From: Allopusillimonas ginsengisoli
GTDB lineage: Bacteria > Pseudomonadota > Gammaproteobacteria > Burkholderiales > Burkholderiaceae_B
Length of the DNA stretch: 64,000 nucleotides
NCBI RefSeq assembly: GCF_004153455.1
Contig: NZ_SDQE01000004.1
Location: forward strand, 124,001 to 188,000
Reading direction: 5' to 3'
Shown here: positions 1-64,000 of the stretch, one piece after another
Position numbering within the stretch: position 1 is the stretch's first letter
How the letters are laid out: each line of letters begins with the position of its first letter
Notes under the pieces: model-generated
Databases searched by the model: none
The model's input: only the letters and a program-made list of their open reading frames with translations
What the model was told of the DNA's origin: nothing
Made by a program: the position numbers and the translations under genes

Positions 1-819
1 CTTCGTCACAACGGCACCAGCCAGCGCCGCACGCTCGCCAGCCCGGGAAGGCCGCTGGCTGGACTGCGCGTGCTCGACCTGACCCGCGTCCTGGCGGGAC
101 CCGTATCCACCCGCTTTCTGGCGGGCTATGGCGCCACGGTGTTGCGCATCGATCCCCCCTGGTGGACAGAGCCCGGCATGGTGCCCGAAGTCACGCTGGG
201 CAAGCGTTGCGCCGAACTGGATTTGCGGGATGGCCAGCAACTGGAGCTGCTACGGTCATTGCTGGCGGAAGCCGATGTGATGATACATGGCTATCGACCC
301 GACGCACTGGCGCGTCTGGGTCTGGGCGAGCGCGAACGCCAGGCGATACGCCCCGGTCTGGTCGACGTGTGCCTGGACGCCTATGGCTGGACCGGCCCCT
401 GGCAGTCAAGGCGCGGCTTCGACAGCCTGGTACAGTTGAGCAACGGTATTGCGCATGCAGGCATGGAATACTTCAACAAAGACATCCCTACGCCCTTGCC
501 TGTGCAGGCGCTGGATCAAGCCACAGGTTACCTGATGGCTGCGGCCGCATTGCAGGGGCTTACCAATAGATTGCACGATGGGCATGGCACAACCATGCAA
601 CTATCTTTGGCGTGTACCGGCGAACTGCTCGCATCGCAACAGGCGATCCGCACCAGCGCCCTGACGCCTGAAACTGACGCAGACCTGGCGCCAGCCATCG
701 AGATGACGAGCTGGGGTCCTGCGCAGCGGCTGGTACCCCCTTGCTGGATAGAAGGCATCCCCATGCATTGGGACGTGCCAGCCTCCGCATTGCGGGAAAG
801 CACGCCGCAGTGGCCCTGA
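1..819 (+). CDS. CaiB/BaiF family CoA-transferase, C-terminal part (5' end outside window)
   Basis: The reading frame is open from base 1 and ends in TGA at 817-819, so the gene begins upstream. The visible part contains the family hallmark LRVLDLTRVLAGP (about residues 22-34 of the fragment), followed by GYGATVLRID, GKRCAELDLR and the RRGFDSL stretch typical of class III CoA-transferases, which move CoA between carboxylic acids. A hallmark normally found near the N-terminus is preceded here by at least 20 residues. The protein may therefore be one of the longer two-part family members of about 450-480 residues. The donor and acceptor acids cannot be told from sequence. It converges on the tct operon. 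Confidence 0.8.
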   Translation, partial: LRHNGTSQRRTLASPGRPLAGLRVLDLTRVLAGPVSTRFLAGYGATVLRIDPPWWTEPGMVPEVTLGKRCAELDLRDGQQLELLRSLLAEADVMIHGYRPDALARLGLGERERQAIRPGLVDVCLDAYGWTGPWQSRRGFDSLVQLSNGIAHAGMEYFNKDIPTPLPVQALDQATGYLMAAAALQGLTNRLHDGHGTTMQLSLACTGELLASQQAIRTSALTPETDADLAPAIEMTSWGPAQRLVPPCWIEGIPMHWDVPASALRESTPQWP

Positions 820-869
820 ACACCCTGTAAAAGCCAGGATTCACACACGGCAGCCCCGCACCCAAGGCA

Positions 870-900
870 AGAAACCGGGCGCATCGCGCACCCGGTTTCT
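870..900. terminator. Hairpin between convergent genes
   Basis: Perfect 10-bp inverted repeat: AGAAACCGGG at 870-879 and CCCGGTTTCT at 891-900, with an 11-base loop. It lies between the CoA-transferase stop (819) and the tctA stop (943), where a bidirectional terminator is expected. The A-rich and T-rich outer ends of the stem partly stand in for a U-tract. Confidence 0.65.
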
Positions 901-942
901 CATGCTGGCCTCAGCCACATCCAAACATCGGGCGCAGGCCGT

Positions 943-2469
943 TCAGGCGGTCTGCAAACGCGATTTGCGCTTGCGCAGGTAACGCAGCACAGGCGGAACC
1001 ACCACAATCACGATCGACACCAGCCACAGGCCTTTTGCAATGCCGCTGTCGAACAGAATATGCAGGTTGCCATCCGTGATCGACAATGCGCGCCGCAGAT
1101 TTTGCTCCATCATGTCGCCCAGCACGACGCCCAGCACCAGCGGCGCCATCGGCACGTCAGCCTTGCGCAGCAGGTAGCCGATCCCGCCAATGACAGCGGC
1201 CATCATCAGATCGAAAGTACCTGCGTTGATGGCATACACACCGATATAACTGACCGCAAGAATGCCCGGAACCATCAACCAGCCCGGCACCGACAGCACC
1301 TTGGAGAACACGCGTACCATGGGCACGTTCATCAGGAACAGAATCACATTGGCGATAAAGAGCGACGCGATCAGGCCCCACACCAGCTCGGGCTTGGTAT
1401 CGAACAGCACGGGGCCGGGCGTGATGTTATAAAGCGTCAGCGCGCCCATCATCACTGCTGTCGTGCCCGATCCCGGCACGCCAAGCGTCAGCATGGGAAC
1501 AAACGAGCCCACCGCCGACGCCGTAGCTGCCGCTTCAGGCGCGGTGACGCCCCGCAGATCGCCTTTGCCAAACTTCGAATTAACGGGATCCTTGTTTTCA
1601 CAGATCCGCTTCTCATTGGAATAGGCCACCGCTGACGCGACGCTTGCGCCAGCGCCAGGCAACACGCCCACGACAAACCCCAGCAGCGAACTGCGCACCA
1701 CGGTCCACCACGTAAACGCCAGCTCTTTGACATTGAACAGTTTGCGCCCGCTGGACTCGACTTCGACATGCTGCCCGCCGACGAGCTTTTCAAGCATCTC
1801 GAGCAGCTCCGCCACCGCGAACAGTGCAATGACGACGACCACAAACTGTATGCCATCGAACAAATGCACGGAGTCGAATGTGTAGCGATAAATACCGGAG
1901 TTCGAATCAACACCTACTGTCGCGATCGCCAGGCCGATCAGCGCGGAGAGCGCCCCCTTGACGGGTTTGTCGCCCAGCAGACTGGTAAGGCAGCAGAAAG
2001 CGAAGACCATCAGCACGAAATATTCGGCCGGACCAAAGGCCAGCGCCCATTTCGCCAGCAATGGCGCCAGGATGATAATGCCGATGACCGACACCAGCGA
2101 ACCAAAAAAGGCCGACCAGGCGGACAGTGACAACGCCACATTCGCCAGCCCCTGGCGCGCCAGAGGATAGCCATCGAGCGTGGTCATGATGGCGCTGGCC
2201 TCGCCAGGCACGTTGATGAGAATGGCCGTGATGCGGCCGCCATACTCGGCGCCCACGTATACGGCAGCCAACAGAATCAGCGCCGTTTCCGGAGGCAGGT
2301 TCATCGCGAACGCGATGGGGATGAGCATGGCCACGCCGTTGATGGGGCCGAGCCCCGGCAGCACGCCCACCATGGTTCCAAAGAAAGCGCCGATCAGGGC
2401 GACCGCCAGATTGGACCACGAAAAGGCGACACCAAAGCCCATCTGCAGGTGGGAAAGGATTTCGCTCAC
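943..2469 (-). CDS. tctA: Tripartite tricarboxylate transporter, large permease TctA
   Basis: A 508-residue integral membrane protein with the TctA family signatures GVLPGLGPINGVAMLIPIAF near residues 38-57 and GVLPGAGASVASAVAY near residue 270. Length and the repeated two-half architecture match TctA (about 500 residues, about 12 membrane segments). It forms the large channel subunit of a secondary, ion-driven carboxylate importer with TctB and is fed by periplasmic TctC. The start ATG overlaps the tctB stop by 4 bases (ATGA), which implies translational coupling. The substrate is probably citrate or another di- or tricarboxylate, judging by the adjacent TctDE, but TTT substrates vary widely. 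Confidence 0.93.
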   Translation of the reverse strand: MSEILSHLQMGFGVAFSWSNLAVALIGAFFGTMVGVLPGLGPINGVAMLIPIAFAMNLPPETALILLAAVYVGAEYGGRITAILINVPGEASAIMTTLDGYPLARQGLANVALSLSAWSAFFGSLVSVIGIIILAPLLAKWALAFGPAEYFVLMVFAFCCLTSLLGDKPVKGALSALIGLAIATVGVDSNSGIYRYTFDSVHLFDGIQFVVVVIALFAVAELLEMLEKLVGGQHVEVESSGRKLFNVKELAFTWWTVVRSSLLGFVVGVLPGAGASVASAVAYSNEKRICENKDPVNSKFGKGDLRGVTAPEAAATASAVGSFVPMLTLGVPGSGTTAVMMGALTLYNITPGPVLFDTKPELVWGLIASLFIANVILFLMNVPMVRVFSKVLSVPGWLMVPGILAVSYIGVYAINAGTFDLMMAAVIGGIGYLLRKADVPMAPLVLGVVLGDMMEQNLRRALSITDGNLHILFDSGIAKGLWLVSIVIVVVPPVLRYLRKRKSRLQTA

Positions 2470-2903
2470 AGGACAGACTCCAGAAGACCCAGGGGCAGAA
2501 CCACATCAAGCACCCGGTCGAACAGAACGAAGAAGAAAATGCTCATGATCACACCGCCCAGCGCAACCTTGCCCCAGGTCCCGCCAAACAGGCGGCCTAC
2601 CAGCACAGTGACCAGGGCTGTGGCAACGATGAAACCCAGCGTATCGAACAGCAGCGCATAGGCAATGCAATAGATCACCATCAGCGCAATGCGTCCGTTG
2701 GCGCCGGGCGGATTGCCTTCGGCATGAAAGCGGCCCTTGAACAGCAGCCAGACGCCGCACAAGCCTATGCAGGCGGCCAGCAGCAGCGGAAAGGCGCGCG
2801 GCCCCACGGGTTCGTAGGAAAATGGAGCCTCGATATCCCATCCGAACCAGACCATGAGCGCCGCGAAGAGGATCGCGGCAAAACCAAGGTAGCGATCCGT
2901 CAT
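2466..2903 (-). CDS. tctB: Tripartite tricarboxylate transporter, small subunit TctB
   Basis: A 145-residue protein with about four predicted hydrophobic segments (FAAILFAALMVWFGW, FPLLLAACIGLCGVWLLF, ALMVIYCIAYALLFDTLGF and the C-terminal segment). Small size and position between tctC and tctA identify it as the TctB subunit; sequence conservation in this family is low. It begins 3 bases after the tctC stop and overlaps tctA by 4 bases, so tctCBA is one tightly packed transcription unit. Confidence 0.88.
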   Translation of the reverse strand: MTDRYLGFAAILFAALMVWFGWDIEAPFSYEPVGPRAFPLLLAACIGLCGVWLLFKGRFHAEGNPPGANGRIALMVIYCIAYALLFDTLGFIVATALVTVLVGRLFGGTWGKVALGGVIMSIFFFVLFDRVLDVVLPLGLLESVL

Positions 2904-2906
2904 GAC

Positions 2907-3905
2907 TTACTTCTTGACCAGACCAAAACTGCGGGCCTGCTCTTCATAGGCCTTGACGCGCTCTTTGACAAAGGCGTCGAGCTCGGGGCCGGACATCTTG
3001 AAGGGGAACAGCCCAAGCTTCTTCTGCAGCTCGGCGAATTTGGGATCATCCTGCATGTTCTTGAAGGCCTGGACCCACCAGTTGTAGTCCTCGTCAGACA
3101 CCTTGGGGCCAACATAGAAGCCGCGGATGATGGGCCATTCGATATCAAACCCTTGTTCCTTGGCGGTAGGAATATCGGACATTTCGCCGGGCAGACGCTC
3201 ATCGGCAAATACGGCCAGCACCCGGATAGGCGAGCCGCCCTGGAGCATGGTGTAGGCCTCTGCCGCATCACCCATGTAAGCCTGAATATGGCCGCCGCGC
3301 AGAGCCGTATTGGACTCGCCGCCACCCTCGAAGGCCACAAAACGCATCTTGCGGAAATCGATGCCTGCAGCCTGTGCGGTCAGCGCGGCTTTCATCCAGT
3401 CCTGGCTGCCCACCGTACCACCGGCGCCCAGTACGATCTTGCTGGGATCGGCCTTGAGCGCGTCCATCAGGTCTTTCAGCGTTTTATAGGGTGAGTCATC
3501 GCGCACCACCGCCACGCCATAGTCCGAACCCACCGCCGCCAGCCAGCGTACGTCATTGACGTTGTATTTGCCGAATTTGCCTTGCGCCAGATTCAACAGC
3601 GACCCGCCCGAAAACGCGACAATGCTGTTGCCCGCGCTCGGCTTCTGGCCGACCACATGGTTGTAGGCCACTGCGCCGATACCGCCCGGCATGTAGATAA
3701 TGCGCATGGGCTCCTTGAGCTGGCCAGACACTTCCAGGCCTTCCTGCGCCAATCTGCAGGTAAGATCAAAGCCGCCGCCAGGCTGCGCCGGCGCAATACA
3801 TTCGGGCCGACGCGGCCCATCGGCCGCCAAGGCCGAACCCGCCGCCAGCACGCCGCTGGCCAGCAAAAACCCTGACAAAAGCTTACGCAAAAATGTTGTT
3901 TTCAT
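2907..3905 (-). CDS. tctC: Periplasmic tricarboxylate-binding protein TctC (Bug family)
   Basis: The start at 3905 is preferred over upstream in-frame codons. AGGAGA lies 6 bases upstream, and the protein then opens with a clean Sec signal peptide (MKTTFLRKLLSGFLLASG up to SALA, about 26 residues). The mature 332-residue precursor has Bug/TctC features: the PGGGFDLTCR loop that contacts the ligand carboxylate, GGTVGSQDW, and a C-terminal helical lobe. It captures a carboxylate in the periplasm and delivers it to TctAB. It sits about 115 bases downstream of tctE on the same strand, so the sensor-regulator and transporter genes may be co-transcribed. Confidence 0.92.
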   Translation of the reverse strand: MKTTFLRKLLSGFLLASGVLAAGSALAADGPRRPECIAPAQPGGGFDLTCRLAQEGLEVSGQLKEPMRIIYMPGGIGAVAYNHVVGQKPSAGNSIVAFSGGSLLNLAQGKFGKYNVNDVRWLAAVGSDYGVAVVRDDSPYKTLKDLMDALKADPSKIVLGAGGTVGSQDWMKAALTAQAAGIDFRKMRFVAFEGGGESNTALRGGHIQAYMGDAAEAYTMLQGGSPIRVLAVFADERLPGEMSDIPTAKEQGFDIEWPIIRGFYVGPKVSDEDYNWWVQAFKNMQDDPKFAELQKKLGLFPFKMSGPELDAFVKERVKAYEEQARSFGLVKK

Positions 3906-4020
3906 ATGCCGTCTCCTGATGGAATCGTTGCATGCACACAGCAGCATGCGGGATGTGCCGGCCCATAACGCCAGCCTACTCACGGCGCAAGCGTACGAAA
4001 ACTTGGCTTTCGGAATGCTT

Positions 4021-5469
4021 TCAATTTTTCGTTTTTCTTGCCGGCAACGACCCGTAACGGGGCATATCTAGGGTAAACACCAATATGGCGCGACAGCCAT
4101 TTCCTTCTGATTCGAGCAAAAAACGGCCATGCAATTGCTGCATAATGGCGTCCACAATCGCAAGGCCCAGCCCTGCGCCCGAGGTGTTCTTGCCTGCCTT
4201 GCCACGCCGAAACCGCACCCCGGCTTTCTCGATATCGGCGGGCGACATGCCAGGCCCGTTGTCTTCAACCATCACGCGTATCTCGGACGCGGTGCGACGT
4301 ACAGACAAAGTGACCACGCCCCCGACCGGGGTATAGCGCAAGGCATTGTCGACCAGGTTGGCAATGGCTTCGCGCAATAGCCATTCGGGCGCGCGCATCC
4401 ATATCGCGCCATCGGGGCAATCCAGGCCAAGGTCCTGGCGACGCGCTCGGGCCGCCGGATAGAGCACCCGGACAATATCTTCAGCCAATGCCACAAGCTC
4501 TGTATCTTCGGGTTCATCGTCAAGCGCCGAGGCCTCGCGCGCCCTGGCCAGCGCCAACAGTTGATTCGCTGTCCGCTCGGCCCGCTCCAGCCCCTCGCCC
4601 ATGGCCATGAGCGCCATGCGCACCTCTTGTGGATCGGACTCGCGCAACGCATAGCCAAGCTGCGTTCTGAGGACGGCCAGCGGGGTGCGCAACTGGTGCG
4701 AGGCATCGTCCAGGAACTGACTCTGCAACCTGGCCTGCCGCTCATAGCGTGCCATGTGCAGGTTGACGGCTTTCACCAGCGGCTGCACCTCCGCGGGGAT
4801 ATCGTCATCCTCGATGGGGCGCAGGTCATCAGGCGGCCGATCCTCCAGTTCCTGCTCCAGCCGTGTAAGCGGCCGCAGCGCAAACAGCACGGCCAGCACC
4901 AGGATGAGCATGATCATCAGGACCGCCACGATATCCCGTTCGACCGACTGCCACAGCATCGACTCGATAAAGGCTTCGCGCGTGGCGACATCTTCGCCAA
5001 CCAGGACGATCACCCGCCCGCCGATATTGTTGTAGATCGGCGGATCCATTGGTCGGGCCAATGCGGCAATGCGCACGCGCTGTCCAAGATAGACTGCGGT
5101 GTAAAAGCGTGGCTGGTTGGAGACCAACGGCCCTTCTGGCAAAGGCAGTTGCTGATTGCCGATATCGGCCAGACCGTCTTCCGTCATCACACGATAATAG
5201 ACATTCTCGTTCGCGGTCAGCTCAAAGAATTCCAGCATCAAATAAGGCAGCTCTATGGACAGGCCGCCGCTGACCGTGGATATCTGATGATCAATAGAGC
5301 GCAAGGCGCCCGCCAGCGAACGGTCGTAGGCCAGATCGATCTGTTTGCGCAACTGATGATTGGACAGCCACAACGCAGCCGTCATGAACAAAAGCAACGT
5401 GGGCACCAGCGACCACAGCAGAATGGACTTGAGGCTGCGCTTGCTGCGTGTCTGCCGACTAAACTTCAC
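4021..5469 (-). CDS. tctE: Sensor histidine kinase TctE
   Basis: A 482-residue inner-membrane sensor. TM1 is at about residues 16-35, a periplasmic 2CSK_N-type sensing domain spans 36-178, and TM2 is at about 180-198. A HAMP-like linker leads to HisKA with phospho-acceptor His258 in ASHQLRTPLAV, then HATPase with an N box (ANLVDNALRYTP), DNGPGM (G1) and GAGLGLAIV (G2). The TctE type of periplasmic domain senses tricarboxylates such as citrate in Salmonella; the ligand here is inferred. Its start overlaps the end of tctD by 11 bases. The C-terminus is complete. Confidence 0.92.
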   Translation of the reverse strand: MKFSRQTRSKRSLKSILLWSLVPTLLLFMTAALWLSNHQLRKQIDLAYDRSLAGALRSIDHQISTVSGGLSIELPYLMLEFFELTANENVYYRVMTEDGLADIGNQQLPLPEGPLVSNQPRFYTAVYLGQRVRIAALARPMDPPIYNNIGGRVIVLVGEDVATREAFIESMLWQSVERDIVAVLMIMLILVLAVLFALRPLTRLEQELEDRPPDDLRPIEDDDIPAEVQPLVKAVNLHMARYERQARLQSQFLDDASHQLRTPLAVLRTQLGYALRESDPQEVRMALMAMGEGLERAERTANQLLALARAREASALDDEPEDTELVALAEDIVRVLYPAARARRQDLGLDCPDGAIWMRAPEWLLREAIANLVDNALRYTPVGGVVTLSVRRTASEIRVMVEDNGPGMSPADIEKAGVRFRRGKAGKNTSGAGLGLAIVDAIMQQLHGRFLLESEGNGCRAILVFTLDMPRYGSLPARKTKN

Positions 5470-6136
5470 GAGCCGGCTCCAGGCAATAGCCCATGCCGCG
5501 CAGGGTTTCTATGCAAGCCCCCGTATTGACCAGCTTTTTCCGCAAGCGGTGCACCAGTACCTCTATGGCCTCGAGATTGATTTCCCGATCATCCGGGCTG
5601 ATGCGATCCAGAATCTGCTGCTTGGAGACCGGCTCTCCGCTTTTCTGGATCAACACTTTGAGCACGGCAAATTCGCGAGGCGACAAGGCCAAAGGCTGGC
5701 CGCCCGCCAAAAAACGCTGCGCCGCCGTATCCAGCACGAGATCGCCCAGCGACAGCCGCGGATGATCGCGCCCACGGCTGCGCCTGACCAAGGCCACCAA
5801 ACGCGCTTCGAGCTCTTCGATAATGAAAGGTTTGCGCAGAAAGTCATCCGCGCCTTTGTGCAGGGTATCGATACGCTCGACCAGCGAGTCGCGCGCGGTC
5901 AGCACCAACACGGGCGTACGATCATCCCGCGCCCGCAGCCTGGCAAGAAACGTATGCCCGTCCATGCCGGGCAGGCCGAGATCAAGAACGATGGCATCGA
6001 ACTCCTCGACCGCCATGCGACGCTCGGCAAGCTCGGCATCATCCGCCCAATCGGCCACAAAACCACCATGCCTGGCCAGGCTACGCGTCAGCCAGCGGGC
6101 CAGTTCGCTTTCGTCTTCTACAAGAAGTATGCGCAT
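5459..6136 (-). CDS. tctD: Response regulator TctD (OmpR/PhoB type)
   Basis: A 225-residue two-domain regulator. The receiver starts MRILLVEDE, with acidic-pocket D8, phospho-acceptor Asp52 in LDLGLPG, and a conserved Lys in FLRKPF. A winged-helix DNA-binding domain (LSPREFAVLKVLIQ, VHRLRKKL, ETLRGMGYCL) follows. The in-frame reading extends far upstream, but the conserved receiver N-terminus fixes the start at 6136. No strong SD precedes it. It should control the downstream tctCBA transporter in response to TctE. In Salmonella the tctDE and tctCBA genes are divergent; here all are collinear, with the regulator first. Confidence 0.92.
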   Translation of the reverse strand: MRILLVEDESELARWLTRSLARHGGFVADWADDAELAERRMAVEEFDAIVLDLGLPGMDGHTFLARLRARDDRTPVLVLTARDSLVERIDTLHKGADDFLRKPFIIEELEARLVALVRRSRGRDHPRLSLGDLVLDTAAQRFLAGGQPLALSPREFAVLKVLIQKSGEPVSKQQILDRISPDDREINLEAIEVLVHRLRKKLVNTGACIETLRGMGYCLEPAREV

Positions 6137-6293
6137 AGGAGAAACATCGTCCGGACCATACGGGCAGTTTAGCCCGGAATCCTTCTGCGCTGCCCGCCAC
6201 CTTGGCTGAACCCATCGCCCTGCACATACGATGCCTGCCGACGTCGCCTGTCGCGAAAGCCCGCAAGCCGATGCCACTAACCACCAACGCCGC

Positions 6294-6336
6294 AAAAAAA
6301 AGGCGGCCTCTGCTGAACAGAATGCCGCCCCTTTTT
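6294..6336 (-). terminator. Bidirectional rho-independent terminator
   Basis: GGCGGC at 6302-6307 and GCCGCC at 6324-6329 form the stem. On the plus strand it has an A-run before it (6294-6301) and a T-run after it (6332-6336). Read on the minus strand, the hairpin is followed by TTTTTTT, so it ends the MliC-like gene (stop 6375) before tctD. It can also function in the other direction. Confidence 0.75.
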
Positions 6337-6374
6337 GCCGGAGATCAAGGCTGCCGGTTACGCAGCCCCCGGCA

Positions 6375-6803
6375 CTACGAAGCGCTGATCGCCTTGCATT
6401 CGCGCGCCAGCACCGTCGCCGAGCCTGCCTGGCTCGCGCCGGCCTGCCCCGCCGCCGCATCCTGCGTCAGCATCGTGCCATTGGCTTCACCCGCCGTATC
6501 ATAGGTGAACTTGTCTGTCGTCCAGGTATAGCCATTTCCTCGGAACGTATTGCCGACCATATCCGCGTTGCTGGAGGTCGAGCGCGTCAGGTCTACAACC
6601 TGGTCGCCGAAGATGACCTTTGCGCCCAGCGCCTCTTGACCCTGGAAAGTGTATTGGGCTGTCAGCGATTCGCCGTTACCTGTGCCGCATTTGTATTCCA
6701 CAGTTTTCTGGGCCAGGTCGCCTTCCTTGTCGCGCGTGGTACCGCAGGCGGCCAGGCCTGCGCACAGAACAATACCCAATGCAGCAGTGATAGTTCGATT
6801 CAT
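6375..6803 (-). CDS. Small lipoprotein, MliC-like (possible lysozyme inhibitor)
   Basis: The start at 6803 is supported by GGAG five bases upstream. The 142-residue product has a short signal peptide and a lipobox LAAC with the lipidated Cys at residue 20. The mature part has the MliC/PliC pattern: VEYKCG near the N-terminus, a VIFGDQVVDLTR strand, GNTFRGNGYTW, and a late Cys (RECKA) that could pair with the first. MliC proteins sit in the outer membrane and block c-type lysozyme. The fold match is by pattern only, and an Ala/Gly-rich insert near the end is unusual. It is monocistronic, with its own terminator downstream. Confidence 0.6.
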   Translation of the reverse strand: MNRTITAALGIVLCAGLAACGTTRDKEGDLAQKTVEYKCGTGNGESLTAQYTFQGQEALGAKVIFGDQVVDLTRSTSSNADMVGNTFRGNGYTWTTDKFTYDTAGEANGTMLTQDAAAGQAGASQAGSATVLARECKAISAS

Positions 6804-6984
6804 TGAAACTCCCATCAGATGGTTCCAGGCAAAATGCCTGCTCCTGAAAATTTTTATACCACCGGGCCTGTTCGTTCTTGTAAGCGCGCGTGTCAAATTG
6901 GCGCCTGCTGCGACGATATTCACTATACTTTCCCGCTGAGTTGCATCAAGTATCAACACTTACGGGAAAAGCGCGGCAGGTCTG

Positions 6985-7728
6985 ATGCGCAGGGGCAACA
7001 CCCTCCTCGCTGCCAGCCGACAGTCAAGCATGCATGACGCCAATATCCATTTGCTTTCACAGCAGCGGCTGGGCCGCAAAACTGTCTATGGCGCCGCCGC
7101 GGCCTATCTCATCTTTTGGGCGGCCCTGGCCATTCACCCGTCCGACCGCGCGGCATGGTTGCTGGAAAACATGCTGGTGCTGGCGCTGGCTGCCGCACTC
7201 TGGCTGATCAGAAAGCAGTTCCGGTTTTCCAATATTTCGCTGCTGCTGATCCTGCTGTTCCTGACACTGCATATGATCGGCTCGCACTATACGTACTCCG
7301 ACGTGCCATACAACCAATGGTGGGAAGCGCTCACGGGTCATACGCTCAATAGCGTCTTTGGCTGGGAACGGAATCACTACGACCGATTGGTGCATTTTTC
7401 CTACGGCCTGCTGCTGGCCTACCCCATTCGGGAATTTTTTCTGCGCATCGTCGAAGTACGCGGCTTCTGGGCCTATTTTCTGCCGCTGGACGTTACCCTC
7501 AGCACGTCGGCCCTTTACGAATTGATCGAATGGGGCGCCGCCATGATGTTCGGCGGCGACCTTGGCATGCATTATCTGGGCACGCAGGGGGATATCTGGG
7601 ATGCCCACAAGGACATGGGGCTGGCGGCGCTGGGTGCGCTCATCGCCATGCTGATCACCGCCGCCCTCAACGTACGCATGAAACGCGACCTTGCCTGGGA
7701 ATGGTCGCAAGGCATGAAGCATCATTAA
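6985..7728 (+). CDS. DUF2238 (YjdF-like) inner membrane protein
   Basis: A polytopic membrane protein of up to 247 residues with about six hydrophobic segments. Conserved family blocks are visible: GSHYTYSDVPY, NHYDRLVHFSYGLL, ELIEWGAAM and GTQGDIWDAHKDMG, all rich in His and acidic residues that could line a metal or ligand site. The function of this family is not established. Two starts are possible: ATG at 6985 (weak AGG five bases upstream) or ATG at 7030, which would remove 15 residues. It is followed by a dehydrogenase gene on the same strand with about 60 bases between. Confidence 0.8.
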   Translation: MRRGNTLLAASRQSSMHDANIHLLSQQRLGRKTVYGAAAAYLIFWAALAIHPSDRAAWLLENMLVLALAAALWLIRKQFRFSNISLLLILLFLTLHMIGSHYTYSDVPYNQWWEALTGHTLNSVFGWERNHYDRLVHFSYGLLLAYPIREFFLRIVEVRGFWAYFLPLDVTLSTSALYELIEWGAAMMFGGDLGMHYLGTQGDIWDAHKDMGLAALGALIAMLITAALNVRMKRDLAWEWSQGMKHH

Positions 7729-7791
7729 CCGGAACGGCTACACTCAGTGTCTTGTCACCATGCCCAGACAGAACCATCGGGAGGAGTAACC

Positions 7792-8547
7792 ATGAACACC
7801 AAGAAAGTAGCGCTGGTCACTGGCGCGGGATCCGGCATCGGCAAAAGCATCGCTCTCGCACTGATGGGCGACGGATATTCACTGGTGCTGGCGGGCCGGC
7901 GCCGCGAGCCACTGGAGGCCACAGCGGAGCAAGGACGCGCGCTGGGTGTGGAGACACTGGTCGTCCCCACGGATGTCAGCAGTCCCGCTGATGTGGAAGC
8001 ACTGTTTGCAAGCATCAAGGAACGCTTCGGCCGGCTCGATCTGCTGTTCAACAACGCCGGTATTTTCGCCCGCGCAGTCTCGCTCGAAGAACTCGAGTAC
8101 GAGCAATGGAAGAACGCCGTCGATATCAACCTGACAGGCGCTTTTCTGTGCACCCAAGGTGCTTTTCGCCTGATGCGCGACCAGCAACCGCGCGGTGGCC
8201 GCATTATCAACAATGGATCGATCTCGGCCTATGTTCCCCGGCCCAACGCGGTGTCTTATACGGCCACCAAGCATGCCATCACCGGGCTGACCAAAGCCAC
8301 CTCGCTGGATGGCCGCAAATACGATATTGCCTGCGGCCAGATCGATATCGGCAATGCCGCCAGCGACATGACCGAGGCCATGAACCGCGGCGTCTTGCAG
8401 GCGGACGGGTCGACGCGCCCGGAACCCCTTATGGATGTGGAGCACGTTGCCCGGGCCGTACTGTATATGGCGAGCCTGCCGCTGGACGCCAATGTTCAGT
8501 TCATGACGGTGATGGCGACCAAGATGCCTTATATAGGACGCGGCTAG
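7792..8547 (+). CDS. Short-chain dehydrogenase/reductase (classical SDR)
   Basis: The start at 7792 is chosen because GGGAGGAG lies just upstream and the protein then opens with the Rossmann motif TGAGSGIGK. It is 251 residues long, normal for a classical SDR. Other motifs are NNAG (about residue 87), a catalytic Ser in INNGSIS, and YxxxK as YTATKH. The loop after beta-2 starts AGRRREP, and its arginines suggest preference for NADP(H). The substrate is unknown and the neighbours give no pathway. Confidence 0.88.
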
Positions 8548-8652
8548 ACGCCGGCCACTGCCAGACAGGTTCCGGTCCGATCTCCTGCCAAGCCCGTGGC
8601 ATAGACCACACCGTGCGTCGGGGCTATGGCGCGATCGGAACAGTGTCGGCCT

Positions 8653-8668
8653 ATAGTGATACCACTAT
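8653..8668. promoter_or_regulatory. Palindrome resembling a GntR/FadR-type operator
   Basis: ATAGTG (8653-8658) and CACTAT (8663-8668) form a perfect 6-bp inverted repeat around ATAC. The core TAGTGATACCA fits the general GntR-family consensus TNGTNNNACNA. It lies about 90 bases before the FmdE-like gene, in an otherwise empty 209-base gap. The regulator itself is not visible in this window. Confidence 0.4.
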
Positions 8669-8756
8669 CCAGCAGGAGTACCCCAATCGCTGGCCCAAGG
8701 CCACAGCATGGAAGCAATCACCTGCCGGCAACACTCATCACGCACCGGCTGACATC

Positions 8757-9356
8757 ATGACTTTCCCCGCATTCTTTAACGCTATCCCCGCCATTATCAT
8801 GCAGGACCCCCTGGCACAGCTGCTTGGCGCTGCAGATGCTGGCCTGATCGAATACACCTACGCCGATACCGTCAAGCTGGCCGGCCACTCATGCCCGACA
8901 GTTGCCGGCGCCTACTTGATGACGACCAAGGCCCTCAAGCGGCTCTACCCGGACCAGCCACCCTTGCGCGGCGGTATCAAGGTTCAGTTTCGCGACAGCC
9001 AAGCCAAGGGCGTAACGGGTGTCATTGCCAACGTGACAAGTTTTATAACCGGCGCCACCACGGACAACGGCTTCAAAGGTATACGTGGCAAGCACGACCG
9101 CCGCAATCTTCTTTTTTTTGATGTCCCCATCCAGGGCGACATCCGCTTTGAACGGCTCGACACCGGCGCGAGCGTGACGGTGAGCTTTGACGCCAGCCAG
9201 GTTCCGTCCGCCCCTGAACTCATGCCATCACTGCTGGCCGCCACCGGCGACAATCCCGATCCCGCCCAGCAGGAACGATTCGCGCAAGCCTGGCAGGATC
9301 GTGTACGGCGCATCTTTGAACAGGCAGACCAGCCAGGGCTTGTGCAGTTCTACTGA
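8757..9356 (+). CDS. FmdE-like protein
   Basis: A 199-residue protein with the FmdE-family signature at YADTVKLAGHSCPTVAGAY (His and Cys in GHSC at about residues 43-46). FmdE was named from the formylmethanofuran dehydrogenase operon of methanogens; in proteobacteria its relatives are uncharacterised and probably bind a metal through the H-x-C motif. No zinc-ribbon Cys pairs are seen at the C-terminus, so this is the single-domain form. The start is uncertain: no clear SD precedes 8757, and an ATG at 8799 is a shorter alternative. The gene ends 8 bases from the stop of the convergent MFS gene. Confidence 0.65.
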   Translation: MTFPAFFNAIPAIIMQDPLAQLLGAADAGLIEYTYADTVKLAGHSCPTVAGAYLMTTKALKRLYPDQPPLRGGIKVQFRDSQAKGVTGVIANVTSFITGATTDNGFKGIRGKHDRRNLLFFDVPIQGDIRFERLDTGASVTVSFDASQVPSAPELMPSLLAATGDNPDPAQQERFAQAWQDRVRRIFEQADQPGLVQFY

Positions 9357-9364
9357 GCGCGCTG

Positions 9365-10486
9365 CTACTCGACAGATCTCGCACACGCAATCGCAGCCCA
9401 GGCCAGCAACAGCGCGGGAACACTGTACAGCCAGAGGGGTGACGCGAAGGGCAACAGCACCCCCGCCAACATCGGCCCTAACCCTGCGCCGATATCGCGC
9501 CAGATAGAACGTGCCGCCAGTGCCTGCACCCGTCCGGGGCCAGGCGTACGGCGTGCAACGATGGGCGCCAGCAAGGGCAGTTGCAGGGAGCGCAAGATGA
9601 CAATCGCTGCCGCGCAACTCCATAGCCAGCCGGCGCCAAATCCTATCAACGCTACCGCTGTCATCAAGGACAGGCACACCAGCAGTTTTTCGGGCCCAAC
9701 TCTATCCGCGAGGCGGCCACCCAGCGGGCTGAGCATGATCTCGCCCAGATAACGCATGGCCAGCAGCGACCCCGCCACCACCACGGCACCGCCAGGCATC
9801 ATGTCTTTGCCCAGATAAGACAGCCCCACGATGAACAGACCGTCCAGCGTCAAGCCTTCAAGAAAGGACCAGGTATCCAGGCTATTGGGAAGCCGTAGCC
9901 CGCGACGGCGCGCAGGCTCCGCGTGCGGTGCGAACGGCAGCGCGCGAGCCGCCAGCAGACCCAGCAACGCAACGGCGGTCAGGAGAAAGAATATTGAGCG
10001 CGGCCCCCAATACTGAGCCATGACCGCCCCCAGCGGCAACGCCAGCACCGGCCCTGCGGCGATATAGGCGCGCGAACGTCCATACCGCCGTGCAGCGCCT
10101 TCGGGCACGATGGTGCCAAGCGCCTGCGTTGACAGATTGAGTGCCGCAAAAGCCAGGCCCCATAACAGGCGCAAAGGCAGCAAGAGCCAGAACCCGGACA
10201 ACAGCGCACAGCCCAGCCCCGACACGGCCGCTGCCGCGACCGCCCAGAGACAGGCAGGCCTATCGCCATGGCGCGCATAGGCTCGCGCCACCCATGTATA
10301 GCCAACGATGCGCACCAGCCGGTTGGCCGCAAGCAGCACCCCAGCCTCTGCCAGGCTTAGGCCGAATTCGGTGTGATACATGGGAAGAAGCAGGTACAGC
10401 AGCGTATCGACAGGCAGCGCCAACCCAAGTGCGATTGCGGAATTGCGGGCGTCGCGATCAGCGCGAAGGGCAGCGGTGGCGATCAT
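9365..10486 (-). CDS. Major facilitator superfamily transporter
   Basis: A 373-residue protein with about 11-12 hydrophobic segments and the MFS loop motif GGRLADRVGPEKL between the central helices. It lies downstream of the ligase/dehydrogenase cluster on the same strand, separated by 149 bases, so it may be a separate unit. In Cupriavidus necator an MFS protein (SauU) imports sulfoacetate beside sauST. This protein is shorter and lacks an obvious resemblance to the anion:cation symporter type of SauU, so that role is not assigned. It could be an exporter of a product or drug. Confidence 0.8.
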   Translation of the reverse strand: MIATAALRADRDARNSAIALGLALPVDTLLYLLLPMYHTEFGLSLAEAGVLLAANRLVRIVGYTWVARAYARHGDRPACLWAVAAAAVSGLGCALLSGFWLLLPLRLLWGLAFAALNLSTQALGTIVPEGAARRYGRSRAYIAAGPVLALPLGAVMAQYWGPRSIFFLLTAVALLGLLAARALPFAPHAEPARRRGLRLPNSLDTWSFLEGLTLDGLFIVGLSYLGKDMMPGGAVVVAGSLLAMRYLGEIMLSPLGGRLADRVGPEKLLVCLSLMTAVALIGFGAGWLWSCAAAIVILRSLQLPLLAPIVARRTPGPGRVQALAARSIWRDIGAGLGPMLAGVLLPFASPLWLYSVPALLLAWAAIACARSVE

Positions 10487-10635
10487 GTATTAACCAGATC
10501 TGATCAAGTAAAAGGCCGGCACTGCCTGCGCCAGTGCACGGAATATCGCCGCAACTGTCCAAGTAATACCAACAAATCAAGCAGGCATTATGCAGGAAGG
10601 CACTACAGCCCGCAATGGCGGCTCCCTGCGTTAGG

Positions 10636-12186
10636 CTACGCTTTTTCTGCCTCCTTGACCGTCCACAAATCAGCCAATTTAAGTCTCTGGACTTTACCTG
10701 ACGGCCCTTTGGGCAACTCATCCACGATGCGTATCTCGCGTGGCGTTTTGTAGCGGCCCAATGCCTCATGGCAATGCGCGAGCAACGCCTGGGCGTCGGC
10801 CTGCGCACCTGGCTTGAGCGTCACGGCCGCGTAGATCTCCTGGCCATAAGCGGGGTCGGGCAACCCGACCGCGGCGGCTTCCAGCACCGCGGCATGGCCG
10901 AGCAGCGCTTCGTCGATTTCGCGGGGGGCAATATTCTCGCCGCCCTTGATGATCAACTCCTTGATACGGCCTGTGATAGTGAAATAGCCTTCCGCATCAC
11001 GATAGCCCAAGTCGCCTGTTCTCAGCCAACCGTCTGTGTCAAAAGCCTTGGCCGTTTCCACGGGATTGTCGAAGTAGCTTTGCATGACGTTGGGTCCGCG
11101 CAATATGACCTCGCCCACTTCGCCATCTTCCACCTGCCCGCCGTCGCGCCCGGCGATGCGGGCTTCCACGCCGCAAGGCAGGCCGGGAGAACCATAGCGC
11201 CGCCCGGCGGGATCCTGCGGATTGCAGAAGATCACCGAAGCGGTTTCGGTCATGCCCATCGCCTCAATGATTGGAATGCCGAAACGGCGCTCGAAGGCCT
11301 GATGATGCTCCACCGGAAGCGGCGCGGACGCCGAACGGCCAAAACGCACGCTGGTATGCGACGCATCGTCAGGATGCGCATCGCCATTGAGCAGGTAAGC
11401 AATAATTGTGGGCACCATGTTCAGCCAGGTGCATTGATAGCGCTCTACCGTTTCCCACCACAGGCTTGCACTGAAGCGCCTTGGCGCCACGATGCTGCCA
11501 CCCGAGACAAACGGCGTCAGCGTAGCGATGACTTGACCATTGATATGGTAGAGCGGCAAGGCGGACAACACTCTATCCGCAGGCCCTAGCCCGTGCCACT
11601 GCGCCACCGAGCGAGCGCCATGCAGCAAATTGGCATGCGTGAGAGGCACACCCTTGGGCGTGCCTGTTGTCCCCGACGTGTACATCAGCAATGCAATATC
11701 GCCTGGTCCAGGAGCCACTGGCGCCACAAGCGGTGCGCCGTCCAGTTCGAACCGGTCCGCGTCCGGATCGATCTCCACGATGTCCGGCGCCCCCTGACTG
11801 CCTGCCAGCTCTGGCAGCACTTTATGCACAGAGGCCGACAGGCTGGCGCACGTCACAACCAGGCGCGCACGGCTATGACGCAAGCAGTGCAGCATCTGCG
11901 CAGGCGTTGCCAATAGATTCAACGGCACAATGACATAGCCGCTGGCCATCGAGGCAAGAAAGATCAGGCTCGCCTGAATGCCGTTGGGCAGCAGCATGGC
12001 AATGCTGTCCCCCGCTTTCAAGCCCCGTCCGGCTGCCCAGCGGGCGAAACGCTCGGTCTGCTGCGCCAGCCCCTGATAACTGAGTCGCTTGTCCGTTTCG
12101 GGTGAGATCAGCAGCAACGCATCGGGCTGGCTTTCTGCGTGGCCCTGCAACAGCGCATGCAATGTGTGAGCAGCGTTTTGCTTCAT
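10636..12186 (-). CDS. sauT: AMP-forming acyl-CoA ligase, probable sulfoacetate-CoA ligase (SauT-like)
   Basis: A 516-residue ANL-superfamily ligase. The P-loop-like motif YTSGTTGTPKG is at about residues 169-179, the adenylate motif GMTE at about 312, TGDLGYRD at about 393, and the hinge and catalytic Lys region (TGRIKELIIKGGENI and GKVQRL) towards the C-terminus. Chemistry is ATP + carboxylate + CoA to acyl-CoA + AMP. The start overlaps the stop of an acylating aldehyde dehydrogenase by 4 bases. A ligase followed by a CoA-acylating reductase is the sauT/sauS arrangement for sulfoacetate, so the substrate is inferred from context. Another small carboxylic acid cannot be excluded. Confidence 0.65.
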   Translation of the reverse strand: MKQNAAHTLHALLQGHAESQPDALLLISPETDKRLSYQGLAQQTERFARWAAGRGLKAGDSIAMLLPNGIQASLIFLASMASGYVIVPLNLLATPAQMLHCLRHSRARLVVTCASLSASVHKVLPELAGSQGAPDIVEIDPDADRFELDGAPLVAPVAPGPGDIALLMYTSGTTGTPKGVPLTHANLLHGARSVAQWHGLGPADRVLSALPLYHINGQVIATLTPFVSGGSIVAPRRFSASLWWETVERYQCTWLNMVPTIIAYLLNGDAHPDDASHTSVRFGRSASAPLPVEHHQAFERRFGIPIIEAMGMTETASVIFCNPQDPAGRRYGSPGLPCGVEARIAGRDGGQVEDGEVGEVILRGPNVMQSYFDNPVETAKAFDTDGWLRTGDLGYRDAEGYFTITGRIKELIIKGGENIAPREIDEALLGHAAVLEAAAVGLPDPAYGQEIYAAVTLKPGAQADAQALLAHCHEALGRYKTPREIRIVDELPKGPSGKVQRLKLADLWTVKEAEKA

Positions 12187-13640
12187 CGCCCGAACCTCTC
12201 AAAGAAAGAACCGAAAATCTGCGCCTCCGCAGGCATGCTGCCCGGTATGGGAAAGGCCACACGCGTGATATTCAAGTACTGCCGGTAATCCATATTGGAT
12301 GAGAAGTTATTGCCGCCCCAGGTGCCGCAGCCCATGGAAAGCGAAAACGGCAGGCCGTTTTCAAAGCTGCCACCTGTCGCCACGGTATGCGGCTGGTTCA
12401 CGATCACGCGCGCCACAGGCAGCACTTCGGCCAAATGCCTGGCGTGCGCGCTGGCCTGCTCAGGGTCAATATGCAGGCCAACCGAATGCCCGGCGCCCTG
12501 AAAGGCATAAATCGCGTTCACGATGCGCACCGCATCCTCACGCCCGCGGCTACGATACATAGTAAGCACGGGCGAGAGCTTTTCGCCAGAAAAAGGATGA
12601 TCCGGCCCGAAGCCATCCTCTTCCACCACCAGCGCCCGGGCCTGAGCAAACGCTGGCCGCTGCAGTCCGACCTGTGCTGCGATCACATCTGCCGATTTGC
12701 CGGTGATCGCGCCGGATAGCCTGCCCTCCGGCCACATTGCAGCCTGCAATGCAGATTTTTCTTCCGCCGTCAGCAGGACGCCGCCCGCCTTGGAGAAGGC
12801 CTCAATAAAACGATCTGCCACGGACTCGTCCACGATCACGCTGTTTTCGGAAGAACAGCTGGTTGCATTGTCGAACGTCTTGGACAACATGATGCGTTCA
12901 GCCGCAGCCGCCAGGTCGGCGCTCGCATCCACGATACTGGCGACATTGCCGGCCCCGACCCCAAAGGCCGGCGTACCGCTCAGGTAGGCTGCGCGCACAT
13001 TGGCCTGGCTTCCAGTGGCCACCACGAGATCCGCCTGCATCATCAACGCATGCGTCAGGGCTTTGGATACCGGCGTCGGCAACATCTGGACCAGACCCTC
13101 GGCCAGACCGCGATCCACACCGATACGTTCCAGCTCGTCGTGAATAAAGCCCAACAGCATTGCGCAGGTACCCACGCCCTTGGGGGACGGCGCCACAATC
13201 ACGGCATTGCGGCACTTCAGGGCGTTGATGATTTTGTTGGCCGGCGTCGCCCCGGGATTGGTCGATGGCGTAATGGCAGCCACCACGCCCACCGGTCGCG
13301 CGAATTCGATCACGCCACGCTCGCTATCTTCCGAGACGACCCCGACCGTCCGGGCTTGCTGCAAATCGCGCAGCAAGCCTAGCGTCTTGCGGTGATTCTT
13401 GGTGATCTTGTCGTCGACATTCCCCAGCCCGGTGTCGCGCACTGCGAGCTCGGCCAGCTTGCGATTACGCTCGGGCTCCATGATGGCCCAGCCGCACGCC
13501 GCGACCAGGTCATCCACCTGGGCTTGCGTATAGTGATCAATGGCCTGTTGAGCCTGGCGAGCGCGCGCTACTAACGCGGCCACCTGCGCCATGGCATCGT
13601 CGTCAGTGCGCAAAGGTAAGTTGGCCGATGGTGTCTGCAT
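12183..13640 (-). CDS. sauS: CoA-acylating aldehyde dehydrogenase, probable sulfoacetaldehyde dehydrogenase (SauS-like)
   Basis: A 485-residue protein of the acylating ALDH group (relatives: EutE, the ALDH half of AdhE, SauS). It has ITPSTNPGATPANKII (about 124-139), GVGAGNV (about 227-233) and catalytic Cys262 in SKTFDNATSCSSENSVIV. Such enzymes interconvert acyl-CoA and aldehyde with NAD(P)H. No microcompartment targeting peptide or shell genes are nearby, which argues against an Eut/Pdu role. With the ligase it would convert sulfoacetate through sulfoacetyl-CoA to sulfoacetaldehyde. AGGAG lies 10 bases before the start. The gene follows the Bug gene by 36 bases. Confidence 0.7.
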   Translation of the reverse strand: MQTPSANLPLRTDDDAMAQVAALVARARQAQQAIDHYTQAQVDDLVAACGWAIMEPERNRKLAELAVRDTGLGNVDDKITKNHRKTLGLLRDLQQARTVGVVSEDSERGVIEFARPVGVVAAITPSTNPGATPANKIINALKCRNAVIVAPSPKGVGTCAMLLGFIHDELERIGVDRGLAEGLVQMLPTPVSKALTHALMMQADLVVATGSQANVRAAYLSGTPAFGVGAGNVASIVDASADLAAAAERIMLSKTFDNATSCSSENSVIVDESVADRFIEAFSKAGGVLLTAEEKSALQAAMWPEGRLSGAITGKSADVIAAQVGLQRPAFAQARALVVEEDGFGPDHPFSGEKLSPVLTMYRSRGREDAVRIVNAIYAFQGAGHSVGLHIDPEQASAHARHLAEVLPVARVIVNQPHTVATGGSFENGLPFSLSMGCGTWGGNNFSSNMDYRQYLNITRVAFPIPGSMPAEAQIFGSFFERFGR

Positions 13641-13676
13641 GATAAAGAAACTCCTATCCAGATGTTCCGGTTGTAT

Positions 13677-14714
13677 TCAATCGAGTTTGATGTTGGCGTC
13701 CTTGGCCAGGGCGACCCATTTGCTGAGCTCGGTGTTCACGACAGACTCCAGCTCCTTCGGTGTGCTGCCGACTGCTTCAGCACCCTGGCCAAGCAGCTTA
13801 TCTTTAATTTCAGGTTTGCTCACAACCACCGAGATGGCTTTGGCCACTTTGTCGATGATGGGCTGCGGCGTATTGCTGGGTACGAACATGGCGTACCATG
13901 AATCGACCTCAAAATCCGGCACGCCCGATTCCTGCATCGTGGGAACGTCCGGAAACAAGGGGCTGCGCCGCACTGTCGATACCGCCAGGGGCTTCAAACG
14001 CCCTGTTTTGACAAAGCCTACGGCAGCAGGAATGGATACCCACAGCAAGGGGATCTGATTGCCCAGCACATCATTGACAGCCGGTCCTCCGCCACGATAA
14101 GGAATGTGCTGCATCTGAACGCCGGTACGCAGGCCAAGGAGTTCGCCCGCTATGTGGCTGGGCGAGCCATTGCCCACTGATCCGTACGACAGTTCGCCTG
14201 GCCTGGACTTGGCTTCTTTGATGAGTTCCTGGACATTATTGACGGCAAATTCGGGATTGGCGACCAGAATCTGCGGCAGCGACGCTACCAGCGACACGGG
14301 AGCGAAGTCTTTGGCTGTGTTGAAACTCAGCTTCTTGTAGATGGCGGGATTGATGGTGTGAGATGACAGCGTAAACAACATCGTATAGCCATCTGGCTCG
14401 GCGCGTGCGACGGCTTCAGTGCCTATCATTCCCGCCGCGCCGCCCCGGTTCTCTATCACAACCGTCTGACCCAACTGCTTGGTGAGATCTTCCTGGATGA
14501 TGCGCGCAATAATATCGGTACCCCCGCCTGGCGGATACGGCACCACCATGCGTATGGGTCGTTCAGGCCAAGCGCTGGAAGCCTGCGCCGCTGGCCCGGC
14601 AGCAACCATCCCCACGGCCATGGCCACGGGCAGGAACATCCTGCGCCAGGGATTCAAACCTCTGAAGGCACTGCCACTATCTGATCCTCGACTGCACAAC
14701 ATGGTAATTGACAT
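13677..14714 (-). CDS. Bug-family (TctC-like) periplasmic binding protein
   Basis: The start at 14714 has AGGAG six bases upstream. The 345-residue precursor carries a signal peptide with a long n-region (about 43 residues, ending near AAQA). Bug hallmarks follow: IRMVVPYPPGGGTDIIAR, ENRGGAAGMIG, GSVGNGSPSH and PYRGGGPAVNDV. It sits between the IclR regulator and the acylating dehydrogenase, so it should bind that pathway's substrate. No tctAB-like permease pair is in this cluster; the nearest is at 943-2903. It may be an orphan receptor that shares a distant permease, which is common in Bordetella relatives. Confidence 0.88.
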   Translation of the reverse strand: MSITMLCSRGSDSGSAFRGLNPWRRMFLPVAMAVGMVAAGPAAQASSAWPERPIRMVVPYPPGGGTDIIARIIQEDLTKQLGQTVVIENRGGAAGMIGTEAVARAEPDGYTMLFTLSSHTINPAIYKKLSFNTAKDFAPVSLVASLPQILVANPEFAVNNVQELIKEAKSRPGELSYGSVGNGSPSHIAGELLGLRTGVQMQHIPYRGGGPAVNDVLGNQIPLLWVSIPAAVGFVKTGRLKPLAVSTVRRSPLFPDVPTMQESGVPDFEVDSWYAMFVPSNTPQPIIDKVAKAISVVVSKPEIKDKLLGQGAEAVGSTPKELESVVNTELSKWVALAKDANIKLD

Positions 14715-14785
14715 CGTTGTCTCCTCGCTGGTGGCGCCGCCTTCCTGGCGGCAGGTAATCAACTCATGGTTACTTCATGCCTTGT

Positions 14786-15595
14786 TCAAACTCGTTGCGT
14801 TAAAAAAGCGGGCACCGGTGCAACCGCGACGTTAGGCCGGTGACCCAGCAGCGCCGACGTCGAGGCGGCAGCCTCGCGCAGCGGCGCAATCAATTCAGGC
14901 AGGCGTTCGGGTGTGGCACGTATGCTGGGCAGGCTAATGCCGAGCGCACCGACTACCTGGCCATGGCCATCGAATACCGGCGCTCCCAGTCCCGAAACGT
15001 CTTCACGCCATTCTCCGCGGTTCAGGGCATAGCCTTGCTGGCGCACCAGCAGGAGATCATCAAGCAACGCATCATGCTTGAGATGGCTGAACGCTGTATA
15101 CGGTTCAAGCGCAGGCAAAGTGTCGCGCAGCCAGCGCAAAGCCTGCGCCTTGTCACCGGGCAAGGCGTGGGCCAGCAATGCCTTACCGCTGGCGACACAC
15201 TGCGCAGGCGCGCGACCACCGATATGCGAATAGGCGGCCACCGGCTGAGGGCTGTCGACCTTGTCCAGATAGACAACCTGGCTTCCATCGCGCACGACCA
15301 GGTGAATGGTTTCCATCGTGCCAGCGGCCAGCTCTGCCATGGCCTGATGGGCAATATGGCGAATATCCAGCATTCCCACCACCTTGGATCCGAGCTCGAA
15401 CAGGCGCAGGCTGGGCTGGTAGCGCGAATCAGGCATTTGCTTTGCATAGCCCAGCGCCACCAGCGTGTTCAGCGTGCGGTGCGCATTACTGGGCACCAAC
15501 GAAAATGCCTTCGCTACTTCCGAGACACTGCAGGGCGCGGCGCGCTCCACAAGAAACTCGAGAACAGACAGGCCTTTGACCAGGGTTTTATCCAT
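14786..15595 (-). CDS. IclR-family transcriptional regulator
   Basis: A 269-residue regulator with an N-terminal winged HTH (LVKGLSVLEFLVERA, SVSEVAKAFSLVPSNAHRTLNTL) and the C-terminal IclR effector domain (MAELAAGTMETIHLVVRDG, VASGKALLAHALPG, GYALNRGEWREDVSGLGAPVF, LGISLPS). It is the first gene of the minus-strand sulfonate-type cluster and is divergent from soxC. A palindrome begins at its start codon. It probably senses a cluster substrate or intermediate and controls both directions; this is inferred from position. Confidence 0.9.
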   Translation of the reverse strand: MDKTLVKGLSVLEFLVERAAPCSVSEVAKAFSLVPSNAHRTLNTLVALGYAKQMPDSRYQPSLRLFELGSKVVGMLDIRHIAHQAMAELAAGTMETIHLVVRDGSQVVYLDKVDSPQPVAAYSHIGGRAPAQCVASGKALLAHALPGDKAQALRWLRDTLPALEPYTAFSHLKHDALLDDLLLVRQQGYALNRGEWREDVSGLGAPVFDGHGQVVGALGISLPSIRATPERLPELIAPLREAAASTSALLGHRPNVAVAPVPAFLTQRV

Positions 15596-15634
15596 ATTCT
15601 AAATATTGGAATGTGATTCTATATTTAGTATAGG
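15594..15634. promoter_or_regulatory. Probable IclR operator overlapping a soxC promoter
   Basis: CTAAATAT (15599-15606) and ATATTTAG (15621-15628) form an 8-bp inverted repeat. Nested inside is GAAT (15609-15612)/ATTC (15616-15619), which recalls the GGAAT/ATTCC half-sites of IclR-family operators. On the plus strand TTGGAA (15606-15611), 17 bases, then TATAGG (15629-15634) could be the -35/-10 of soxC, so a bound regulator would cover the promoter. The rest of the 246-base gap shows nothing further that I can name. Confidence 0.5.
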
Positions 15635-15841
15635 CGTGTTTTAAGCGTGGGTAAAGAAAAATCAAACGCGAGGGTTGGCACCGTTTTCCCGCTCTTGTCC
15701 GCGCCCGTCCGACCCGCTATGATCAAACTTCGCAGGCGCGGGCGACCATCCTCCTTCCCACTCCCCCCTCCATTTGCCTGTAATCCACGTTTTATCGCGC
15801 CTTTCCTGCTATCGACCCGAACACCTCACCGGAGCGGTACA

Positions 15842-17239
15842 ATGAAAAAATCAGCAGATAGCGACGAACTCTCATCCCGCAAATTTGGGCTCAGCCAGTT
15901 GCAAGAGCTGGAAGCCAGGCTTCTTCACCTCGAACAGCGCGACCCGTCCTCTCCTTACTACCGAGGCTCCGATCCCGTCAGCCTGCCACATGGCATGCCA
16001 CCACGCCGGCGCTTCATGTTGGGCGCAATGGCGGCCCTGGGTACTGCCGGCGCACATAGCGCGGCAACCGCAGCCACACCAGGCGCCATCGAGCGAACAG
16101 TTCCGCCCGATGCCACGAAAATCCAGGGGGTGGGTGTCGCTGTGGACGATGGCGGCTACGGGGGGCGATCACAGTTCGAGACCGAGGTGCGCACCCGGTA
16201 CGCCACCAAAACTACCGAATCGTCATGGAGCTTCACGCCCTTGCAAAACAGCATGGGTATCGTCACGCCCTCTGGGCTGCACTATGAGCGTCATCACGGC
16301 GGCATCGCAACCATCGACCCCACCACGCATCAGTTGTATGTACATGGCATGGTCAAGCAGGCAAAAAAGTTTTCGATAGCGCACATCAAGCGCTATCCCA
16401 TGCTGTCCAGGCTCATGTTCATGGAATGCTCGGGCAACGGTTTGACAGAATGGGCCAAGCCCACGCTGAAGACTGTGCAAGGAACACATGGGCTGACCTC
16501 TACATCCGAGTGGGTGGGGGTTCCGCTATCGACCATCTTAAATGAGGTCGGCCTGCGCCCGGGTGCCAAATGGCTGCTGGCCGAGGGCGGCGATGCTGCC
16601 GTCATGACACGCAGCATACCGATAGAGAAAGCCATGAAAGACTGCCTCCTGGCCTACGGCCAGAATGGCGAGGCGATCAGGCCTGAGCAAGGCTATCCGC
16701 TGCGCCTCATGGTGCCAGGCTATGAAGGCAATATGGCAATCAAGTGGTTGCGCCGGCTCGAAATTTCAGACACCCCTTTCATGACGCGCGAAGAAACGTC
16801 TAAATACACAGACTTGATGCCGGACGGCACCGCATTGCAGTTCTCCTTTCTGATGGAAGCCAAGTCCGTCATCACCTATCCATCAGGCGAGATGCTGCTG
16901 CAGGAACCCGGTTTCTATGAGATCTCCGGACTCGCCTGGTCGGGTAGAGGCACCATAAAGCGTGTCGAAGTTTCAGTGGATGGCGGAAAAAATTGGCGCG
17001 ATGCGATCTTGCACGACCCTGTGCTGCCTATCTGTCATACACGATTCACCTTGCCGTGGGAGTGGAGCGGCCAAGAAGCGATACTGCAAAGCCGATGTAC
17101 CGATGAAACCGGCTACGTACAACCCACCATCAAGCAACTGGCGGACGAGCGCGGCTTGTCATCGGTCTATCATCTGAACGGCATTCAAAGCTGGAAAGTT
17201 GCAGCGAGCGGGGAGGTGTCAAATGTACATCACTACTAA
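15842..17239 (+). CDS. soxC: Sulfite dehydrogenase molybdopterin subunit (SoxC-like)
   Basis: The start at 15842 has GGAG seven bases upstream; in-frame codons reaching to 15647 lack support. The 465-residue precursor has a hydrophilic leader of about 50 residues, then a Tat signal RRRFMLG (residues 55-61), so it is exported folded with molybdenum cofactor. The sulfite-oxidase fold shows Moco-ligating Cys196 in FMECSGNGLTEW, and a C-terminal Mo-co dimerisation domain (GTIKRVEVSVDGGKNW). SoxC with SoxD oxidises sulfane or sulfite sulfur in the periplasm. It is divergent from a ligase/acylating dehydrogenase cluster, so the likely role is disposal of sulfite released from an organosulfonate. 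The gene overlaps the cytochrome gene by 17 bases. Confidence 0.85.
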   Translation: MKKSADSDELSSRKFGLSQLQELEARLLHLEQRDPSSPYYRGSDPVSLPHGMPPRRRFMLGAMAALGTAGAHSAATAATPGAIERTVPPDATKIQGVGVAVDDGGYGGRSQFETEVRTRYATKTTESSWSFTPLQNSMGIVTPSGLHYERHHGGIATIDPTTHQLYVHGMVKQAKKFSIAHIKRYPMLSRLMFMECSGNGLTEWAKPTLKTVQGTHGLTSTSEWVGVPLSTILNEVGLRPGAKWLLAEGGDAAVMTRSIPIEKAMKDCLLAYGQNGEAIRPEQGYPLRLMVPGYEGNMAIKWLRRLEISDTPFMTREETSKYTDLMPDGTALQFSFLMEAKSVITYPSGEMLLQEPGFYEISGLAWSGRGTIKRVEVSVDGGKNWRDAILHDPVLPICHTRFTLPWEWSGQEAILQSRCTDETGYVQPTIKQLADERGLSSVYHLNGIQSWKVAASGEVSNVHHY

Positions 17240-17798
17240 CAAAGCGCTGATCGCCACAACGCTGACACTGGCCTGTTTGGGCAGCGCGGCCGCACAAACC
17301 GCCACTTCCTCATCCTCCACACAGGCATCCGAGTCACATCCCTACAGCTTCGGCACAAATATCACCGAGGATGAACTCAAGCAGTTTGTATCGCCGCTGC
17401 CCGACGGACGCGGCTTGCCAGCCGGGTCTGGAACGGTGATGCAGGGCCAGAAAGTCTATGCGCAGCAGTGCCTGGCCTGCCATGGCGCGAATTTGGAGGG
17501 CGGTATAGGCGACCGCCTGATCGGTGGACGCGGCACTCTGGCTAAAAGCGATCAGGGCGGTGCACCAATAAAAACCGTGGAGAGCTACTGGCCGTACGCT
17601 ACTACCCTGTTTGATTACATCAAACGCGCCATGCCTTTCACCGCACCGAACACCATGTCCGACGACGATGTTTACGCCGTAACCGCTTATATATTGGCCG
17701 AGGCGAAGATCATCCCGGATAGCGCGACGATGGACCAGGAGTCATTGCCGAGCGTTGTCATGCCCAACCGGGATGGTTTCAAGCCGGCAGATCGCTAA
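17223..17798 (+). CDS. soxD: Mono-haem cytochrome c subunit of sulfite dehydrogenase (SoxD/SorB-like)
   Basis: ATG at 17223 has a strong GGGGAGG six bases upstream, inside the end of soxC, so the two are translationally coupled. The 191-residue precursor has a Sec signal peptide (cleavage after SAAAQ, about residue 25), one haem site C83-LAC86-H87 and a probable axial Met in KRAMPF (about residue 142). The block YSFGTNITEDELKQFVSPLPDGRGLP is typical of SoxD-type cytochromes. Classical SoxD is about twice as long with two haems; this short one-haem form should accept electrons from the SoxC-like partner and pass them to the respiratory chain. Confidence 0.82.
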   Translation: MYITTNKALIATTLTLACLGSAAAQTATSSSSTQASESHPYSFGTNITEDELKQFVSPLPDGRGLPAGSGTVMQGQKVYAQQCLACHGANLEGGIGDRLIGGRGTLAKSDQGGAPIKTVESYWPYATTLFDYIKRAMPFTAPNTMSDDDVYAVTAYILAEAKIIPDSATMDQESLPSVVMPNRDGFKPADR

Positions 17799-17862
17799 GC
17801 GGCGCTTGATGGATGGGCTGATCCCCCGATTATGGCGTAGAGCCGGGGTTTACCGAAAGATG

Positions 17863-17939
17863 TGGTCGGGGCGACATGATTCGAACATGCGACTCCTGCG
17901 TCCCGAACGCAGTACTCTACCAGGCTGAGCTACGCCCCG
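17863..17939 (-). tRNA. tRNA-Pro (anticodon CGG)
   Basis: Read on the minus strand, the cloverleaf begins CGGGGCGTAGC (5' end at 17939). It has a D arm AGCCTGGTAGA, an anticodon stem CTGCG/CGCAG with loop TTCGGGA (anticodon CGG, reads CCG), and a T arm with GTTCGAATC. The acceptor 3' strand is GCCCCG followed by discriminator A and an encoded CCA (17865-17863). Total length is 77 bases. Confidence 0.96.
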
Positions 17940-18000
17940 ATCTTGAAGCTTGCCGCGGCGCCCAGCCAAAGGCAGGGTGGGTACCGCAGCGCGGGAAACT

Positions 18001-18966
18001 TTAGCGGTCTCGTTCAACCGCGAAGGAACAGAATTTTAGCAAAGTTTCCTGATGAACGGAAACCGGCAGGCCCTGCAGCGCCTCGCGGGCCAGGGCCGCC
18101 TCGGCGATCGCTGCCTCGCGCGTAAAGGCCAGGGCATCGGTTTGCTGGATGGCGTGAGCCACCGCGAGGAAGTCGGCCTCGCCATTGCGGATGGCATCCC
18201 GAATCAGTTGTTGCTGTGCAGCGTCGCCCACCGCCATGACGCGAATGAGCGGCATGGTGGGTTTGCCTTCGCGCAGGTCATCGCCGACGCTTTTGCCCAA
18301 CACCTGGGCATCGCCGCTGTAGTCGAGCACATCGTCGATAAGCTGAAAGGCAGTGCCTATATGGCGGCCGTAGGCGGCCGCAGCGTGCTGCTGCGCCGGC
18401 GTAGCGCCCGCCACAATTGCCCCTACCTCGGCGGCGGCCTCGAACAGCTTGGCGGTTTTGTAGCGCACGACCTGCAGATAACGATCCAGAGAGACATCCG
18501 GATCGTGAACATTGAGCAGCTGCAGCACCTCGCCTTCGGCGATCACAGTGGTTGCCGCCGAAAGGACCGTCATGGCGGCCATGGAGTCCGACTCGACCAT
18601 CATCTCGAAAGAGCGCGAGTACAGATAATCGCCGACCAGCACGCTGGCTGCATTGCCGAACATCGCATTGGCGGTGCTGCGGCCGCGGCGCATATCGGAT
18701 TCGTCGACGACATCGTCGTGCAGCAGCGTGGCAGTGTGAATGAATTCGACCACCGCCGCCAGCAAATGATGCTGCGTACCCTGGTAGCCCAGCGCCTTGG
18801 CCATCAAGAGCAAAAGTGCCGGCCGCATGCGCTTTCCGCCCGCACCCACGATGTAATCGCCTATGGTGCGGATAAGGACAACATCGGAATTCAGACGATC
18901 GCGAATGACGGCATCGACCGCATTCATGTCGTCTGCAATAGGGGAAATTAACTCGGTAAGGCTCAA
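18001..18966 (-). CDS. ispB: Octaprenyl diphosphate synthase IspB
   Basis: A trans-polyprenyl diphosphate synthase that makes the ubiquinone side chain from FPP and IPP. The first Asp-rich motif is DDVVD (in LLHDDVVDESDMRRG) and the second DDVLDYSGD (in FQLIDDVLD); GGKRMRP binds substrate. A TTG start at 18966 gives 321 residues starting MSLTELISPIADDM, which aligns with the E. coli IspB start (323 residues). The in-frame ATG at 19077 would add an unrelated N-terminus, and no good SD supports either, so the TTG is an inference from length. It is divergent from the DUF815 ATPase. Confidence 0.92.
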   Translation of the reverse strand: MSLTELISPIADDMNAVDAVIRDRLNSDVVLIRTIGDYIVGAGGKRMRPALLLLMAKALGYQGTQHHLLAAVVEFIHTATLLHDDVVDESDMRRGRSTANAMFGNAASVLVGDYLYSRSFEMMVESDSMAAMTVLSAATTVIAEGEVLQLLNVHDPDVSLDRYLQVVRYKTAKLFEAAAEVGAIVAGATPAQQHAAAAYGRHIGTAFQLIDDVLDYSGDAQVLGKSVGDDLREGKPTMPLIRVMAVGDAAQQQLIRDAIRNGEADFLAVAHAIQQTDALAFTREAAIAEAALAREALQGLPVSVHQETLLKFCSFAVERDR

Positions 18967-19124
18967 AACGTGGTCCGGCTCAAATAGGGGGTGATCGGAT
19001 TCCTGCGGATCAAGGCTAGGATTATACGTGACACGCCTGCCAGTGGCGGCCCGCGGGCAGATGATAAGCAACCGCAAATTGGCGATAATAGAGGTTTTTG
19101 CCGCTGCACGTACCGGAGACTCTG

Positions 19125-19991
19125 TTGACTTCCCCCGATCTTGGCACGCTTATCGACCGCGCTGAACGCGTCCTCGCGCAACTCGAAGCCTGGCTGCCGC
19201 CTGCTCCTCCCGAAATAGACTGGTCCGCGCACGCGTTTCGCTGGCGCAAGCGAGGGGCGCGAGGCTGGCTCGACGCGGTGCGCAATGTGTCCGTGATCAA
19301 CCAGGAAGACCTGCAGCATATCGACCGCCAAAAAGGCGTCATCGACCGCAATACCCGGCACTTTCTGCAAGGCAAGCCCGCCAACAATGTACTCATGACC
19401 GGCGCGCGCGGCACCGGCAAAAGCTCTCTGGTCAAGGCCATGCTGGCCGCCTATGGCGAGCAAGGCTTGCGGCTGATCGAAGTCGACAAATCCGATATGG
19501 GCGACCTTGGCGACATTGTCGACCTGGTCGCCGGGCGCCCCGAGCGCTACATCATTTTCTGCGACGACCTGTCCTTCGAAGAAGGCGAACCCGGCTACAA
19601 GGCACTCAAATCCGTGCTCGACGGCTCCGTAACCGCTTCGGGCGACAACGTGCTCATCTACGCTACCTCCAACCGCCGTCATCTCATGCCCGAGTACATG
19701 AGCGAGAACCTCAGCGCCCAGCACCAGAGTGATGGCGAGATCCATCCTGGCGAAACCGTCGAAGAAAAAATCTCGCTGTCGGAGCGCTTTGGCATCTGGC
19801 TGTCCTTCTACCCTTTCAAGCAGGACGACTATCTCGACATTGTCAATTACTGGCTCGGGGAGCTTGGCTGCAAACCGGCGGATATCGAGGCCTCCCGCAC
19901 AGAAGCCCTGCAATGGGCGCTCGAGCGGGGATCCCGCTCCGGCCGCGTTGCACGCCAGTTCGCTCGCGACTGGGCCGCGCGTCACGTTTAA
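19125..19991 (+). CDS. DUF815-family AAA+ ATPase
   Basis: A TTG start at 19125 is favoured because GGAG lies six bases upstream, giving 288 residues starting MTSPDL; an in-frame TTG at 19098 is the alternative. The protein has a Walker A motif GARGTGKSS (about residues 94-102), a Walker B-like FCDDLSFEE, a sensor-like YATSNRRHLMPEY, and a C-terminal helical lid ending with R-rich ARQFARDWAARHV. DUF815 proteins are predicted ATPases of unknown role. It is followed by the Nudix fusion gene on the same strand. Confidence 0.85.
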   Translation: MTSPDLGTLIDRAERVLAQLEAWLPPAPPEIDWSAHAFRWRKRGARGWLDAVRNVSVINQEDLQHIDRQKGVIDRNTRHFLQGKPANNVLMTGARGTGKSSLVKAMLAAYGEQGLRLIEVDKSDMGDLGDIVDLVAGRPERYIIFCDDLSFEEGEPGYKALKSVLDGSVTASGDNVLIYATSNRRHLMPEYMSENLSAQHQSDGEIHPGETVEEKISLSERFGIWLSFYPFKQDDYLDIVNYWLGELGCKPADIEASRTEALQWALERGSRSGRVARQFARDWAARHV

Positions 19992-20001
19992 CCATCCCTT
20001 C

Positions 20002-20175
20002 ATGTCATTTCAGCGCATGTTCAAGCCCACCCTCCCCGCTTTCCGACCCACCGCACGACGTACCGCCACTTCGCGTCGTGCCGACGCAATTGCCCGGCGT
20101 CGGCGTGCCTGGTGGCCCGATGCCGCGCAAGCGAACCCATCTACGCAGAAAGCCGAACCTGGTGCCAAATCATGA
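20002..20175 (+). CDS. Possible small Arg-rich protein (doubtful)
   Basis: A 57-codon frame between the DUF815 and Nudix genes, beginning MSFQRMFKPTLP and rich in Arg and Ala. Its stop overlaps the Nudix start as ATGA, an arrangement typical of coupling. Against it: no SD, no recognisable motif, and a high-GC composition in which open frames arise by chance. It may be a leader that couples translation, or not a gene. Confidence 0.2.
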   Translation: MSFQRMFKPTLPAFRPTARRTATSRRADAIARRRRAWWPDAAQANPSTQKAEPGAKS

Positions 20176-21269
20176 GCAAACCTTTCGTGGATGTTGCGGC
20201 AGGCCTCATCCTGCGACCCGACGGCACGATGTTGCTGGCGCAGCGCCCTGGCGATAAGCCGTGGTCGGGATGGTGGGAATTGCCAGGCGGCAAGATCGAG
20301 CCAGGCGAAACCACCTTGCAGGCACTCGCGCGCGAGCTGAAAGAAGAACTGAACATCACCGTCACCCACGCCACACCCTGGATCACCTATATCCATGAAT
20401 ACCCCAAGAATATTGTCCGGCTGGCGTTTTGCCGGGTAACGGCCTGGCAAGGCGAACCCACAGGTGTCGAAGGCCAGGCGCTGGCCTGGGTCGACCCCCG
20501 GGCACAAAGCCTGCCGGTCGAGCCGCTGCTGCCCGCCACCCTGCCCCCCATGCGTTGGATACGGCTGCCCGACCGCTATCTCATCACGGGCATCGGCAGC
20601 CTGGCCGCACTGCCCGCCAGCCTTGTTCGTATCGAAAAGGCGCTGCTGGGCGGCATAAAGCTCGTGCAATTCCGCGAGCCCAGTACCGATATGAACGAGC
20701 CGCAGTTGCACGATGCCTTTCAGCAAGTGCTTCAGCTTTGCCATGCGCACGGTGCACGCTGCCTGCTCAACAGCATTCATCCCGAGTCATGGTGGAAAGA
20801 GGCTGACGGCGTGCACTTTCGCGCGACCGACGCTGTGGCCAGGGCGCGAGCCTTGTCCGCACGCCTTTCAGGCGGCGACATCCAATCAATAGAACAACAC
20901 CGTACGGCACACGCCAGCACGCCACCCTCCATCCAGGGCGCTGGCAACGCGGCTACCGCCACAGCGCCGCAAGGCGCCGATTGCCGCGACGGCCGCCTGA
21001 TCGGCGTGTCGGCTCATGACGTTCAAGACCTGAACGCGGCGCGCGCGCTCGACGCCGATTTCGTCGTGCTGGGCCACGTGCTCGACACCCCGAGCCACCC
21101 GGGCTTGCCCGGCATGGGCTGGCCGGGCTTTGCCGCGCTCGCCGAACAAGCCGGCCTGCCCGTCTTCGCTATTGGCGGCATGTCCCAAGACATCATGGAA
21201 ACCGCGCGGCAACATGGCGCGCATGGCATTGCAGGGATACGGGGCCTGGCGCAGAATAAGGCAGGATAA
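20172..21269 (+). CDS. Nudix hydrolase fused to a ThiE-like domain
   Basis: A 365-residue two-domain protein. Residues 1-130 are a MutT-type Nudix domain with a full Nudix box GGKIEPGE...RELKEEL (about 35-57), predicted to hydrolyse oxidised nucleotides such as 8-oxo-dGTP. About residues 145-365 are a TIM-barrel domain related to thiamine phosphate synthase (LVQFREPSTD, DGVHFRATD, GVSAHDVQDL, FAIGGM). ThiE-typical positions are altered: LLNSIHPE replaces the N-D-R motif, and a low-complexity insert of about 40 residues precedes RLIGVSAHD. The second domain may not make thiamine phosphate. This fusion is recurrent in beta- and gammaproteobacteria. Confidence 0.88.
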   Translation: MSKPFVDVAAGLILRPDGTMLLAQRPGDKPWSGWWELPGGKIEPGETTLQALARELKEELNITVTHATPWITYIHEYPKNIVRLAFCRVTAWQGEPTGVEGQALAWVDPRAQSLPVEPLLPATLPPMRWIRLPDRYLITGIGSLAALPASLVRIEKALLGGIKLVQFREPSTDMNEPQLHDAFQQVLQLCHAHGARCLLNSIHPESWWKEADGVHFRATDAVARARALSARLSGGDIQSIEQHRTAHASTPPSIQGAGNAATATAPQGADCRDGRLIGVSAHDVQDLNAARALDADFVVLGHVLDTPSHPGLPGMGWPGFAALAEQAGLPVFAIGGMSQDIMETARQHGAHGIAGIRGLAQNKAG

Positions 21270-21290
21270 GACAGCCTGCCTGCCATCGGC

Positions 21291-22865
21291 CTATTCTGCT
21301 GGCACGTTCACCCGATAGCCACCTTGCCATCCACCGCCCAGCGCAGCGATGAGCTGAACACTGGTGGTCAGCCGCTGAGCTTGCAGTTGCAACGCCGCTC
21401 GCTCGGCATTCAGCGCCGTGGCCTCTACCTGCACAACACTCAGATAATCAATCATGCCGGCATCATATTGATTCTGGATCAACCGCAGCGACTCCCGCGC
21501 CGCTTCCAGCGCACGACGCTGAGCAAGCTGCTCCCGGCCGAGGGCGTGCAGACCCACCAGATAGTCCTCCACTTCGCGCAAGGCGACCAGTACAGACTGA
21601 CGATAGGAAACGGCCTGCGCATCGTAAGCGGCCCGGGCCTGCTCCACCTGGGCACGTCGTGCCCCGCCATCGAAAATGGTCAAGGCGAGCGCGGGACCCA
21701 GCGACCAGAAACGGGCGGGCGCACTCAGCCATTCAGCCCATTCTCCGCTTCGAAAACCACCCTGCGCGCTCAGCGTCAGATCCGGGAACCAGGCGGCCTG
21801 CGCCACACCTATGCGCGCATTGGCCTCAGCAGCACGCCTTTCCGCCGCAGCGACATCGGGGCGCCGTTGCAACAGTTGAGCCGGCAAGCCCACAGGGATG
21901 TCAGGCACCCCTGCCAGTGCCGTGGTCTCGGGCAAGCTGAAGGAGGAAGGCGGCACACCAACCAGCACGGCAATGGCATGCTCCAGTTGAGCCCGCTGGG
22001 ATTCAAGCGCAAGTAACTGCACGCGCGCGTTCTCCAACTGTGCGCGCGCCGTCTCCACATCCGCCTGCCCGGCCACGCCCGCCTGATAGCGGTTCTGTGT
22101 CGTCTGCAATGATCGCTCGTACGCCGCAACCGTCTGCTCGAACAGGCGACGTTCGGCGTCCGCAACGCGCAGGCTGAAATAGCTCTGCGCCAGCGTGGAT
22201 TGCATGCTCAAACGTACTGTGGCGATGTCCGCGGCGCTGGCCTGCAGACTGGACTGGCTGGCCTCGACGGAGCGCCGCACCCTGCCCCACAGGTCAGGCT
22301 CCCAGCTCACGGTTCCTGCCAGGCTGTACTGGTTACCAATGGCCGCGCCGCGCCCGCCGCCGTCGGTGTTGTAATTCGAATAGCCGCCGTCACCGCTGCC
22401 CGAACGCGTGGCAGAGGCCGAGGTGCCCACAGTGGGAAACAGCGCGGAGCGCGATGACCGCAGCGCTGCCTGGGCCTGGCGGTACTGCGCCTCGGCTTGG
22501 GCCACATCAAGATTACCTGCGTTCAGGCGCGCCATTAATCCGGACAGCGTCGCGTCGTCATACATGGCCCACCAGTCACCACGCAGGGCAGCGTCATCGG
22601 GCCTGGCCTGTACCCAGCCTTTGTTGCCGGCGCTGATCGCTTCGTCGCTCAGCGCTTTGAATGAGGCGCCCACATCCATGTCGGGACGCTGATAGTCAGG
22701 CCCCACCGCACAGGCGGCCAACAGTGACACCAGCGCGCCCGCCACCAGCATCTTCGCGGTAAACGAAAGGTATGCGCAAGACCGCGCAAAACGATTCTGC
22801 GGTTGTATTGCCTGTGTCATAGGTTCTATCCAGATAGCACTGTCTGTGTTATTGACTCGTCGCAT
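21291..22865 (-). CDS. Outer membrane efflux lipoprotein (NodT/OprM family)
   Basis: A TolC-like outer membrane channel with a lipobox LAAC (Cys at about residue 52 from the 22865 start). It has the NodT-family opening AVGPDYQRPDM and two OEP repeats rich in Ala/Gln coiled coil, e.g. LRLIQNQYDAGMIDYLSVVQ. The start at 22865 has GGAGG eight bases upstream within the end of mdtC (17-base overlap); ATG at 22820 would give a more usual leader. It is the last gene of the efflux operon and gives the pump its exit duct, like OpmB for MuxABC. Confidence 0.88.
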   Translation of the reverse strand: MRRVNNTDSAIWIEPMTQAIQPQNRFARSCAYLSFTAKMLVAGALVSLLAACAVGPDYQRPDMDVGASFKALSDEAISAGNKGWVQARPDDAALRGDWWAMYDDATLSGLMARLNAGNLDVAQAEAQYRQAQAALRSSRSALFPTVGTSASATRSGSGDGGYSNYNTDGGGRGAAIGNQYSLAGTVSWEPDLWGRVRRSVEASQSSLQASAADIATVRLSMQSTLAQSYFSLRVADAERRLFEQTVAAYERSLQTTQNRYQAGVAGQADVETARAQLENARVQLLALESQRAQLEHAIAVLVGVPPSSFSLPETTALAGVPDIPVGLPAQLLQRRPDVAAAERRAAEANARIGVAQAAWFPDLTLSAQGGFRSGEWAEWLSAPARFWSLGPALALTIFDGGARRAQVEQARAAYDAQAVSYRQSVLVALREVEDYLVGLHALGREQLAQRRALEAARESLRLIQNQYDAGMIDYLSVVQVEATALNAERAALQLQAQRLTTSVQLIAALGGGWQGGYRVNVPAE

Positions 22866-25800
22866 TGGCCAGCCCTCCCTTGCGTCGGTAGCCCGCCGCC
22901 CAAAGGCGGAAGCGGTCCAGGTACAAATAGACCACCGGCGTGGTGTACAGCGTCAGCACCTGGCTGATTAACAGCCCGCCAACAATCGTCAGCCCGAGCG
23001 GCCTTCGCATTTCGACGCCGGCGCCGGAGGCCAACACCAGCGGCAACGCGCCCAGCATGGCGGACAGCGTGGTCATCATGATCGGCCTGAACCGTACCAG
23101 ACAGGCCTGATAAATGGCCTCGCGCGATGACAGCCCTTGCTGGCGCTCGGCCAGCAAGGCAAAGTCCACCATCATGATGGCGTTCTTCTTGACAATGCCG
23201 ATCAACAGGAACACACCGATCAGCGCAATCAGCGAAAATTCTTCTTTGAGCATCAGCAGGGCCAGCAGCGCGCCGACCCCTGCAGAAGGCAGCGTCGACA
23301 AAATCGTAATAGGGTGCACATAGCTTTCGTATAGCATGCCCAGCACGATATACATTGTGACCAGTGCGGCGAGAATCAATAAAGGCTGCTGCGACAAAGA
23401 CTTTTGCAACTCGCGCGCATCGCCCTGAAAGCCCGCCTGTATCTGATCTGTCGGCATCCCCGTGCGGGCCACGGCCCGATCAATCGCCAGCGTCGCCTGT
23501 TCCAGCGACACGCCGGGCGCAAGATTGAAAGAAATGGACTCCGACGCCAACAGGCCTTCGTGGCGTACGCTCAATGGCGCGCTCCCCATTTCGAACCGGG
23601 TAAAGGCAGACAAGGGAACGCGGTTGCCGTCCGCGGTGACAACCTCCACCCGCTTGAGCGACTCGGCATCCTGCGCATACTGATCGTCGACACCCATCAC
23701 GACGTGATACTGGTTGAGCGGCCCATAGATCACCGACACCTGGCGCAGACTGAAAGAATTGTTCAGTGTGGAGGCGATCAAGGCCATATCCACTCCCAGG
23801 CGCGTGGCCGCATCACGGTCGATAACCAGTTGCACGCGCCGCCCCTTGTCTTCGATATCCGTCTCGACATCGACAAGCTCGGGCAGACCCAGCATGGCCT
23901 GCTGCACTCGCGGAAGCCATGTCTTGATGACGTCCAGATCACTGCCTTTCAGACCATAATCGTAAGAGCCGCCACCTCTGCCTCCGCCCACAAAGATGTC
24001 CTGTTGCGGCACCAGCGTCAGCCGAGCGCCAGGCACACCCACGAACTGGCCGCGCAACCGGTTCACAACATCCATCGCGCTGGCCTGCCGCTCCGCCAAC
24101 GGCTTGAGCTGTATCATCAAAAAGGTGGAGTTGCTGCCCCCGCGCCCACCTGCAAACCCCGCCACGGTTTCGATGGCGGGGTCCTGCAGCAGGATGTCCC
24201 GGAAATGATCGAGCTTGGGCTTCATGGCATGAAATGACGTGCCCTGGTCCACGCGGAAAAAGCCCAGCAACTGGCCCGTATCCTGCTGCGGCAGCAGCCC
24301 CTTGGGCACCACGGCATACAGATAGAGATTCAAGCCTATCGTCGCGGCCAGCAACAGCATCATGAAGCGTCCGTGCGCCAGGGCCCAGCCCAATGAGCGG
24401 CGATAGCCGCGCCAAAATAAATCTCCTATGGACTGGAACAGCTGGCCTGTCGCCTGGGCGGCCGAGCGCAGGACGCGCCATAGCCCGCCCGCGGCATGCC
24501 TCATTCCGGTAGACGCCTTGGGCTGCCGCACCGGCTGCGCCTTGAGCAAGCGCGCGCACATCATGGGCGTGACTGTCACCGAGACCAACAAGGACACCAG
24601 GACGGATACCGACAAGGTGACGGCAAACTCCTTGAACAGGCGGCCCGCCATGCCGCCCATCAGCAACATCGGAATAAACACGGCGACCAATGACAGACTC
24701 ATGGCCAGCACCGTGAATCCCACCTCACGCGCGCCACGTATCGCCGCGCGCAAAGGCGTTGCGCCACGCTCGATATGACGCATGATGTTCTCGAGCACGA
24801 CAATGGCATCATCGACCACGAATCCCGTCGCAACAATCAAGGCCATCAACGATACGGTGTTCAGGGTGTACCCGAACCACAACATGAAACTGAAGGTCGT
24901 GATCAACGACGCGGGCACCGCGATAGCCGGTATCAGGGCTGCCCGCAGGTTACGCAAGAACAACAACACTACCAGCACCACCAGCACCACCGCAATCAGC
25001 AAGGTGATTTCCGCTTCGTGCAAGGAGGCGCGTATGCTGGGCGTTCTGTCCTGGGCGACCGTCAGGGTGACATGCGCGGGCAACATGGCTTCGAAAGCAG
25101 GCAGCTGCGCGCGTATGGCATCCACGGTTTCAATGATGTTTGCGTCGGACTGACGCCGCACCAGCAGCAGCACGGCCTGGCGGTCATTGAAGAACCCGAC
25201 ATTGAATACATTTTCGACCGAGTCTTCGACGCGCGCGACATCCTGCAAGCGAATCGGCGACCCGTTCCGCCAGGCGACAATCAGCGGCTTGTACTGCTGC
25301 GCCCGCGTCATCTGCCCGCCCGAGCTTACCTGCCAGTTATACAGATCGTTCTCAACCACGCCATTGGGCCGCATGGTGTTGGCGCTGGCCAGTGCAGCGC
25401 GTACCTCGTCCAGCGCAACGCCCGCCGCCGTGAGCGCATGGGGATTCAGGCTCACGCGAATGGCAGGCAGCGAACTGCCGCCGACTTCCACTTCGCCGAC
25501 GCCCACGACCTGCGACAGCTTCTGGGCCAGCACTGTCGCCGCCAGATCGTACAGCTGGCCCTGGGTGGCTGTGGCCGAGGTCAAGGCCAGCACCATAATG
25601 GGCGCCGAAGACGGATTGACCTTGTGATAGGTAGGATTGTTGCGCAGGCTGGATGGCAACATGGTGCGCGCTGCATTGATGGCGGCCTGTACATCGCGCG
25701 CGGCGCTATTGATATCGCGATCCAGATCAAACATCAGCGATATGCGCGTCGAGCCTTCGGAGCTGCGCGAACTCATCTCGCTCACGCCCGAGATCGCACC

Positions 25801-26013
25801 CAGTGATTGTTCGAGCGGCGTCGCCACGCTGGAGGCCATGGTCTCCGGGCTGGCCCCCGACATGCTGGCCGAGACGGAGATCATGGGGAAATCAATTTGC
25901 GGCAAAGGCGATACCGGCAGAAATAGCAGCGCCAGCCCGCCTGTCATCACCATGGCCAGGCAAAGCAGCGTCGTCGCAACGGGCCGCATGATGAACAGGC
26001 TGAAGAACCGCAT
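22849..26013 (-). CDS. mdtC: RND multidrug efflux permease, MdtC/MuxC type
   Basis: A 1054-residue inner-membrane RND transporter: N-terminal TM with RPVATTLLCLAMV, two large periplasmic loops, 12 TM segments in total, and the TM4 proton-relay pair VVDDAIV. Its N-terminus (SLFIMRPVATTLL, LPQIDFPMISVSASMSGASPE) matches MdtC-type subunits rather than AcrB. In E. coli MdtB and MdtC form a heterotrimer. A 1-base overlap (TAATG) with the preceding mdtB gene indicates coupling. Likely substrates are bile salts, novobiocin-like compounds or other amphiphiles; this is not readable from sequence. Confidence 0.9.
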   Translation of the reverse strand: MRFFSLFIMRPVATTLLCLAMVMTGGLALLFLPVSPLPQIDFPMISVSASMSGASPETMASSVATPLEQSLGAISGVSEMSSRSSEGSTRISLMFDLDRDINSAARDVQAAINAARTMLPSSLRNNPTYHKVNPSSAPIMVLALTSATATQGQLYDLAATVLAQKLSQVVGVGEVEVGGSSLPAIRVSLNPHALTAAGVALDEVRAALASANTMRPNGVVENDLYNWQVSSGGQMTRAQQYKPLIVAWRNGSPIRLQDVARVEDSVENVFNVGFFNDRQAVLLLVRRQSDANIIETVDAIRAQLPAFEAMLPAHVTLTVAQDRTPSIRASLHEAEITLLIAVVLVVLVVLLFLRNLRAALIPAIAVPASLITTFSFMLWFGYTLNTVSLMALIVATGFVVDDAIVVLENIMRHIERGATPLRAAIRGAREVGFTVLAMSLSLVAVFIPMLLMGGMAGRLFKEFAVTLSVSVLVSLLVSVTVTPMMCARLLKAQPVRQPKASTGMRHAAGGLWRVLRSAAQATGQLFQSIGDLFWRGYRRSLGWALAHGRFMMLLLAATIGLNLYLYAVVPKGLLPQQDTGQLLGFFRVDQGTSFHAMKPKLDHFRDILLQDPAIETVAGFAGGRGGSNSTFLMIQLKPLAERQASAMDVVNRLRGQFVGVPGARLTLVPQQDIFVGGGRGGGSYDYGLKGSDLDVIKTWLPRVQQAMLGLPELVDVETDIEDKGRRVQLVIDRDAATRLGVDMALIASTLNNSFSLRQVSVIYGPLNQYHVVMGVDDQYAQDAESLKRVEVVTADGNRVPLSAFTRFEMGSAPLSVRHEGLLASESISFNLAPGVSLEQATLAIDRAVARTGMPTDQIQAGFQGDARELQKSLSQQPLLILAALVTMYIVLGMLYESYVHPITILSTLPSAGVGALLALLMLKEEFSLIALIGVFLLIGIVKKNAIMMVDFALLAERQQGLSSREAIYQACLVRFRPIMMTTLSAMLGALPLVLASGAGVEMRRPLGLTIVGGLLISQVLTLYTTPVVYLYLDRFRLWAAGYRRKGGLANATSQ

Positions 26014-29000
26014 TACACGGCTCCATCATCGGCCATGCGCTGCGTCGCGGGCCGGCGCGAGCGGCGGGCCAGCCGCTCGAACATCAGATAGATCACGGGT
26101 GTGGTGAACAGCGTCAGCACCTGGCTGCAAAGCAAGCCGCCAACCATGACCAACCCCAGCGGCTGGCGCATTTCGGCGCCGGATCCGGTTGCAAACATCA
26201 ACGGCAGGGCGCTGAACAGCGCCGCAAGCGTGGTCATTAAAATGGGGCGAAAGCGCAGCAGCGCCGCTTCGTGGATGGCCTCGCGCGGCGCCAGTCCGCG
26301 CGACCGCTCGGCATCCAGCGCGAAGTCTATCATCATGATGGCGTTCTTCTTGACAATGCCGATCAGCAAAATAATGCCGATCACGCCTATCATGTCCAGC
26401 TCAGCGCCCGTCATCAACAACGCCAGCAGCGCGCCAATCGCGGCCGAAGGCAAGGTCGACAGTATGGTGATCGGATGGATATAGCTTTCGTACAGCACGC
26501 CCAGCACGATATACATGGTCGCAACAGCCGCCAGCATTAACCATAGCGTGCTGGATAACGACAGCTGGAAGGCGCGCGCAGCCCCCTGAAAACGCAGATC
26601 CAGCGACGCCGGCATCGACAGTTCCGCCTGGGCGTGACGTATCGCCACTACCGCATCCGACAGTGCCACACCCGGCGCCAGGTTGAAGGCAATCGTTGTT
26701 GCCGGAAACTGACCCAGCCGTTCGACGGCCAGTAATGTGCTGCGTTCCTCGATGCGCGCCAGGCTGCTGATCGGCACCGGGGTGCCCGATGACGTCGGCA
26801 CATAGATATGATCCAGCGCCTGTGGATCCTGACGGAACTGCGGCGCCACCTCGAGTACGACACGATACTGGGCCGACTGTGTGAAGATCGTCGAAATCAA
26901 CCGCTGCCCGAATGCATCGTAGAGCGCGTCATCTATCACGGCATTGGTGACGCCCAGGCGCGCCGCTGCGTCCCGATCGATGACCAGCGACGTTTGCAAA
27001 CCTCGGTCCTGCAGGTTGCCTGTCACCTCACTGAGCTCCGGAATCCCCCGCAAGGCCTGGATAAGCTGGGGGGTCCATTCGGACAGCACCGCCGTATCGG
27101 GATCCGATAACGTCATTTGATACTGCGCGCGCGCCACACGGTCATCAACCGTCAAGTCCTGCACTGGCTGCATGAAAACCTGGATATCGGACAGCGGGGC
27201 AAGCCGCTCGTTAAGACGCTCAATGACCTCAACCGCGGTGGCGCTGCGCTCGCTGAGCGGCTTGAGGGCAATCTGCATGGTGCCCGTGTTGAGGGTGGCA
27301 TTGTTGCCATCGATACCGATGAACGACGACACCGCCTGAACGTCCGGGTCTTGCAGAATGCGATCCACTGCCGCGGACTGACGCTTGGCCATGCCACTGA
27401 ACGATACCGTTTGCGGCCCCTGGCTGATGGCCTGGATCAGGCCCGTATCCTGCTGCGGAAAAAATCCCTTGGGCACCATCATGTAGAGCAGCACCGTCAA
27501 TACCAGCGTACCCAATGCAACGAGCAGGGTCAGCCTCTGATGGCCTAGCACCCAGCCCAGCCCCCGGTCATACATCCTGATCAGCCGCTCCATCCCTGCC
27601 GCCGCCGCTCGCTGAAAGCGGCCGGATTTGGTTTCGGATTCCGGCCGCAGCAGGCGCGCGCACATCATCGGTGTGAGTGTGAGCGAAATGACCAGCGACA
27701 GCAGAATGGCCACCGCCAGCGTAATGGCAAATTCGCGAAACAGGCGGCCAATGACATCGCTCATGAACAGCAGGGGAATCAGCACGGCAATCAGCGACAG
27801 CGTCAGCGACACCAGCGTAAACCCGATCTGCTGCGCCCCCTTGAGCGCCGCCTTGAGCGGTGTTTCGCCCTTTTCGATATAGCGCGCCACATTCTCGATC
27901 ATGACAATGGCGTCGTCGACCACAAAACCCGTGGCAATCGTCAATGCCATCAGCGTCAGATTGTTGATGCTGAACCCCGCCAGGTACATGATGCCAAACG
28001 TGCCGACCAGAGACAGCGGCACAACAATGCTGGGAATGAAGGTGGCAGTCCAGTTACGCAGAAAGACAAACGTCACCAGCACCACCAGACCGATCGCCAG
28101 CAGCATCTCGCGCTTGACGTGTTCAACGGAGTCGCGAATGGTCTGCGTGCGATCCGTGGCCACCGTCACATCCACACCAGTGGGCAAGGCTTCGCGCAAG
28201 GACGGCAATAGTGCTTTGACCCGGTCCACCACTTCTATCACATTGGCGCCCGGCTGCCGCTGAATGTTGAGCAGGATCGCAGGCGTGTCGCCCATCCACG
28301 CCGCCTGCCGAATGTTTTCCGCATCCTGGCGCGCCTCGGCCACATCCTTGAGCCGCAGGGCTGCGCCATTTTCGTAGGCCACGATCAGGTTTTCGTAGTC
28401 TTCGCGCGAGCGCAACTGATCATTGGCGTTAATGGTTGTGGAGCGCTGCGGCCCATCCAGATTGCCTTTGGGCTGATTGACGTTGGCGCCCGTAATGGCG
28501 TTGCGCAGACTGGCCAGGGTCAGGCCATGCGCCGCCAACGCCTGGGGATTGGCCTGTATCCGTACCGCTGGCCGCTGGCCGCCCGCCACGCTGACCAGCC
28601 CCACGCCGGTAATCTGGGACAGCTTCTGGGCAACGCGGATATCGATGAGATCGCGTACCTCGTACAAAGGCAGGGTAGGCGATGTCACCGCAAGGCTGAT
28701 CACCGCAGTGTCGGCGGGATTGACCTTGTTATAGATAGGCGGCGCCGGCAAGTCATTAGGCAACAAGTTGGAGGCGGCATTGATGGCGGCCTGGACTTCC
28801 TGCTCGGCCACATCCAGGGGCAGCTCCAGATCGAACTGCAAGGTGATCAGCGACGCGCCGCCCGAACTGGTCGAGGTCATTTGCGTCAAGCCCGGCATCT
28901 GGCCGAACTGCCGTTCCAGCGGCGACGTTACAAGCGCCGTCATGACATCGGGGCTGGCGCCAGGATACAGAGTAGATACCTGTATCGTGGGATAGTCCAC

Positions 29001-29117
29001 CTGCGGAAGGGCGGCCACCGGCAACATCCGGTAGGCGATCAGCCCCGAGATCAGCAAGGCAATCATCGCCAGTGTTGTCGCCACCGGCCGCAGGATGAAA
29101 ATTCGCGACAGATTCAC
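26013..29117 (-). CDS. mdtB: RND multidrug efflux permease, MdtB/MuxB type
   Basis: A 1034-residue RND transporter paralogous to the next gene. It has [40 protein letters not shown], the TM4 Asp pair [11 protein letters not shown] and a [11 protein letters not shown] segment at the start of the second periplasmic loop. Order adaptor - MdtB - MdtC with no AcrB-like single pump is diagnostic of the MdtABC/MuxABC class. It begins 8 bases after mdtA. Confidence 0.9.
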
Positions 29118-29125
29118 GGCCTGCC

Positions 29126-30400
29126 CTACTGCGCCTTGCGGGCGCCAGCCTGCGCCTGGCCAGGCCCATCCGCGCGCTCGCCCTTGCCACCCATGCCTGT
29201 CGCTGGCCTGGAAGGCGCTGCAACAGCGGCCGCGTCATCGCTGACAATGTCCACCTTCGCGCCTTCGCGCAACCTGTCAACGCCCTCTGTGACCACGCGC
29301 TGGCCAGCCTGCAGGCCTGCCACAATACCCGTGAGTTCGCCGTCCACCCGGCCGGTCTGGATAGCTTGTATATGCACCGTGTTGTCGTCATCGATCGCAT
29401 AGACAAACGCGCCGATGGTGCCCTGCTGGATCGCCACAGACGGAATCACCAGGGAATCGGCGGTGTCGACATGCAAGTGCACGTTGACGAACTGGTTGGG
29501 AAAGAGAGACTCATCCTCGTTCGCGAAGCGCGCCTTGAGCCTTACCGTGCCTGTCGCCACATCGATCTGATTGTCAATGGACACCAGCTCGCCGCTGGCC
29601 AGACGCCTGACATCCGCACTGTCGTAGAGTGCCACGGACAGCGTCTTGCCGGCGCGCACCTGTGCCGCGACTTCGGGCAGTTGCGCTTGCGGCAAGGTGA
29701 ACACCACGCTAATGGGCTGAGTCTGGGTAATCACCACCAAGCCATCCGTACTGGATGCATTAATGATGTTGCCGGCGTCTACGTTGCGCAGGCCAAGGCG
29801 TCCGGAAATCGGCGCAATCACGCGCGTATAGCCCAATTGCAGCCTGGCGTTGTCCACGGCCGCCTGGTCGCTGGCAACCGCACCAAGCAATTGCTGCACC
29901 AGGGCGGCCTGGGTATCAACCTGCTGGCGCGCAATGGAGTTCTGCTTGAACAGCTGCTGATAACGCTGCAAGTCGCGCTGCGCATTGCGCAACTGAGCCT
30001 CGTTCTGCTTTTGCTGTCCCAGCGCCTGATCCAGCGCAACCTGGTAGCTGCGTGGATCTATCTGCGCCAGAAGGTCCCCCTGCTGGACCTTCTGGCCCTC
30101 TGTGAATGCAATGTCGATCAGTTCGCCATCGACCTGGCTACGGACAGTGACCGTGTTGTAGGCCGTAACCGTGCCCACGGCCTTGAGTACGTAATTGATT
30201 CTGCCATCCTGCACCGGCGCCACCTTGACGGGCACGGGCATGCCTGCCATCGCGCCACGGCGGGAAAAAGGGCTGCTCACAGTTTGCGCCGGTTGCCGCG
30301 TCGCGAGCCAATAGCCGCCGACGATCAACAACAATGCAGCCGCCCACCACAACCAGTGCAGGCGGCGTTTTTCTTGAGGCGCGGACCGAAGTTCCGGCAT
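29126..30400 (-). CDS. mdtA: RND efflux periplasmic adaptor (MdtA type)
   Basis: A 424-residue membrane fusion protein: N-terminal membrane anchor ([18 protein letters not shown], about 16-33), a lipoyl half-motif ([17 protein letters not shown]), an alpha-hairpin rich in Gln, the second lipoyl half ([13 protein letters not shown]), a beta-barrel and a membrane-proximal domain. The C-terminus is a disordered Ala/Gly/Lys tail. It bridges the MdtBC pump and the outer membrane channel. It is the first gene of the four-gene operon; the 104 bases upstream would hold the promoter, but I cannot point to clear boxes. Confidence 0.9.
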
Positions 30401-30504
30401 TCAGGGCTCCGATGAGAGGGAAACAGGCGTCATTTTCGCCTATTGCCGACCTAACGGACACAGACTTCGGCCATCTGAAATGTAGCGCAACAACTATTCA
30501 CGTT

Positions 30505-31257
30505 TCAGACCGTACAGCGAGCCAGCTTGAAAGCTACGTCAGTGGTGACCGGCTGAGGCTTGAGTTCGGCGTCCTGGGACGCGAAACGCACCCAGATCAC
30601 ATACTTGTTGGCGCTCATTTCGGGAAACGTGGTAACGGTGGAATCAATCCAGACCCGCAGCAACTGGAATATTTTGCCGCCCAGCATCTCCTGGTAGGCG
30701 CCCTGACGCGCAACCAGATCGACGGCGTCACCCGAATTGCGCAGCACGCGCAAAATCAGGGCCAGGCCTTTATATAACGGTAGGAAGGGAGAGATCCATC
30801 GATGCAGATCTTGCATGCGCTCATCCAGGGGCCGGATCTGCCAGGAAAAATAAGAAGGCATGTCCACCTGGGAAGAGCCGCCCGGCACGGCCAGGCGGCC
30901 ACGCAGGCTGGCCAGCCATTCATTATCGCGCAGTTCCTGGCCCACCCTGCCCTGAGCTCCAAGCTCGGCGGCGGTACCCTGGATTTCGGCCAGCATGGTA
31001 TCGAGCGTCTGCGCATCGACCCCGGGATGTTCCCGCAGGGCGGCAAGCGAGGCACGCTGGCGCTCGAGATCCTGCAGCACAGCGCCGCGCAAGTCGGTGC
31101 GGTCACAGATATCGAGCAAATCGAACAAGGTGGCGACGGCCACCTGATGATGATGTACGTCTGCGCCCTTGGCAAAGAAAAACAGGCGGTCGAACAGGTG
31201 CTCAACCCTCAGTAGCGAGCGAACGCGTTCGTTGCAGGGATATTCGTAAAGAATCAC
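30505..31257 (-). CDS. zapD: Cell division protein ZapD
   Basis: A 250-residue protein matching the ZapD (DUF1342) family in length (E. coli 247) and sequence: ILYEYPCNERVRSLLRVEHLF at the N-terminus, then an alpha-helical domain, then a beta domain ending in KYVIWVRF. ZapD crosslinks FtsZ filaments in the cytoplasm. The GTG start at 31257 is set by the conserved N-terminus; longer in-frame codons upstream encode unrelated sequence. It is just downstream of coaE, the usual betaproteobacterial order. Confidence 0.93.
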   Translation of the reverse strand: MILYEYPCNERVRSLLRVEHLFDRLFFFAKGADVHHHQVAVATLFDLLDICDRTDLRGAVLQDLERQRASLAALREHPGVDAQTLDTMLAEIQGTAAELGAQGRVGQELRDNEWLASLRGRLAVPGGSSQVDMPSYFSWQIRPLDERMQDLHRWISPFLPLYKGLALILRVLRNSGDAVDLVARQGAYQEMLGGKIFQLLRVWIDSTVTTFPEMSANKYVIWVRFASQDAELKPQPVTTDVAFKLARCTV

Positions 31258-31280
31258 GCGAGCAAAAACCTTTATAAAGA

Positions 31281-31901
31281 CTAGGAACCACTGCCTGCCT
31301 GTCGCGCCTGAGCGCACCAGAAGTCGTGCAGTTCCCGGACGCGCCGGGTGAGCTCGTCGATATCGGTGCGCCCATCGTTTAAAACAACGTCGTCTGCCGC
31401 AGCAAGCCGCGCCTCCCGAGTGGCTTGTGCACTCATGATACGCCCAATGGCTTCCGACGTCAGCCCGCTGCGGGCTTGCACACGGCGAACCTGTGTGTCG
31501 GGATCGCAGTCGACGACACAAATACGATCGACCCGCTCACGCCACCGACCTGATTCGACCAACAGCGGAACAACGAATACAAGATAACATCCGTCTGCCT
31601 CCTGAGCCCGCTTTTGTGTAAGCAAACCTATCATCGGATGAAGAATGGCTTCGAGCTGCTGGCGCGCGCCGGGGCTTTCAAAGGCAAGCTCGCGCATGGC
31701 CTGCCGGTCCAGCGCACCGGTAGGCGCGATAACGCCGGGACCGAACTGATGCCTGATCGGTTCGATCGCCTCCCCGCCCGGCGCGGTGAGTTCGTGCGCG
31801 ATGACGTCGGTGTCGATAATAGCCGCCCCCCAGTGGGCAAGCATATCCGCGACTTTGCTTTTTCCTGAGCCAATTCCGCCGGTCAGGCCTATCTTGTACA
31901 T
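31281..31901 (-). CDS. coaE: Dephospho-CoA kinase CoaE
   Basis: A 206-residue kinase for the last step of CoA synthesis, dephospho-CoA + ATP to CoA. The Walker A motif is GGIGSGKSKV (residues 8-17), then the conserved DTDVIAHEL, and LLVESGRW and VDCDPDTQVRRVQAR of the CoA domain and lid. The start at 31901 (MYKIGLTGG) fits the family; ATG at 31913 would add four residues. coaE and zapD are 23 bases apart. Confidence 0.95.
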   Translation of the reverse strand: MYKIGLTGGIGSGKSKVADMLAHWGAAIIDTDVIAHELTAPGGEAIEPIRHQFGPGVIAPTGALDRQAMRELAFESPGARQQLEAILHPMIGLLTQKRAQEADGCYLVFVVPLLVESGRWRERVDRICVVDCDPDTQVRRVQARSGLTSEAIGRIMSAQATREARLAAADDVVLNDGRTDIDELTRRVRELHDFWCAQARQAGSGS

Positions 31902-32051
31902 ATCGTGTCGCATCATCTGGTTCCGAGAAAGCCCGAGCCTGTTGTCCGAAATACAGAATGTACAACAAGCCGCCACCTGTCCAGCCCCTTCAAGACAACG
32001 GCATGAGGCTGTAGAATGCCAGAAAACACCACGCCGCAACAGGAACACTTC

Positions 32052-32711
32052 ATGCCTAGCCCCGCTCTGCCTTTCCGCTTTTCCTGCAAGTCGCTGGGCA
32101 TCGCCCTGCTGGCGCTTGCGCTGACCGCCTGCGCACAAACCCGCTCACCCGACTATTACGCCAGCTCGCGCGACAATACCGAATCCGATGCGCGTATGCA
32201 CGCGCAGGGCCGCAGCACATCGCGGGCGCCCTCGCAGATCCAGCTCGGGTTCGGCGATCACGAGGGCCCGCGGCCAATGGCGGGCGAAGCACCGGCGGCG
32301 CAGGCCCAGGCCGCCCAGCGCGTACGCCCGCTCACAGAAGCCAAAACCTTTTTGGGCACAGTGCCCTGTCTTACCAATGAAGGGGGCGACTGCCCTGCCA
32401 TGCGCATCACCCTGACGCTGGCCCCAACCGGAGAATGGCGGGCGCGCACGCATTATCTGAACTCAGCCGCCACCCTCCCGGACACCGTTCAACAGGGATG
32501 CTGGGAGGTCATCGGCTCGCAACCCACGCGCATTCTGCTGAGTGTGGGCAAGGAGGGCAATCAGGCCGACCTTTCCTTCCAGAACGACAACGTGCTGGTC
32601 ATCAATATGCTCAACAACATACAGCCCAAGCTCGAATACCGGCTCACGCGCCAGGCCAATATCGATCCTATCGACGAGCTTGCCGGCAACGCGCCACTGG
32701 CCTGCAGCTAA
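32052..32711 (+). CDS. Lipoprotein with an NlpE-N-like domain
   Basis: ATG at 32052 is preferred: it has AGGAA upstream and gives a standard lipoprotein leader with lipobox LTAC (Cys27); ATG at 32016 is an alternative. After a disordered Ala/Gln-rich linker (about 45-95), the 219-residue protein has TFLGTVPCLTNEGGDCPAM followed by ITLTLAPTGEWRARTHYL. This resembles the NlpE N-terminal domain pattern (F-x-G-x-x-P-C ... C) of envelope-stress lipoproteins. A third Cys (QQGCWEV) follows. Function is unproven. Confidence 0.6.
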   Translation: MPSPALPFRFSCKSLGIALLALALTACAQTRSPDYYASSRDNTESDARMHAQGRSTSRAPSQIQLGFGDHEGPRPMAGEAPAAQAQAAQRVRPLTEAKTFLGTVPCLTNEGGDCPAMRITLTLAPTGEWRARTHYLNSAATLPDTVQQGCWEVIGSQPTRILLSVGKEGNQADLSFQNDNVLVINMLNNIQPKLEYRLTRQANIDPIDELAGNAPLACS

Positions 32712-32732
32712 GCTGCGCGCGTCCAAAAACAG

Positions 32733-32767
32733 CATTGCCGAACTTGCGCTATGCAAGCCCGGCAATG
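32733..32767 (-). terminator. Hairpin between convergent genes
   Basis: CATTGCCG (32733-32740) pairs with CGGCAATG (32760-32767), and an inner TTGC/GCAA pair extends the fold. On the minus strand the hairpin is followed within three bases by TTTTT, so it probably terminates the LuxR-type gene and perhaps panC transcripts. It lies between stops at 32711 and 32795. Confidence 0.55.
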
Positions 32768-32794
32768 TGTGTGAAGTAAAACGGCGCTGTCCGC

Positions 32795-33034
32795 CTAATG
32801 CGAGGATTCCGTCGGCCACGTCAGCACGCGATGCGTCAGTTGAACAGCATTGCGAACCTGCATTTTCCGAAAGATGCGCGCCCGATGCGCCTCCACCGTC
32901 CGCTGCGACACGCCCAAGGTCGCGGCGATCCGCTTGTTGGGCTCGCCTTGCATCACATAGGCCATGACATCGCGTTCGCGTGGCGTGAGCACCGAAAACG
33001 GCGAAGATGCCTGCTTGTTACGGATTTCATTCAT
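32795..33034 (-). CDS. Stand-alone LuxR/GerE-type HTH protein
   Basis: A 79-residue protein that is almost only a LuxR-type DNA-binding domain: VLTPRERDVMAYVMQGEPNK, then IAATLGVSQRTVEAHRARI and FRKMQVRNAVQL. There is no receiver or ligand domain, so it looks like the detached output half of a FixJ/NarL regulator. The start at 33034 has AAGGGG about six bases upstream. It lies 97 bases downstream of panC on the same strand. Its targets and signal are unknown. Confidence 0.75.
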   Translation of the reverse strand: MNEIRNKQASSPFSVLTPRERDVMAYVMQGEPNKRIAATLGVSQRTVEAHRARIFRKMQVRNAVQLTHRVLTWPTESSH

Positions 33035-33131
33035 TCCATGCCCCTTCTCGTGAAGATTGCAAGGCTCCGTCGCGTCAACGTTGCGGGAGCCTGCTGGGCA
33101 TATTGGCACAGCAGCGCCCCGTAGTCTGCTG

Positions 33132-34019
<888 letters not shown>

Positions 34020-34898
34020 TCAGGCAGCGGCACGGATATAGGACAGGCGCACATAAATGGGCGCGTAGGGCTCGGCCTGCGTGATTTCGAGCAGCGACTC
34101 GCGCGCCAGCTCGAGCATGGCCAGAAAATGCACCACGACAATGGCAGGACCATCGCCTTCGTGTATGCGCTCCATGAAAAGATCACTGAACTCCATGAAG
34201 CGGACATCGCCCAGGCGGCGCAGTATCTGGCTCATGTGATCGCGCACAGACAATTGCTCGCGGGTGATGCGATGGCTGGCGTTGAGCTTGGCACGACGCA
34301 TGATGTCCTGCCACGCGGCACGCAAATCATCGGGCGACACTTCCGGCAACACCTGCTCGACGGACAGGTCGGCAAAGGCATGCGTGCGATGAAAGTCGCG
34401 GCCCAGCTGCGGCAGGGCGTCCAGCTTTTGCGCGGCCAGCTTCATTTGCTCGTATTCGAGCAGCCTGCGGACGAGTTCCGCACGCGGATCATCGACCTCT
34501 TCTCCGCTGTCTGCCTTTTTGACGGGCAAAAGCATGCGGGATTTGATCTCGATCAGCAGGGCCGCCATCAGCAGGTATTCTCCCGCCAGTTCCAGGTTGT
34601 GCTTGCGTATCTGCTCAACATACGAGAGATACTGCAGCGTGACCTCGGCCATGGGAATATCCAGCACATTGAAATTCTGCTTGCGGATCAGATAAAGCAG
34701 AAGATCCAGCGGCCCCTCGAAGGTTTCAAGAAAAACCTCCAGGGCGTCCGGCGGGATGTAAAGATCCTGCGGCAGGGCAAACAGTGGCTCGCCATACAGG
34801 CGCGCAAGCGCTACGCTATCGACCACGTCTGGCGTGCTGTCGACGTCTGGTTCGACCAATGCAGCAAGCTCGCCGGCCGTGTCTCTGGGTGAGGACAT
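34020..34898 (-). CDS. scpA: Segregation and condensation protein ScpA
   Basis: A 292-residue kleisin subunit of the SMC-ScpAB condensin. The N-terminal SMC-head contact is YIPPDALEVFLETFEGPLDLLLYLIRKQNFNVLDIP, quoted in two parts: residues about 46-61 and 62-81. LAGEYLLMAALLIEIKSRMLLP and a C-terminal winged helix (FMEFSDLF) follow. scpB is not next to it. It starts 6 bases after the DUF3460 gene. Confidence 0.93.
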   Translation of the reverse strand: MSSPRDTAGELAALVEPDVDSTPDVVDSVALARLYGEPLFALPQDLYIPPDALEVFLETFEGPLDLLLYLIRKQNFNVLDIPMAEVTLQYLSYVEQIRKHNLELAGEYLLMAALLIEIKSRMLLPVKKADSGEEVDDPRAELVRRLLEYEQMKLAAQKLDALPQLGRDFHRTHAFADLSVEQVLPEVSPDDLRAAWQDIMRRAKLNASHRITREQLSVRDHMSQILRRLGDVRFMEFSDLFMERIHEGDGPAIVVVHFLAMLELARESLLEITQAEPYAPIYVRLSYIRAAA

Positions 34899-34904
34899 GC
34901 GGCG

Positions 34905-35093
34905 TTATTTGGTCTGGTAGACGTAAGGTTTCAGGGCAACACGGCCCGCCTTGAAGCCTTCTTGCAGCTCGGGATCGATGTACTTGTCCCACAGCCGCGC
35001 ACGGCCTTCACGCTGACGCATTTCGGTATCCGGGTGTTCCGTTTTGTATTTTTTCAGGAACTGGGTAATTTCGGACTCGTAATTCTTTGCCAT
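34905..35093 (-). CDS. DUF3460 family small protein
   Basis: A 62-residue protein starting MAKNYESEITQFLKKYK, with DTEMRQREGRARLWDK and a C-terminal KPYVYQTK. This is the DUF3460 family, found mainly in Burkholderiales next to scpA; its function is unknown. The ATG at 35093 fits the family. An in-frame extension to 35156 has no support. Confidence 0.85.
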   Translation of the reverse strand: MAKNYESEITQFLKKYKTEHPDTEMRQREGRARLWDKYIDPELQEGFKAGRVALKPYVYQTK

Positions 35094-35165
35094 AATGTTT
35101 GCTTGTAAACGTTGTTGAACCAACGGATTCGAGTTTACTTCACTCGGACGCCGCACAGCCGCCTA

Positions 35166-36614
35166 ATGCCTCCAGACAGCACCGACACCCCTGCACCACC
35201 TCCCCCCGCCACCCTCTCGGAAAGAGAACTGCGCGCTGTGCGCATGATACCGCTGATTGTTGGCTGCGCGCTCTTTATGCAGATGCTGGACTCCACCGTG
35301 GTGGCCACCGCGCTGCCCGTCATGGCGGAATCGCTCGGCACAACGGTGGTGCGCATGAATGTCGCCATCACCAGCTACCTGCTGGCGGTGGCGGTTTTTG
35401 TACCCATCAGCGGATGGGCGGCTGATCGATTTGGCGCCAAAAAGGTCTTTATTGCCGCTATTTTACTGTTTACACTCAGCTCCATCACCTGTGCACTGTC
35501 TCAGACGGTCGGCCAACTGGTCATTTCGCGCGTGGCGCAAGGCATGGCCGGCGCCATGATGGTGCCGGTAGGCCGCATCATCCTGCTGCGCAAGGTGCCC
35601 AAAACAGAACTCATCAAGGCCATGGCCTTTTTATCGTTGCCCGCCCTGCTGGGCCCCATGATAGGTCCGCCGGTCGGTGGTTTTTTGGTTACCTATGCTT
35701 CATGGCACTGGATTTTCCTGATCAACGTGCCCGTGGGCATACTGGGCATTGCGCTGGTCATTCACTATATCCGGGATGACTACCCCGTGGAACCCCAGCC
35801 CCTGGACTGGCTGGGTTTTCTGCTCAGCAGTATTTGCCTTGCGACGCTGGTTTCCGGTTTTGAGGCGGCCGGACACGGTTCCATGCCCCCGCGGCAACTG
35901 GCGCTGCTGATCGCGACGGGCCTCGTTACGGGACTGCTGTATGTATGGCATGCCCGCAGGGTGGCCTACCCTATCATTGATCTGTCGCTCCTGCGCATCC
36001 GTACGTTTTCGATCTCCATCGTGGGCGGAAATCTCTGCCGTTTCGCTATTGGGGCTGCGCCCTTTTTGCTGGCGATTCTGCTGCAGGTTGGCTTCGGCCT
36101 ATCCCCTTTTTCGGCGGGGCTGATCACGTTCACCGGCGCGATCGGCTCAATGGCCATGAAGCTAGTGGCCAACCGGGTGCTGAATCGCTTTGGTTTTAAG
36201 CAGGTGCTCATCATCAATGCGCTGTTTACGGGTGTTTTTGTTGCTTTATGCGGATTTTTTCGCGCGGATACACCTATTTGGGTCATGACCGCCATCCTCA
36301 TTACGGGAGGCTTTTTTCGTTCGTTGCAATTTACCGCGGTGAACACCCTGACTTACGCGGATCTGGGGCCCGAAGCCATGAGCCGTGCCAGCAGCTTTGC
36401 CGCCATGGCGCAGCAGCTGGGGATCAGCCTGGGCGTTGCCTGTGCCGCTGTCACGCTGAATGTGAGCATGAAAATCCGGGGTGATACCACGCTCGCCTTG
36501 GCGGACATCATTTGGGGCTTTATCGTGATTGGCTTGATTGCGGCCGCATCGGCCCTTTCATTTGCCAGACTGCCCGCCAACGCGGGCGATCAGTTGCGTG
36601 TAAAGCGCAACTGA
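35166..36614 (+). CDS. DHA2-family MFS drug efflux transporter (EmrB/QacA type)
   Basis: A 482-residue protein with about 14 TM segments. The family motif C lies near LLGPMIGPPVGGFL in TM5, GWAADRFGAKK is the loop 2-3 motif A, and FMQMLDSTVVATALP carries the TM1 acidic residue (motif D1). Proton-driven export of hydrophobic compounds is expected. No MarR or TetR regulator or adaptor is adjacent. The ATG at 35166 has no strong SD; TTG at 35112 is a weaker alternative. Its stop abuts the stop of the convergent antitoxin gene with no base between. Confidence 0.88.
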   Translation: MPPDSTDTPAPPPPATLSERELRAVRMIPLIVGCALFMQMLDSTVVATALPVMAESLGTTVVRMNVAITSYLLAVAVFVPISGWAADRFGAKKVFIAAILLFTLSSITCALSQTVGQLVISRVAQGMAGAMMVPVGRIILLRKVPKTELIKAMAFLSLPALLGPMIGPPVGGFLVTYASWHWIFLINVPVGILGIALVIHYIRDDYPVEPQPLDWLGFLLSSICLATLVSGFEAAGHGSMPPRQLALLIATGLVTGLLYVWHARRVAYPIIDLSLLRIRTFSISIVGGNLCRFAIGAAPFLLAILLQVGFGLSPFSAGLITFTGAIGSMAMKLVANRVLNRFGFKQVLIINALFTGVFVALCGFFRADTPIWVMTAILITGGFFRSLQFTAVNTLTYADLGPEAMSRASSFAAMAQQLGISLGVACAAVTLNVSMKIRGDTTLALADIIWGFIVIGLIAAASALSFARLPANAGDQLRVKRN

Positions 36615-36992
36615 TCAGCCTTGCGCCGGCGGCTGGATCAGGCTGGCGGCTGGAATGCCGAGCTCACGGTGCAGCTTCCAGATCATGGGCAGTGTAAGCG
36701 TACGCTTGCCGTTCAGGATTTCGTAGACACGGTTGCGGCGCCCAATCATGGGCTCGAGGTCTTTGGCGCTGAGACCGGCCTGCTCCATGCGAAACCGTAT
36801 GGCTTCGACGGGATCAGGCAGCGCAACAGGATAATGCTGCGATTCGTAGTACTGAATCAGCGTTGCGAGGATATCGAGCTTGTCGCCGTCTGGCGTGCCA
36901 GGCTCCGGGTCGTTTTCGACGAGCCTGGAGACGACCTTGAGAGCGGCTTTGTAGTCGGCTTCGGTACGGATAGGTCGGATTTCCACGGTCAT
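36615..36992 (-). CDS. higA: HigA-type antitoxin, XRE-family HTH
   Basis: A 125-residue protein with an acidic N-terminal part and a C-terminal HTH (RFRMEQAGLSAKDLEPMIG, RRNRVYEILNGKRTLTLPMI). It follows the toxin gene with a 4-base ATGA overlap, the toxin-first order typical of HigBA. Antitoxins of this type bind the toxin and repress the shared promoter. Confidence 0.85.
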   Translation of the reverse strand: MTVEIRPIRTEADYKAALKVVSRLVENDPEPGTPDGDKLDILATLIQYYESQHYPVALPDPVEAIRFRMEQAGLSAKDLEPMIGRRNRVYEILNGKRTLTLPMIWKLHRELGIPAASLIQPPAQG

Positions 36993-37291
36993 TCCATTTC
37001 AATGGTGTCGGCATCGATGAGATCGTATTGCGCATGCGTACCGACAAATTTCACGTAAACAATACCCGTGCGATACGCAATCGCGGCAACCAGGCGGCAG
37101 TGATTGCCTTTGAGGTTGAATACAACGCGCCGACGCTTGAGGATGCTGGCACTGGCAAACTGCGCCTTGATGTCGGCGGGTGTAAGCCAACTGGCCTGCC
37201 TGGCTTCGTCTACCCATGCTTTCAGGGGCTGCTCGCAATTCGGGTATTGCGCCCAGAATTTGCGTAAAGAACTTATTGCTATCACACGCAT
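36989..37291 (-). CDS. higB: HigB-type toxin (putative mRNA interferase)
   Basis: A 100-residue protein of the HigB_toxin family: MRVIAISSLRKFW at the start, a hydrophobic core with RRRVVFNLKGNHCRLVAAI, and YVKFVGTHAQYDLID near the end. Members cleave mRNA on the ribosome. The start has no SD in front of it. The family-typical N-terminus supports it. Confidence 0.85.
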   Translation of the reverse strand: MRVIAISSLRKFWAQYPNCEQPLKAWVDEARQASWLTPADIKAQFASASILKRRRVVFNLKGNHCRLVAAIAYRTGIVYVKFVGTHAQYDLIDADTIEME

Positions 37292-37294
37292 AAG

Positions 37295-37323
37295 AGATTA
37301 GTCCCACTACGGGATGTTGTCAA
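37295..37323 (-). promoter_or_regulatory. Candidate promoter and operator of higBA
   Basis: On the minus strand a perfect -35 TTGACA (37323-37318) is followed after 17 bases by a weak -10 TAATCT (37300-37295). The spacer contains TCCC-gtagt-GGGA, a small palindrome placed as an autoregulatory operator would be. The -10 is only 3 bases from the higB ATG, so a transcript from here would be leaderless. The 211 bases between higB and the MmyB-type gene hold nothing else that I recognise. Confidence 0.4.
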
Positions 37324-37502
37324 GAGGATAAAGAGCCAATTCCTGGCCTGTTCGCTGCGCATACCCACCGTTCTTGCCTGCCATCCAATCGGCAAAGACG
37401 GCTGGCATGCAGACGAATTGTAGAGGCGCGCTTGACGGAAAATGCGCGCGCCGCGCCAAAAACATCCCGGCCAGATGCAGGCCAGGCAAGCATCGCGCGC
37501 GC

Positions 37503-38306
37503 TTAGTCCAGCAGCATGACCAGCTTGCAATCCGGGCGGGTCGCCAGCCTGAACGTAATCTGCTGGTAGCGCAGCAGCCCATCGGCGGGGTGATTGAATT
37601 CGCGCAGGCCGCCCGCGCGGTCCACCACGGTGTGGCGCGTCCACCAATGCGCAAACACGCTGCTGCCCTGCAAAAGCTCGGACAGCAGCGCATGAACATC
37701 GGATTCGTCCTGATGCACACCTGCATCGGCACGGAATTCGGCGACGACACGGCTGGCGCGCTGCTCCCAATCCACAACCAGCGCTCGCGCCGCAGGGTCC
37801 ATGAAAATATAGCGCAGCAGATTAGGCGTTGGGTCTCGATCCGGCCAGCCATCGAACAGGCGCAGCAAAGGCTGGTTGCGCGCGAGCACATTCCAGCAAC
37901 GATCCAGTATGTAAGCGGGCGCCGTGATGCTGTGCACGCAGTCCGCCAGGTAGGCGGGCAACGGCGAGACCTGATCGTCGCCGTGCTCCGGGTCGGCGCA
38001 TTCAGCCAGTTCAAACAAATATTGCCGTTCGGCCCTGGACAAGGCCATGACCGAGGCCAGCCGAGCCCATACACCTGTGGATACCGACACGTCGCGCCCC
38101 TGCTCGATCCAGGTGTACCAGGTAACGCTGATGCCGCACAGCTGTGCCACCTCTTCACGCCGCAGCCCAGGGGTTCGACGCCTTCCTCCCGCCGTCAGCC
38201 CCACGCTCTCGGGCTGTACCCGACCGCGCACGCGGCGCAGAAAATCCCCCAGTGCCTTGCGGCGGGCGGAGCCCGTCTGCTCGGTGAGGGCGGAAGACGG
38301 ATCCAT
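37503..38306 (-). CDS. XRE-family regulator with MmyB-like ligand-binding domain
   Basis: A 267-residue regulator. The N-terminal HTH carries RTPGLRREEVAQLCGISVTW and YTWIEQGRDVSVS, and residues about 105-265 are an MmyB-like PAS-related domain (PAYILDRCWNVLARN, LLRYIFMDPAAR, FNHPADGLLRYQQITFRL). Relatives often control nearby dehydrogenases and may bind fatty-acid-like ligands. It starts 5 bases after the metH stop, so it is likely co-transcribed with metH, although no functional link is known. Confidence 0.88.
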   Translation of the reverse strand: MDPSSALTEQTGSARRKALGDFLRRVRGRVQPESVGLTAGGRRRTPGLRREEVAQLCGISVTWYTWIEQGRDVSVSTGVWARLASVMALSRAERQYLFELAECADPEHGDDQVSPLPAYLADCVHSITAPAYILDRCWNVLARNQPLLRLFDGWPDRDPTPNLLRYIFMDPAARALVVDWEQRASRVVAEFRADAGVHQDESDVHALLSELLQGSSVFAHWWTRHTVVDRAGGLREFNHPADGLLRYQQITFRLATRPDCKLVMLLD

Positions 38307-38311
38307 GGCAG

Positions 38312-41300
38312 TCAACCCAATACGCTGGCCAATGTGCGGCGTACGTCGTCTTCGTCGCGGCCACTGCGCCGCACATAATCCTGCAACTGATCGGCGCCGA
38401 TATTGCCTACATTGAAGTACTGCGAGGCGGGATGGCTGAAGTAAAAGCCCGACACGCTGGACGCGGGATACATGGCATAACTGTCGGTGAGCTGCATGCC
38501 GACTTCTTCGCATTGCATCACGCGGAACATCTCCTTCTTGACGACATGTTCAGGACAAGCGGGATACCCTGGCGCCGGACGTATGCCCTGATACTTCTCG
38601 GCGATGATATCGTCGTCGCTGAGCGATGATTCGTCAGGCACATAGCCCCACAGATCACGCCGCACCCGCGCGTGCAGGCATTCGGCAAAGCCTTCGGCAA
38701 GCCGGTCGCCAATCGCCTTGAGCATGATGACAGAGTAATCGTCGTTCGCATCGGCGAACATTTTTTCGTATTTCTCCATGCCCAGCCCGCCCGTCACGGC
38801 AAACATGCCGATATAGTCGGCTACCCCGCTCTCCTTGGGTGCGATGTAATCGGCCAGCGATTTGTTGTCCACGCCTTCGCGCTTGACGGTCTGCTGGCGG
38901 ATATTGCGCCAGGTCAGCAGCACCTCGGACCGGGTTTCATCGGTGTAGAGTTCGATGTCCTCGTCGTTGACCATGTTGGCGGGATAGAACGCCACAACCC
39001 CGCTCGCTGTCAGCCAGCGGCCTTCGATGACACGGCGCAGCATGTCCTTGCCTTCTTCAAAGAGCTTGCGGGCCTGTTCACCGACCACCTTGTCATTGAG
39101 AATGGCGGGATACTGCCCGAACAGGCTCCAGGTCTGGAAAAACGGCGTCCAGTCGATAAAGCGCTCGATCTCGTGCAAGTCGTAATTCTTGAACGTACGC
39201 CGGCCCAGGTATTTGGGGCGGGGCGGCGTATAGCTTTGCCAATCAATCGCGGGCCGGCCTGCGCGCGCCTCTTCCAGGCTGACCATGGGCGTGGCCTTGC
39301 GGTTGGCATGGCGCTTGCGCACCAGCTCGTATTCTTCGGCCACCTCGGCAAGATACGCATCCACCTGATCAGACATCAGATTAGTGGCCACCCCCACAGA
39401 GCGGCTGGCGTCGGGCACATAGATAACCGGGCCTTCGTAATTGGGCGCAATCTTCACGGCAGTGTGCACGCGGCTGGTGGTCGCGCCCCCCACCAGCAGC
39501 GGCAGCTTGCGCTCGCGGAAGTAATCGTCGCGCTGCATCTCGGAAGCGACATACGCCATTTCTTCGAGGCTCGGCGTGATCAAGCCGGAGAGCCCGACCA
39601 TATTGCAGTTTTCTTCCTTGGCCTTGGCCAGGATGTCGGCGCAGGGCACCATCACGCCCATGTTGACGACTTCGAAGTTATTGCATTGCAAGACCACGGT
39701 CACGATATTCTTGCCGATATCGTGCACATCGCCTTTGACGGTGGCAATCACTATCTTGCCCTTGGAGCGAACGTCCCCACCCGCGGCCTCGATCTGGCGC
39801 TTTTCTTCTTCGATGAAAGGAATCAGGTGCGCCACCGCCTGCTTCATGACCCGGGCCGACTTGACGACCTGCGGCAGGAACATCTTGCCGGCGCCAAAGA
39901 GGTCGCCCACGATATTCATGCCGTCCATCAGCGGCCCCTCAATGACCTGAATGGGACGCCCCCCTGCATCGGCAATTTTCTGCCGCACTTCTTCCGTATC
40001 CTCGACAATAAAGGTGGTGATCCCATGCACCAGTGCATGCGACAGCCGCTGCTCCACAGGCTGTTCGCGCCAGGTCAGGTCCTCTTCCTTCTTGACGCCC
40101 GAGCCCTTGATGGCGTCGGCCAACTCGACCAGCCGCTCGGTAGACGTGCGCTCATCAGCGGGATCGGTCTTGCCCAACGGCTCGGAGCGATCCAGCACCA
40201 CGTCCTCGACCATGTCCAGCACGTTCTTGTCGATATCCTGATAGACGCCCAACTGGCCCGCATTGACAATGCCCATGGTCAGGCCCTGCTGGATGGCGTA
40301 ATACAGAAAAACAGTATGAATGGCTTCCCGCATGGCTTCGTTGCCACGGAAGGAAAAACTCACATTGGAAATGCCGCCCGATACGCGCGCATGGGGCAGA
40401 TTGCTGGTAATCCAGCCGGTGGCTTCGATAAAGTCCACGGCATAATGATTGTGTTCGTCGATGCCGGTGGCAATGGCGAATACGTTTGGATCGAAAATAA
40501 TGTCTTCCGGCGGAAAACCGACCTCATCCACCAACAAGCGGTAAGCACGCTCACAAATCTCCTTGCGCCGCGCGAGATTGTCAGCCTGGCCCTGCTCATC
40601 GAAAGCCATGACAACAGCCGCCGCGCCGTACTTGCGGCAAAGACGGGCGTGCTCCAGGAACGCCTCAACGCCTTCCTTCATGGAAATCGAATTGACCACT
40701 GGCTTGCCCTGCACGCAGCGCAGCCCCTGCTCGATCACTTCCCACTTGGAACTGTCGATCATGATGGGCACGCGCGCGATGTCGGGCTCGGACGCAATCA
40801 TGTTGAGAAAGCGGCGCATGCACACGGCCGAGTCCAGCATGGCCTCGTCCATATTGATATCGATGATCTGCGCGCCGTTCTCGACCTGCTGTCGCGCAAC
40901 TGAAAGCGCCTCTTCGTATTTTTCTTCGCGTATCAGACGCAGGAACATCTTGCTGCCCGTGACGTTGGTCCGCTCGCCCACGTTCACGAACAGGCTGTCG
41001 CGATCAATCGTCAGCGGCTCCAGACCTGACAACCGGGTTTTGACAGGCACATCGGGCACAACCCGCACCGGCAAGGATGCCACCCTGGCAGCAATCGCCC
41101 GGATGTGCTCGGGGGTCGTGCCACAGCAGCCCCCCGCCATATTCACCAGCCCGGCCTGAGCGAATTCTTCAAGCAGCGACGAGGTGTCTTCGGGTGTTTC
41201 GTCGAAACCCGTCTCGGCCATGGGATTGGGCAGGCCAGCGTTGGGATACACACAGACATAGGTGTCGCAGATCTTGGAGAGTTCAGCCACGTAGGGCCGC

Positions 41301-42088
41301 ATCAAGGCTGCGCCCAATGCACAGTTCAGACCGATCGTGACCGGGCGGGCATGACGCACTGAATTCCAGAAAGCCTCGACGGTCTGACCCGACAAAATGC
41401 GGCCCGAGGCATCGGTCACGGTGCCGGACACCATCACCGGCAAGCGCACGCCCCGTTCTTCGAACACCGTTTCAACCGCGAATATCGCCGCCTTGGCGTT
41501 GAGCGTATCGAAGATGGTTTCGATCAAAACAATATCTATGCCCCCGTCGAGCAAGCCATTGAGCTGTTCGGTATAGGCATCGCGCAACTGCTCAAACGTC
41601 ACATTGCGCGCCGCCGGGTCGTTGACATCGGGCGAAATGGAAGCGGTCTTGGGCTGCGGCCCCAGCGCGCCGGCGACGAAACGCGGACGCTCCGGGGTGC
41701 TGAGCGAATCACAGGCTTCGCGCGCAAGCCTGGCCGAGACCAGGTTCAGCTCGTAGGCAATATCCGACAGGTCGTAATCACCCTGGGCAATGACCGTGGC
41801 GCCAAAGGTATTGGTCTCGATGACATCCGCGCCAGCCTCCAGATACTGACGGTGGATGTCGGCAATGATGTCAGGGCGAACCAGCGACAACAGCTCGTTG
41901 TTGCCCTTGACGTCCTTGTGATGATCGGCGAACCGGTCTCCGCGAAAATCCGCCTCGCCCAGCTTGTATTGCTGGATCATGGTGCCCATCGCACCGTCCA
42001 GGATGAGTATCCGCTCGCCGAGCAGGCGCGCGAACTCGGCTCCGTGAGTGTAGGAGGACAAAGGGTAGGGCAAGGATGGATGGGACAC
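38312..42088 (-). CDS. metH: Cobalamin-dependent methionine synthase MetH
   Basis: A 1258-residue four-module enzyme transferring methyl from methyltetrahydrofolate to homocysteine. It has a homocysteine-binding barrel with zinc cysteines (LNCALG and GGCCGTT), a pterin-binding domain ([26 protein letters not shown]), the B12 cap and B12 domain with lower-ligand His in DVHDIGKN, and a C-terminal AdoMet reactivation domain ([12 protein letters not shown]). Length is close to E. coli MetH (1227). The start is GTG with no SD, so the exact N-terminus is uncertain by a few residues. It is divergent from the riboswitch-controlled B12 uptake genes. Confidence 0.96.
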
Positions 42089-42217
42089 GGCGTTGGGAGG
42101 ATACCTTTGGTTAGCAAGGCCTTCATTGTATCGCCGCAGACCCCGGTGGTACGCAGACGCCGCCAGCGGCGCCTTATCGCACGGTCACGGCAGGCGCCAT
42201 GTTATATTTCGTCACGA

Positions 42218-42365
42218 AAGAGGTGCTTTCGGAGCCCGGGCCACAGGCCCTGCTCTGCGAAAGCTAAATGGGAAACAGAATACGCACCGCGCTATACGTG
42301 CGTCCAACCTGTGCTGCCCCCGCAACGGTAAGCATGTCCGCATGCCAGCCCGACACCAGCCTCAA
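42218..42365 (+). promoter_or_regulatory. Cobalamin riboswitch
   Basis: The B12 box reads GCTGCCCCCGCAACGGTAA at 42313-42331, followed by GCCAGCCCGACACC near 42344-42357. The upstream conserved AAATGGGAA is at 42266-42274, in the expected order and spacing for an AdoCbl/cobalamin riboswitch. The 5' boundary (GAGGTGC region) is approximate. It lies in the 399-base gap between metH and btuB, oriented to control btuB, so uptake is shut off when B12 is plentiful. Nothing similar faces metH. Confidence 0.9.
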
Positions 42366-42487
42366 TCATTCCTTGGCCCGTTTCCTATCCTGCATCGCCA
42401 TTTCGCGGCGCGCCCGCGCCCGGCCAGGGTGTGGAAGCGTCTCGTATCACAACGACGTGCGGGGACGCGCGTCATTCAGGGTCCATC

Positions 42488-44344
42488 ATGCCTGTGCAAC
42501 GCAATCAGCTGGCGCTCGCCATTCTTTCCTTGTCCATTTCCTGTGTTTCCCATGCGCAGGCCACCAGCGGCGCCGTGGCGCCGCCCTCATCCGGGTCAGG
42601 CATTCCCAGCCTGGACGGCATCGTGGTAACACCCGGCCGCGCCGCCGAATCCGAAAAAAATGTCATCGGCGACGTCACCGTCATCGACCGCAAAACACTG
42701 GAACGAGCCGGCGCGGACAGCGTCGCCCAAATCCTGTCGCGCCAGCCCGATCTGCAGTTTTATAACACCGGTGGCCCGCAAACCTCCACGGGTATATTCC
42801 TGCGAGGCGCCAAGCCCGCCCAGACACTGGTGCTGATTGACGGCATTCGGGCCAACGATTCCGTGGCGGGGGGCTTCAACTGGAACAGCCTGGACGCGGC
42901 AACGATCGAGCGCATCGAGATCGTGCGTGGTGCGGCCAGCAGCCTGTATGGCTCCGATGCCATCGGCGGTGTCATCAATATCATTACCAGCAAGGGCGGG
43001 GAAGATCGCCCGTTTGCCGCGCATGCCAATATCGGCCTGGGCAGCCACAGCACCTTCAAGTCCGGCGCCGGATTCTCGGGCGCACAAGACGGGTGGAACT
43101 ACGCCTTCTCGGCCAGCATGGCCGAAAGCAGCGGCTTCAACAGCAGCAATCCGGACGCAGGCCCATACAGCTACCATGACGACAAAGACGGCTACAGCCA
43201 GCATTCGCTGTCCGGTTCTGTGGGCTATCGCTGGAAGCCCGGGCACCACGTCGGAATCACGGCCTACAACAGCTATATCAATGCCGACTACGACGCTGGG
43301 GCCTTCGCCCACCCCGCCTACAGCCTTAACCGCCAACAGGCCTATTCAATAACCAGCACAGACGCCCTCACCGATTACTGGGAAAGCGTGCTGCGCCTTG
43401 GCCTTAGCAAAACGGGGTACGAAGACCGCGCCTGGAACGCTATCTTCTCGACGCTGCAGCGCAGCTTCACGTGGCAGAACAATGTTCGCCTGGGAGAAGG
43501 CCAGCGCGTCTCCGCCGTGTTTGAGCGGCTCGAAGAACGCCCCCAGCACTCAGAAAATTTCGACGTGAGCCGCCGGGATACGAACTCCGTCGGCCTGATC
43601 TACCGCGCGGACGTGGGCGCGCATCATCTGCAGGCCAGCGTGCGCAACGACAACATCACCGGCTACGGCAACGAAACCACGGGCGGGCTGGGCTACGATC
43701 TGGATGTGACACCGTATTGGACCGTCGGCGTGGCCGCCAACACCGGCTTTCGCGCACCCACGTTCTCGGACCTGTACTACCCCTACTACGGCAACCCCGA
43801 TCTTAAACCCGAAAAGTCACGCAACGTCGAAGCCCGCGTCACCTATGCCAAGGACAACATGCGCTTTGGCGTCACCGCGTTCCAGAACCGGGTTCGCGAC
43901 ATGATCGGGTCCGAAAGCCTCACCTTCCGGAGCATCAACATCGACGAAGCGCGCCTGCGAGGGGTGACACTCACGGGCGAGTATGCCTGGGGCAACACCA
44001 CGCTGGGCGGCAGCGCGGATTTTCTTGATCCTGAAGACGTGAATACCGGCAAGCAACTGAACCGGCGCGCGCGGCAAGTCTATCGCCTGAACGCACAACA
44101 TGCCTTCGGCACGCTGCAAATGGGCGCGGAATACATGTTTGTCGGCAAGCGCTACGACGACACGGCAAACCAGATCCGCCTGGGCGGCTACAGCCTGATG
44201 AATCTTACGGCCGAGTATGCGCTTACACACAACGCCAGCGTGCAAGTACGCTGGGACAACATACTCGACAAGCGCTACAGCAACGCATACGGCTACAACA
44301 TGCCCGGCTCCACGGTCTTCGTCAACCTCGCAGTGCGGATGTAG
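42488..44344 (+). CDS. btuB: TonB-dependent vitamin B12 receptor BtuB
   Basis: A 618-residue outer membrane receptor (E. coli 614). The signal peptide ends near SHAQ (about residue 24), then comes a TonB-box-like segment (GIVVTPGR), a plug domain (VIDRKTLERAGADSVAQIL, RIEIVRGAASSLYGSDAIGG) and a 22-strand barrel ending in YGYNMPGSTVFVNLAVRM. The last residue is Met rather than the usual Phe. The riboswitch in front and a btuF-like gene 3 bases behind point to cobalamin. The start at 42488 is set by the signal peptide. Confidence 0.93.
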   Translation: MPVQRNQLALAILSLSISCVSHAQATSGAVAPPSSGSGIPSLDGIVVTPGRAAESEKNVIGDVTVIDRKTLERAGADSVAQILSRQPDLQFYNTGGPQTSTGIFLRGAKPAQTLVLIDGIRANDSVAGGFNWNSLDAATIERIEIVRGAASSLYGSDAIGGVINIITSKGGEDRPFAAHANIGLGSHSTFKSGAGFSGAQDGWNYAFSASMAESSGFNSSNPDAGPYSYHDDKDGYSQHSLSGSVGYRWKPGHHVGITAYNSYINADYDAGAFAHPAYSLNRQQAYSITSTDALTDYWESVLRLGLSKTGYEDRAWNAIFSTLQRSFTWQNNVRLGEGQRVSAVFERLEERPQHSENFDVSRRDTNSVGLIYRADVGAHHLQASVRNDNITGYGNETTGGLGYDLDVTPYWTVGVAANTGFRAPTFSDLYYPYYGNPDLKPEKSRNVEARVTYAKDNMRFGVTAFQNRVRDMIGSESLTFRSINIDEARLRGVTLTGEYAWGNTTLGGSADFLDPEDVNTGKQLNRRARQVYRLNAQHAFGTLQMGAEYMFVGKRYDDTANQIRLGGYSLMNLTAEYALTHNASVQVRWDNILDKRYSNAYGYNMPGSTVFVNLAVRM

Positions 44345-44347
44345 GCC

Positions 44348-45283
44348 ATGCAGGCAGGCGCCGTCGTCCCTCGCCTGGCCAGCGCCCTGCTCCTGGCGAC
44401 CGCGGCATGCGTCGCCTCGCCAGCCATGGCCGGCGAGGCGGCCGCCGCTCAGGCGGTCACTGCCTCCACCGCGCAGGACCAGGAAGCAGCCACAGGTTCT
44501 GCCGCCAGCACGAGCGGCCCATATCGGCGCGCCATCTCCCTGGCGCCGCATATCACTGAACTTATATTTGCGGCTGGCGCAGGCCAGTACATCGTCGGCA
44601 CCGTAGCGCGCAGCGACTACCCGCCACCGGCTCGCACCATTGACCGCGTGGGAGATGGCGTGGCCGTCAGCATCGAAGCCACGCTGGCCCTGGATCCCGA
44701 CCTCGTGCTTTCCTGGCGCGCCACAGGCGCGGCCCGCCGCCTCTCGCCGGCACTACAGCGCGCTGGCGTTCCCCTCGCTCTGTCCGCCCCCGCATCCCTG
44801 GACGATATTCCCGCCCAGGTGCTGGCCATGGGGAAGCTTTTCGGTACCCACGAGGCCGCGACACCAGCCGCAAGCGCCCTAACCTCGCGCATCCAGACAT
44901 TGCGCACGCGATATGCGCCGCGCAAGCCCGTGTCGGTGTTCATCGAAATCAGCGAACCGCCGTTGTATGTCGTGGCCAGCGACCCCGTCATCGACGACGC
45001 CCTCAAGGCCTGCGGCGGCGTCAATGTCTTTGCTGATATTAAGCTGCCTGCGGCGCAGGCCAGCCGCGAAAGCGTGCTGTTGCGACAGCCCGATGTCATC
45101 ATTGCCCCTTATCTGGACGCAAAACACATCTCGGATCTGAAACAACGCTGGGCCAGGCTTGGCCTGCCCGCGGCCACCCGGGACAGGGTGTATGGCATCA
45201 ATCCAGATTGGCTGTTTCGCCCCGGCCCACGCATGGTGGACGCAGCCGAACGCCTGTGCGTGCTGCTTGATCGAGCGCGTTGA
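44348..45283 (+). CDS. btuF: Periplasmic cobalamin-binding protein (BtuF-like)
   Basis: A 311-residue precursor with a signal peptide (cleavage after SPAMA, about residue 28), then a class III ligand-binding fold: RRAISLAPHITELIFAAGAG, VGDGVAVSIEATLALDPDLVL and a C-terminal lobe with QPDVIIAPYLDA. It accepts B12 from BtuB and delivers it to the BtuCD ABC transporter. No btuC or btuD gene follows, so the permease must be encoded elsewhere. The gap to btuB is only 3 bases. Confidence 0.85.
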   Translation: MQAGAVVPRLASALLLATAACVASPAMAGEAAAAQAVTASTAQDQEAATGSAASTSGPYRRAISLAPHITELIFAAGAGQYIVGTVARSDYPPPARTIDRVGDGVAVSIEATLALDPDLVLSWRATGAARRLSPALQRAGVPLALSAPASLDDIPAQVLAMGKLFGTHEAATPAASALTSRIQTLRTRYAPRKPVSVFIEISEPPLYVVASDPVIDDALKACGGVNVFADIKLPAAQASRESVLLRQPDVIIAPYLDAKHISDLKQRWARLGLPAATRDRVYGINPDWLFRPGPRMVDAAERLCVLLDRAR

Positions 45284-45319
45284 ATACAATACGCACATCA
45301 ATCCGGAGCAGGTAATGCA

Positions 45320-46162
45320 ATGATCCCTAATACTTTAACCATCGCTGGCGTGGATCCGTCCGGCGGCGCTGGCGTTCTGGCCGACATCAAGGCCATGAGC
45401 GCGCTGGGCGCCTACGGCACGGCGGTCATCGCGGCGCTCACCGCCCAGAACACACGGGGTGTCACAGGCATCTCGCCCGTGCCTGCGGCATTTGTGGTCG
45501 AACAAATCGACACGCTGTTCGCCGATGTACGCATCGATGCCGTCAAAATCGGCATGCTCGGCCAGAAAGCGGTAACCCGCGCCGTGGCAGAACGCCTGGC
45601 CCACTGGAAACCTGTTCACATTGTGCTGGATCCGGTCATGGTCGCCAAAAGCGGCGACCATCTGCTGGAAAGGGCGGCGGTGGACGAGCTTCGCGAAAGC
45701 CTTATCCCCCAGGCCACCATGCTCACGCCCAATCTTCCCGAAGCGGGCGTTCTGCTGGGCACTGCGCCGGTGGACAATCTCAAAGACATGCGACGCGTTG
45801 CCGAGCGCTTGCGCCGACTGCTGGATGACGACGGCGACCGCTGGGTGTTTCTGAAAGGCGGACATCTGCCCGGCAACGACACGATCGATGTCTTGCACAA
45901 TGGCGACCGCCTGATCGAGCTTCCGGGACGCCGCATCGACACCCCCAATACCCATGGCACAGGCTGCACGCTGTCCGCCGCCCTGGCCGCCTTGCTGCCG
46001 CGCGCCGACAGCGTGCCGCAGGCAGCGGAACAGGCCAAGGCCTATCTGGTAAACGCGATCGCGCGATCGTCAGATCTGAGCGTTGGCAGCGGTCACGGGC
46101 CGGTGCAACACTTCCATCAATGGTGGCCGGCGCAATCGTCAAACAAAAGCATCACAAACTGA
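45320..46162 (+). CDS. thiD: Hydroxymethylpyrimidine/phosphomethylpyrimidine kinase ThiD
   Basis: A 280-residue ribokinase-like enzyme that phosphorylates HMP twice for thiamine synthesis. It has TIAGVDPSGGAGVLADIKAM at the N-terminus (substrate site), DAVKIGMLG, DPVMVAKSGDHLL, LTPNLPEAGVLLG and the catalytic GTGCTLSAALAALL near the C-terminus. It follows btuF by 36 bases; whether it shares the riboswitch transcript is unclear. Confidence 0.94.
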   Translation: MIPNTLTIAGVDPSGGAGVLADIKAMSALGAYGTAVIAALTAQNTRGVTGISPVPAAFVVEQIDTLFADVRIDAVKIGMLGQKAVTRAVAERLAHWKPVHIVLDPVMVAKSGDHLLERAAVDELRESLIPQATMLTPNLPEAGVLLGTAPVDNLKDMRRVAERLRRLLDDDGDRWVFLKGGHLPGNDTIDVLHNGDRLIELPGRRIDTPNTHGTGCTLSAALAALLPRADSVPQAAEQAKAYLVNAIARSSDLSVGSGHGPVQHFHQWWPAQSSNKSITN

Positions 46163-46307
46163 CAGGAACCCAGTTTTTCAGCCCGTTTCCGGATACGCTT
46201 TGAAGTCAAATACGCTATAGTAGCCAGGATAAGAGTAGTGCAACCTGGGGGCCGGCGGGTCCCCTTGTCGCTACAATTCATTACCACTGTTTTTCCATGT
46301 AGAAACC

Positions 46308-46988
46308 ATGAACGTCACCGCACTTTCCGAAATCGAACAAGCTCGATTCAATATGGTCGAGCAACAAATCCGCCCCTGGGAAGTGCTCGATTTCCGTGTT
46401 CTGCAGGCGTTGTTCGAGGTGCAGCGCGAACGCTATGTCCCCGCTCCCATGCAGGGGCTGGCCTTCTCCGATACCGAACTGCCGCTGATCATCAATTCCG
46501 TCGATACCCGCGAAGTCATGCTCACGCCCAAGGTGGAAGCCCGCCTGGCACAAGAACTGCAGCTCAAGCCCACAGACTGCATACTGGAAATCGGCACAGG
46601 TTCAGGATACCAGGCGGCCCTGCTCTCCAAGCTCGCGCAACAAGTCGTCAGCATCGAGGTCGACAGCAGGCTGGCTGCCTTTGCGCAGGAAAACCTGCAG
46701 CGCAACCAGATCGACAACGTCAGCGTCGAAGTGGGCGACGCCCATGCCGGCTGGGGCACGACCGAATACGATGCCATCCTGCTCACCGGATCGGTACCCG
46801 CTGTACCCGACGCCCTGAAATACCAGCTTTGCATCGGTGGGCGCCTGGTGGCGGTGGTGGGACACAACCCCATCATGACAGCCTGCCGCATTACCCGCAC
46901 CAGTGCCGCCAGCTTCGAAACCGTACGCCTGTTCGATACGGTCATCAAGCCGTTACGAGGCGTCGCTACTTCGCATTTCAAGTTCTAG
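46308..46988 (+). CDS. pcm: Protein-L-isoaspartate O-methyltransferase family protein
   Basis: A 226-residue Rossmann methyltransferase with VEQQIRPWEVLD, an AdoMet motif I ILEIGTGSGYQAALLS (residues about 89-104), SIEVDSRLAAFAQENL and DAILLTGSVPAVPDALKYQL. It is a PCMT relative that may repair isoaspartyl residues. The catalytic Ser/Thr region of true PCMT is only loosely conserved, so the repair activity is an inference. The stop (TAG) is directly followed by the ATG of the tolC-like gene. The 145-base gap upstream (46163-46307) shows no clear promoter boxes. Confidence 0.85.
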   Translation: MNVTALSEIEQARFNMVEQQIRPWEVLDFRVLQALFEVQRERYVPAPMQGLAFSDTELPLIINSVDTREVMLTPKVEARLAQELQLKPTDCILEIGTGSGYQAALLSKLAQQVVSIEVDSRLAAFAQENLQRNQIDNVSVEVGDAHAGWGTTEYDAILLTGSVPAVPDALKYQLCIGGRLVAVVGHNPIMTACRITRTSAASFETVRLFDTVIKPLRGVATSHFKF

Positions 46989-48335
46989 ATGGCTAAGGGA
47001 CGCTGGTACAGAGCCGGACTGGCGCTATTGCTCTCGGCGAGCGTCCTCCCCACACAGGCACAAGACCTGCTCGAAGTCTGGCAGCTCGCGCTGCAGCGCG
47101 ATCCTGTTTACGCGGCAACCGGTGCAGGGCGCGATGCCGAGCAAGAAAAAATCCCTCAGGCCAGGGCGCAGCTGCTGCCTTATGTCACGGCCGATATCGG
47201 TGCGGGCGTTGACGATACGCGTCGTGTATCCGGCTTGAACGACAGCCGTCGCGACCGCAGCGCATTATGGACGCTCAGACTGACGCAGCCCATTATCGAC
47301 ATCGGCGCCTGGGATGCGCTCAAGCAGTCTCAATACATCGCCCGGTCGGCCGACGTCGCACGCGCCGGGGCCTATCAAGATCTGATCCTGCGGGTCGCCC
47401 AGGCGTATTTCGATGTACTCGCGGCGCAGGACACATTGCGCGCGCTGCAGGCCGAAAAAGATGCCATCCAGACCCAGTTGCAGGCAGCCCGGCAGGGCTT
47501 TGAGCTGGGCAGCACCACCATCACAGACACCTACGAGGCGCAGGCCAGGCTGGATCTGGTCAATGCCAGCGAACTGCAAGCGCGAAACATCTTGCAGGTC
47601 AGCGAAGACATTCTGGCCAGTATCATTGCCGAGCGGCCCCGCACACTCGCCGAACTCAGGCCTGACGCGCGCCTTCCTGCCCCCGAACCCAATCAGCTCG
47701 ATGCCTGGACAGCCCAATCCGTGCAAGCGAACCTCACGGTCGCCCGCGCGGAGCTTGCCGCCAAAATCGTCGAAAAACAAATCGATATTGCCAAGAGCGG
47801 CCACTATCCCACCCTGCAATTGCAGGCGCAAACCGGCAGCGCGTCCAACCGTGGCATCTACAGCAACACGGGGAACCCGGATCCTGGCCCACGGTCGCTG
47901 GACAGCGCCATAGGCCTGCAACTCTCCATCCCCTTGTTCGCCGGAGGCGGGATTTCGTCCGAAGTCCGCGAACAGGCGTCCCGCCTGCAGCAAGCCCGCT
48001 ACGAACTCGAAAATGCCAAGCGGCAGGCGATACAGTCCACGCAACAGTATTTTTCGGGGGTAACCTCGGGGCGGGCCCAGGTCGAAGTACTGCGCGCGGC
48101 CGAACAATCCAGCCTTGCCTCCCTGCAGGCCAACCGCACCGGCTACGAAGTAGGTGTACGCGTCAATATCGATGTGCTCAATGCACAGCAGCAACTGTAC
48201 GAAACCCAGCGCAGCCTCGCTCGTGCACGTTACGACACGCTGATGAGCAGCTTGCGGCTAAAAGCCAGCAGCGGGATCCTCACCGACGAGGATATCGTGG
48301 CAATCAATCAGTTGCTGACACACCCCGGCAACTAG
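46989..48335 (+). CDS. tolC: TolC-family outer membrane channel
   Basis: A 448-residue precursor with a signal peptide (ending PTQAQ, about residue 25) and the TolC type of start DLLEVWQLALQRDPVYAA. The two OEP repeats contain coiled-coil stretches such as LRALQAEKDAIQTQLQAARQGFELGSTTITD, seen here as LQAEKDAIQTQLQAARQGFE. It lacks the lipobox of the NodT-type channel at 21.3-22.9 kb. Likely serves type I secretion or efflux systems encoded elsewhere. It has no spacer from pcm. Confidence 0.88.
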   Translation: MAKGRWYRAGLALLLSASVLPTQAQDLLEVWQLALQRDPVYAATGAGRDAEQEKIPQARAQLLPYVTADIGAGVDDTRRVSGLNDSRRDRSALWTLRLTQPIIDIGAWDALKQSQYIARSADVARAGAYQDLILRVAQAYFDVLAAQDTLRALQAEKDAIQTQLQAARQGFELGSTTITDTYEAQARLDLVNASELQARNILQVSEDILASIIAERPRTLAELRPDARLPAPEPNQLDAWTAQSVQANLTVARAELAAKIVEKQIDIAKSGHYPTLQLQAQTGSASNRGIYSNTGNPDPGPRSLDSAIGLQLSIPLFAGGGISSEVREQASRLQQARYELENAKRQAIQSTQQYFSGVTSGRAQVEVLRAAEQSSLASLQANRTGYEVGVRVNIDVLNAQQQLYETQRSLARARYDTLMSSLRLKASSGILTDEDIVAINQLLTHPGN

Positions 48336-48455
48336 CCTGGCGCCTGTGGTTGCGCAACTTGCCGTTGCCTGCCCGCCATCGGGACTTCGGGCGCTGCGCT
48401 CAACAAACAGGCGCCGAAGGGCCCTCAGGCCCGGCTGCACAGATAACGCGCGGAT

Positions 48456-48944
48456 TCAGCCTTGCTGGCGTATCTTGCGCAATAGCCGCGTGGTTGACCG
48501 CTCGTGCTCGAACGGAATCGCCACGGCCCGACCGCCCCAGCTTTCCACGCTGGCCGTTTCCGGCAAGACAGCCATATCGTAGTCGCCGCCCTTGACGATA
48601 ATATCGGGCCGCAGTGCTTCAATCAGCGCCTGCGGCGTGTCTTCATCGAAGGCGGTGACACAGTCAACACTGGCCAGCGCGGCGATCAAGGCCTGACGAT
48701 CCGCCAGCTCATTGAGCGGCCGGTCATCCCCTTTGCCCAGGCGGCGCACCGAGGCATCGGTGTTGAGCGCCACGACCAGGCTGGCACCCAAGGCGGCGGC
48801 GGCATCCAGATAGCTGACATGGCCACGATGCAGGATATCGAACACCCCATTGGTAAAGACCAGCGGGCGCGGCAGCGTGCCGGCACGCGCCGCTGCAATG
48901 CAGGCTTCGCGTGACAGGATCTTGGATTCGAAACTGGCTGACAT
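48456..48944 (-). CDS. rfaE2: D-glycero-beta-D-manno-heptose 1-phosphate adenylyltransferase
   Basis: A 162-residue stand-alone version of the HldE C-terminal domain. The nucleotidyltransferase motif TNGVFDILHRGHVSYL (HxGH at 39-42), GDDRPLN and the C-terminal STTRLLRKIR are visible. It makes ADP-heptose for the LPS inner core. The start at 48944 is chosen because the family motif lies about 30 residues in; an in-frame extension upstream overlaps the next gene. The kinase half (HldE N-terminal) is not here. The 120-base gap before it (48336-48455) shows no feature that I can support. Confidence 0.92.
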   Translation of the reverse strand: MSASFESKILSREACIAAARAGTLPRPLVFTNGVFDILHRGHVSYLDAAAALGASLVVALNTDASVRRLGKGDDRPLNELADRQALIAALASVDCVTAFDEDTPQALIEALRPDIIVKGGDYDMAVLPETASVESWGGRAVAIPFEHERSTTRLLRKIRQQG

Positions 48945-48964
48945 GAAACAGGATGGCTTGCTGG

Positions 48965-49816
48965 TCAGACAGGCGCCAGGGTTCTGACAAGCTGCTTGCG
49001 ATAGCGATTCAGATCCTGTGCAGTCTGGAAGGAGGTATCCAGCAGCAGCGAAAGATTGTGCAGAATGCGTGAACTGACCTTGCCTTCCCACTCGTTGTCA
49101 AAACAGATCTGGTTATCCAGCCAATGCTCCAGCCATTCGGGCGAAGGGAGTCTGGACTGGATGGTGTCGCGCGGGAACATTTCTTTGTTCACGTGCAGAT
49201 TGGTCGGGTGCAAAGCGTGTGAGCTGCGTCGCGCCGATGCCATCAGCACCCCAATCTTGGAAAACGCCAATCGTGCCTGCTCGCTGATTTCCTTGCCTTG
49301 ATGGATGAGCGCGCGCTTCATGTAACGCAGATACGCCCCCGCGTGGCGCGCTTCGTCCTGGGAAACTGTTCTGTAGATTGCCTTGATGACAGGCTCGGAA
49401 TGCCAGTCTGCAGCGCGGCGATACCAGTGATTGAGCCGGATTTCACCGCAAAAATGCAGCATCAATGTCTCCAGCGCAGGCGCCGGATCAAATTCGAAAC
49501 GTACTTTGTGCAGCTCTTCTTCGGTTGGGACCAGCTCCGGGCGAAAACGCCGCAGGTATTCCATCAACACCAGCGAATGCTTCTGCTCTTCGAAAAACCA
49601 CACAGACATAAAGGCCGAAAAATCGCTGTCGTCGCGATTGTCGCGCAGAAACATTTCGGTGGCAGGCAACGCCGACCATTCGGTAATGGCGTTCATCTTG
49701 ATCGTATACGCCTGGTCGTCGGTAAGCTTGGACGCATCGTAGTCATCCCAAGGGATGTCCGTCGCCATATTCCAGCGCACTGCTTCCATCGACTTGAACA
49801 ATTCTGGGTAAAGCAT
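48965..49816 (-). CDS. Ferritin-like di-iron protein of unknown role
   Basis: A 283-residue, mostly helical protein with all six ligands of a ferritin-like di-iron site: E46 (in AITEWSAL), E77 and H80 (EEQKH), E125 (CGEIRLNHW), E155 and H158 (QDEARHAG). The layout is that of oxygen-activating di-iron oxygenases, desaturases or rubrerythrin relatives. No Cys rubredoxin domain or signal peptide is seen. It lies between rfaE2 and ubiB on the same strand. The proximity of ubiB, ubiJ and ubiE makes a quinone hydroxylase conceivable, but this is speculation. Confidence 0.8.
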   Translation of the reverse strand: MLYPELFKSMEAVRWNMATDIPWDDYDASKLTDDQAYTIKMNAITEWSALPATEMFLRDNRDDSDFSAFMSVWFFEEQKHSLVLMEYLRRFRPELVPTEEELHKVRFEFDPAPALETLMLHFCGEIRLNHWYRRAADWHSEPVIKAIYRTVSQDEARHAGAYLRYMKRALIHQGKEISEQARLAFSKIGVLMASARRSSHALHPTNLHVNKEMFPRDTIQSRLPSPEWLEHWLDNQICFDNEWEGKVSSRILHNLSLLLDTSFQTAQDLNRYRKQLVRTLAPV

Positions 49817-49941
49817 GGGGCTCTCTCTTAATCGAAGGCGCTGTCTTTGCGCGCCAACCTGGTCACCTTAATGTAAAGCTATCGGTTGACAGGAGTATTT
49901 CAGGGGGTGGGATGGCGGCATGCAACGCATGCCTGTCGTTG

Positions 49942-51498
49942 TCATATTCGTGTGAGCGCCCAAAGGGCGACACCGACCGCGGCAGCCAGTATTGCGCATA
50001 AGGTCATCAGCACACGATTTGTGTGCTCCTGGGTTCGGCGCAGACGCTCAATCTCTAAGTTTAACTCAGGCGCCAGCGCAGGGCGACTCAGGTGCGCATG
50101 CACCAAACGGGGAAGCTGCGGCATGATCTGCGCCCACTGCGCGGCCTCCTTGTCCAGTTGCCGGCGCAGGCCGGCCAGCCCCACCCGCTCATGCATCCAT
50201 TTCTCAAGATAGGGTTTGGCGGTTTTCCAGAGATCCAGGCCCGGATCAAGATCACGGCCCATGCCCTCTACATTGAGCAACGTTTTCTGCAGCAATACCA
50301 GTTGCGGCTGAATTTCGACATTGAACCGGCGCGAGGTCTGGAATAGCCTCAGCAACACCTGCCCCAGCGATATTTCGGACAGGGGACGGTCGAAATAAGG
50401 CTCGCAAACCGCCCGCACCGCGCCTTCGAGCTCTTCTTCGCGCGTAGTGGGCGGCACCCAGCCCGACTCGATATGCAACTGGGCCACCCGGTGATAATCA
50501 CGGCGAAAGAACGCCAGAAAATTCTGGGCCAGGTAGTTTTTGTCGAACTCGGACAGCGAGCCAACAATGCCAAAATCCAGCGCAATATACCGGCCTTTGG
50601 TTTCCGGCTGGTCGGATACAAAAATATTGCCGGGATGCATGTCGGCATGGAAAAAGCCGTCGCTGAACACCTGCATGAAGAAGATTTCCACGCCCTTGCG
50701 GCCCAGCTCCTGCGTGTCGATGCCGGCGTCCTTGAGGCGCTCGATCTGGCTGATGGGGATGCCCCGCATGCGCTCCATGGTAAAGACCGTGGTGGCGCAG
50801 TATTCCCAGACAACCTCAGGCACAATCAGCAGATGATCGCGGCCTTTATCCGCCGAAAAATTGCGGCGCAACTGGCTGCAATTGGACGCTTCGCGAATAA
50901 GGTCGAGCTCATCGTGCAGGTAGTTGTCGAACTCGGCGACCACCTGGCGCGGCTTGAGCCTGCGCCCGTCTGGCGCCAAGCGCTCTACAAGGCCTGCCAG
51001 CACGGCCAGCAGCGCCAAATCTTGCTCAATGATGTCGCGCATGCCTGGCCGCAACACCTTGACCGCCACCTCGCGGCCATCATGCAACACGGCAAAATGT
51101 ACTTGGGCAATGGAGGCCGAGGCGACCGGATCAACCTCGAAATGCTTGAACAAGGTATGCGGCGAGGCGCCCAGCGCAGCTTCTATGCTGGCTGCTGCCT
51201 GGTCGGATGGAAACGGGGGCACGCGATCCTGCAGCAGGGCGAGCTCCATCGCGACGTCCAGCGGTATGAGATCCCGGCGTGTGGACAACACTTGACCAAA
51301 CTTGACGAAAATAGGCCCCAGAGATTCCAGCGCCAGCCTCAGGCGTACGCCACGCGGCGTACGCGGCGGGCGACCAAAGCGGACAATGCGCAGCAGACCG
51401 TAGGCCAGCGGATGCTTGATGCTGGAAAGCACCAGTTCGTCCAACCGGTAGCGCAATGCAATGAAGATAATGCGAAGCAAACGGCAAAATGTGAACAT
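49942..51498 (-). CDS. ubiB: Ubiquinone biosynthesis regulatory protein kinase-like UbiB
   Basis: A 518-residue member of the ABC1/UbiB atypical kinase family, with the KxGQ motif [16 protein letters not shown], an ATP-site Lys in [20 protein letters not shown] and DFGIVG, and two C-terminal TM helices ([20 protein letters not shown]). It is needed for ubiquinone synthesis and is membrane-anchored. It is 9 bases downstream of ubiJ. A 125-base gap with no visible feature separates it from the di-iron gene. Confidence 0.94.
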
Positions 51499-51507
51499 AG
51501 CCTGGAC

Positions 51508-52176
51508 TCAAGCCTTGCGTGCAGGCCGCGTGCCTGCTGGAGTTTCTTGGGCCGCTACGCGGGCTTCCAGGCCGTTCAGGCGCTGGCCCAGTTGCACCAG
51601 CCGGGCAGACACGTCGTCGAACGCAGGCCGCGCTGCCATCATCGCGCTTTCTTCTGTGAGATATTCCGCAGTGTTGTCCGCCACGCGCGTGGCGGCCTGG
51701 CGCAGGCCGGCCACCGCCTGTCTGCCGCCGTCCATCAGCCGGCTCGCCGCCACATCGCCCACCACCCGCGCCAGGTCGTCTTCGGGATCCCACCGTAAAT
51801 CGCGGGCGAGATCCGACACGACATGCGCCAGCCCGGCATCCCCTTCGACATGCAGGATGTCTGCCAAATTGGCCGGATCCCGGCTGCGCAGGATGCGTGG
51901 CAGACTGGAAACGCGATCTGCCGGCAGCGTGAGCGTCACATCCGGCACGATGGCCGGATCGCTGGCGCCGAACAGCCCCTCGGCCTGGATGGCCAGGTTT
52001 ACATTGAAGGGGCCGGCAAGAAAGCGGATGGATTTGCCCGCATGACGGCCCAGACGCTCGCGCGCCCAGTCTTCCCGACGCAACAGCGCATTGAGCGGGC
52101 GTCGGCAAAAGGCAGCGGGATCAGGCAAAAAGGGCAAGAAGAACATGTTCGGGCGTGCGCGGCCAGGCCGTCGCAT
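51508..52176 (-). CDS. ubiJ: Ubiquinone biosynthesis accessory protein UbiJ
   Basis: A 222-residue SCP2-domain protein: N-terminal SCP2 fold (IRFLAGPFNVNLAIQAEG, PDVTLTLPADRVSSLPRIL, VEGDAGLAHVVSDLARDL) and C-terminal helical region. UbiJ with UbiK organises the ubiquinone-synthesis complex by binding lipid intermediates. The start at 52176 has AAGG six bases upstream; ATG at 52146 is the alternative. Directly followed by ubiB. Confidence 0.88.
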   Translation of the reverse strand: MRRPGRARPNMFFLPFLPDPAAFCRRPLNALLRREDWARERLGRHAGKSIRFLAGPFNVNLAIQAEGLFGASDPAIVPDVTLTLPADRVSSLPRILRSRDPANLADILHVEGDAGLAHVVSDLARDLRWDPEDDLARVVGDVAASRLMDGGRQAVAGLRQAATRVADNTAEYLTEESAMMAARPAFDDVSARLVQLGQRLNGLEARVAAQETPAGTRPARKA

Positions 52177-52249
52177 CGTTAGCCTTGGAAAGCCGTGTAG
52201 GCAAGATCTCAAGTTTAACGGTTTTGCGCCCGGACCATGATCTTGTATG

Positions 52250-52274
52250 AAAAAAAGGCGCCCGTGAGGGCGCC
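52250..52274 (-). terminator. Rho-independent terminator
   Basis: GGCGCCC (52257-52263), loop GTGA, GGGCGCC (52268-52274), a perfect 7-bp stem. On the minus strand it is followed by seven Ts (the A-run at 52250-52256). It terminates the Tim44-like gene, whose stop is at 52295, so that gene is separate from ubiJB. Confidence 0.85.
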
Positions 52275-52294
52275 AACCACGCATGTTTGAAGAC

Positions 52295-53275
52295 TTAGCT
52301 GGCGTAATCCAGCGGGATCTGCTGTATGCCTGCCAACAGCCAGCCTGCATCATCCGCCTTGTAGAGGTTCCAGACCTCTTCGAAACGGAATGCCTCGGTA
52401 TCCGGCGCTTCGCGCAGCATGCCGGAATAGCGGACGCTGGCCAGATGGCCACCCGACACGGCTTCTATGCCCAGCAATTCGGCATTGAGCAGTACGACTT
52501 CGGTGACATTGGCGCCCGCGCGCTGGAGGATTTCGGGCTTGACCTCGGCGACCAGGTCGTCTGTCATGAATTCACGCAGCTTTTCGATATCGCCGCTGTC
52601 CCACACCGCCTGGATTTCGATGAAACGGGACTTGGCATTGGCCAGGAACGACGCTGTGTCGAAATCGCCGGGGATAAACCAGGATTTGTCGACGGGTGGC
52701 GCGGGCACGGCGGCCGGCGCAACGCCAACCGACGCCGCGGCAGGCGCCGCGGCCGGACCGGCATGCTGACGCTGCCAGGTAGGCTGCGCAGGCTCTGCCT
52801 GGCGACGCATTGGGCTTGCGCCCCCTGTTTGCAGGGCTGGGCGCGCCGCGCCGCCACGCAGCTTGCGTACAAGGAAAATGACAGCGAAAACGACCAGACC
52901 GATCAGCAGCAGGCTGGACATGAATTCGAGAAATGCGCCTGACAGGCCAAGGCTCGAGAGCAACGCGGCAATACCCAGGCCGGCGGCAATGCCCGCAATC
53001 GGGCCAAGCCAGCGGGACATGCCACTGCGGGCGGTTGCTGCCTTGGCCGCGCCGGCTGTGGCCGCGCCTGCCGCTGGCGCGGCGGTGCGAGGCGTTGTGC
53101 TGGCTGCGGGCGGCGTGACAGCCTGGCGTTGCTGAGTGATGTTGGACGATTGGCGGCCAAAGCTCTTGCCGCCGCCCATGCGGCGAGCTTCTGCATCGAA
53201 TGGCGCAGCAAGCATGGCGCCGGCCGCAATGGCCAGTACGAACATGGCTAGCAGTCGGGAACCTCGATGGGTCAT
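52295..53275 (-). CDS. Tim44-like domain membrane protein
   Basis: The start at 53275 follows AGGAG with seven bases between. The 326-residue precursor has an N-terminal signal or anchor (LLAMFVLAIAAGAMLAAPF), an Ala/Pro-rich stretch (about 50-100), one or two TM segments (GIAAGLGIAALLSSLGLSG and LLLIGLVVFAVIFLV), then a C-terminal Tim44-like domain (FLANAKSRFIEIQAVWDSGDIEKLREFM, in part FIEIQAVWDSGD). Such bacterial Tim44-domain proteins are uncharacterised; an import or scaffold role is unproven. It lies between ubiE and ubiJ. Confidence 0.8.
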   Translation of the reverse strand: MTHRGSRLLAMFVLAIAAGAMLAAPFDAEARRMGGGKSFGRQSSNITQQRQAVTPPAASTTPRTAAPAAGAATAGAAKAATARSGMSRWLGPIAGIAAGLGIAALLSSLGLSGAFLEFMSSLLLIGLVVFAVIFLVRKLRGGAARPALQTGGASPMRRQAEPAQPTWQRQHAGPAAAPAAASVGVAPAAVPAPPVDKSWFIPGDFDTASFLANAKSRFIEIQAVWDSGDIEKLREFMTDDLVAEVKPEILQRAGANVTEVVLLNAELLGIEAVSGGHLASVRYSGMLREAPDTEAFRFEEVWNLYKADDAGWLLAGIQQIPLDYAS

Positions 53276-53485
53276 GATTTGCTCCTGTGTCCCGCGCTGC
53301 GAAGGCGCGGGAGCTTGATAAAGAAGCGCAGGAACATGCCCTGCGCAGAGATGGATAACAATTCTTACTGGAAGCTGAACATTATCATAATCTGGCGGTT
53401 GCCGCATAAAAAAACATTGCGCGCGCTCCCTGCGCAATGCCTTTCAATGCGTTACCGGTCGGGTCAGGATTGCGCAGCGCAGGGG

Positions 53486-54271
53486 TCAGCCAAGGTAAAC
53501 GCCTTCGTGCAGCGCCACGAGCCCCGCGCTCAGATTGAAATAGCGGACCCGCGCAAGGCCGGCTTCTTCGAGCATGCCGGCCAGGGTGGCCTGGTCCGGA
53601 TGCATGCGTATGGATTCGGCCAGATAACGGTAGCTGTGCTCGTCGCCAGCGACTTTCCGGCCCAGCCAGGGCAGTACATTGAAGGAATACCAGTCGTAGG
53701 CGGGCGCAAGGGGCTTGGCAATCCGCGAGAACTCGAGCACCAGCAGCTTGCCGCCGGGCTTGAGCACGCGGCGCATTTCGGCAAGGGCCTGATCCTTGTG
53801 CGTCATGTTCCTGAGGCCAAACGCCACGCTGACGCGATCGAAATAACCAGACGGAAACGGCAGCTTTTCGGCATCGCACACGGCCACAGGCAACAACAGG
53901 CCGAGATCGGTCAGGCGATCGCGCCCCACCCGCAGCATGGAATCGTTGATATCTGTCAGCCAGACCTCGCCGGACGGGCCTGCGCGCCTGGCGAAAGCAC
54001 GCGCCAGATCGCCCGTGCCCCCCGCGATATCCAGCACTTTCATGCCCGGACGCACATTTGCCCGCCCTATCGTAAAGGCCTTCCAGACGCGATGCAGGCC
54101 AGCGGACATGAGGTCGTTCATCACGTCGTAGCGCCCCGCTACGGAATGGAAGACCTCGGCGACTTTGCCGGCCTTTTCGCGCTCTGGCACAGACGAAAAG
54201 CCAAAATGGGTGCTGGTGTCGCCGCTGTCGCGTTCGGGGGCCGACGAAGAGGGAATATCGGTATTTTGCAT
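53486..54271 (-). CDS. ubiE: Ubiquinone/menaquinone C-methyltransferase UbiE
   Basis: A 261-residue AdoMet methyltransferase for ubiquinone synthesis. The family motifs [29 protein letters not shown] (AdoMet motif I), [11 protein letters not shown] and [22 protein letters not shown] are present, and [13 protein letters not shown] is the UbiE C-terminal signature. The start at 54271 ([10 protein letters not shown]) fits the family length; longer in-frame reading upstream crosses the phoB promoter region. Divergent from phoB. Confidence 0.95.
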
Positions 54272-54414
54272 GATCCGCCTATCGTACATCATTCTGGTTG
54301 AGCCACAGGCTACGAAGCACGCGCCAGCAAGCGGCAAGCCCAACGTGTTTATTGCGCCCGCATCCCCCGGCCCGGGCCAGGACGTGATACAAGGCAAACG
54401 AAGATGACCTATGA

Positions 54415-54433
54415 TTTTCACAAACCTGACATA
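54415..54433 (+). promoter_or_regulatory. Pho box upstream of phoBR
   Basis: Two heptamers on an 11-base period: TTTTCAC (54415-54421) and CTGACAT (54426-54432), with spacer AAAC, against the PhoB consensus CTGTCAT-N4-CTGTCAT. The second matches 6 of 7, the first 4 of 7. It lies about 50 bases before phoB, as expected for autoactivation under phosphate limitation. Confidence 0.6.
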
Positions 54434-54484
54434 TTTGCGCCATATGATCACCCCCATGGACAACAGCGATCATCATTTCCCCCT

Positions 54485-55186
54485 ATGAGCACAACCATCT
54501 TAGTCGTGGAAGACGAACCAGCCATCCAGGAGCTGATTTCCGTCAATCTGTCTTTTGCAGGGCACAAAGTACTGCGCGCATTCGACGCCGAGCAGGCGCA
54601 AACACTGATACGCGCGGAATTGCCTGATCTGATTCTGCTGGACTGGATGCTGCCCGGCGCATCGGGCATCACGCTGGCCAAAACGCTGCGATCGGACGAA
54701 CGTACCCGCCAGGTGCCCGTCATCATGCTCACGGCCAAGGGCGCCGAGCATGACAAGGTTGACGGGCTTGAGGCGGGTGCCGACGACTACATCACCAAGC
54801 CGTTTTCTCCCAAGGAGCTGATTGCCCGCATCAAGGCGGTGCTGCGCCGCCGCGCGCCTCAGCTCACCGACGACCTCATCACGATTGGCACGCTGCGCCT
54901 GGATCCCAGCACTCACCGCGTGACAGGAAACGAGCATGCGTTATCGCTGGGCCCTACCGAATTCCGCCTGCTGCATTTTTTCATGACACACACAGAACGT
55001 GTGTTTTCCCGTGCACAACTGCTGGACCAGGTATGGGGCGACCATGTCTTCGTCGAGGAGCGCACGGTCGATGTTCATATCCGTCGCCTGCGCAAGGCGC
55101 TGGAGCCCACCGAGCACGAAAATCACATCGAAACTGTGCGCGGCGCCGGCTACCGCTTTACGGCCAGGCCCACGAAGCAGGCTTGA
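54485..55186 (+). CDS. phoB: Phosphate-responsive regulator PhoB
   Basis: A 233-residue OmpR-type regulator: receiver with acidic pair E9-D10, phospho-acceptor Asp53 in LLDWMLPGASG, a Lys in YITKPFSPKEL, and a C-terminal winged helix (LSLGPTEFRLLHFFMTH, VDVHIRRLRKAL). LSLGPTEFRLL and the paired PhoR-type kinase mark PhoB. The start at 54485 (MSTTILVVEDEP) is fixed by the receiver N-terminus. PhoR follows after 76 bases. Confidence 0.93.
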   Translation: MSTTILVVEDEPAIQELISVNLSFAGHKVLRAFDAEQAQTLIRAELPDLILLDWMLPGASGITLAKTLRSDERTRQVPVIMLTAKGAEHDKVDGLEAGADDYITKPFSPKELIARIKAVLRRRAPQLTDDLITIGTLRLDPSTHRVTGNEHALSLGPTEFRLLHFFMTHTERVFSRAQLLDQVWGDHVFVEERTVDVHIRRLRKALEPTEHENHIETVRGAGYRFTARPTKQA

Positions 55187-55262
55187 GCACGCCCTTACCC
55201 TCCTATCATCCGAACAATGTCCTGGCCAGGACAAACCATTGAATCGCCGGAATTTCCACCCT

Positions 55263-56558
55263 ATGACCAAAACCCTTATTTCAATCGGCGCATGGGCGCT
55301 GCTGGGCTGGATAATCGGTGCGTGGCTGGGTGTGAGCACAGGATGGGCGGTGTTTTCCCTTGGCCTGCTGGCCATGGTGCTCACAAGCGGCCTGCAATTG
55401 TCGCGTATTGCCAGATGGGTCAAGGATATCGATCAACCCCCGCCCCCTTCGGTGGGCCCCTGGGATGAAATCCTGGCGCCTATCTACCGCAAGCTGCGCA
55501 AAGACAAACAAGAGATCGACCATCTCAATCACCATGTCGATGGCATCATGCTGGCGGCTGAAGCCCTGCCGGACGGCGCGCTGACCCTGGACGACTCCAT
55601 GCAGCTGACCTGGTGCAACCAGATGGCCAGCGACCATATCGGGCTCAATCTCGAAAAAGACCGCTCGCACAGCATCCTGAACATTCTGCGGGCGCCGGAA
55701 TTCGCGCGCTATGCACAGCAGGAAACCTGGCCTGCACCGCTGCTGCTGCACTTGAACACCGATGACCAGGACAAAACCCTGCTGGTCCAGCTTACCCGCT
55801 ACGGTGTCGGCCAGTATCTGCTGGTCACGCGCGACGTGACCCAGGTCGAGAAACTCGAGACGACCCGCAAAGACTTCGTGGCCAATGTTTCGCACGAGTT
55901 GCGCACCCCGCTCACCGTGTTGTCGGGCTTTCTTGAAACCTTGCGCGACATGCCGCCCGAGTCGTTCAGCGAAGAACAAAAACACCGCTACCATACCCTG
56001 ATGCTGGAGCAGGCCCATCGCATGCAGGCCATTGTGGCGGATCTGCTCACCCTGTCGACACTCGAATCCTCGCCTGGCGCACAAGGCGAATCCGTACGCA
56101 TGAGCCAGGTCATCCACACTGCCCTGCAGCAAAGCCGTGTGCTGTCCAACGACCAGCATGTTTTCGTCGAGCACATTACCGAAGACCTTTGCGTGACGGG
56201 CAGCGCCACAGAACTGGCGTCCGCCATCTCCAACCTGCTGACCAACGCCATCCGCTACACCCCCAAGGACGGCACCATTACGGTCAGTTGGTATCTCACC
56301 GAAGACGGCCACGCCTGTTATTCCGTGCAGGACACCGGCATCGGCATCGCCAGCCAGGATATTCCCCGCCTGACAGAGCGTTTTTACAGAGTGGATCGAG
56401 GTCGTTCCCGCGCTACCGGCGGCACCGGACTTGGCCTGGCGATCACGAAACACGTCGCCATGCGTCACAACGCCGAACTGCGCATCCAGAGCCGTTTCGG
56501 GGCAGGCAGCCTGTTTTCCCTGGTGTTCCCACCCGCGCGCGTCGCCAGCAGCGAATAA
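55263..56558 (+). CDS. phoR: Phosphate regulon sensor kinase PhoR
   Basis: A 431-residue sensor. Two N-terminal TM segments (about 5-24 and 26-46) with almost no periplasmic part, as in PhoR, then a PAS domain (ALPDGALTLDDSMQLTWCNQ), HisKA with His211 in NVSHELRTPL, and HATPase (ISNLLTNAIRYTP, GIGIASQDI, GGTGLGLAI). No large periplasmic domain fits a kinase that reads transport through the Pst complex. pstSCAB and phoU are not in this window. Confidence 0.92.
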   Translation: MTKTLISIGAWALLGWIIGAWLGVSTGWAVFSLGLLAMVLTSGLQLSRIARWVKDIDQPPPPSVGPWDEILAPIYRKLRKDKQEIDHLNHHVDGIMLAAEALPDGALTLDDSMQLTWCNQMASDHIGLNLEKDRSHSILNILRAPEFARYAQQETWPAPLLLHLNTDDQDKTLLVQLTRYGVGQYLLVTRDVTQVEKLETTRKDFVANVSHELRTPLTVLSGFLETLRDMPPESFSEEQKHRYHTLMLEQAHRMQAIVADLLTLSTLESSPGAQGESVRMSQVIHTALQQSRVLSNDQHVFVEHITEDLCVTGSATELASAISNLLTNAIRYTPKDGTITVSWYLTEDGHACYSVQDTGIGIASQDIPRLTERFYRVDRGRSRATGGTGLGLAITKHVAMRHNAELRIQSRFGAGSLFSLVFPPARVASSE

Positions 56559-56697
56559 GCGCCCGTGTCGACACCCAGCCCAAATCGTTGCGGCGCGGGT
56601 ATTATGTCTCTGACCTAAAATACCCCGAAGCGCACGCCTGCCAGCCGCGACAACAGGCGTCACAAACGCCCCTGAAACGATACGGAGACTGCCCCTC

Positions 56698-57450
56698 ATG
56701 CCCGGTTCCGCCGACGGCCCAACACTTCGCTGGACGATCGAAGCACAAGGCGATCGCTGCCTGGAGATCGGCTTTGGGCGCGGCATGAGTATCGACACAG
56801 GCCGGCAATGCGCCCGAGCGGCCGCCGCGCTGAGGCGGGCAGAGATAGAGGGCATCACGGATGTCGTGCCCACCTTCAACGCAGTCGCCGTGCACTATCA
56901 GCCAAACCTGACGGCCGCAGGCTCACTTCAGGACAGCCCTGAAATGCCTCATGCGCTTCTCGCCGCGCGCATCGAGGCGGTGCTGGACACCCTGCGGCAC
57001 AACGCCGAAGACATCGCCCCCGCCCGCATCGTGGATATCCCTGTCTGCTATGGGGATGACTACGGCCCAGACTTGACCCACGTCGCGCAGCACTGCGGCA
57101 TCGATCCAGCCGACGTCATCCGTCTGCACAGCCAGCAAACCGCCTATGTGTTCATGCTGGGTTTTGCCCCTGGTGCGCCCTATATTGGCGTTCATGATGA
57201 AAAGCTGGACATTGGCCGCCGCAGCACGCCGCGCACACGACTACCGGCCGGCTCTGTGGCCATAGCCAACCGGCAGACCATGATTTATCCCAATGCCTCG
57301 CCTGGCGGCTGGCACATCATCGGCGCAACCCCCGTCGTGCTGTTCGATCCGGGCCGGGAGCCTGCCACGCTGCTGGCGCCGGGCGACAGCATCCGCTTCA
57401 TACCCATCACGGCAGCGGAGTACGAACGGCTGCTTGGAGCACGGGCATGA
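56698..57450 (+). CDS. pxpB: 5-oxoprolinase subunit PxpB (KipI family)
   Basis: A 250-residue protein with the family core TAYVFMLGFAPGAPYIG and TRLPAGSVAIANRQTMIYP (about 155-195), and GWHIIGATPV. PxpB and PxpC form the ATP-dependent 5-oxoprolinase with PxpA. Its stop overlaps the pxpC start (ATGA). pxpA is not next to it. Confidence 0.92.
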   Translation: MPGSADGPTLRWTIEAQGDRCLEIGFGRGMSIDTGRQCARAAAALRRAEIEGITDVVPTFNAVAVHYQPNLTAAGSLQDSPEMPHALLAARIEAVLDTLRHNAEDIAPARIVDIPVCYGDDYGPDLTHVAQHCGIDPADVIRLHSQQTAYVFMLGFAPGAPYIGVHDEKLDIGRRSTPRTRLPAGSVAIANRQTMIYPNASPGGWHIIGATPVVLFDPGREPATLLAPGDSIRFIPITAAEYERLLGARA

Positions 57451-58448
57451 GCATCCAGGTGATCAAGCCCGGTCTGCTGTCGACGTTCCAGGACATGGGT
57501 CGCCACGGCCAGCAGCATCTGGGCATCCCGGTGAGCGGCGCCATGGACAATCGGGCACACCGACTGGCCAATCTGCTGGTGGGCAATCCTCACGACCAGG
57601 CCACGCTGGAAATCACTTTTGGGGGGCCGACGCTGCAATTCGACACGCCGGCCTGCATCGCCTTGAGCGGCGCCGATCTGGCGCCCTCGGTGAATGGCCA
57701 GCCTGTTGCCAACCACCGCCCCTTGATCGTGCGCCCGGGCGACAGGCTGGCTTTCGGACCCCGCCAGTCGGGCCTCAGGGCCTATCTCGCGGTCCACGGC
57801 GGCGTGTCGCTGCCAAGCGTGCTGCACAGTCGCAGCACCTATTTGCGCGGCGGCTTCGGCGGGCTGGAAGGACGCGCACTGCGTAAAGGCGACACCCTGG
57901 CGCTGAACTCGGTGCTGGCCTCAGCCGACCTGAAAGCGCTGGAAGACGCATTGTGGAATATTCGCATCTACCTGCCCACCACCCTCAGCTTGCAGCAGCG
58001 CAGCACGCTGCGCGTTCTTCGCAGCACCCATACCGGCCTGTTCACCAAACAGGCCCTGCACGCACTGTTTTCGGAGGCATTTCGCGTAAGCACCGATTCT
58101 GATCGCATGGGCTACCGGCTGCAGGGGCCGGCCCTGTCATTGCGCGAACCCGTGCAGTTGCTCTCCGAAGCCACCAGCCCAGGCAGCATCCAGGTGCCGG
58201 CAGATGGCCAGCCCATCATTCTGATGGCCGACAGGCAAACAACGGGCGGCTACGCCAAGATCGGCCATATCGCCTCGGTAGACCTTCCCAGGGTGGCCCA
58301 AAGCATGCCGGGCGATACGCTGTCGTTTTCGGAGATTTCGCTGGATCAGGCGCAAGCGCTGGACATGCAGCGCGAGCAGGCGTTTATCCAGCTGCACGAC
58401 AGCCTGGCCCCGCTACGCAAGGCACTGGCGGCGGCCATCGCCCGCTAG
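57447..58448 (+). CDS. pxpC: 5-oxoprolinase subunit PxpC (KipA / biotin-dependent carboxyltransferase family)
   Basis: A 333-residue protein with VIKPGLLSTFQDMGRHG at the start, GIPVSGAMDNRAHRLANLL, NPHDQATLEITFGGP, DSDRMGYRLQGP and MADRQTTGGYAKIGHIAS. It is the catalytic partner of PxpB in breaking 5-oxoproline to glutamate. Coupled to pxpB by a 4-base overlap. Confidence 0.92.
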   Translation: MSIQVIKPGLLSTFQDMGRHGQQHLGIPVSGAMDNRAHRLANLLVGNPHDQATLEITFGGPTLQFDTPACIALSGADLAPSVNGQPVANHRPLIVRPGDRLAFGPRQSGLRAYLAVHGGVSLPSVLHSRSTYLRGGFGGLEGRALRKGDTLALNSVLASADLKALEDALWNIRIYLPTTLSLQQRSTLRVLRSTHTGLFTKQALHALFSEAFRVSTDSDRMGYRLQGPALSLREPVQLLSEATSPGSIQVPADGQPIILMADRQTTGGYAKIGHIASVDLPRVAQSMPGDTLSFSEISLDQAQALDMQREQAFIQLHDSLAPLRKALAAAIAR

Positions 58449-58463
58449 GCGCGCAGGCGCGCC
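58448..58463. repeat. Short GC-rich palindrome after pxpC
   Basis: GGCGCGC (58448-58454), AG, GCGCGCC (58457-58463): a perfect 7-bp inverted repeat starting at the last base of pxpC. It lies between convergent pxpC and ilvA but has no T-run, so a termination role is uncertain. Confidence 0.3.
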
Positions 58464-58495
58464 GACCCCAGTTGCGATGGGCGGCGCAAAACGAA

Positions 58496-60004
58496 TCAAA
58501 GAAATAGCCGATAAGCCGGGTTATCGGATTCGTTCCAGTAGGGGTAGCCCAAGCCATCCAGAAAAGCCTTGAAGACCTTTTTGTCAGCCGGCGGCACCTG
58601 GATGCCGACCAGGATGCGGCCGTAGTCATCGCCCTGATTGCGGTAATGGAAGAGGCTGATGTTCCAGTTGGGATTCATCGCGCCCAGGAAACGGGTGAGT
58701 GCGCCTGGCCGTTCAGGAAACTCGAAGCGGAACAGCATTTCGTGCTCGGCCAGTTCGGAGCGCCCGCCTACCATGTAGCGCAAATGCGTCTTGGCCATCT
58801 CGTTGCCGGAAAGATCCAGCGTGGGGAAGCCCTTTTTACGGAAGGAATTGGCCAGACGCTCCTGCTCGGCCGTGGAGCTGATTTGCAGGCCGACAAACAC
58901 ATGTGCGGTCTCGGCGTCGGAAATACGGTAATTGAACTCGGTCACGCTGCGGTTGCCCACCGCCTCGCACAGGCGCAGGAAGCTGCCGCGTTTTTCGGGA
59001 ATCGTCAATGCAAAGACGGCTTCGCGGGCCTGGCCGACATCGGCGCGATCGGCCACGAAGCGCAGGCGATCGAAGTTCATGTTGGCACCCGAGGTGATCG
59101 CGACCATGGTTTTTCCCTTCCAGGCGTTGTCTGCCGCATACCGCTTGGCGCCCGCCAGCGCCAGCGCGCCCGCAGGCTCGAGCACGCTGCGCGTATCCTG
59201 GAAAACATCCTTGATGGCGGCACAAATGGCATCGGTATCCACCAGCACGAAATCATCGACGTATTCCCGCACCAGCTTGAAGGTTTCCAGCCCGACCTGC
59301 TTGACTGCGGTGCCGTCGGAAAACAGGCCTACATCATTGAGCGTGACGCGCCGGCCCGCCTTGACACTGCGTACCATGGCGTCGGAATCCACTGTTTGAA
59401 CACCGATGACCTTGATGTCGGGCCGCAACTGCTTGACATAGGCCGCCACGCCGCTGATCAGGCCGCCACCGCCAATGGCCACGAAGATCGCGTCGATGGG
59501 ATCAGGGTGCTGGCGCAGGATTTCCATGCCAACCGTGCCCTGGCCCGCGATGACGTCGGGATCGTCGAAGGGATGCACAAAGGTGAGTTTTTCCTTTTTT
59601 TCGAGCTCGCGCGCGTGCTCGGCAGAATCGGAAAAGCTGTCGCCGATCAGCACAACCTCGCCGCCCAGGCCGCGGACTGCGTCGACCTTGACCTGCGGCG
59701 TTGTGACCGGCATGACAATGACCGCCCTGCACCCCAGCCGCTTGGCCGCCAGCGCAACGCCCTGCGCATGGTTCCCGGCCGAGGCCGCTATCACGCCACG
59801 CTTGAGTTCCGCAGGGGCGAGACTGGCCATCTTGTTATAGGCGCCGCGCAGCTTGAAGCTGAAGACGGGCTGGGTGTCTTCGCGCTTGAGCAGTACGGTG
59901 TTGCCGATATGGGATGAAACCTGGGAGGCGGATTCGAGGGCGGATTCGATGGCGACGTCATACACCTTGGAGGTCAGTATGCGCTTGAGATAGTCGGTTG
60001 ACAT
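58496..60004 (-). CDS. ilvA: Threonine ammonia-lyase, biosynthetic (IlvA)
   Basis: A 502-residue PLP enzyme that converts threonine to 2-oxobutanoate for isoleucine synthesis. The PLP lysine is in SFKLRGAYNKMA (residues about 49-60), with ASAGNHAQG and GGGGLISG. The C-terminus (about 325-502) carries two ACT-like regulatory domains (FALTIPEKRGSFLRLCEAVG, FRFEFPERPGALTRFLGAM), so it is the isoleucine-inhibited form. The start at 60004 (MSTDYLKRIL) gives the family length. Confidence 0.95.
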   Translation of the reverse strand: MSTDYLKRILTSKVYDVAIESALESASQVSSHIGNTVLLKREDTQPVFSFKLRGAYNKMASLAPAELKRGVIAASAGNHAQGVALAAKRLGCRAVIVMPVTTPQVKVDAVRGLGGEVVLIGDSFSDSAEHARELEKKEKLTFVHPFDDPDVIAGQGTVGMEILRQHPDPIDAIFVAIGGGGLISGVAAYVKQLRPDIKVIGVQTVDSDAMVRSVKAGRRVTLNDVGLFSDGTAVKQVGLETFKLVREYVDDFVLVDTDAICAAIKDVFQDTRSVLEPAGALALAGAKRYAADNAWKGKTMVAITSGANMNFDRLRFVADRADVGQAREAVFALTIPEKRGSFLRLCEAVGNRSVTEFNYRISDAETAHVFVGLQISSTAEQERLANSFRKKGFPTLDLSGNEMAKTHLRYMVGGRSELAEHEMLFRFEFPERPGALTRFLGAMNPNWNISLFHYRNQGDDYGRILVGIQVPPADKKVFKAFLDGLGYPYWNESDNPAYRLFL

Positions 60005-60138
60005 GAACGAGGGCGATGTGAAAACGGGCGGAAAAAAGCGGGGGCAGGGTAACCGGCGCTGACGATACGAGAATTGTTGCGGCCACTGTGACAACAATTT
60101 GGCAACAAACAAACAGAATACCATTACACTTGCGCGCT

Positions 60139-60666
60139 ATGGAAGCATGGCTGCATACCTCTATTCACTGGCTGCTCGCCGCCCTCGCTCTGCCCAGTGT
60201 GGGCCTGAGCGCCATTTTCGTGGTCAGCCTGGTGTCCGCCACCCTGCTCCCGCTCGGGTCCGAACCCGCCGTGTTCGCCTACGTAAAGCTGGAACCGGCC
60301 ATGTTCTGGCCCGCAGTCCTGGTCGCCACCGTCGGCAACACCGCAGGCGCGGCCATCAGCTATGCCATGGGCCTGGCTGCCGAGAAGGCCTATGGGCGCT
60401 GGCGAGAAAAACATCCTTATCACCCCCGCACCAAAGCGGGGGGGCGCTGGCATGACTATGTCAGCTACTGGCTGCATCGCATGGGGCCGCCCGCCCTGCT
60501 GTTTTCCTGGCTGCCCGTGGTGGGCGATCCCCTTTGCGCCGTTGCCGGCTGGCTGCGCATGCCGTTTTGGCGCAGCATGGTCTACATTGCCATCGGCAAG
60601 TTTCTCCGCTACTTTTTGATGACGGCCGGACTGCTGTGGATGTTTCCCGGGCAACTGAGCGGCTGA
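60139..60666 (+). CDS. YqaA-like (DedA-related) membrane protein
   Basis: A 175-residue inner-membrane protein with about four hydrophobic segments. Features typical of the YqaA/SNARE-associated family are SATLLPLGSEPAVFAYVKL, GNTAGAAISYAMG, LLFSWLPVVGDPLCAVAGWL and GKFLRYFLMTAG. Function unknown; DedA relatives affect membrane lipid homeostasis. The start at 60139 is used. An in-frame extension to 60088 overlaps the ilvA promoter region. Confidence 0.85.
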   Translation: MEAWLHTSIHWLLAALALPSVGLSAIFVVSLVSATLLPLGSEPAVFAYVKLEPAMFWPAVLVATVGNTAGAAISYAMGLAAEKAYGRWREKHPYHPRTKAGGRWHDYVSYWLHRMGPPALLFSWLPVVGDPLCAVAGWLRMPFWRSMVYIAIGKFLRYFLMTAGLLWMFPGQLSG

Positions 60667-60697
60667 ACCGGCCTGGCATCCTGGCCGGTTCAGCCGC
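60659..60697. terminator. Strong hairpin between convergent genes
   Basis: A perfect 15-bp inverted repeat: GCGGCTGAACCGGCC (60659-60673) and GGCCGGTTCAGCCGC (60683-60697), with a 9-base loop. The left arm includes the TGA of the YqaA gene. It lies before the convergent LysR stop at 60727. There is no clear T-run, but a stem this stable should stop transcription from both sides. Confidence 0.6.
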
Positions 60698-60726
60698 CGC
60701 CCGCAGGCAGCCGGGTGGATCACCGC

Positions 60727-61623
60727 CTAAGGCGCGCGCCGCACCGATTCCTGCAACTGCTGGACAAAGCGATTGGCCAGCAAAGAGGGCGCCAGTGTCA
60801 CGGAACGCGCCAAGGTGACCTGCATCCCGATGTGCGGCCGCAGCTGTTTAATGGCCAGCCTGTCGGCAAAACTGTTGGCGACAAATGGATTGACCACCCC
60901 TACCCCCACCCCCGCGGCAACCAGCGAGCAGATCGTAATGGAAGAGTTGGTCTCGATGGCAATGTCGTCCGGATACTGGCGATCGCGCAGCAGCGCGCGC
61001 ATGGCCAGAATGATGTCGTCGGTATCGTTGAGCAGCAAGAGCTTGTGCGTGTGCAGGCTTTCCAGGTCGACATAATCCACCTTTGCCAGCGCGTGTTCGC
61101 GCGGTACGACGCACACCGCATTGGCGCGCATCAGCCGGGACGACACGATATCGTTCTGCTCGATGGTGCCGGTGGTCAGCACAAAATCCAGCAAATCCTG
61201 GCGCAAGTATTCGGTCAGTTGGGGCGTGCCCAGGGTTTGCAGATTGACGTAGACCCCAGGATGCTGATGCATGAAGCGCGCGATGATGTCCGGCAGCAAG
61301 CCGGCGGCCAGCGTAGGGGTGCTGCCGATGCGAAGTACGCCCGTACCTGATTTACGCAGTATCTGCACGGCAGATTCGATTTTTTCGAGGCCGTCGAAGT
61401 GCTTGCGCACAGACTGGTAGAGCTGGCTGCCCTCGCGTGTAGGCCTGAGCCGCCCGTTGTACAGATCAAATAATTGCAGCCCGGTCGCGCTCTGCAGTTC
61501 GGACAGGCGGCGGCTGATCGAAGGCTGCGTGGTATTCAGGGCCAACGCGGCCTTGGTGGTGGTGCCGGTTTCCATGACAGTCTTGAATGCCTGGATTTGC
61601 TGGAAGTTCAGAGGGCGGGGCAT
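60727..61623 (-). CDS. LysR-family transcriptional regulator
   Basis: A 298-residue LysR regulator with N-terminal HTH (NFQQIQAFKTVMETGTTTKA, LNTTQPSISRRLSELQ) and a periplasmic-binding-like effector domain (LRIGSTPTLAAGLLPDIIARF). It resembles the group that controls amino-acid or amine catabolism. It is divergent from the beta-propeller gene and an amino-acid ABC binding protein, which are its likely targets. Its ligand is unknown. Confidence 0.9.
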   Translation of the reverse strand: MPRPLNFQQIQAFKTVMETGTTTKAALALNTTQPSISRRLSELQSATGLQLFDLYNGRLRPTREGSQLYQSVRKHFDGLEKIESAVQILRKSGTGVLRIGSTPTLAAGLLPDIIARFMHQHPGVYVNLQTLGTPQLTEYLRQDLLDFVLTTGTIEQNDIVSSRLMRANAVCVVPREHALAKVDYVDLESLHTHKLLLLNDTDDIILAMRALLRDRQYPDDIAIETNSSITICSLVAAGVGVGVVNPFVANSFADRLAIKQLRPHIGMQVTLARSVTLAPSLLANRFVQQLQESVRRAP

Positions 61624-61713
61624 GAGCGGCAGGCCAGAGTGTATGCGTCGTAATGTTAGTGCGTCGTTGGCGTACAGTATATCGAAACTGAATAGAGAGG
61701 CGCTAAAAAAGAA

Positions 61714-61743
61714 TTATCTTGTATTGAGTGCGCTTTCTATAAT
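61714..61743 (+). promoter_or_regulatory. Candidate promoter of the beta-propeller/ABC genes
   Basis: A perfect -10 TATAAT at 61738-61743, with a weak -35 TTATCT at 61714-61719 (18-base spacing). It lies about 100 bases before the propeller ATG in the LysR intergenic region. A weak -35 fits a promoter that needs LysR activation. The rest of the 221-base gap holds no other clear motif. Confidence 0.45.
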
Positions 61744-61844
61744 CCCCTCGTCAACCCATCCAGGCGAGCATCCCGGCCCCCGCCGGAAGATCGCACCAGA
61801 CCGCAATCCCGCCTCGGCAGCGAGGCCATCTCTTCCAGACATCC

Positions 61845-63134
61845 ATGAGTCACGCACATTCTGTTTCGCACCCTTGCCCTGTTCGCCGCCTGGGCCGCGA
61901 CGACAAACACTATTTCTTCGGGTACTACGACAAAACCGTTTGGGACAAAAGCGATCGCTATGTGCTGGGCAACCGCGTCGCCATGATGGATGCGGACATC
62001 ACGCCCGAACTGGTGGCGGAAGTGGGCTATTTCGACCTGCAGGATGACAATCGTTACCACAGCTGTGGCACGACCACGGCGTGGAACTGGCAAATGGGCT
62101 GCCAATTGCAATGGCTGGATGGCGAAGCGGGACTGCAATTCATCTACAACGTGCGGCGAGACAGCAAGAACGGTCTCTACCCCGGCTTTGGTTCAGCCAT
62201 CCACGACGTCGCCACAGGACAAACCCGCTATCTGGACACGCCCATCTATGTGGCGGCGCCCAACAGCCGGTACGCCGTGACGGTGGACTACAGCCGGCTC
62301 TATATCACCCACGAAACAATCGGCTATGCCGAAGCGGGCGGCAAGCGCACGGACATGCCGCGCTGCCCGGCCGATGACGGCATCCATTCGGTCGACCTGA
62401 AAACCGGGGAAACACGCCTGCTGGTGAGCTATGACCAGCTCAAGCAGTTTCATCACCGCGCCTCCATGGACAAGGCGATCCACTGGGTCAGCCATATCGA
62501 GATCAACCCGGCGTCCAGTCGTATTCTGTTTTTGCATCGCTGGACAGAACGCGTCGAAGACGAGACCTGCTTTCTGCATCGCCTGATCACCATGGATCCG
62601 GATGGCAGCAATCTGCGACTGCTGGAATGCTCGGACCATCCCTTGCCGCAACTGGCCGCTGATTTCGACCCCAATGCGGTCGGCACCTACGACTACGAAA
62701 AATCCGAGTATCAGATTTCGCATCCCCTCTGGCAGGATAATGAGCACATCATCGTCTGGGGGCCACATCATGGCAGCATTCATTATCACCTGTATACAGA
62801 CGACGACCATGCACAGGCCCGTGTCATTGGCGAAGGCATCCTGACCGAAAACGGGCACATGACATTCTCGCCGGTCAACAAGCGATGGCTGCTTACGGAT
62901 ACCTACCCTGACCCCGACACCAACGAGCGCGTGCTCATCATGTACGACTGCGACAACGATGTGCGCTACGACCTGGGCAGCTTTTATACCGATCCTAATC
63001 TTCGAAAAGAAAACCGCTGCGACCTGCATCCGCGCTGGAGCCGCGACGGCAATCTGGTGTGCATCGATTCGGTGCACGAACATGAGCGTCAGATGTACAT
63101 CATCGACGTAACAACCCTCGTCAATCAGGCCTGA
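61845..63134 (+). CDS. Uncharacterised beta-propeller protein (oligogalacturonate lyase-like fold)
   Basis: A 429-residue protein with repeated beta-propeller blade patterns: HYFFGYYDKTVWDKSDRYVL, HWVSHIEINPASSRILFLHR, TMDPDGSNLRLLE, HPLWQDNEHIIVWGPHHG, GHMTFSPVNKRWLLTDTYPD and HPRWSRDGNLVCIDS followed by RQMYIIDV. His residues at the same place in several blades (HHRAS, SHI, HPL, GHM, LHP) recall the metal-binding His cluster of PL22 oligogalacturonate lyases. There is no signal peptide, so it is cytoplasmic. I do not recognise a specific function. Next to LysR and an amino-acid-type ABC binding protein, which follows after 29 bases. Confidence 0.75.
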   Translation: MSHAHSVSHPCPVRRLGRDDKHYFFGYYDKTVWDKSDRYVLGNRVAMMDADITPELVAEVGYFDLQDDNRYHSCGTTTAWNWQMGCQLQWLDGEAGLQFIYNVRRDSKNGLYPGFGSAIHDVATGQTRYLDTPIYVAAPNSRYAVTVDYSRLYITHETIGYAEAGGKRTDMPRCPADDGIHSVDLKTGETRLLVSYDQLKQFHHRASMDKAIHWVSHIEINPASSRILFLHRWTERVEDETCFLHRLITMDPDGSNLRLLECSDHPLPQLAADFDPNAVGTYDYEKSEYQISHPLWQDNEHIIVWGPHHGSIHYHLYTDDDHAQARVIGEGILTENGHMTFSPVNKRWLLTDTYPDPDTNERVLIMYDCDNDVRYDLGSFYTDPNLRKENRCDLHPRWSRDGNLVCIDSVHEHERQMYIIDVTTLVNQA

Positions 63135-63163
63135 TCCTGAGGCGACGTGACACTGGAGACATC

Positions 63164-64000
63164 ATGACTATAAAGTTCCTCAACCGCAGCGCCACCCTTC
63201 AGGCCGCCTTGTTGGCGGCAGGCCTTCTGGCTTTTTCGGGCACGGCGCTGGCCAGCACGCCGGAATTGACCGGCACGCTCAAGAAAATCAAGGACGAGGG
63301 CGTAGTTGTGCTCGGCTACCGCGAGTCTTCCATTCCTTTCTCTTATTACGACGATGCCAAGCAGCCCATCGGCTATTCGATCGACTACACCAATCTGGTG
63401 CTCGAACGGATCAAGAAGGAACTGGACATGCCGGACCTGAAAGTCCGGAAGCTGCCTATTACCTCACAAAACCGCATATCGCTGTTGCAGAACGGTACCT
63501 TCGATTTTGAATGCACCACCACGACACACAATGAATCCCGTGAAAAGCAGGTGGATTTCTCCAACAGCATTTTCGTGATCGGCACCCGACTGCTCACCAA
63601 AAAGGATTCGGGCATCGCCGATTTTGACGATCTCAAGAATACCAATGTGGTCGTCGGCGCGGGAACGACATCAGAGATTCTGCTGCGCAAGCTGAATGTC
63701 GATAAAAGCCTCGGCATGCGGATCATCAGCGCAAAAGATCATTCGGAGTCCTTTTTAACGCTCTCCACCGGGCGCGCCAAGGCCATGATGATGGATGATG
63801 CACTGCTGGCGGGCGAACGGGCCAAGACACGCGATCCCAAGGACTACGTCATCACAGGAACACCGCAGTCGTTTGAAGTGTATGGGTGTATGGTCCGCAA
63901 GGGCGACACGCAGATGAAGGCCCTGCTCGATGATGTCATTGCCACGGCCCAGACGTCCGGAGAGGCGCAGGCCATTTACAACAAATGGTTCATGAGCCCC
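63164..64000 (+). CDS. Amino-acid ABC transporter substrate-binding protein (GltI-like), 3' end outside window
   Basis: ATG at 63164 has GGAG six bases upstream. The frame stays open for 279 codons to the window end. It has a Sec signal peptide (to ALA, about residue 30) and the SBP family 3 pattern seen in glutamate/aspartate-binding proteins: GVVVLGYRESSIPFSYYDD, QPIGYSIDYTNLVLERI, LQNGTFDFECTTTTHNESRE, VVGAGTTSEILL and MMDDALLAGERA. ABC permease genes would be expected just after 64000. It is likely in one operon with the propeller gene. Confidence 0.9.
   Translation, partial: MTIKFLNRSATLQAALLAAGLLAFSGTALASTPELTGTLKKIKDEGVVVLGYRESSIPFSYYDDAKQPIGYSIDYTNLVLERIKKELDMPDLKVRKLPITSQNRISLLQNGTFDFECTTTTHNESREKQVDFSNSIFVIGTRLLTKKDSGIADFDDLKNTNVVVGAGTTSEILLRKLNVDKSLGMRIISAKDHSESFLTLSTGRAKAMMMDDALLAGERAKTRDPKDYVITGTPQSFEVYGCMVRKGDTQMKALLDDVIATAQTSGEAQAIYNKWFMSP

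Follow-up and report, generated by a model that had tools for sequence, protein, structure and literature searches.

Genomic setting of the propeller gene

The window, by which we mean the whole 64,000-nucleotide stretch of the Allopusillimonas ginsengisoli genome analysed here, carries near its right-hand end an intact open reading frame for a beta-propeller protein that is predicted to be cytoplasmic, its N-terminus as read off the sequence having no signal-like stretch (Table 1). It is flanked by a divergent LysR-family regulator and, on its own strand, by a GltI-type binding protein whose frame runs out of the window. Reading frames and Pfam assignments confirm the placement given in the original prediction, between a divergent LysR gene and an amino-acid-type binding protein, and the propeller frame described there is a real one in that it is intact and has many relatives. 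Past base 64000, where the original prediction had pointed for further neighbours, the organism's own genome goes on with two permeases and an ATPase (GltJ, GltK and GltL), which complete a GltIJKL-type ABC importer; the unit in its own genome is LysR < > propeller - GltI - GltJ - GltK - GltL. Between the two divergent genes lies an AT-rich box that occurs once in the window and in none of 100 shuffled sequences, and that is partly conserved in four related loci (L004, L055, L005 and L006). We consider this box a candidate LysR site. Promoter and terminator scans gave nothing exceeding the shuffles.

Table 1. Features of the window and of related loci (positions are those of the window or of the locus named)
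Feature	Stretch	Positions	Strand	Remarks
PxpB (5-oxoprolinase subunit) and next ORF	window	56698-58448
LysR-family regulator, divergent	window	60727..61623	-	Pfam LysR_substrate and HTH_1
AT-rich box, LysR/propeller intergenic	window	61678..61695	+	partly conserved
Propeller protein	window	61845..63134	+	intact ORF, 429 aa
Insertion, residues 265-289 (25 residues)	window	62637..62711	+	from alignment, just before H293
GltI-type glutamate/aspartate binding protein, family-3 solute-binding	window	63164..64000	+	stop expected at 64090, beyond the window
Small secreted-looking protein	L065	3513-3896
Small secreted-looking protein	L068	9528-9926
Small secreted-looking protein	L071	9546-9926
Small secreted-looking protein	L072	9578-9961
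Small secreted-looking protein	L082	9579-9950
Small secreted-looking protein	L083	9558-9932
Remote relative at the end of a larger protein	L138	4213-7110		Palleronia
Remote relative, divergent branch	L135	5911-7188
Remote relative, divergent branch	L144	5109-6512
Remote relative, divergent branch	L136	5467-7176

For comparison we assembled 88 loci (81, plus 7 from further searches), all found by similarity to the query and including two pairs with identical proteins (L066/L148 and L077/L131). Neighbouring genes were called with a simple ORF chooser, and one representative of each gene cluster was scanned with Pfam. A LysR or GntR regulator stands beside the propeller gene in 78 of the 88 loci, the classes being LysR (63), GntR (11), GntR-UTRA (4) and none (10); in the LysR cases the regulator lies within 3.5 kb, and in 61 of them on the opposite strand.

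Family membership and distribution

Scanning a collection of genome contigs, we found that 107 of 114 candidate stretches encode a relative of the propeller protein, which places the frame beyond chance. The best 80 of these 107 were kept, with identities of 56-88% over nearly the full length. Cupriavidus metallidurans CH34 is one further carrier of a relative. An alignment of the window protein with 60 of the 80 kept relatives (61 rows) has 101 invariant columns, many of them His, Asp, Glu, Arg, Trp and Gln. At the family level 28 of 151 genomes encode a relative, 8 of these having remote relatives only, while the counts elsewhere were 3/398 (phylum), 6/369 (class) and 5/300 (order), the organism's own genome being included at each level.

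The family is absent from the catalogues searched, Pfam and NCBIfam. For the propeller protein itself Pfam returned nothing but one chance match (E 0.15), NCBIfam matched no family, and a PDB sequence search with the single protein found no match. Among its relatives there were weak Pfam matches to Me-amine-dh_H (5 of 61 members, best E 0.0005) and to PD40 (7 of 28 proteins of the wide set described below, best E 0.0019), which we take as general propeller signal.

Fold and relationship to PL22 lyases

An AlphaFold2 model of the propeller protein, with the 61-row alignment as input, has a mean pLDDT of 88.9 and a pTM of 0.90. Foldseek ranks PL22 oligogalacturonate lyases first to third, led by 3pe7 (E 7.1e-12, TM 0.60 on the query, rmsd 5.4) and 3c5m (E 1.1e-11), with TolB behind them (E 1.3e-7). 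A second structure aligner gives Z scores of 28.5 and 28.2 for 3pe7/3c5m against 24.6 for the next chain, superposing 336 residues at an rmsd of 3.5 in the best PL22 match; below PL22, WD40-type proteins take up much of its list. With both methods placing PL22 at the top, the beta-propeller of PL22-like layout that had been proposed from the sequence holds.

The corresponding link by sequence emerged only once remote relatives were included. A profile of the 61 rows reached an E value no better than 0.24 against the PDB, and in a comparison with PL22 it scored a probability of 1.3, which is not significant. A wide alignment of 28 rows, 19 of which are remote relatives, gave an hhalign probability of 97.1 against four PL22 proteins, and hmmsearch with this wide profile against 177,635 PDB sequences retrieved 3pe7 (E 3.2e-10) and 3c5m (E 5.5e-8). 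TolB is the next PDB sequence match (E 0.0038), and in its alignment none of the three conserved His positions is occupied by a His. The Pfam model for PL22, PF14583, leaves the window protein unmatched and finds 1 of the 61 close members (E 0.0038) and 2 of the 28 wide-set proteins (best E 0.007). Judged from these comparisons, the propeller protein is a cousin of PL22 with an altered metal site and not a member of it. The two groups (PL22 being represented by 3pe7, 3c5m and PF14583) have the propeller fold in common, but PL22 belongs to pectin breakdown, whereas the loci of the propeller family lack a pectin setting, and the family carries a 25-residue insertion ahead of the position of the PL22 base. 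A literature search returned no paper combining oligogalacturonate lyase, PL22 and beta-propeller. Our verdict is that the fold is known, while the family and its genomic setting are new.

Predicted active site

All 28 rows of the wide alignment share Q83, G85, N102, D178, G179, H293, W296, H338, D352, Y354, D393, H395, P396 and R415, and R391 is nearly invariant. The several aligned His residues of the original prediction can therefore be named as H293, H338 and H395. In the hmmsearch alignments, read out by script, these three pair with His242, His287 and His355 of PL22 in 4 of 4 proteins, as do D352 with Asp300 and R391 with Gln350, while D393 pairs with His353 in 3 of 4; one of the PL22 proteins is shorter, and its last residues are numbered lower by six. 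Comparison of the wide alignment by hhalign concurs for H293, D393 and H395, but leaves H338 unpaired with His287 and puts N390, not R391, on Gln350. The H338-His287 pairing also appears in the weaker comparison of the 61 rows with PL22. We leave the odds of the readings discussed below unaltered by the disagreement over H338 and the Gln350 position, as H293, D393 and H395 pair alike in both comparisons and H338 is invariant.

The title of the 3pe7 entry mentions manganese, and we take the PL22 manganese ligands to be His287, Gln350, His353 and His355 and the catalytic base to be His242. On that assumption the position of the base is kept in the family as H293, and two ligands are kept as H338 (His287) and H395 (His355), whereas Gln350 is replaced by Arg391 (or Asn390) and His353 by Asp393. 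A relation to the PL22 metal site, as had been suggested, is borne out by this pairing of residues; the PL22 His/Gln set for manganese is not conserved as such, since two of its four positions differ. From the alignments, H338, D393 and H395 perhaps form a metal site of the 2-His-1-Asp type.

Just before H293 stands the insertion listed in Table 1, which is absent or cut to a few residues in the 19 aligned remote relatives. Within it F274, D275, G280, D283, Y284, E285, K286 and S287 are among the residues invariant in the 61 rows, and confidence in the model is poorest here, with pLDDT falling to 64 and 56 in its lowest blocks. A natural reading is that the insertion is a candidate active-site lid, mobile and lying over a small substrate.

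These residue patterns bear on whether the protein is an enzyme at all. Propellers often bind proteins, and the abundance of WD40-type folds in the structural list below PL22 would likewise suit a non-enzymatic scaffold or sensor that binds a metal or ligand on behalf of the importer. We give this a very small chance: it sits poorly with 101 invariant columns in 61 rows, with site positions common to an enzyme family, and with the observation that the partner importer changes while the propeller protein stays.

Importer types and substrate clues

Importer genes accompany the propeller gene in 78 of the 88 loci, and their type varies. Counting those on the same strand, we found TctC alone in 31 loci, TctABC in 22, Glt ABC in 21, Glt with Dpp in 2, Dpp in 2 and none in 10, the last label being conservative (at L133 TctABC stands on the opposite strand, and at L066 and L067 a TctC gene is found further upstream). 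On a family tree, which was built quickly and has some long branches, there are at least 10 changes of importer label if the rows labelled none are left out and 15 if they are kept; the five importer labels count TctC alone separately from TctABC, and Glt from Glt with Dpp. As one protein accompanies unrelated importers, this suggests that the importers carry the same compound or class of compound. The original prediction had been of a possible lyase or isomerase acting on a compound brought in by the ABC system. That class of enzyme is still the best one to infer, but a fixed ABC importer does not stand, the partner being variously Glt ABC, TctABC, a lone TctC or Dpp ABC.

Two features of the importer loci deserve mention on their own. 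In 6 TctABC-linked loci a small secreted-looking protein of 123-132 aa is encoded just before the propeller gene (Table 1); the one member scanned had no Pfam match. In L008, L009 and L014 the genes upstream of the propeller gene include Dpp/Opp-type permeases and one from a gene cluster with a Peptidase_S41 match, a hint that the substrate at these three loci may be carried in a peptide.

The most specific clue to the substrate comes from the binding protein. The window GltI scores 388.2 bits against NCBIfam NF008063 (cut-off 375), and it matches the glutamate/aspartate binding protein DEBP (2ia4/2vha) with an E value of 4.3e-111, as a plain member of that kind. We compared nine DEBP positions which, Ser72 apart, we presume to be ligand contacts, and 8 of the 9 are identical across the 23 linked GltI proteins (Arg24, Ser72, Arg75, Thr92, Arg97, Thr140, His164 and Asp182, each in 23/23); the ninth, position 90, is Ser in DEBP and Ser in 10 of the linked proteins, but Thr in the other 13. 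For Ser72, ligand contact is stated in the excerpted text of PMC10942590. By this computation, which compares residues in alignment, the linked GltI proteins have a pocket of the glutamate type, and on the strength of that pocket an acidic amino acid or a close analogue is the best guess for the substrate. Among the binding proteins of the TTT transporters are BugD, which goes with aspartate, and BugE, which goes with glutamate, alongside citrate and other binders, according to part of a paper that also puts the number of TctC genes in Achromobacter species at about 100-200 (PMC5812351). With so many copies there, a lone TctC neighbour is weak evidence in that genus. The two linked TctC proteins scanned matched several solved TctC structures, BugD and BugE included, with none singled out.

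Other neighbours also point to an acidic amino acid, though they are few. Directly upstream of the propeller gene, 4 of 88 loci have an aminotransferase gene. Within 3.5 kb of it, 3 of 88 have a glutamate dehydrogenase gene, two of the three being the same Bradyrhizobium stretch, and 5 of 88 have HyuA and HyuB genes, two of the five encoding identical propeller proteins. The aminotransferase at L133 comes closest to models of aspartate aminotransferase, and the HyuA proteins come closest to caprolactamase alpha, in both cases under the curated cut-offs. The window also carries, about 3.4 kb upstream of its propeller gene, a gene for PxpB with a following ORF, taken for PxpC. L004 and L055, the two nearest relatives, have this pair within 5 kb as well, and it had no match in the flanks of the other loci.

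Both the HyuA/HyuB-type neighbours and the PxpB pair, which lies 3-5 kb upstream in the window, L004 and L055, would fit another carboxylate chemistry on the same metal site, for instance one that closes or hydrolyses a lactam or lactone ring, as between glutamate and 5-oxoproline. We think this quite unlikely, as HyuAB could open a ring themselves, the PxpB linkage showed up only in the nearest relatives, and the chemistry of PL22 and of C5-epimerases is non-hydrolytic.

Remote relatives and the uronate setting

Remote relatives from other genomes and plasmids are 21-37% identical to the window protein and occur in the organism's own phylum, in one Parabacteroides and in one archaeon. Apart from WbgV, the 19 aligned ones keep H293, H338, D393 and H395. 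Examples with annotation lie in polysaccharide clusters or adjoin glycosyltransferases, and the archaeal relative sits amid glycoside hydrolase and sulfatase genes. In stretches 3.7-18 kb long, a glycosyltransferase probe matched 15 of 19, three of which are the sources of the probe (L105, L136 and L137). A UDP-sugar dehydrogenase probe matched 2 of 19, L136 and L137, both of them probe sources, and on this count a connection between the remote relatives and the synthesis of uronates is weak. In Palleronia (L138) a 965-aa protein that bears the annotation glycosyltransferase family 2 ends in a remote relative. A divergent branch (L135, L144 and L136), the archaeal member included, reads DPHP where the family has DLHP, near the HPHP of PL22.

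The nearest by sequence among the relatives found that bear a named enzymatic function is encoded on a Shigella sonnei plasmid (27.8% identity over 94%, E 2e-27). It is annotated as the UDP-GalNAcA C5-epimerase WbgV and, in some records, as a glycosyl transferase. WbgV is similar to the family over its full length, a likeness that we draw from overall identity and annotation, but it belongs to an O-antigen synthesis cluster, whereas the propeller family is found at importer loci. Its role is disputed. For Plesiomonas, one source, consulted in excerpt, reads the joint presence of wbgVX and wbgZ as pointing to UDP-D-FucNAc4N and UDP-L-AltNAcA (PMC6467956), and an excerpt of another assigns the C-5 epimerase role to WbgZ and connects WbgV and WbgX with a different sugar (PMC9723277). 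Our literature search returned no paper joining C5 epimerase with UDP-GalNAcA.

Fold and homology to PL22 and WbgV would be in keeping with an enzyme of uronates or oligosaccharides, a PL22 lyase or C5-epimerase proper whose importers carry sugar acids. Of the 21 genomes known at that point to carry the family, 14 were probed; UxaC was in none of these 14, KduI in 1 and UxuA in 5. The organism itself is among the UxuA carriers, and on that account the UxuA data do not exclude uronate use, but its UxuA gene lies on another contig, and no pectin or uronate catabolic gene is among the identified neighbours of the propeller loci. The context had originally been judged not to be pectin catabolism, a judgement that the scarcity of UxaC and KduI in the 14 genomes supports, and we reject a pectin/uronate role at these loci. 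Given also that the importers are of amino-acid or carboxylate types and that GltI keeps its amino-acid pocket, we hold a uronate or oligosaccharide enzyme to be highly unlikely.

Proposed function

PL22 lyases and uronate C5-epimerases share a chemistry, the removal of a proton beside a carboxylate. We tentatively propose that the propeller protein is a cytoplasmic metalloenzyme of an uncatalogued family, a cousin of PL22 lyases and also of WbgV-like proteins, and that it inverts the alpha-carbon of an imported acidic amino acid or analogue, that is, a racemase or epimerase; this is a possibility that we prefer but do not hold with confidence. For such an enzyme the neighbouring importer would deliver an acidic amino acid or near analogue, and residues 265-289, the insertion, would close over this small charged substrate. 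H338, H395 and D393, as predicted from the alignments, would be the ligands of a divalent metal, this metal would bind the carboxylate of the substrate, and H293 would take the proton from the carbon beside it. Return of that proton on the other face would make the protein a racemase or epimerase, whereas expulsion of a beta group would make it a lyase. Inversion at the alpha-carbon would yield a product usable by ordinary enzymes, for example glutamate dehydrogenase or an aminotransferase, and this would explain why the gene is often found with little beyond a transporter and a regulator.

The choice between racemase/epimerase and lyase is uncertain. In a beta-eliminating lyase like PL22 the alpha-proton would be removed and a group on the beta-carbon would leave, the substrate being for example a beta-substituted or N-substituted acidic amino acid. 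The nearest fold is that of a lyase, the position of the base His242 is kept, and one gene would be enough to give a usable unsaturated or keto acid. We nevertheless regard a lyase as somewhat unlikely, with two PL22 ligand positions altered and with the nearest named relative by sequence annotated as an epimerase. The same annotation of WbgV, and the fact that a stereochemical switch needs one enzyme only, lead us to favour a racemase or epimerase.

Several points weigh against the racemase or epimerase as well. A GltI pocket that fits L-glutamate calls for no racemase where L-glutamate itself is concerned, and the isomers of glutamate are already interconverted by MurI, according to an excerpt of a review (PMC8142540). 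The neighbouring dehydrogenase, transaminase and HyuAB genes are few, the role of WbgV is disputed, with the C-5 epimerase of Plesiomonas put at WbgZ, two of the four PL22 ligand positions are altered, and the aligners differ on details.

Metal-dependent racemases of the enolase superfamily have a fold different from the propeller. A metal on the substrate carboxylate would be a logic common to the propeller family and to these enzymes, such as mandelate racemase (PMC8142540, in excerpt). In the main text of that review the word propeller is absent, and among the literature titles listed we found none linking a PL22-type propeller fold to a racemase. In its fullest form, which we think unlikely as a whole, our proposal would be of a first beta-propeller family of metal-dependent, PLP-independent amino-acid racemases or epimerases, catabolic, of common descent with a pectin lyase and with WbgV-like proteins from polysaccharide clusters, and letting bacteria draw on acidic amino acids of the 'wrong' stereochemistry.

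By sequence, the comparison connects PL22 lyases with a WbgV-like group found in polysaccharide clusters. It also assigns a fold and an active site of known chemistry to a family that had no annotation and that accompanies importers, and for this family it predicts four residues as catalytic and a handful of candidate substrates. As the nearest known proteins by shape break down pectin fragments, the family looks like an old enzyme design turned to a new use. If the racemase reading is true, amino-acid racemases would gain a new fold.
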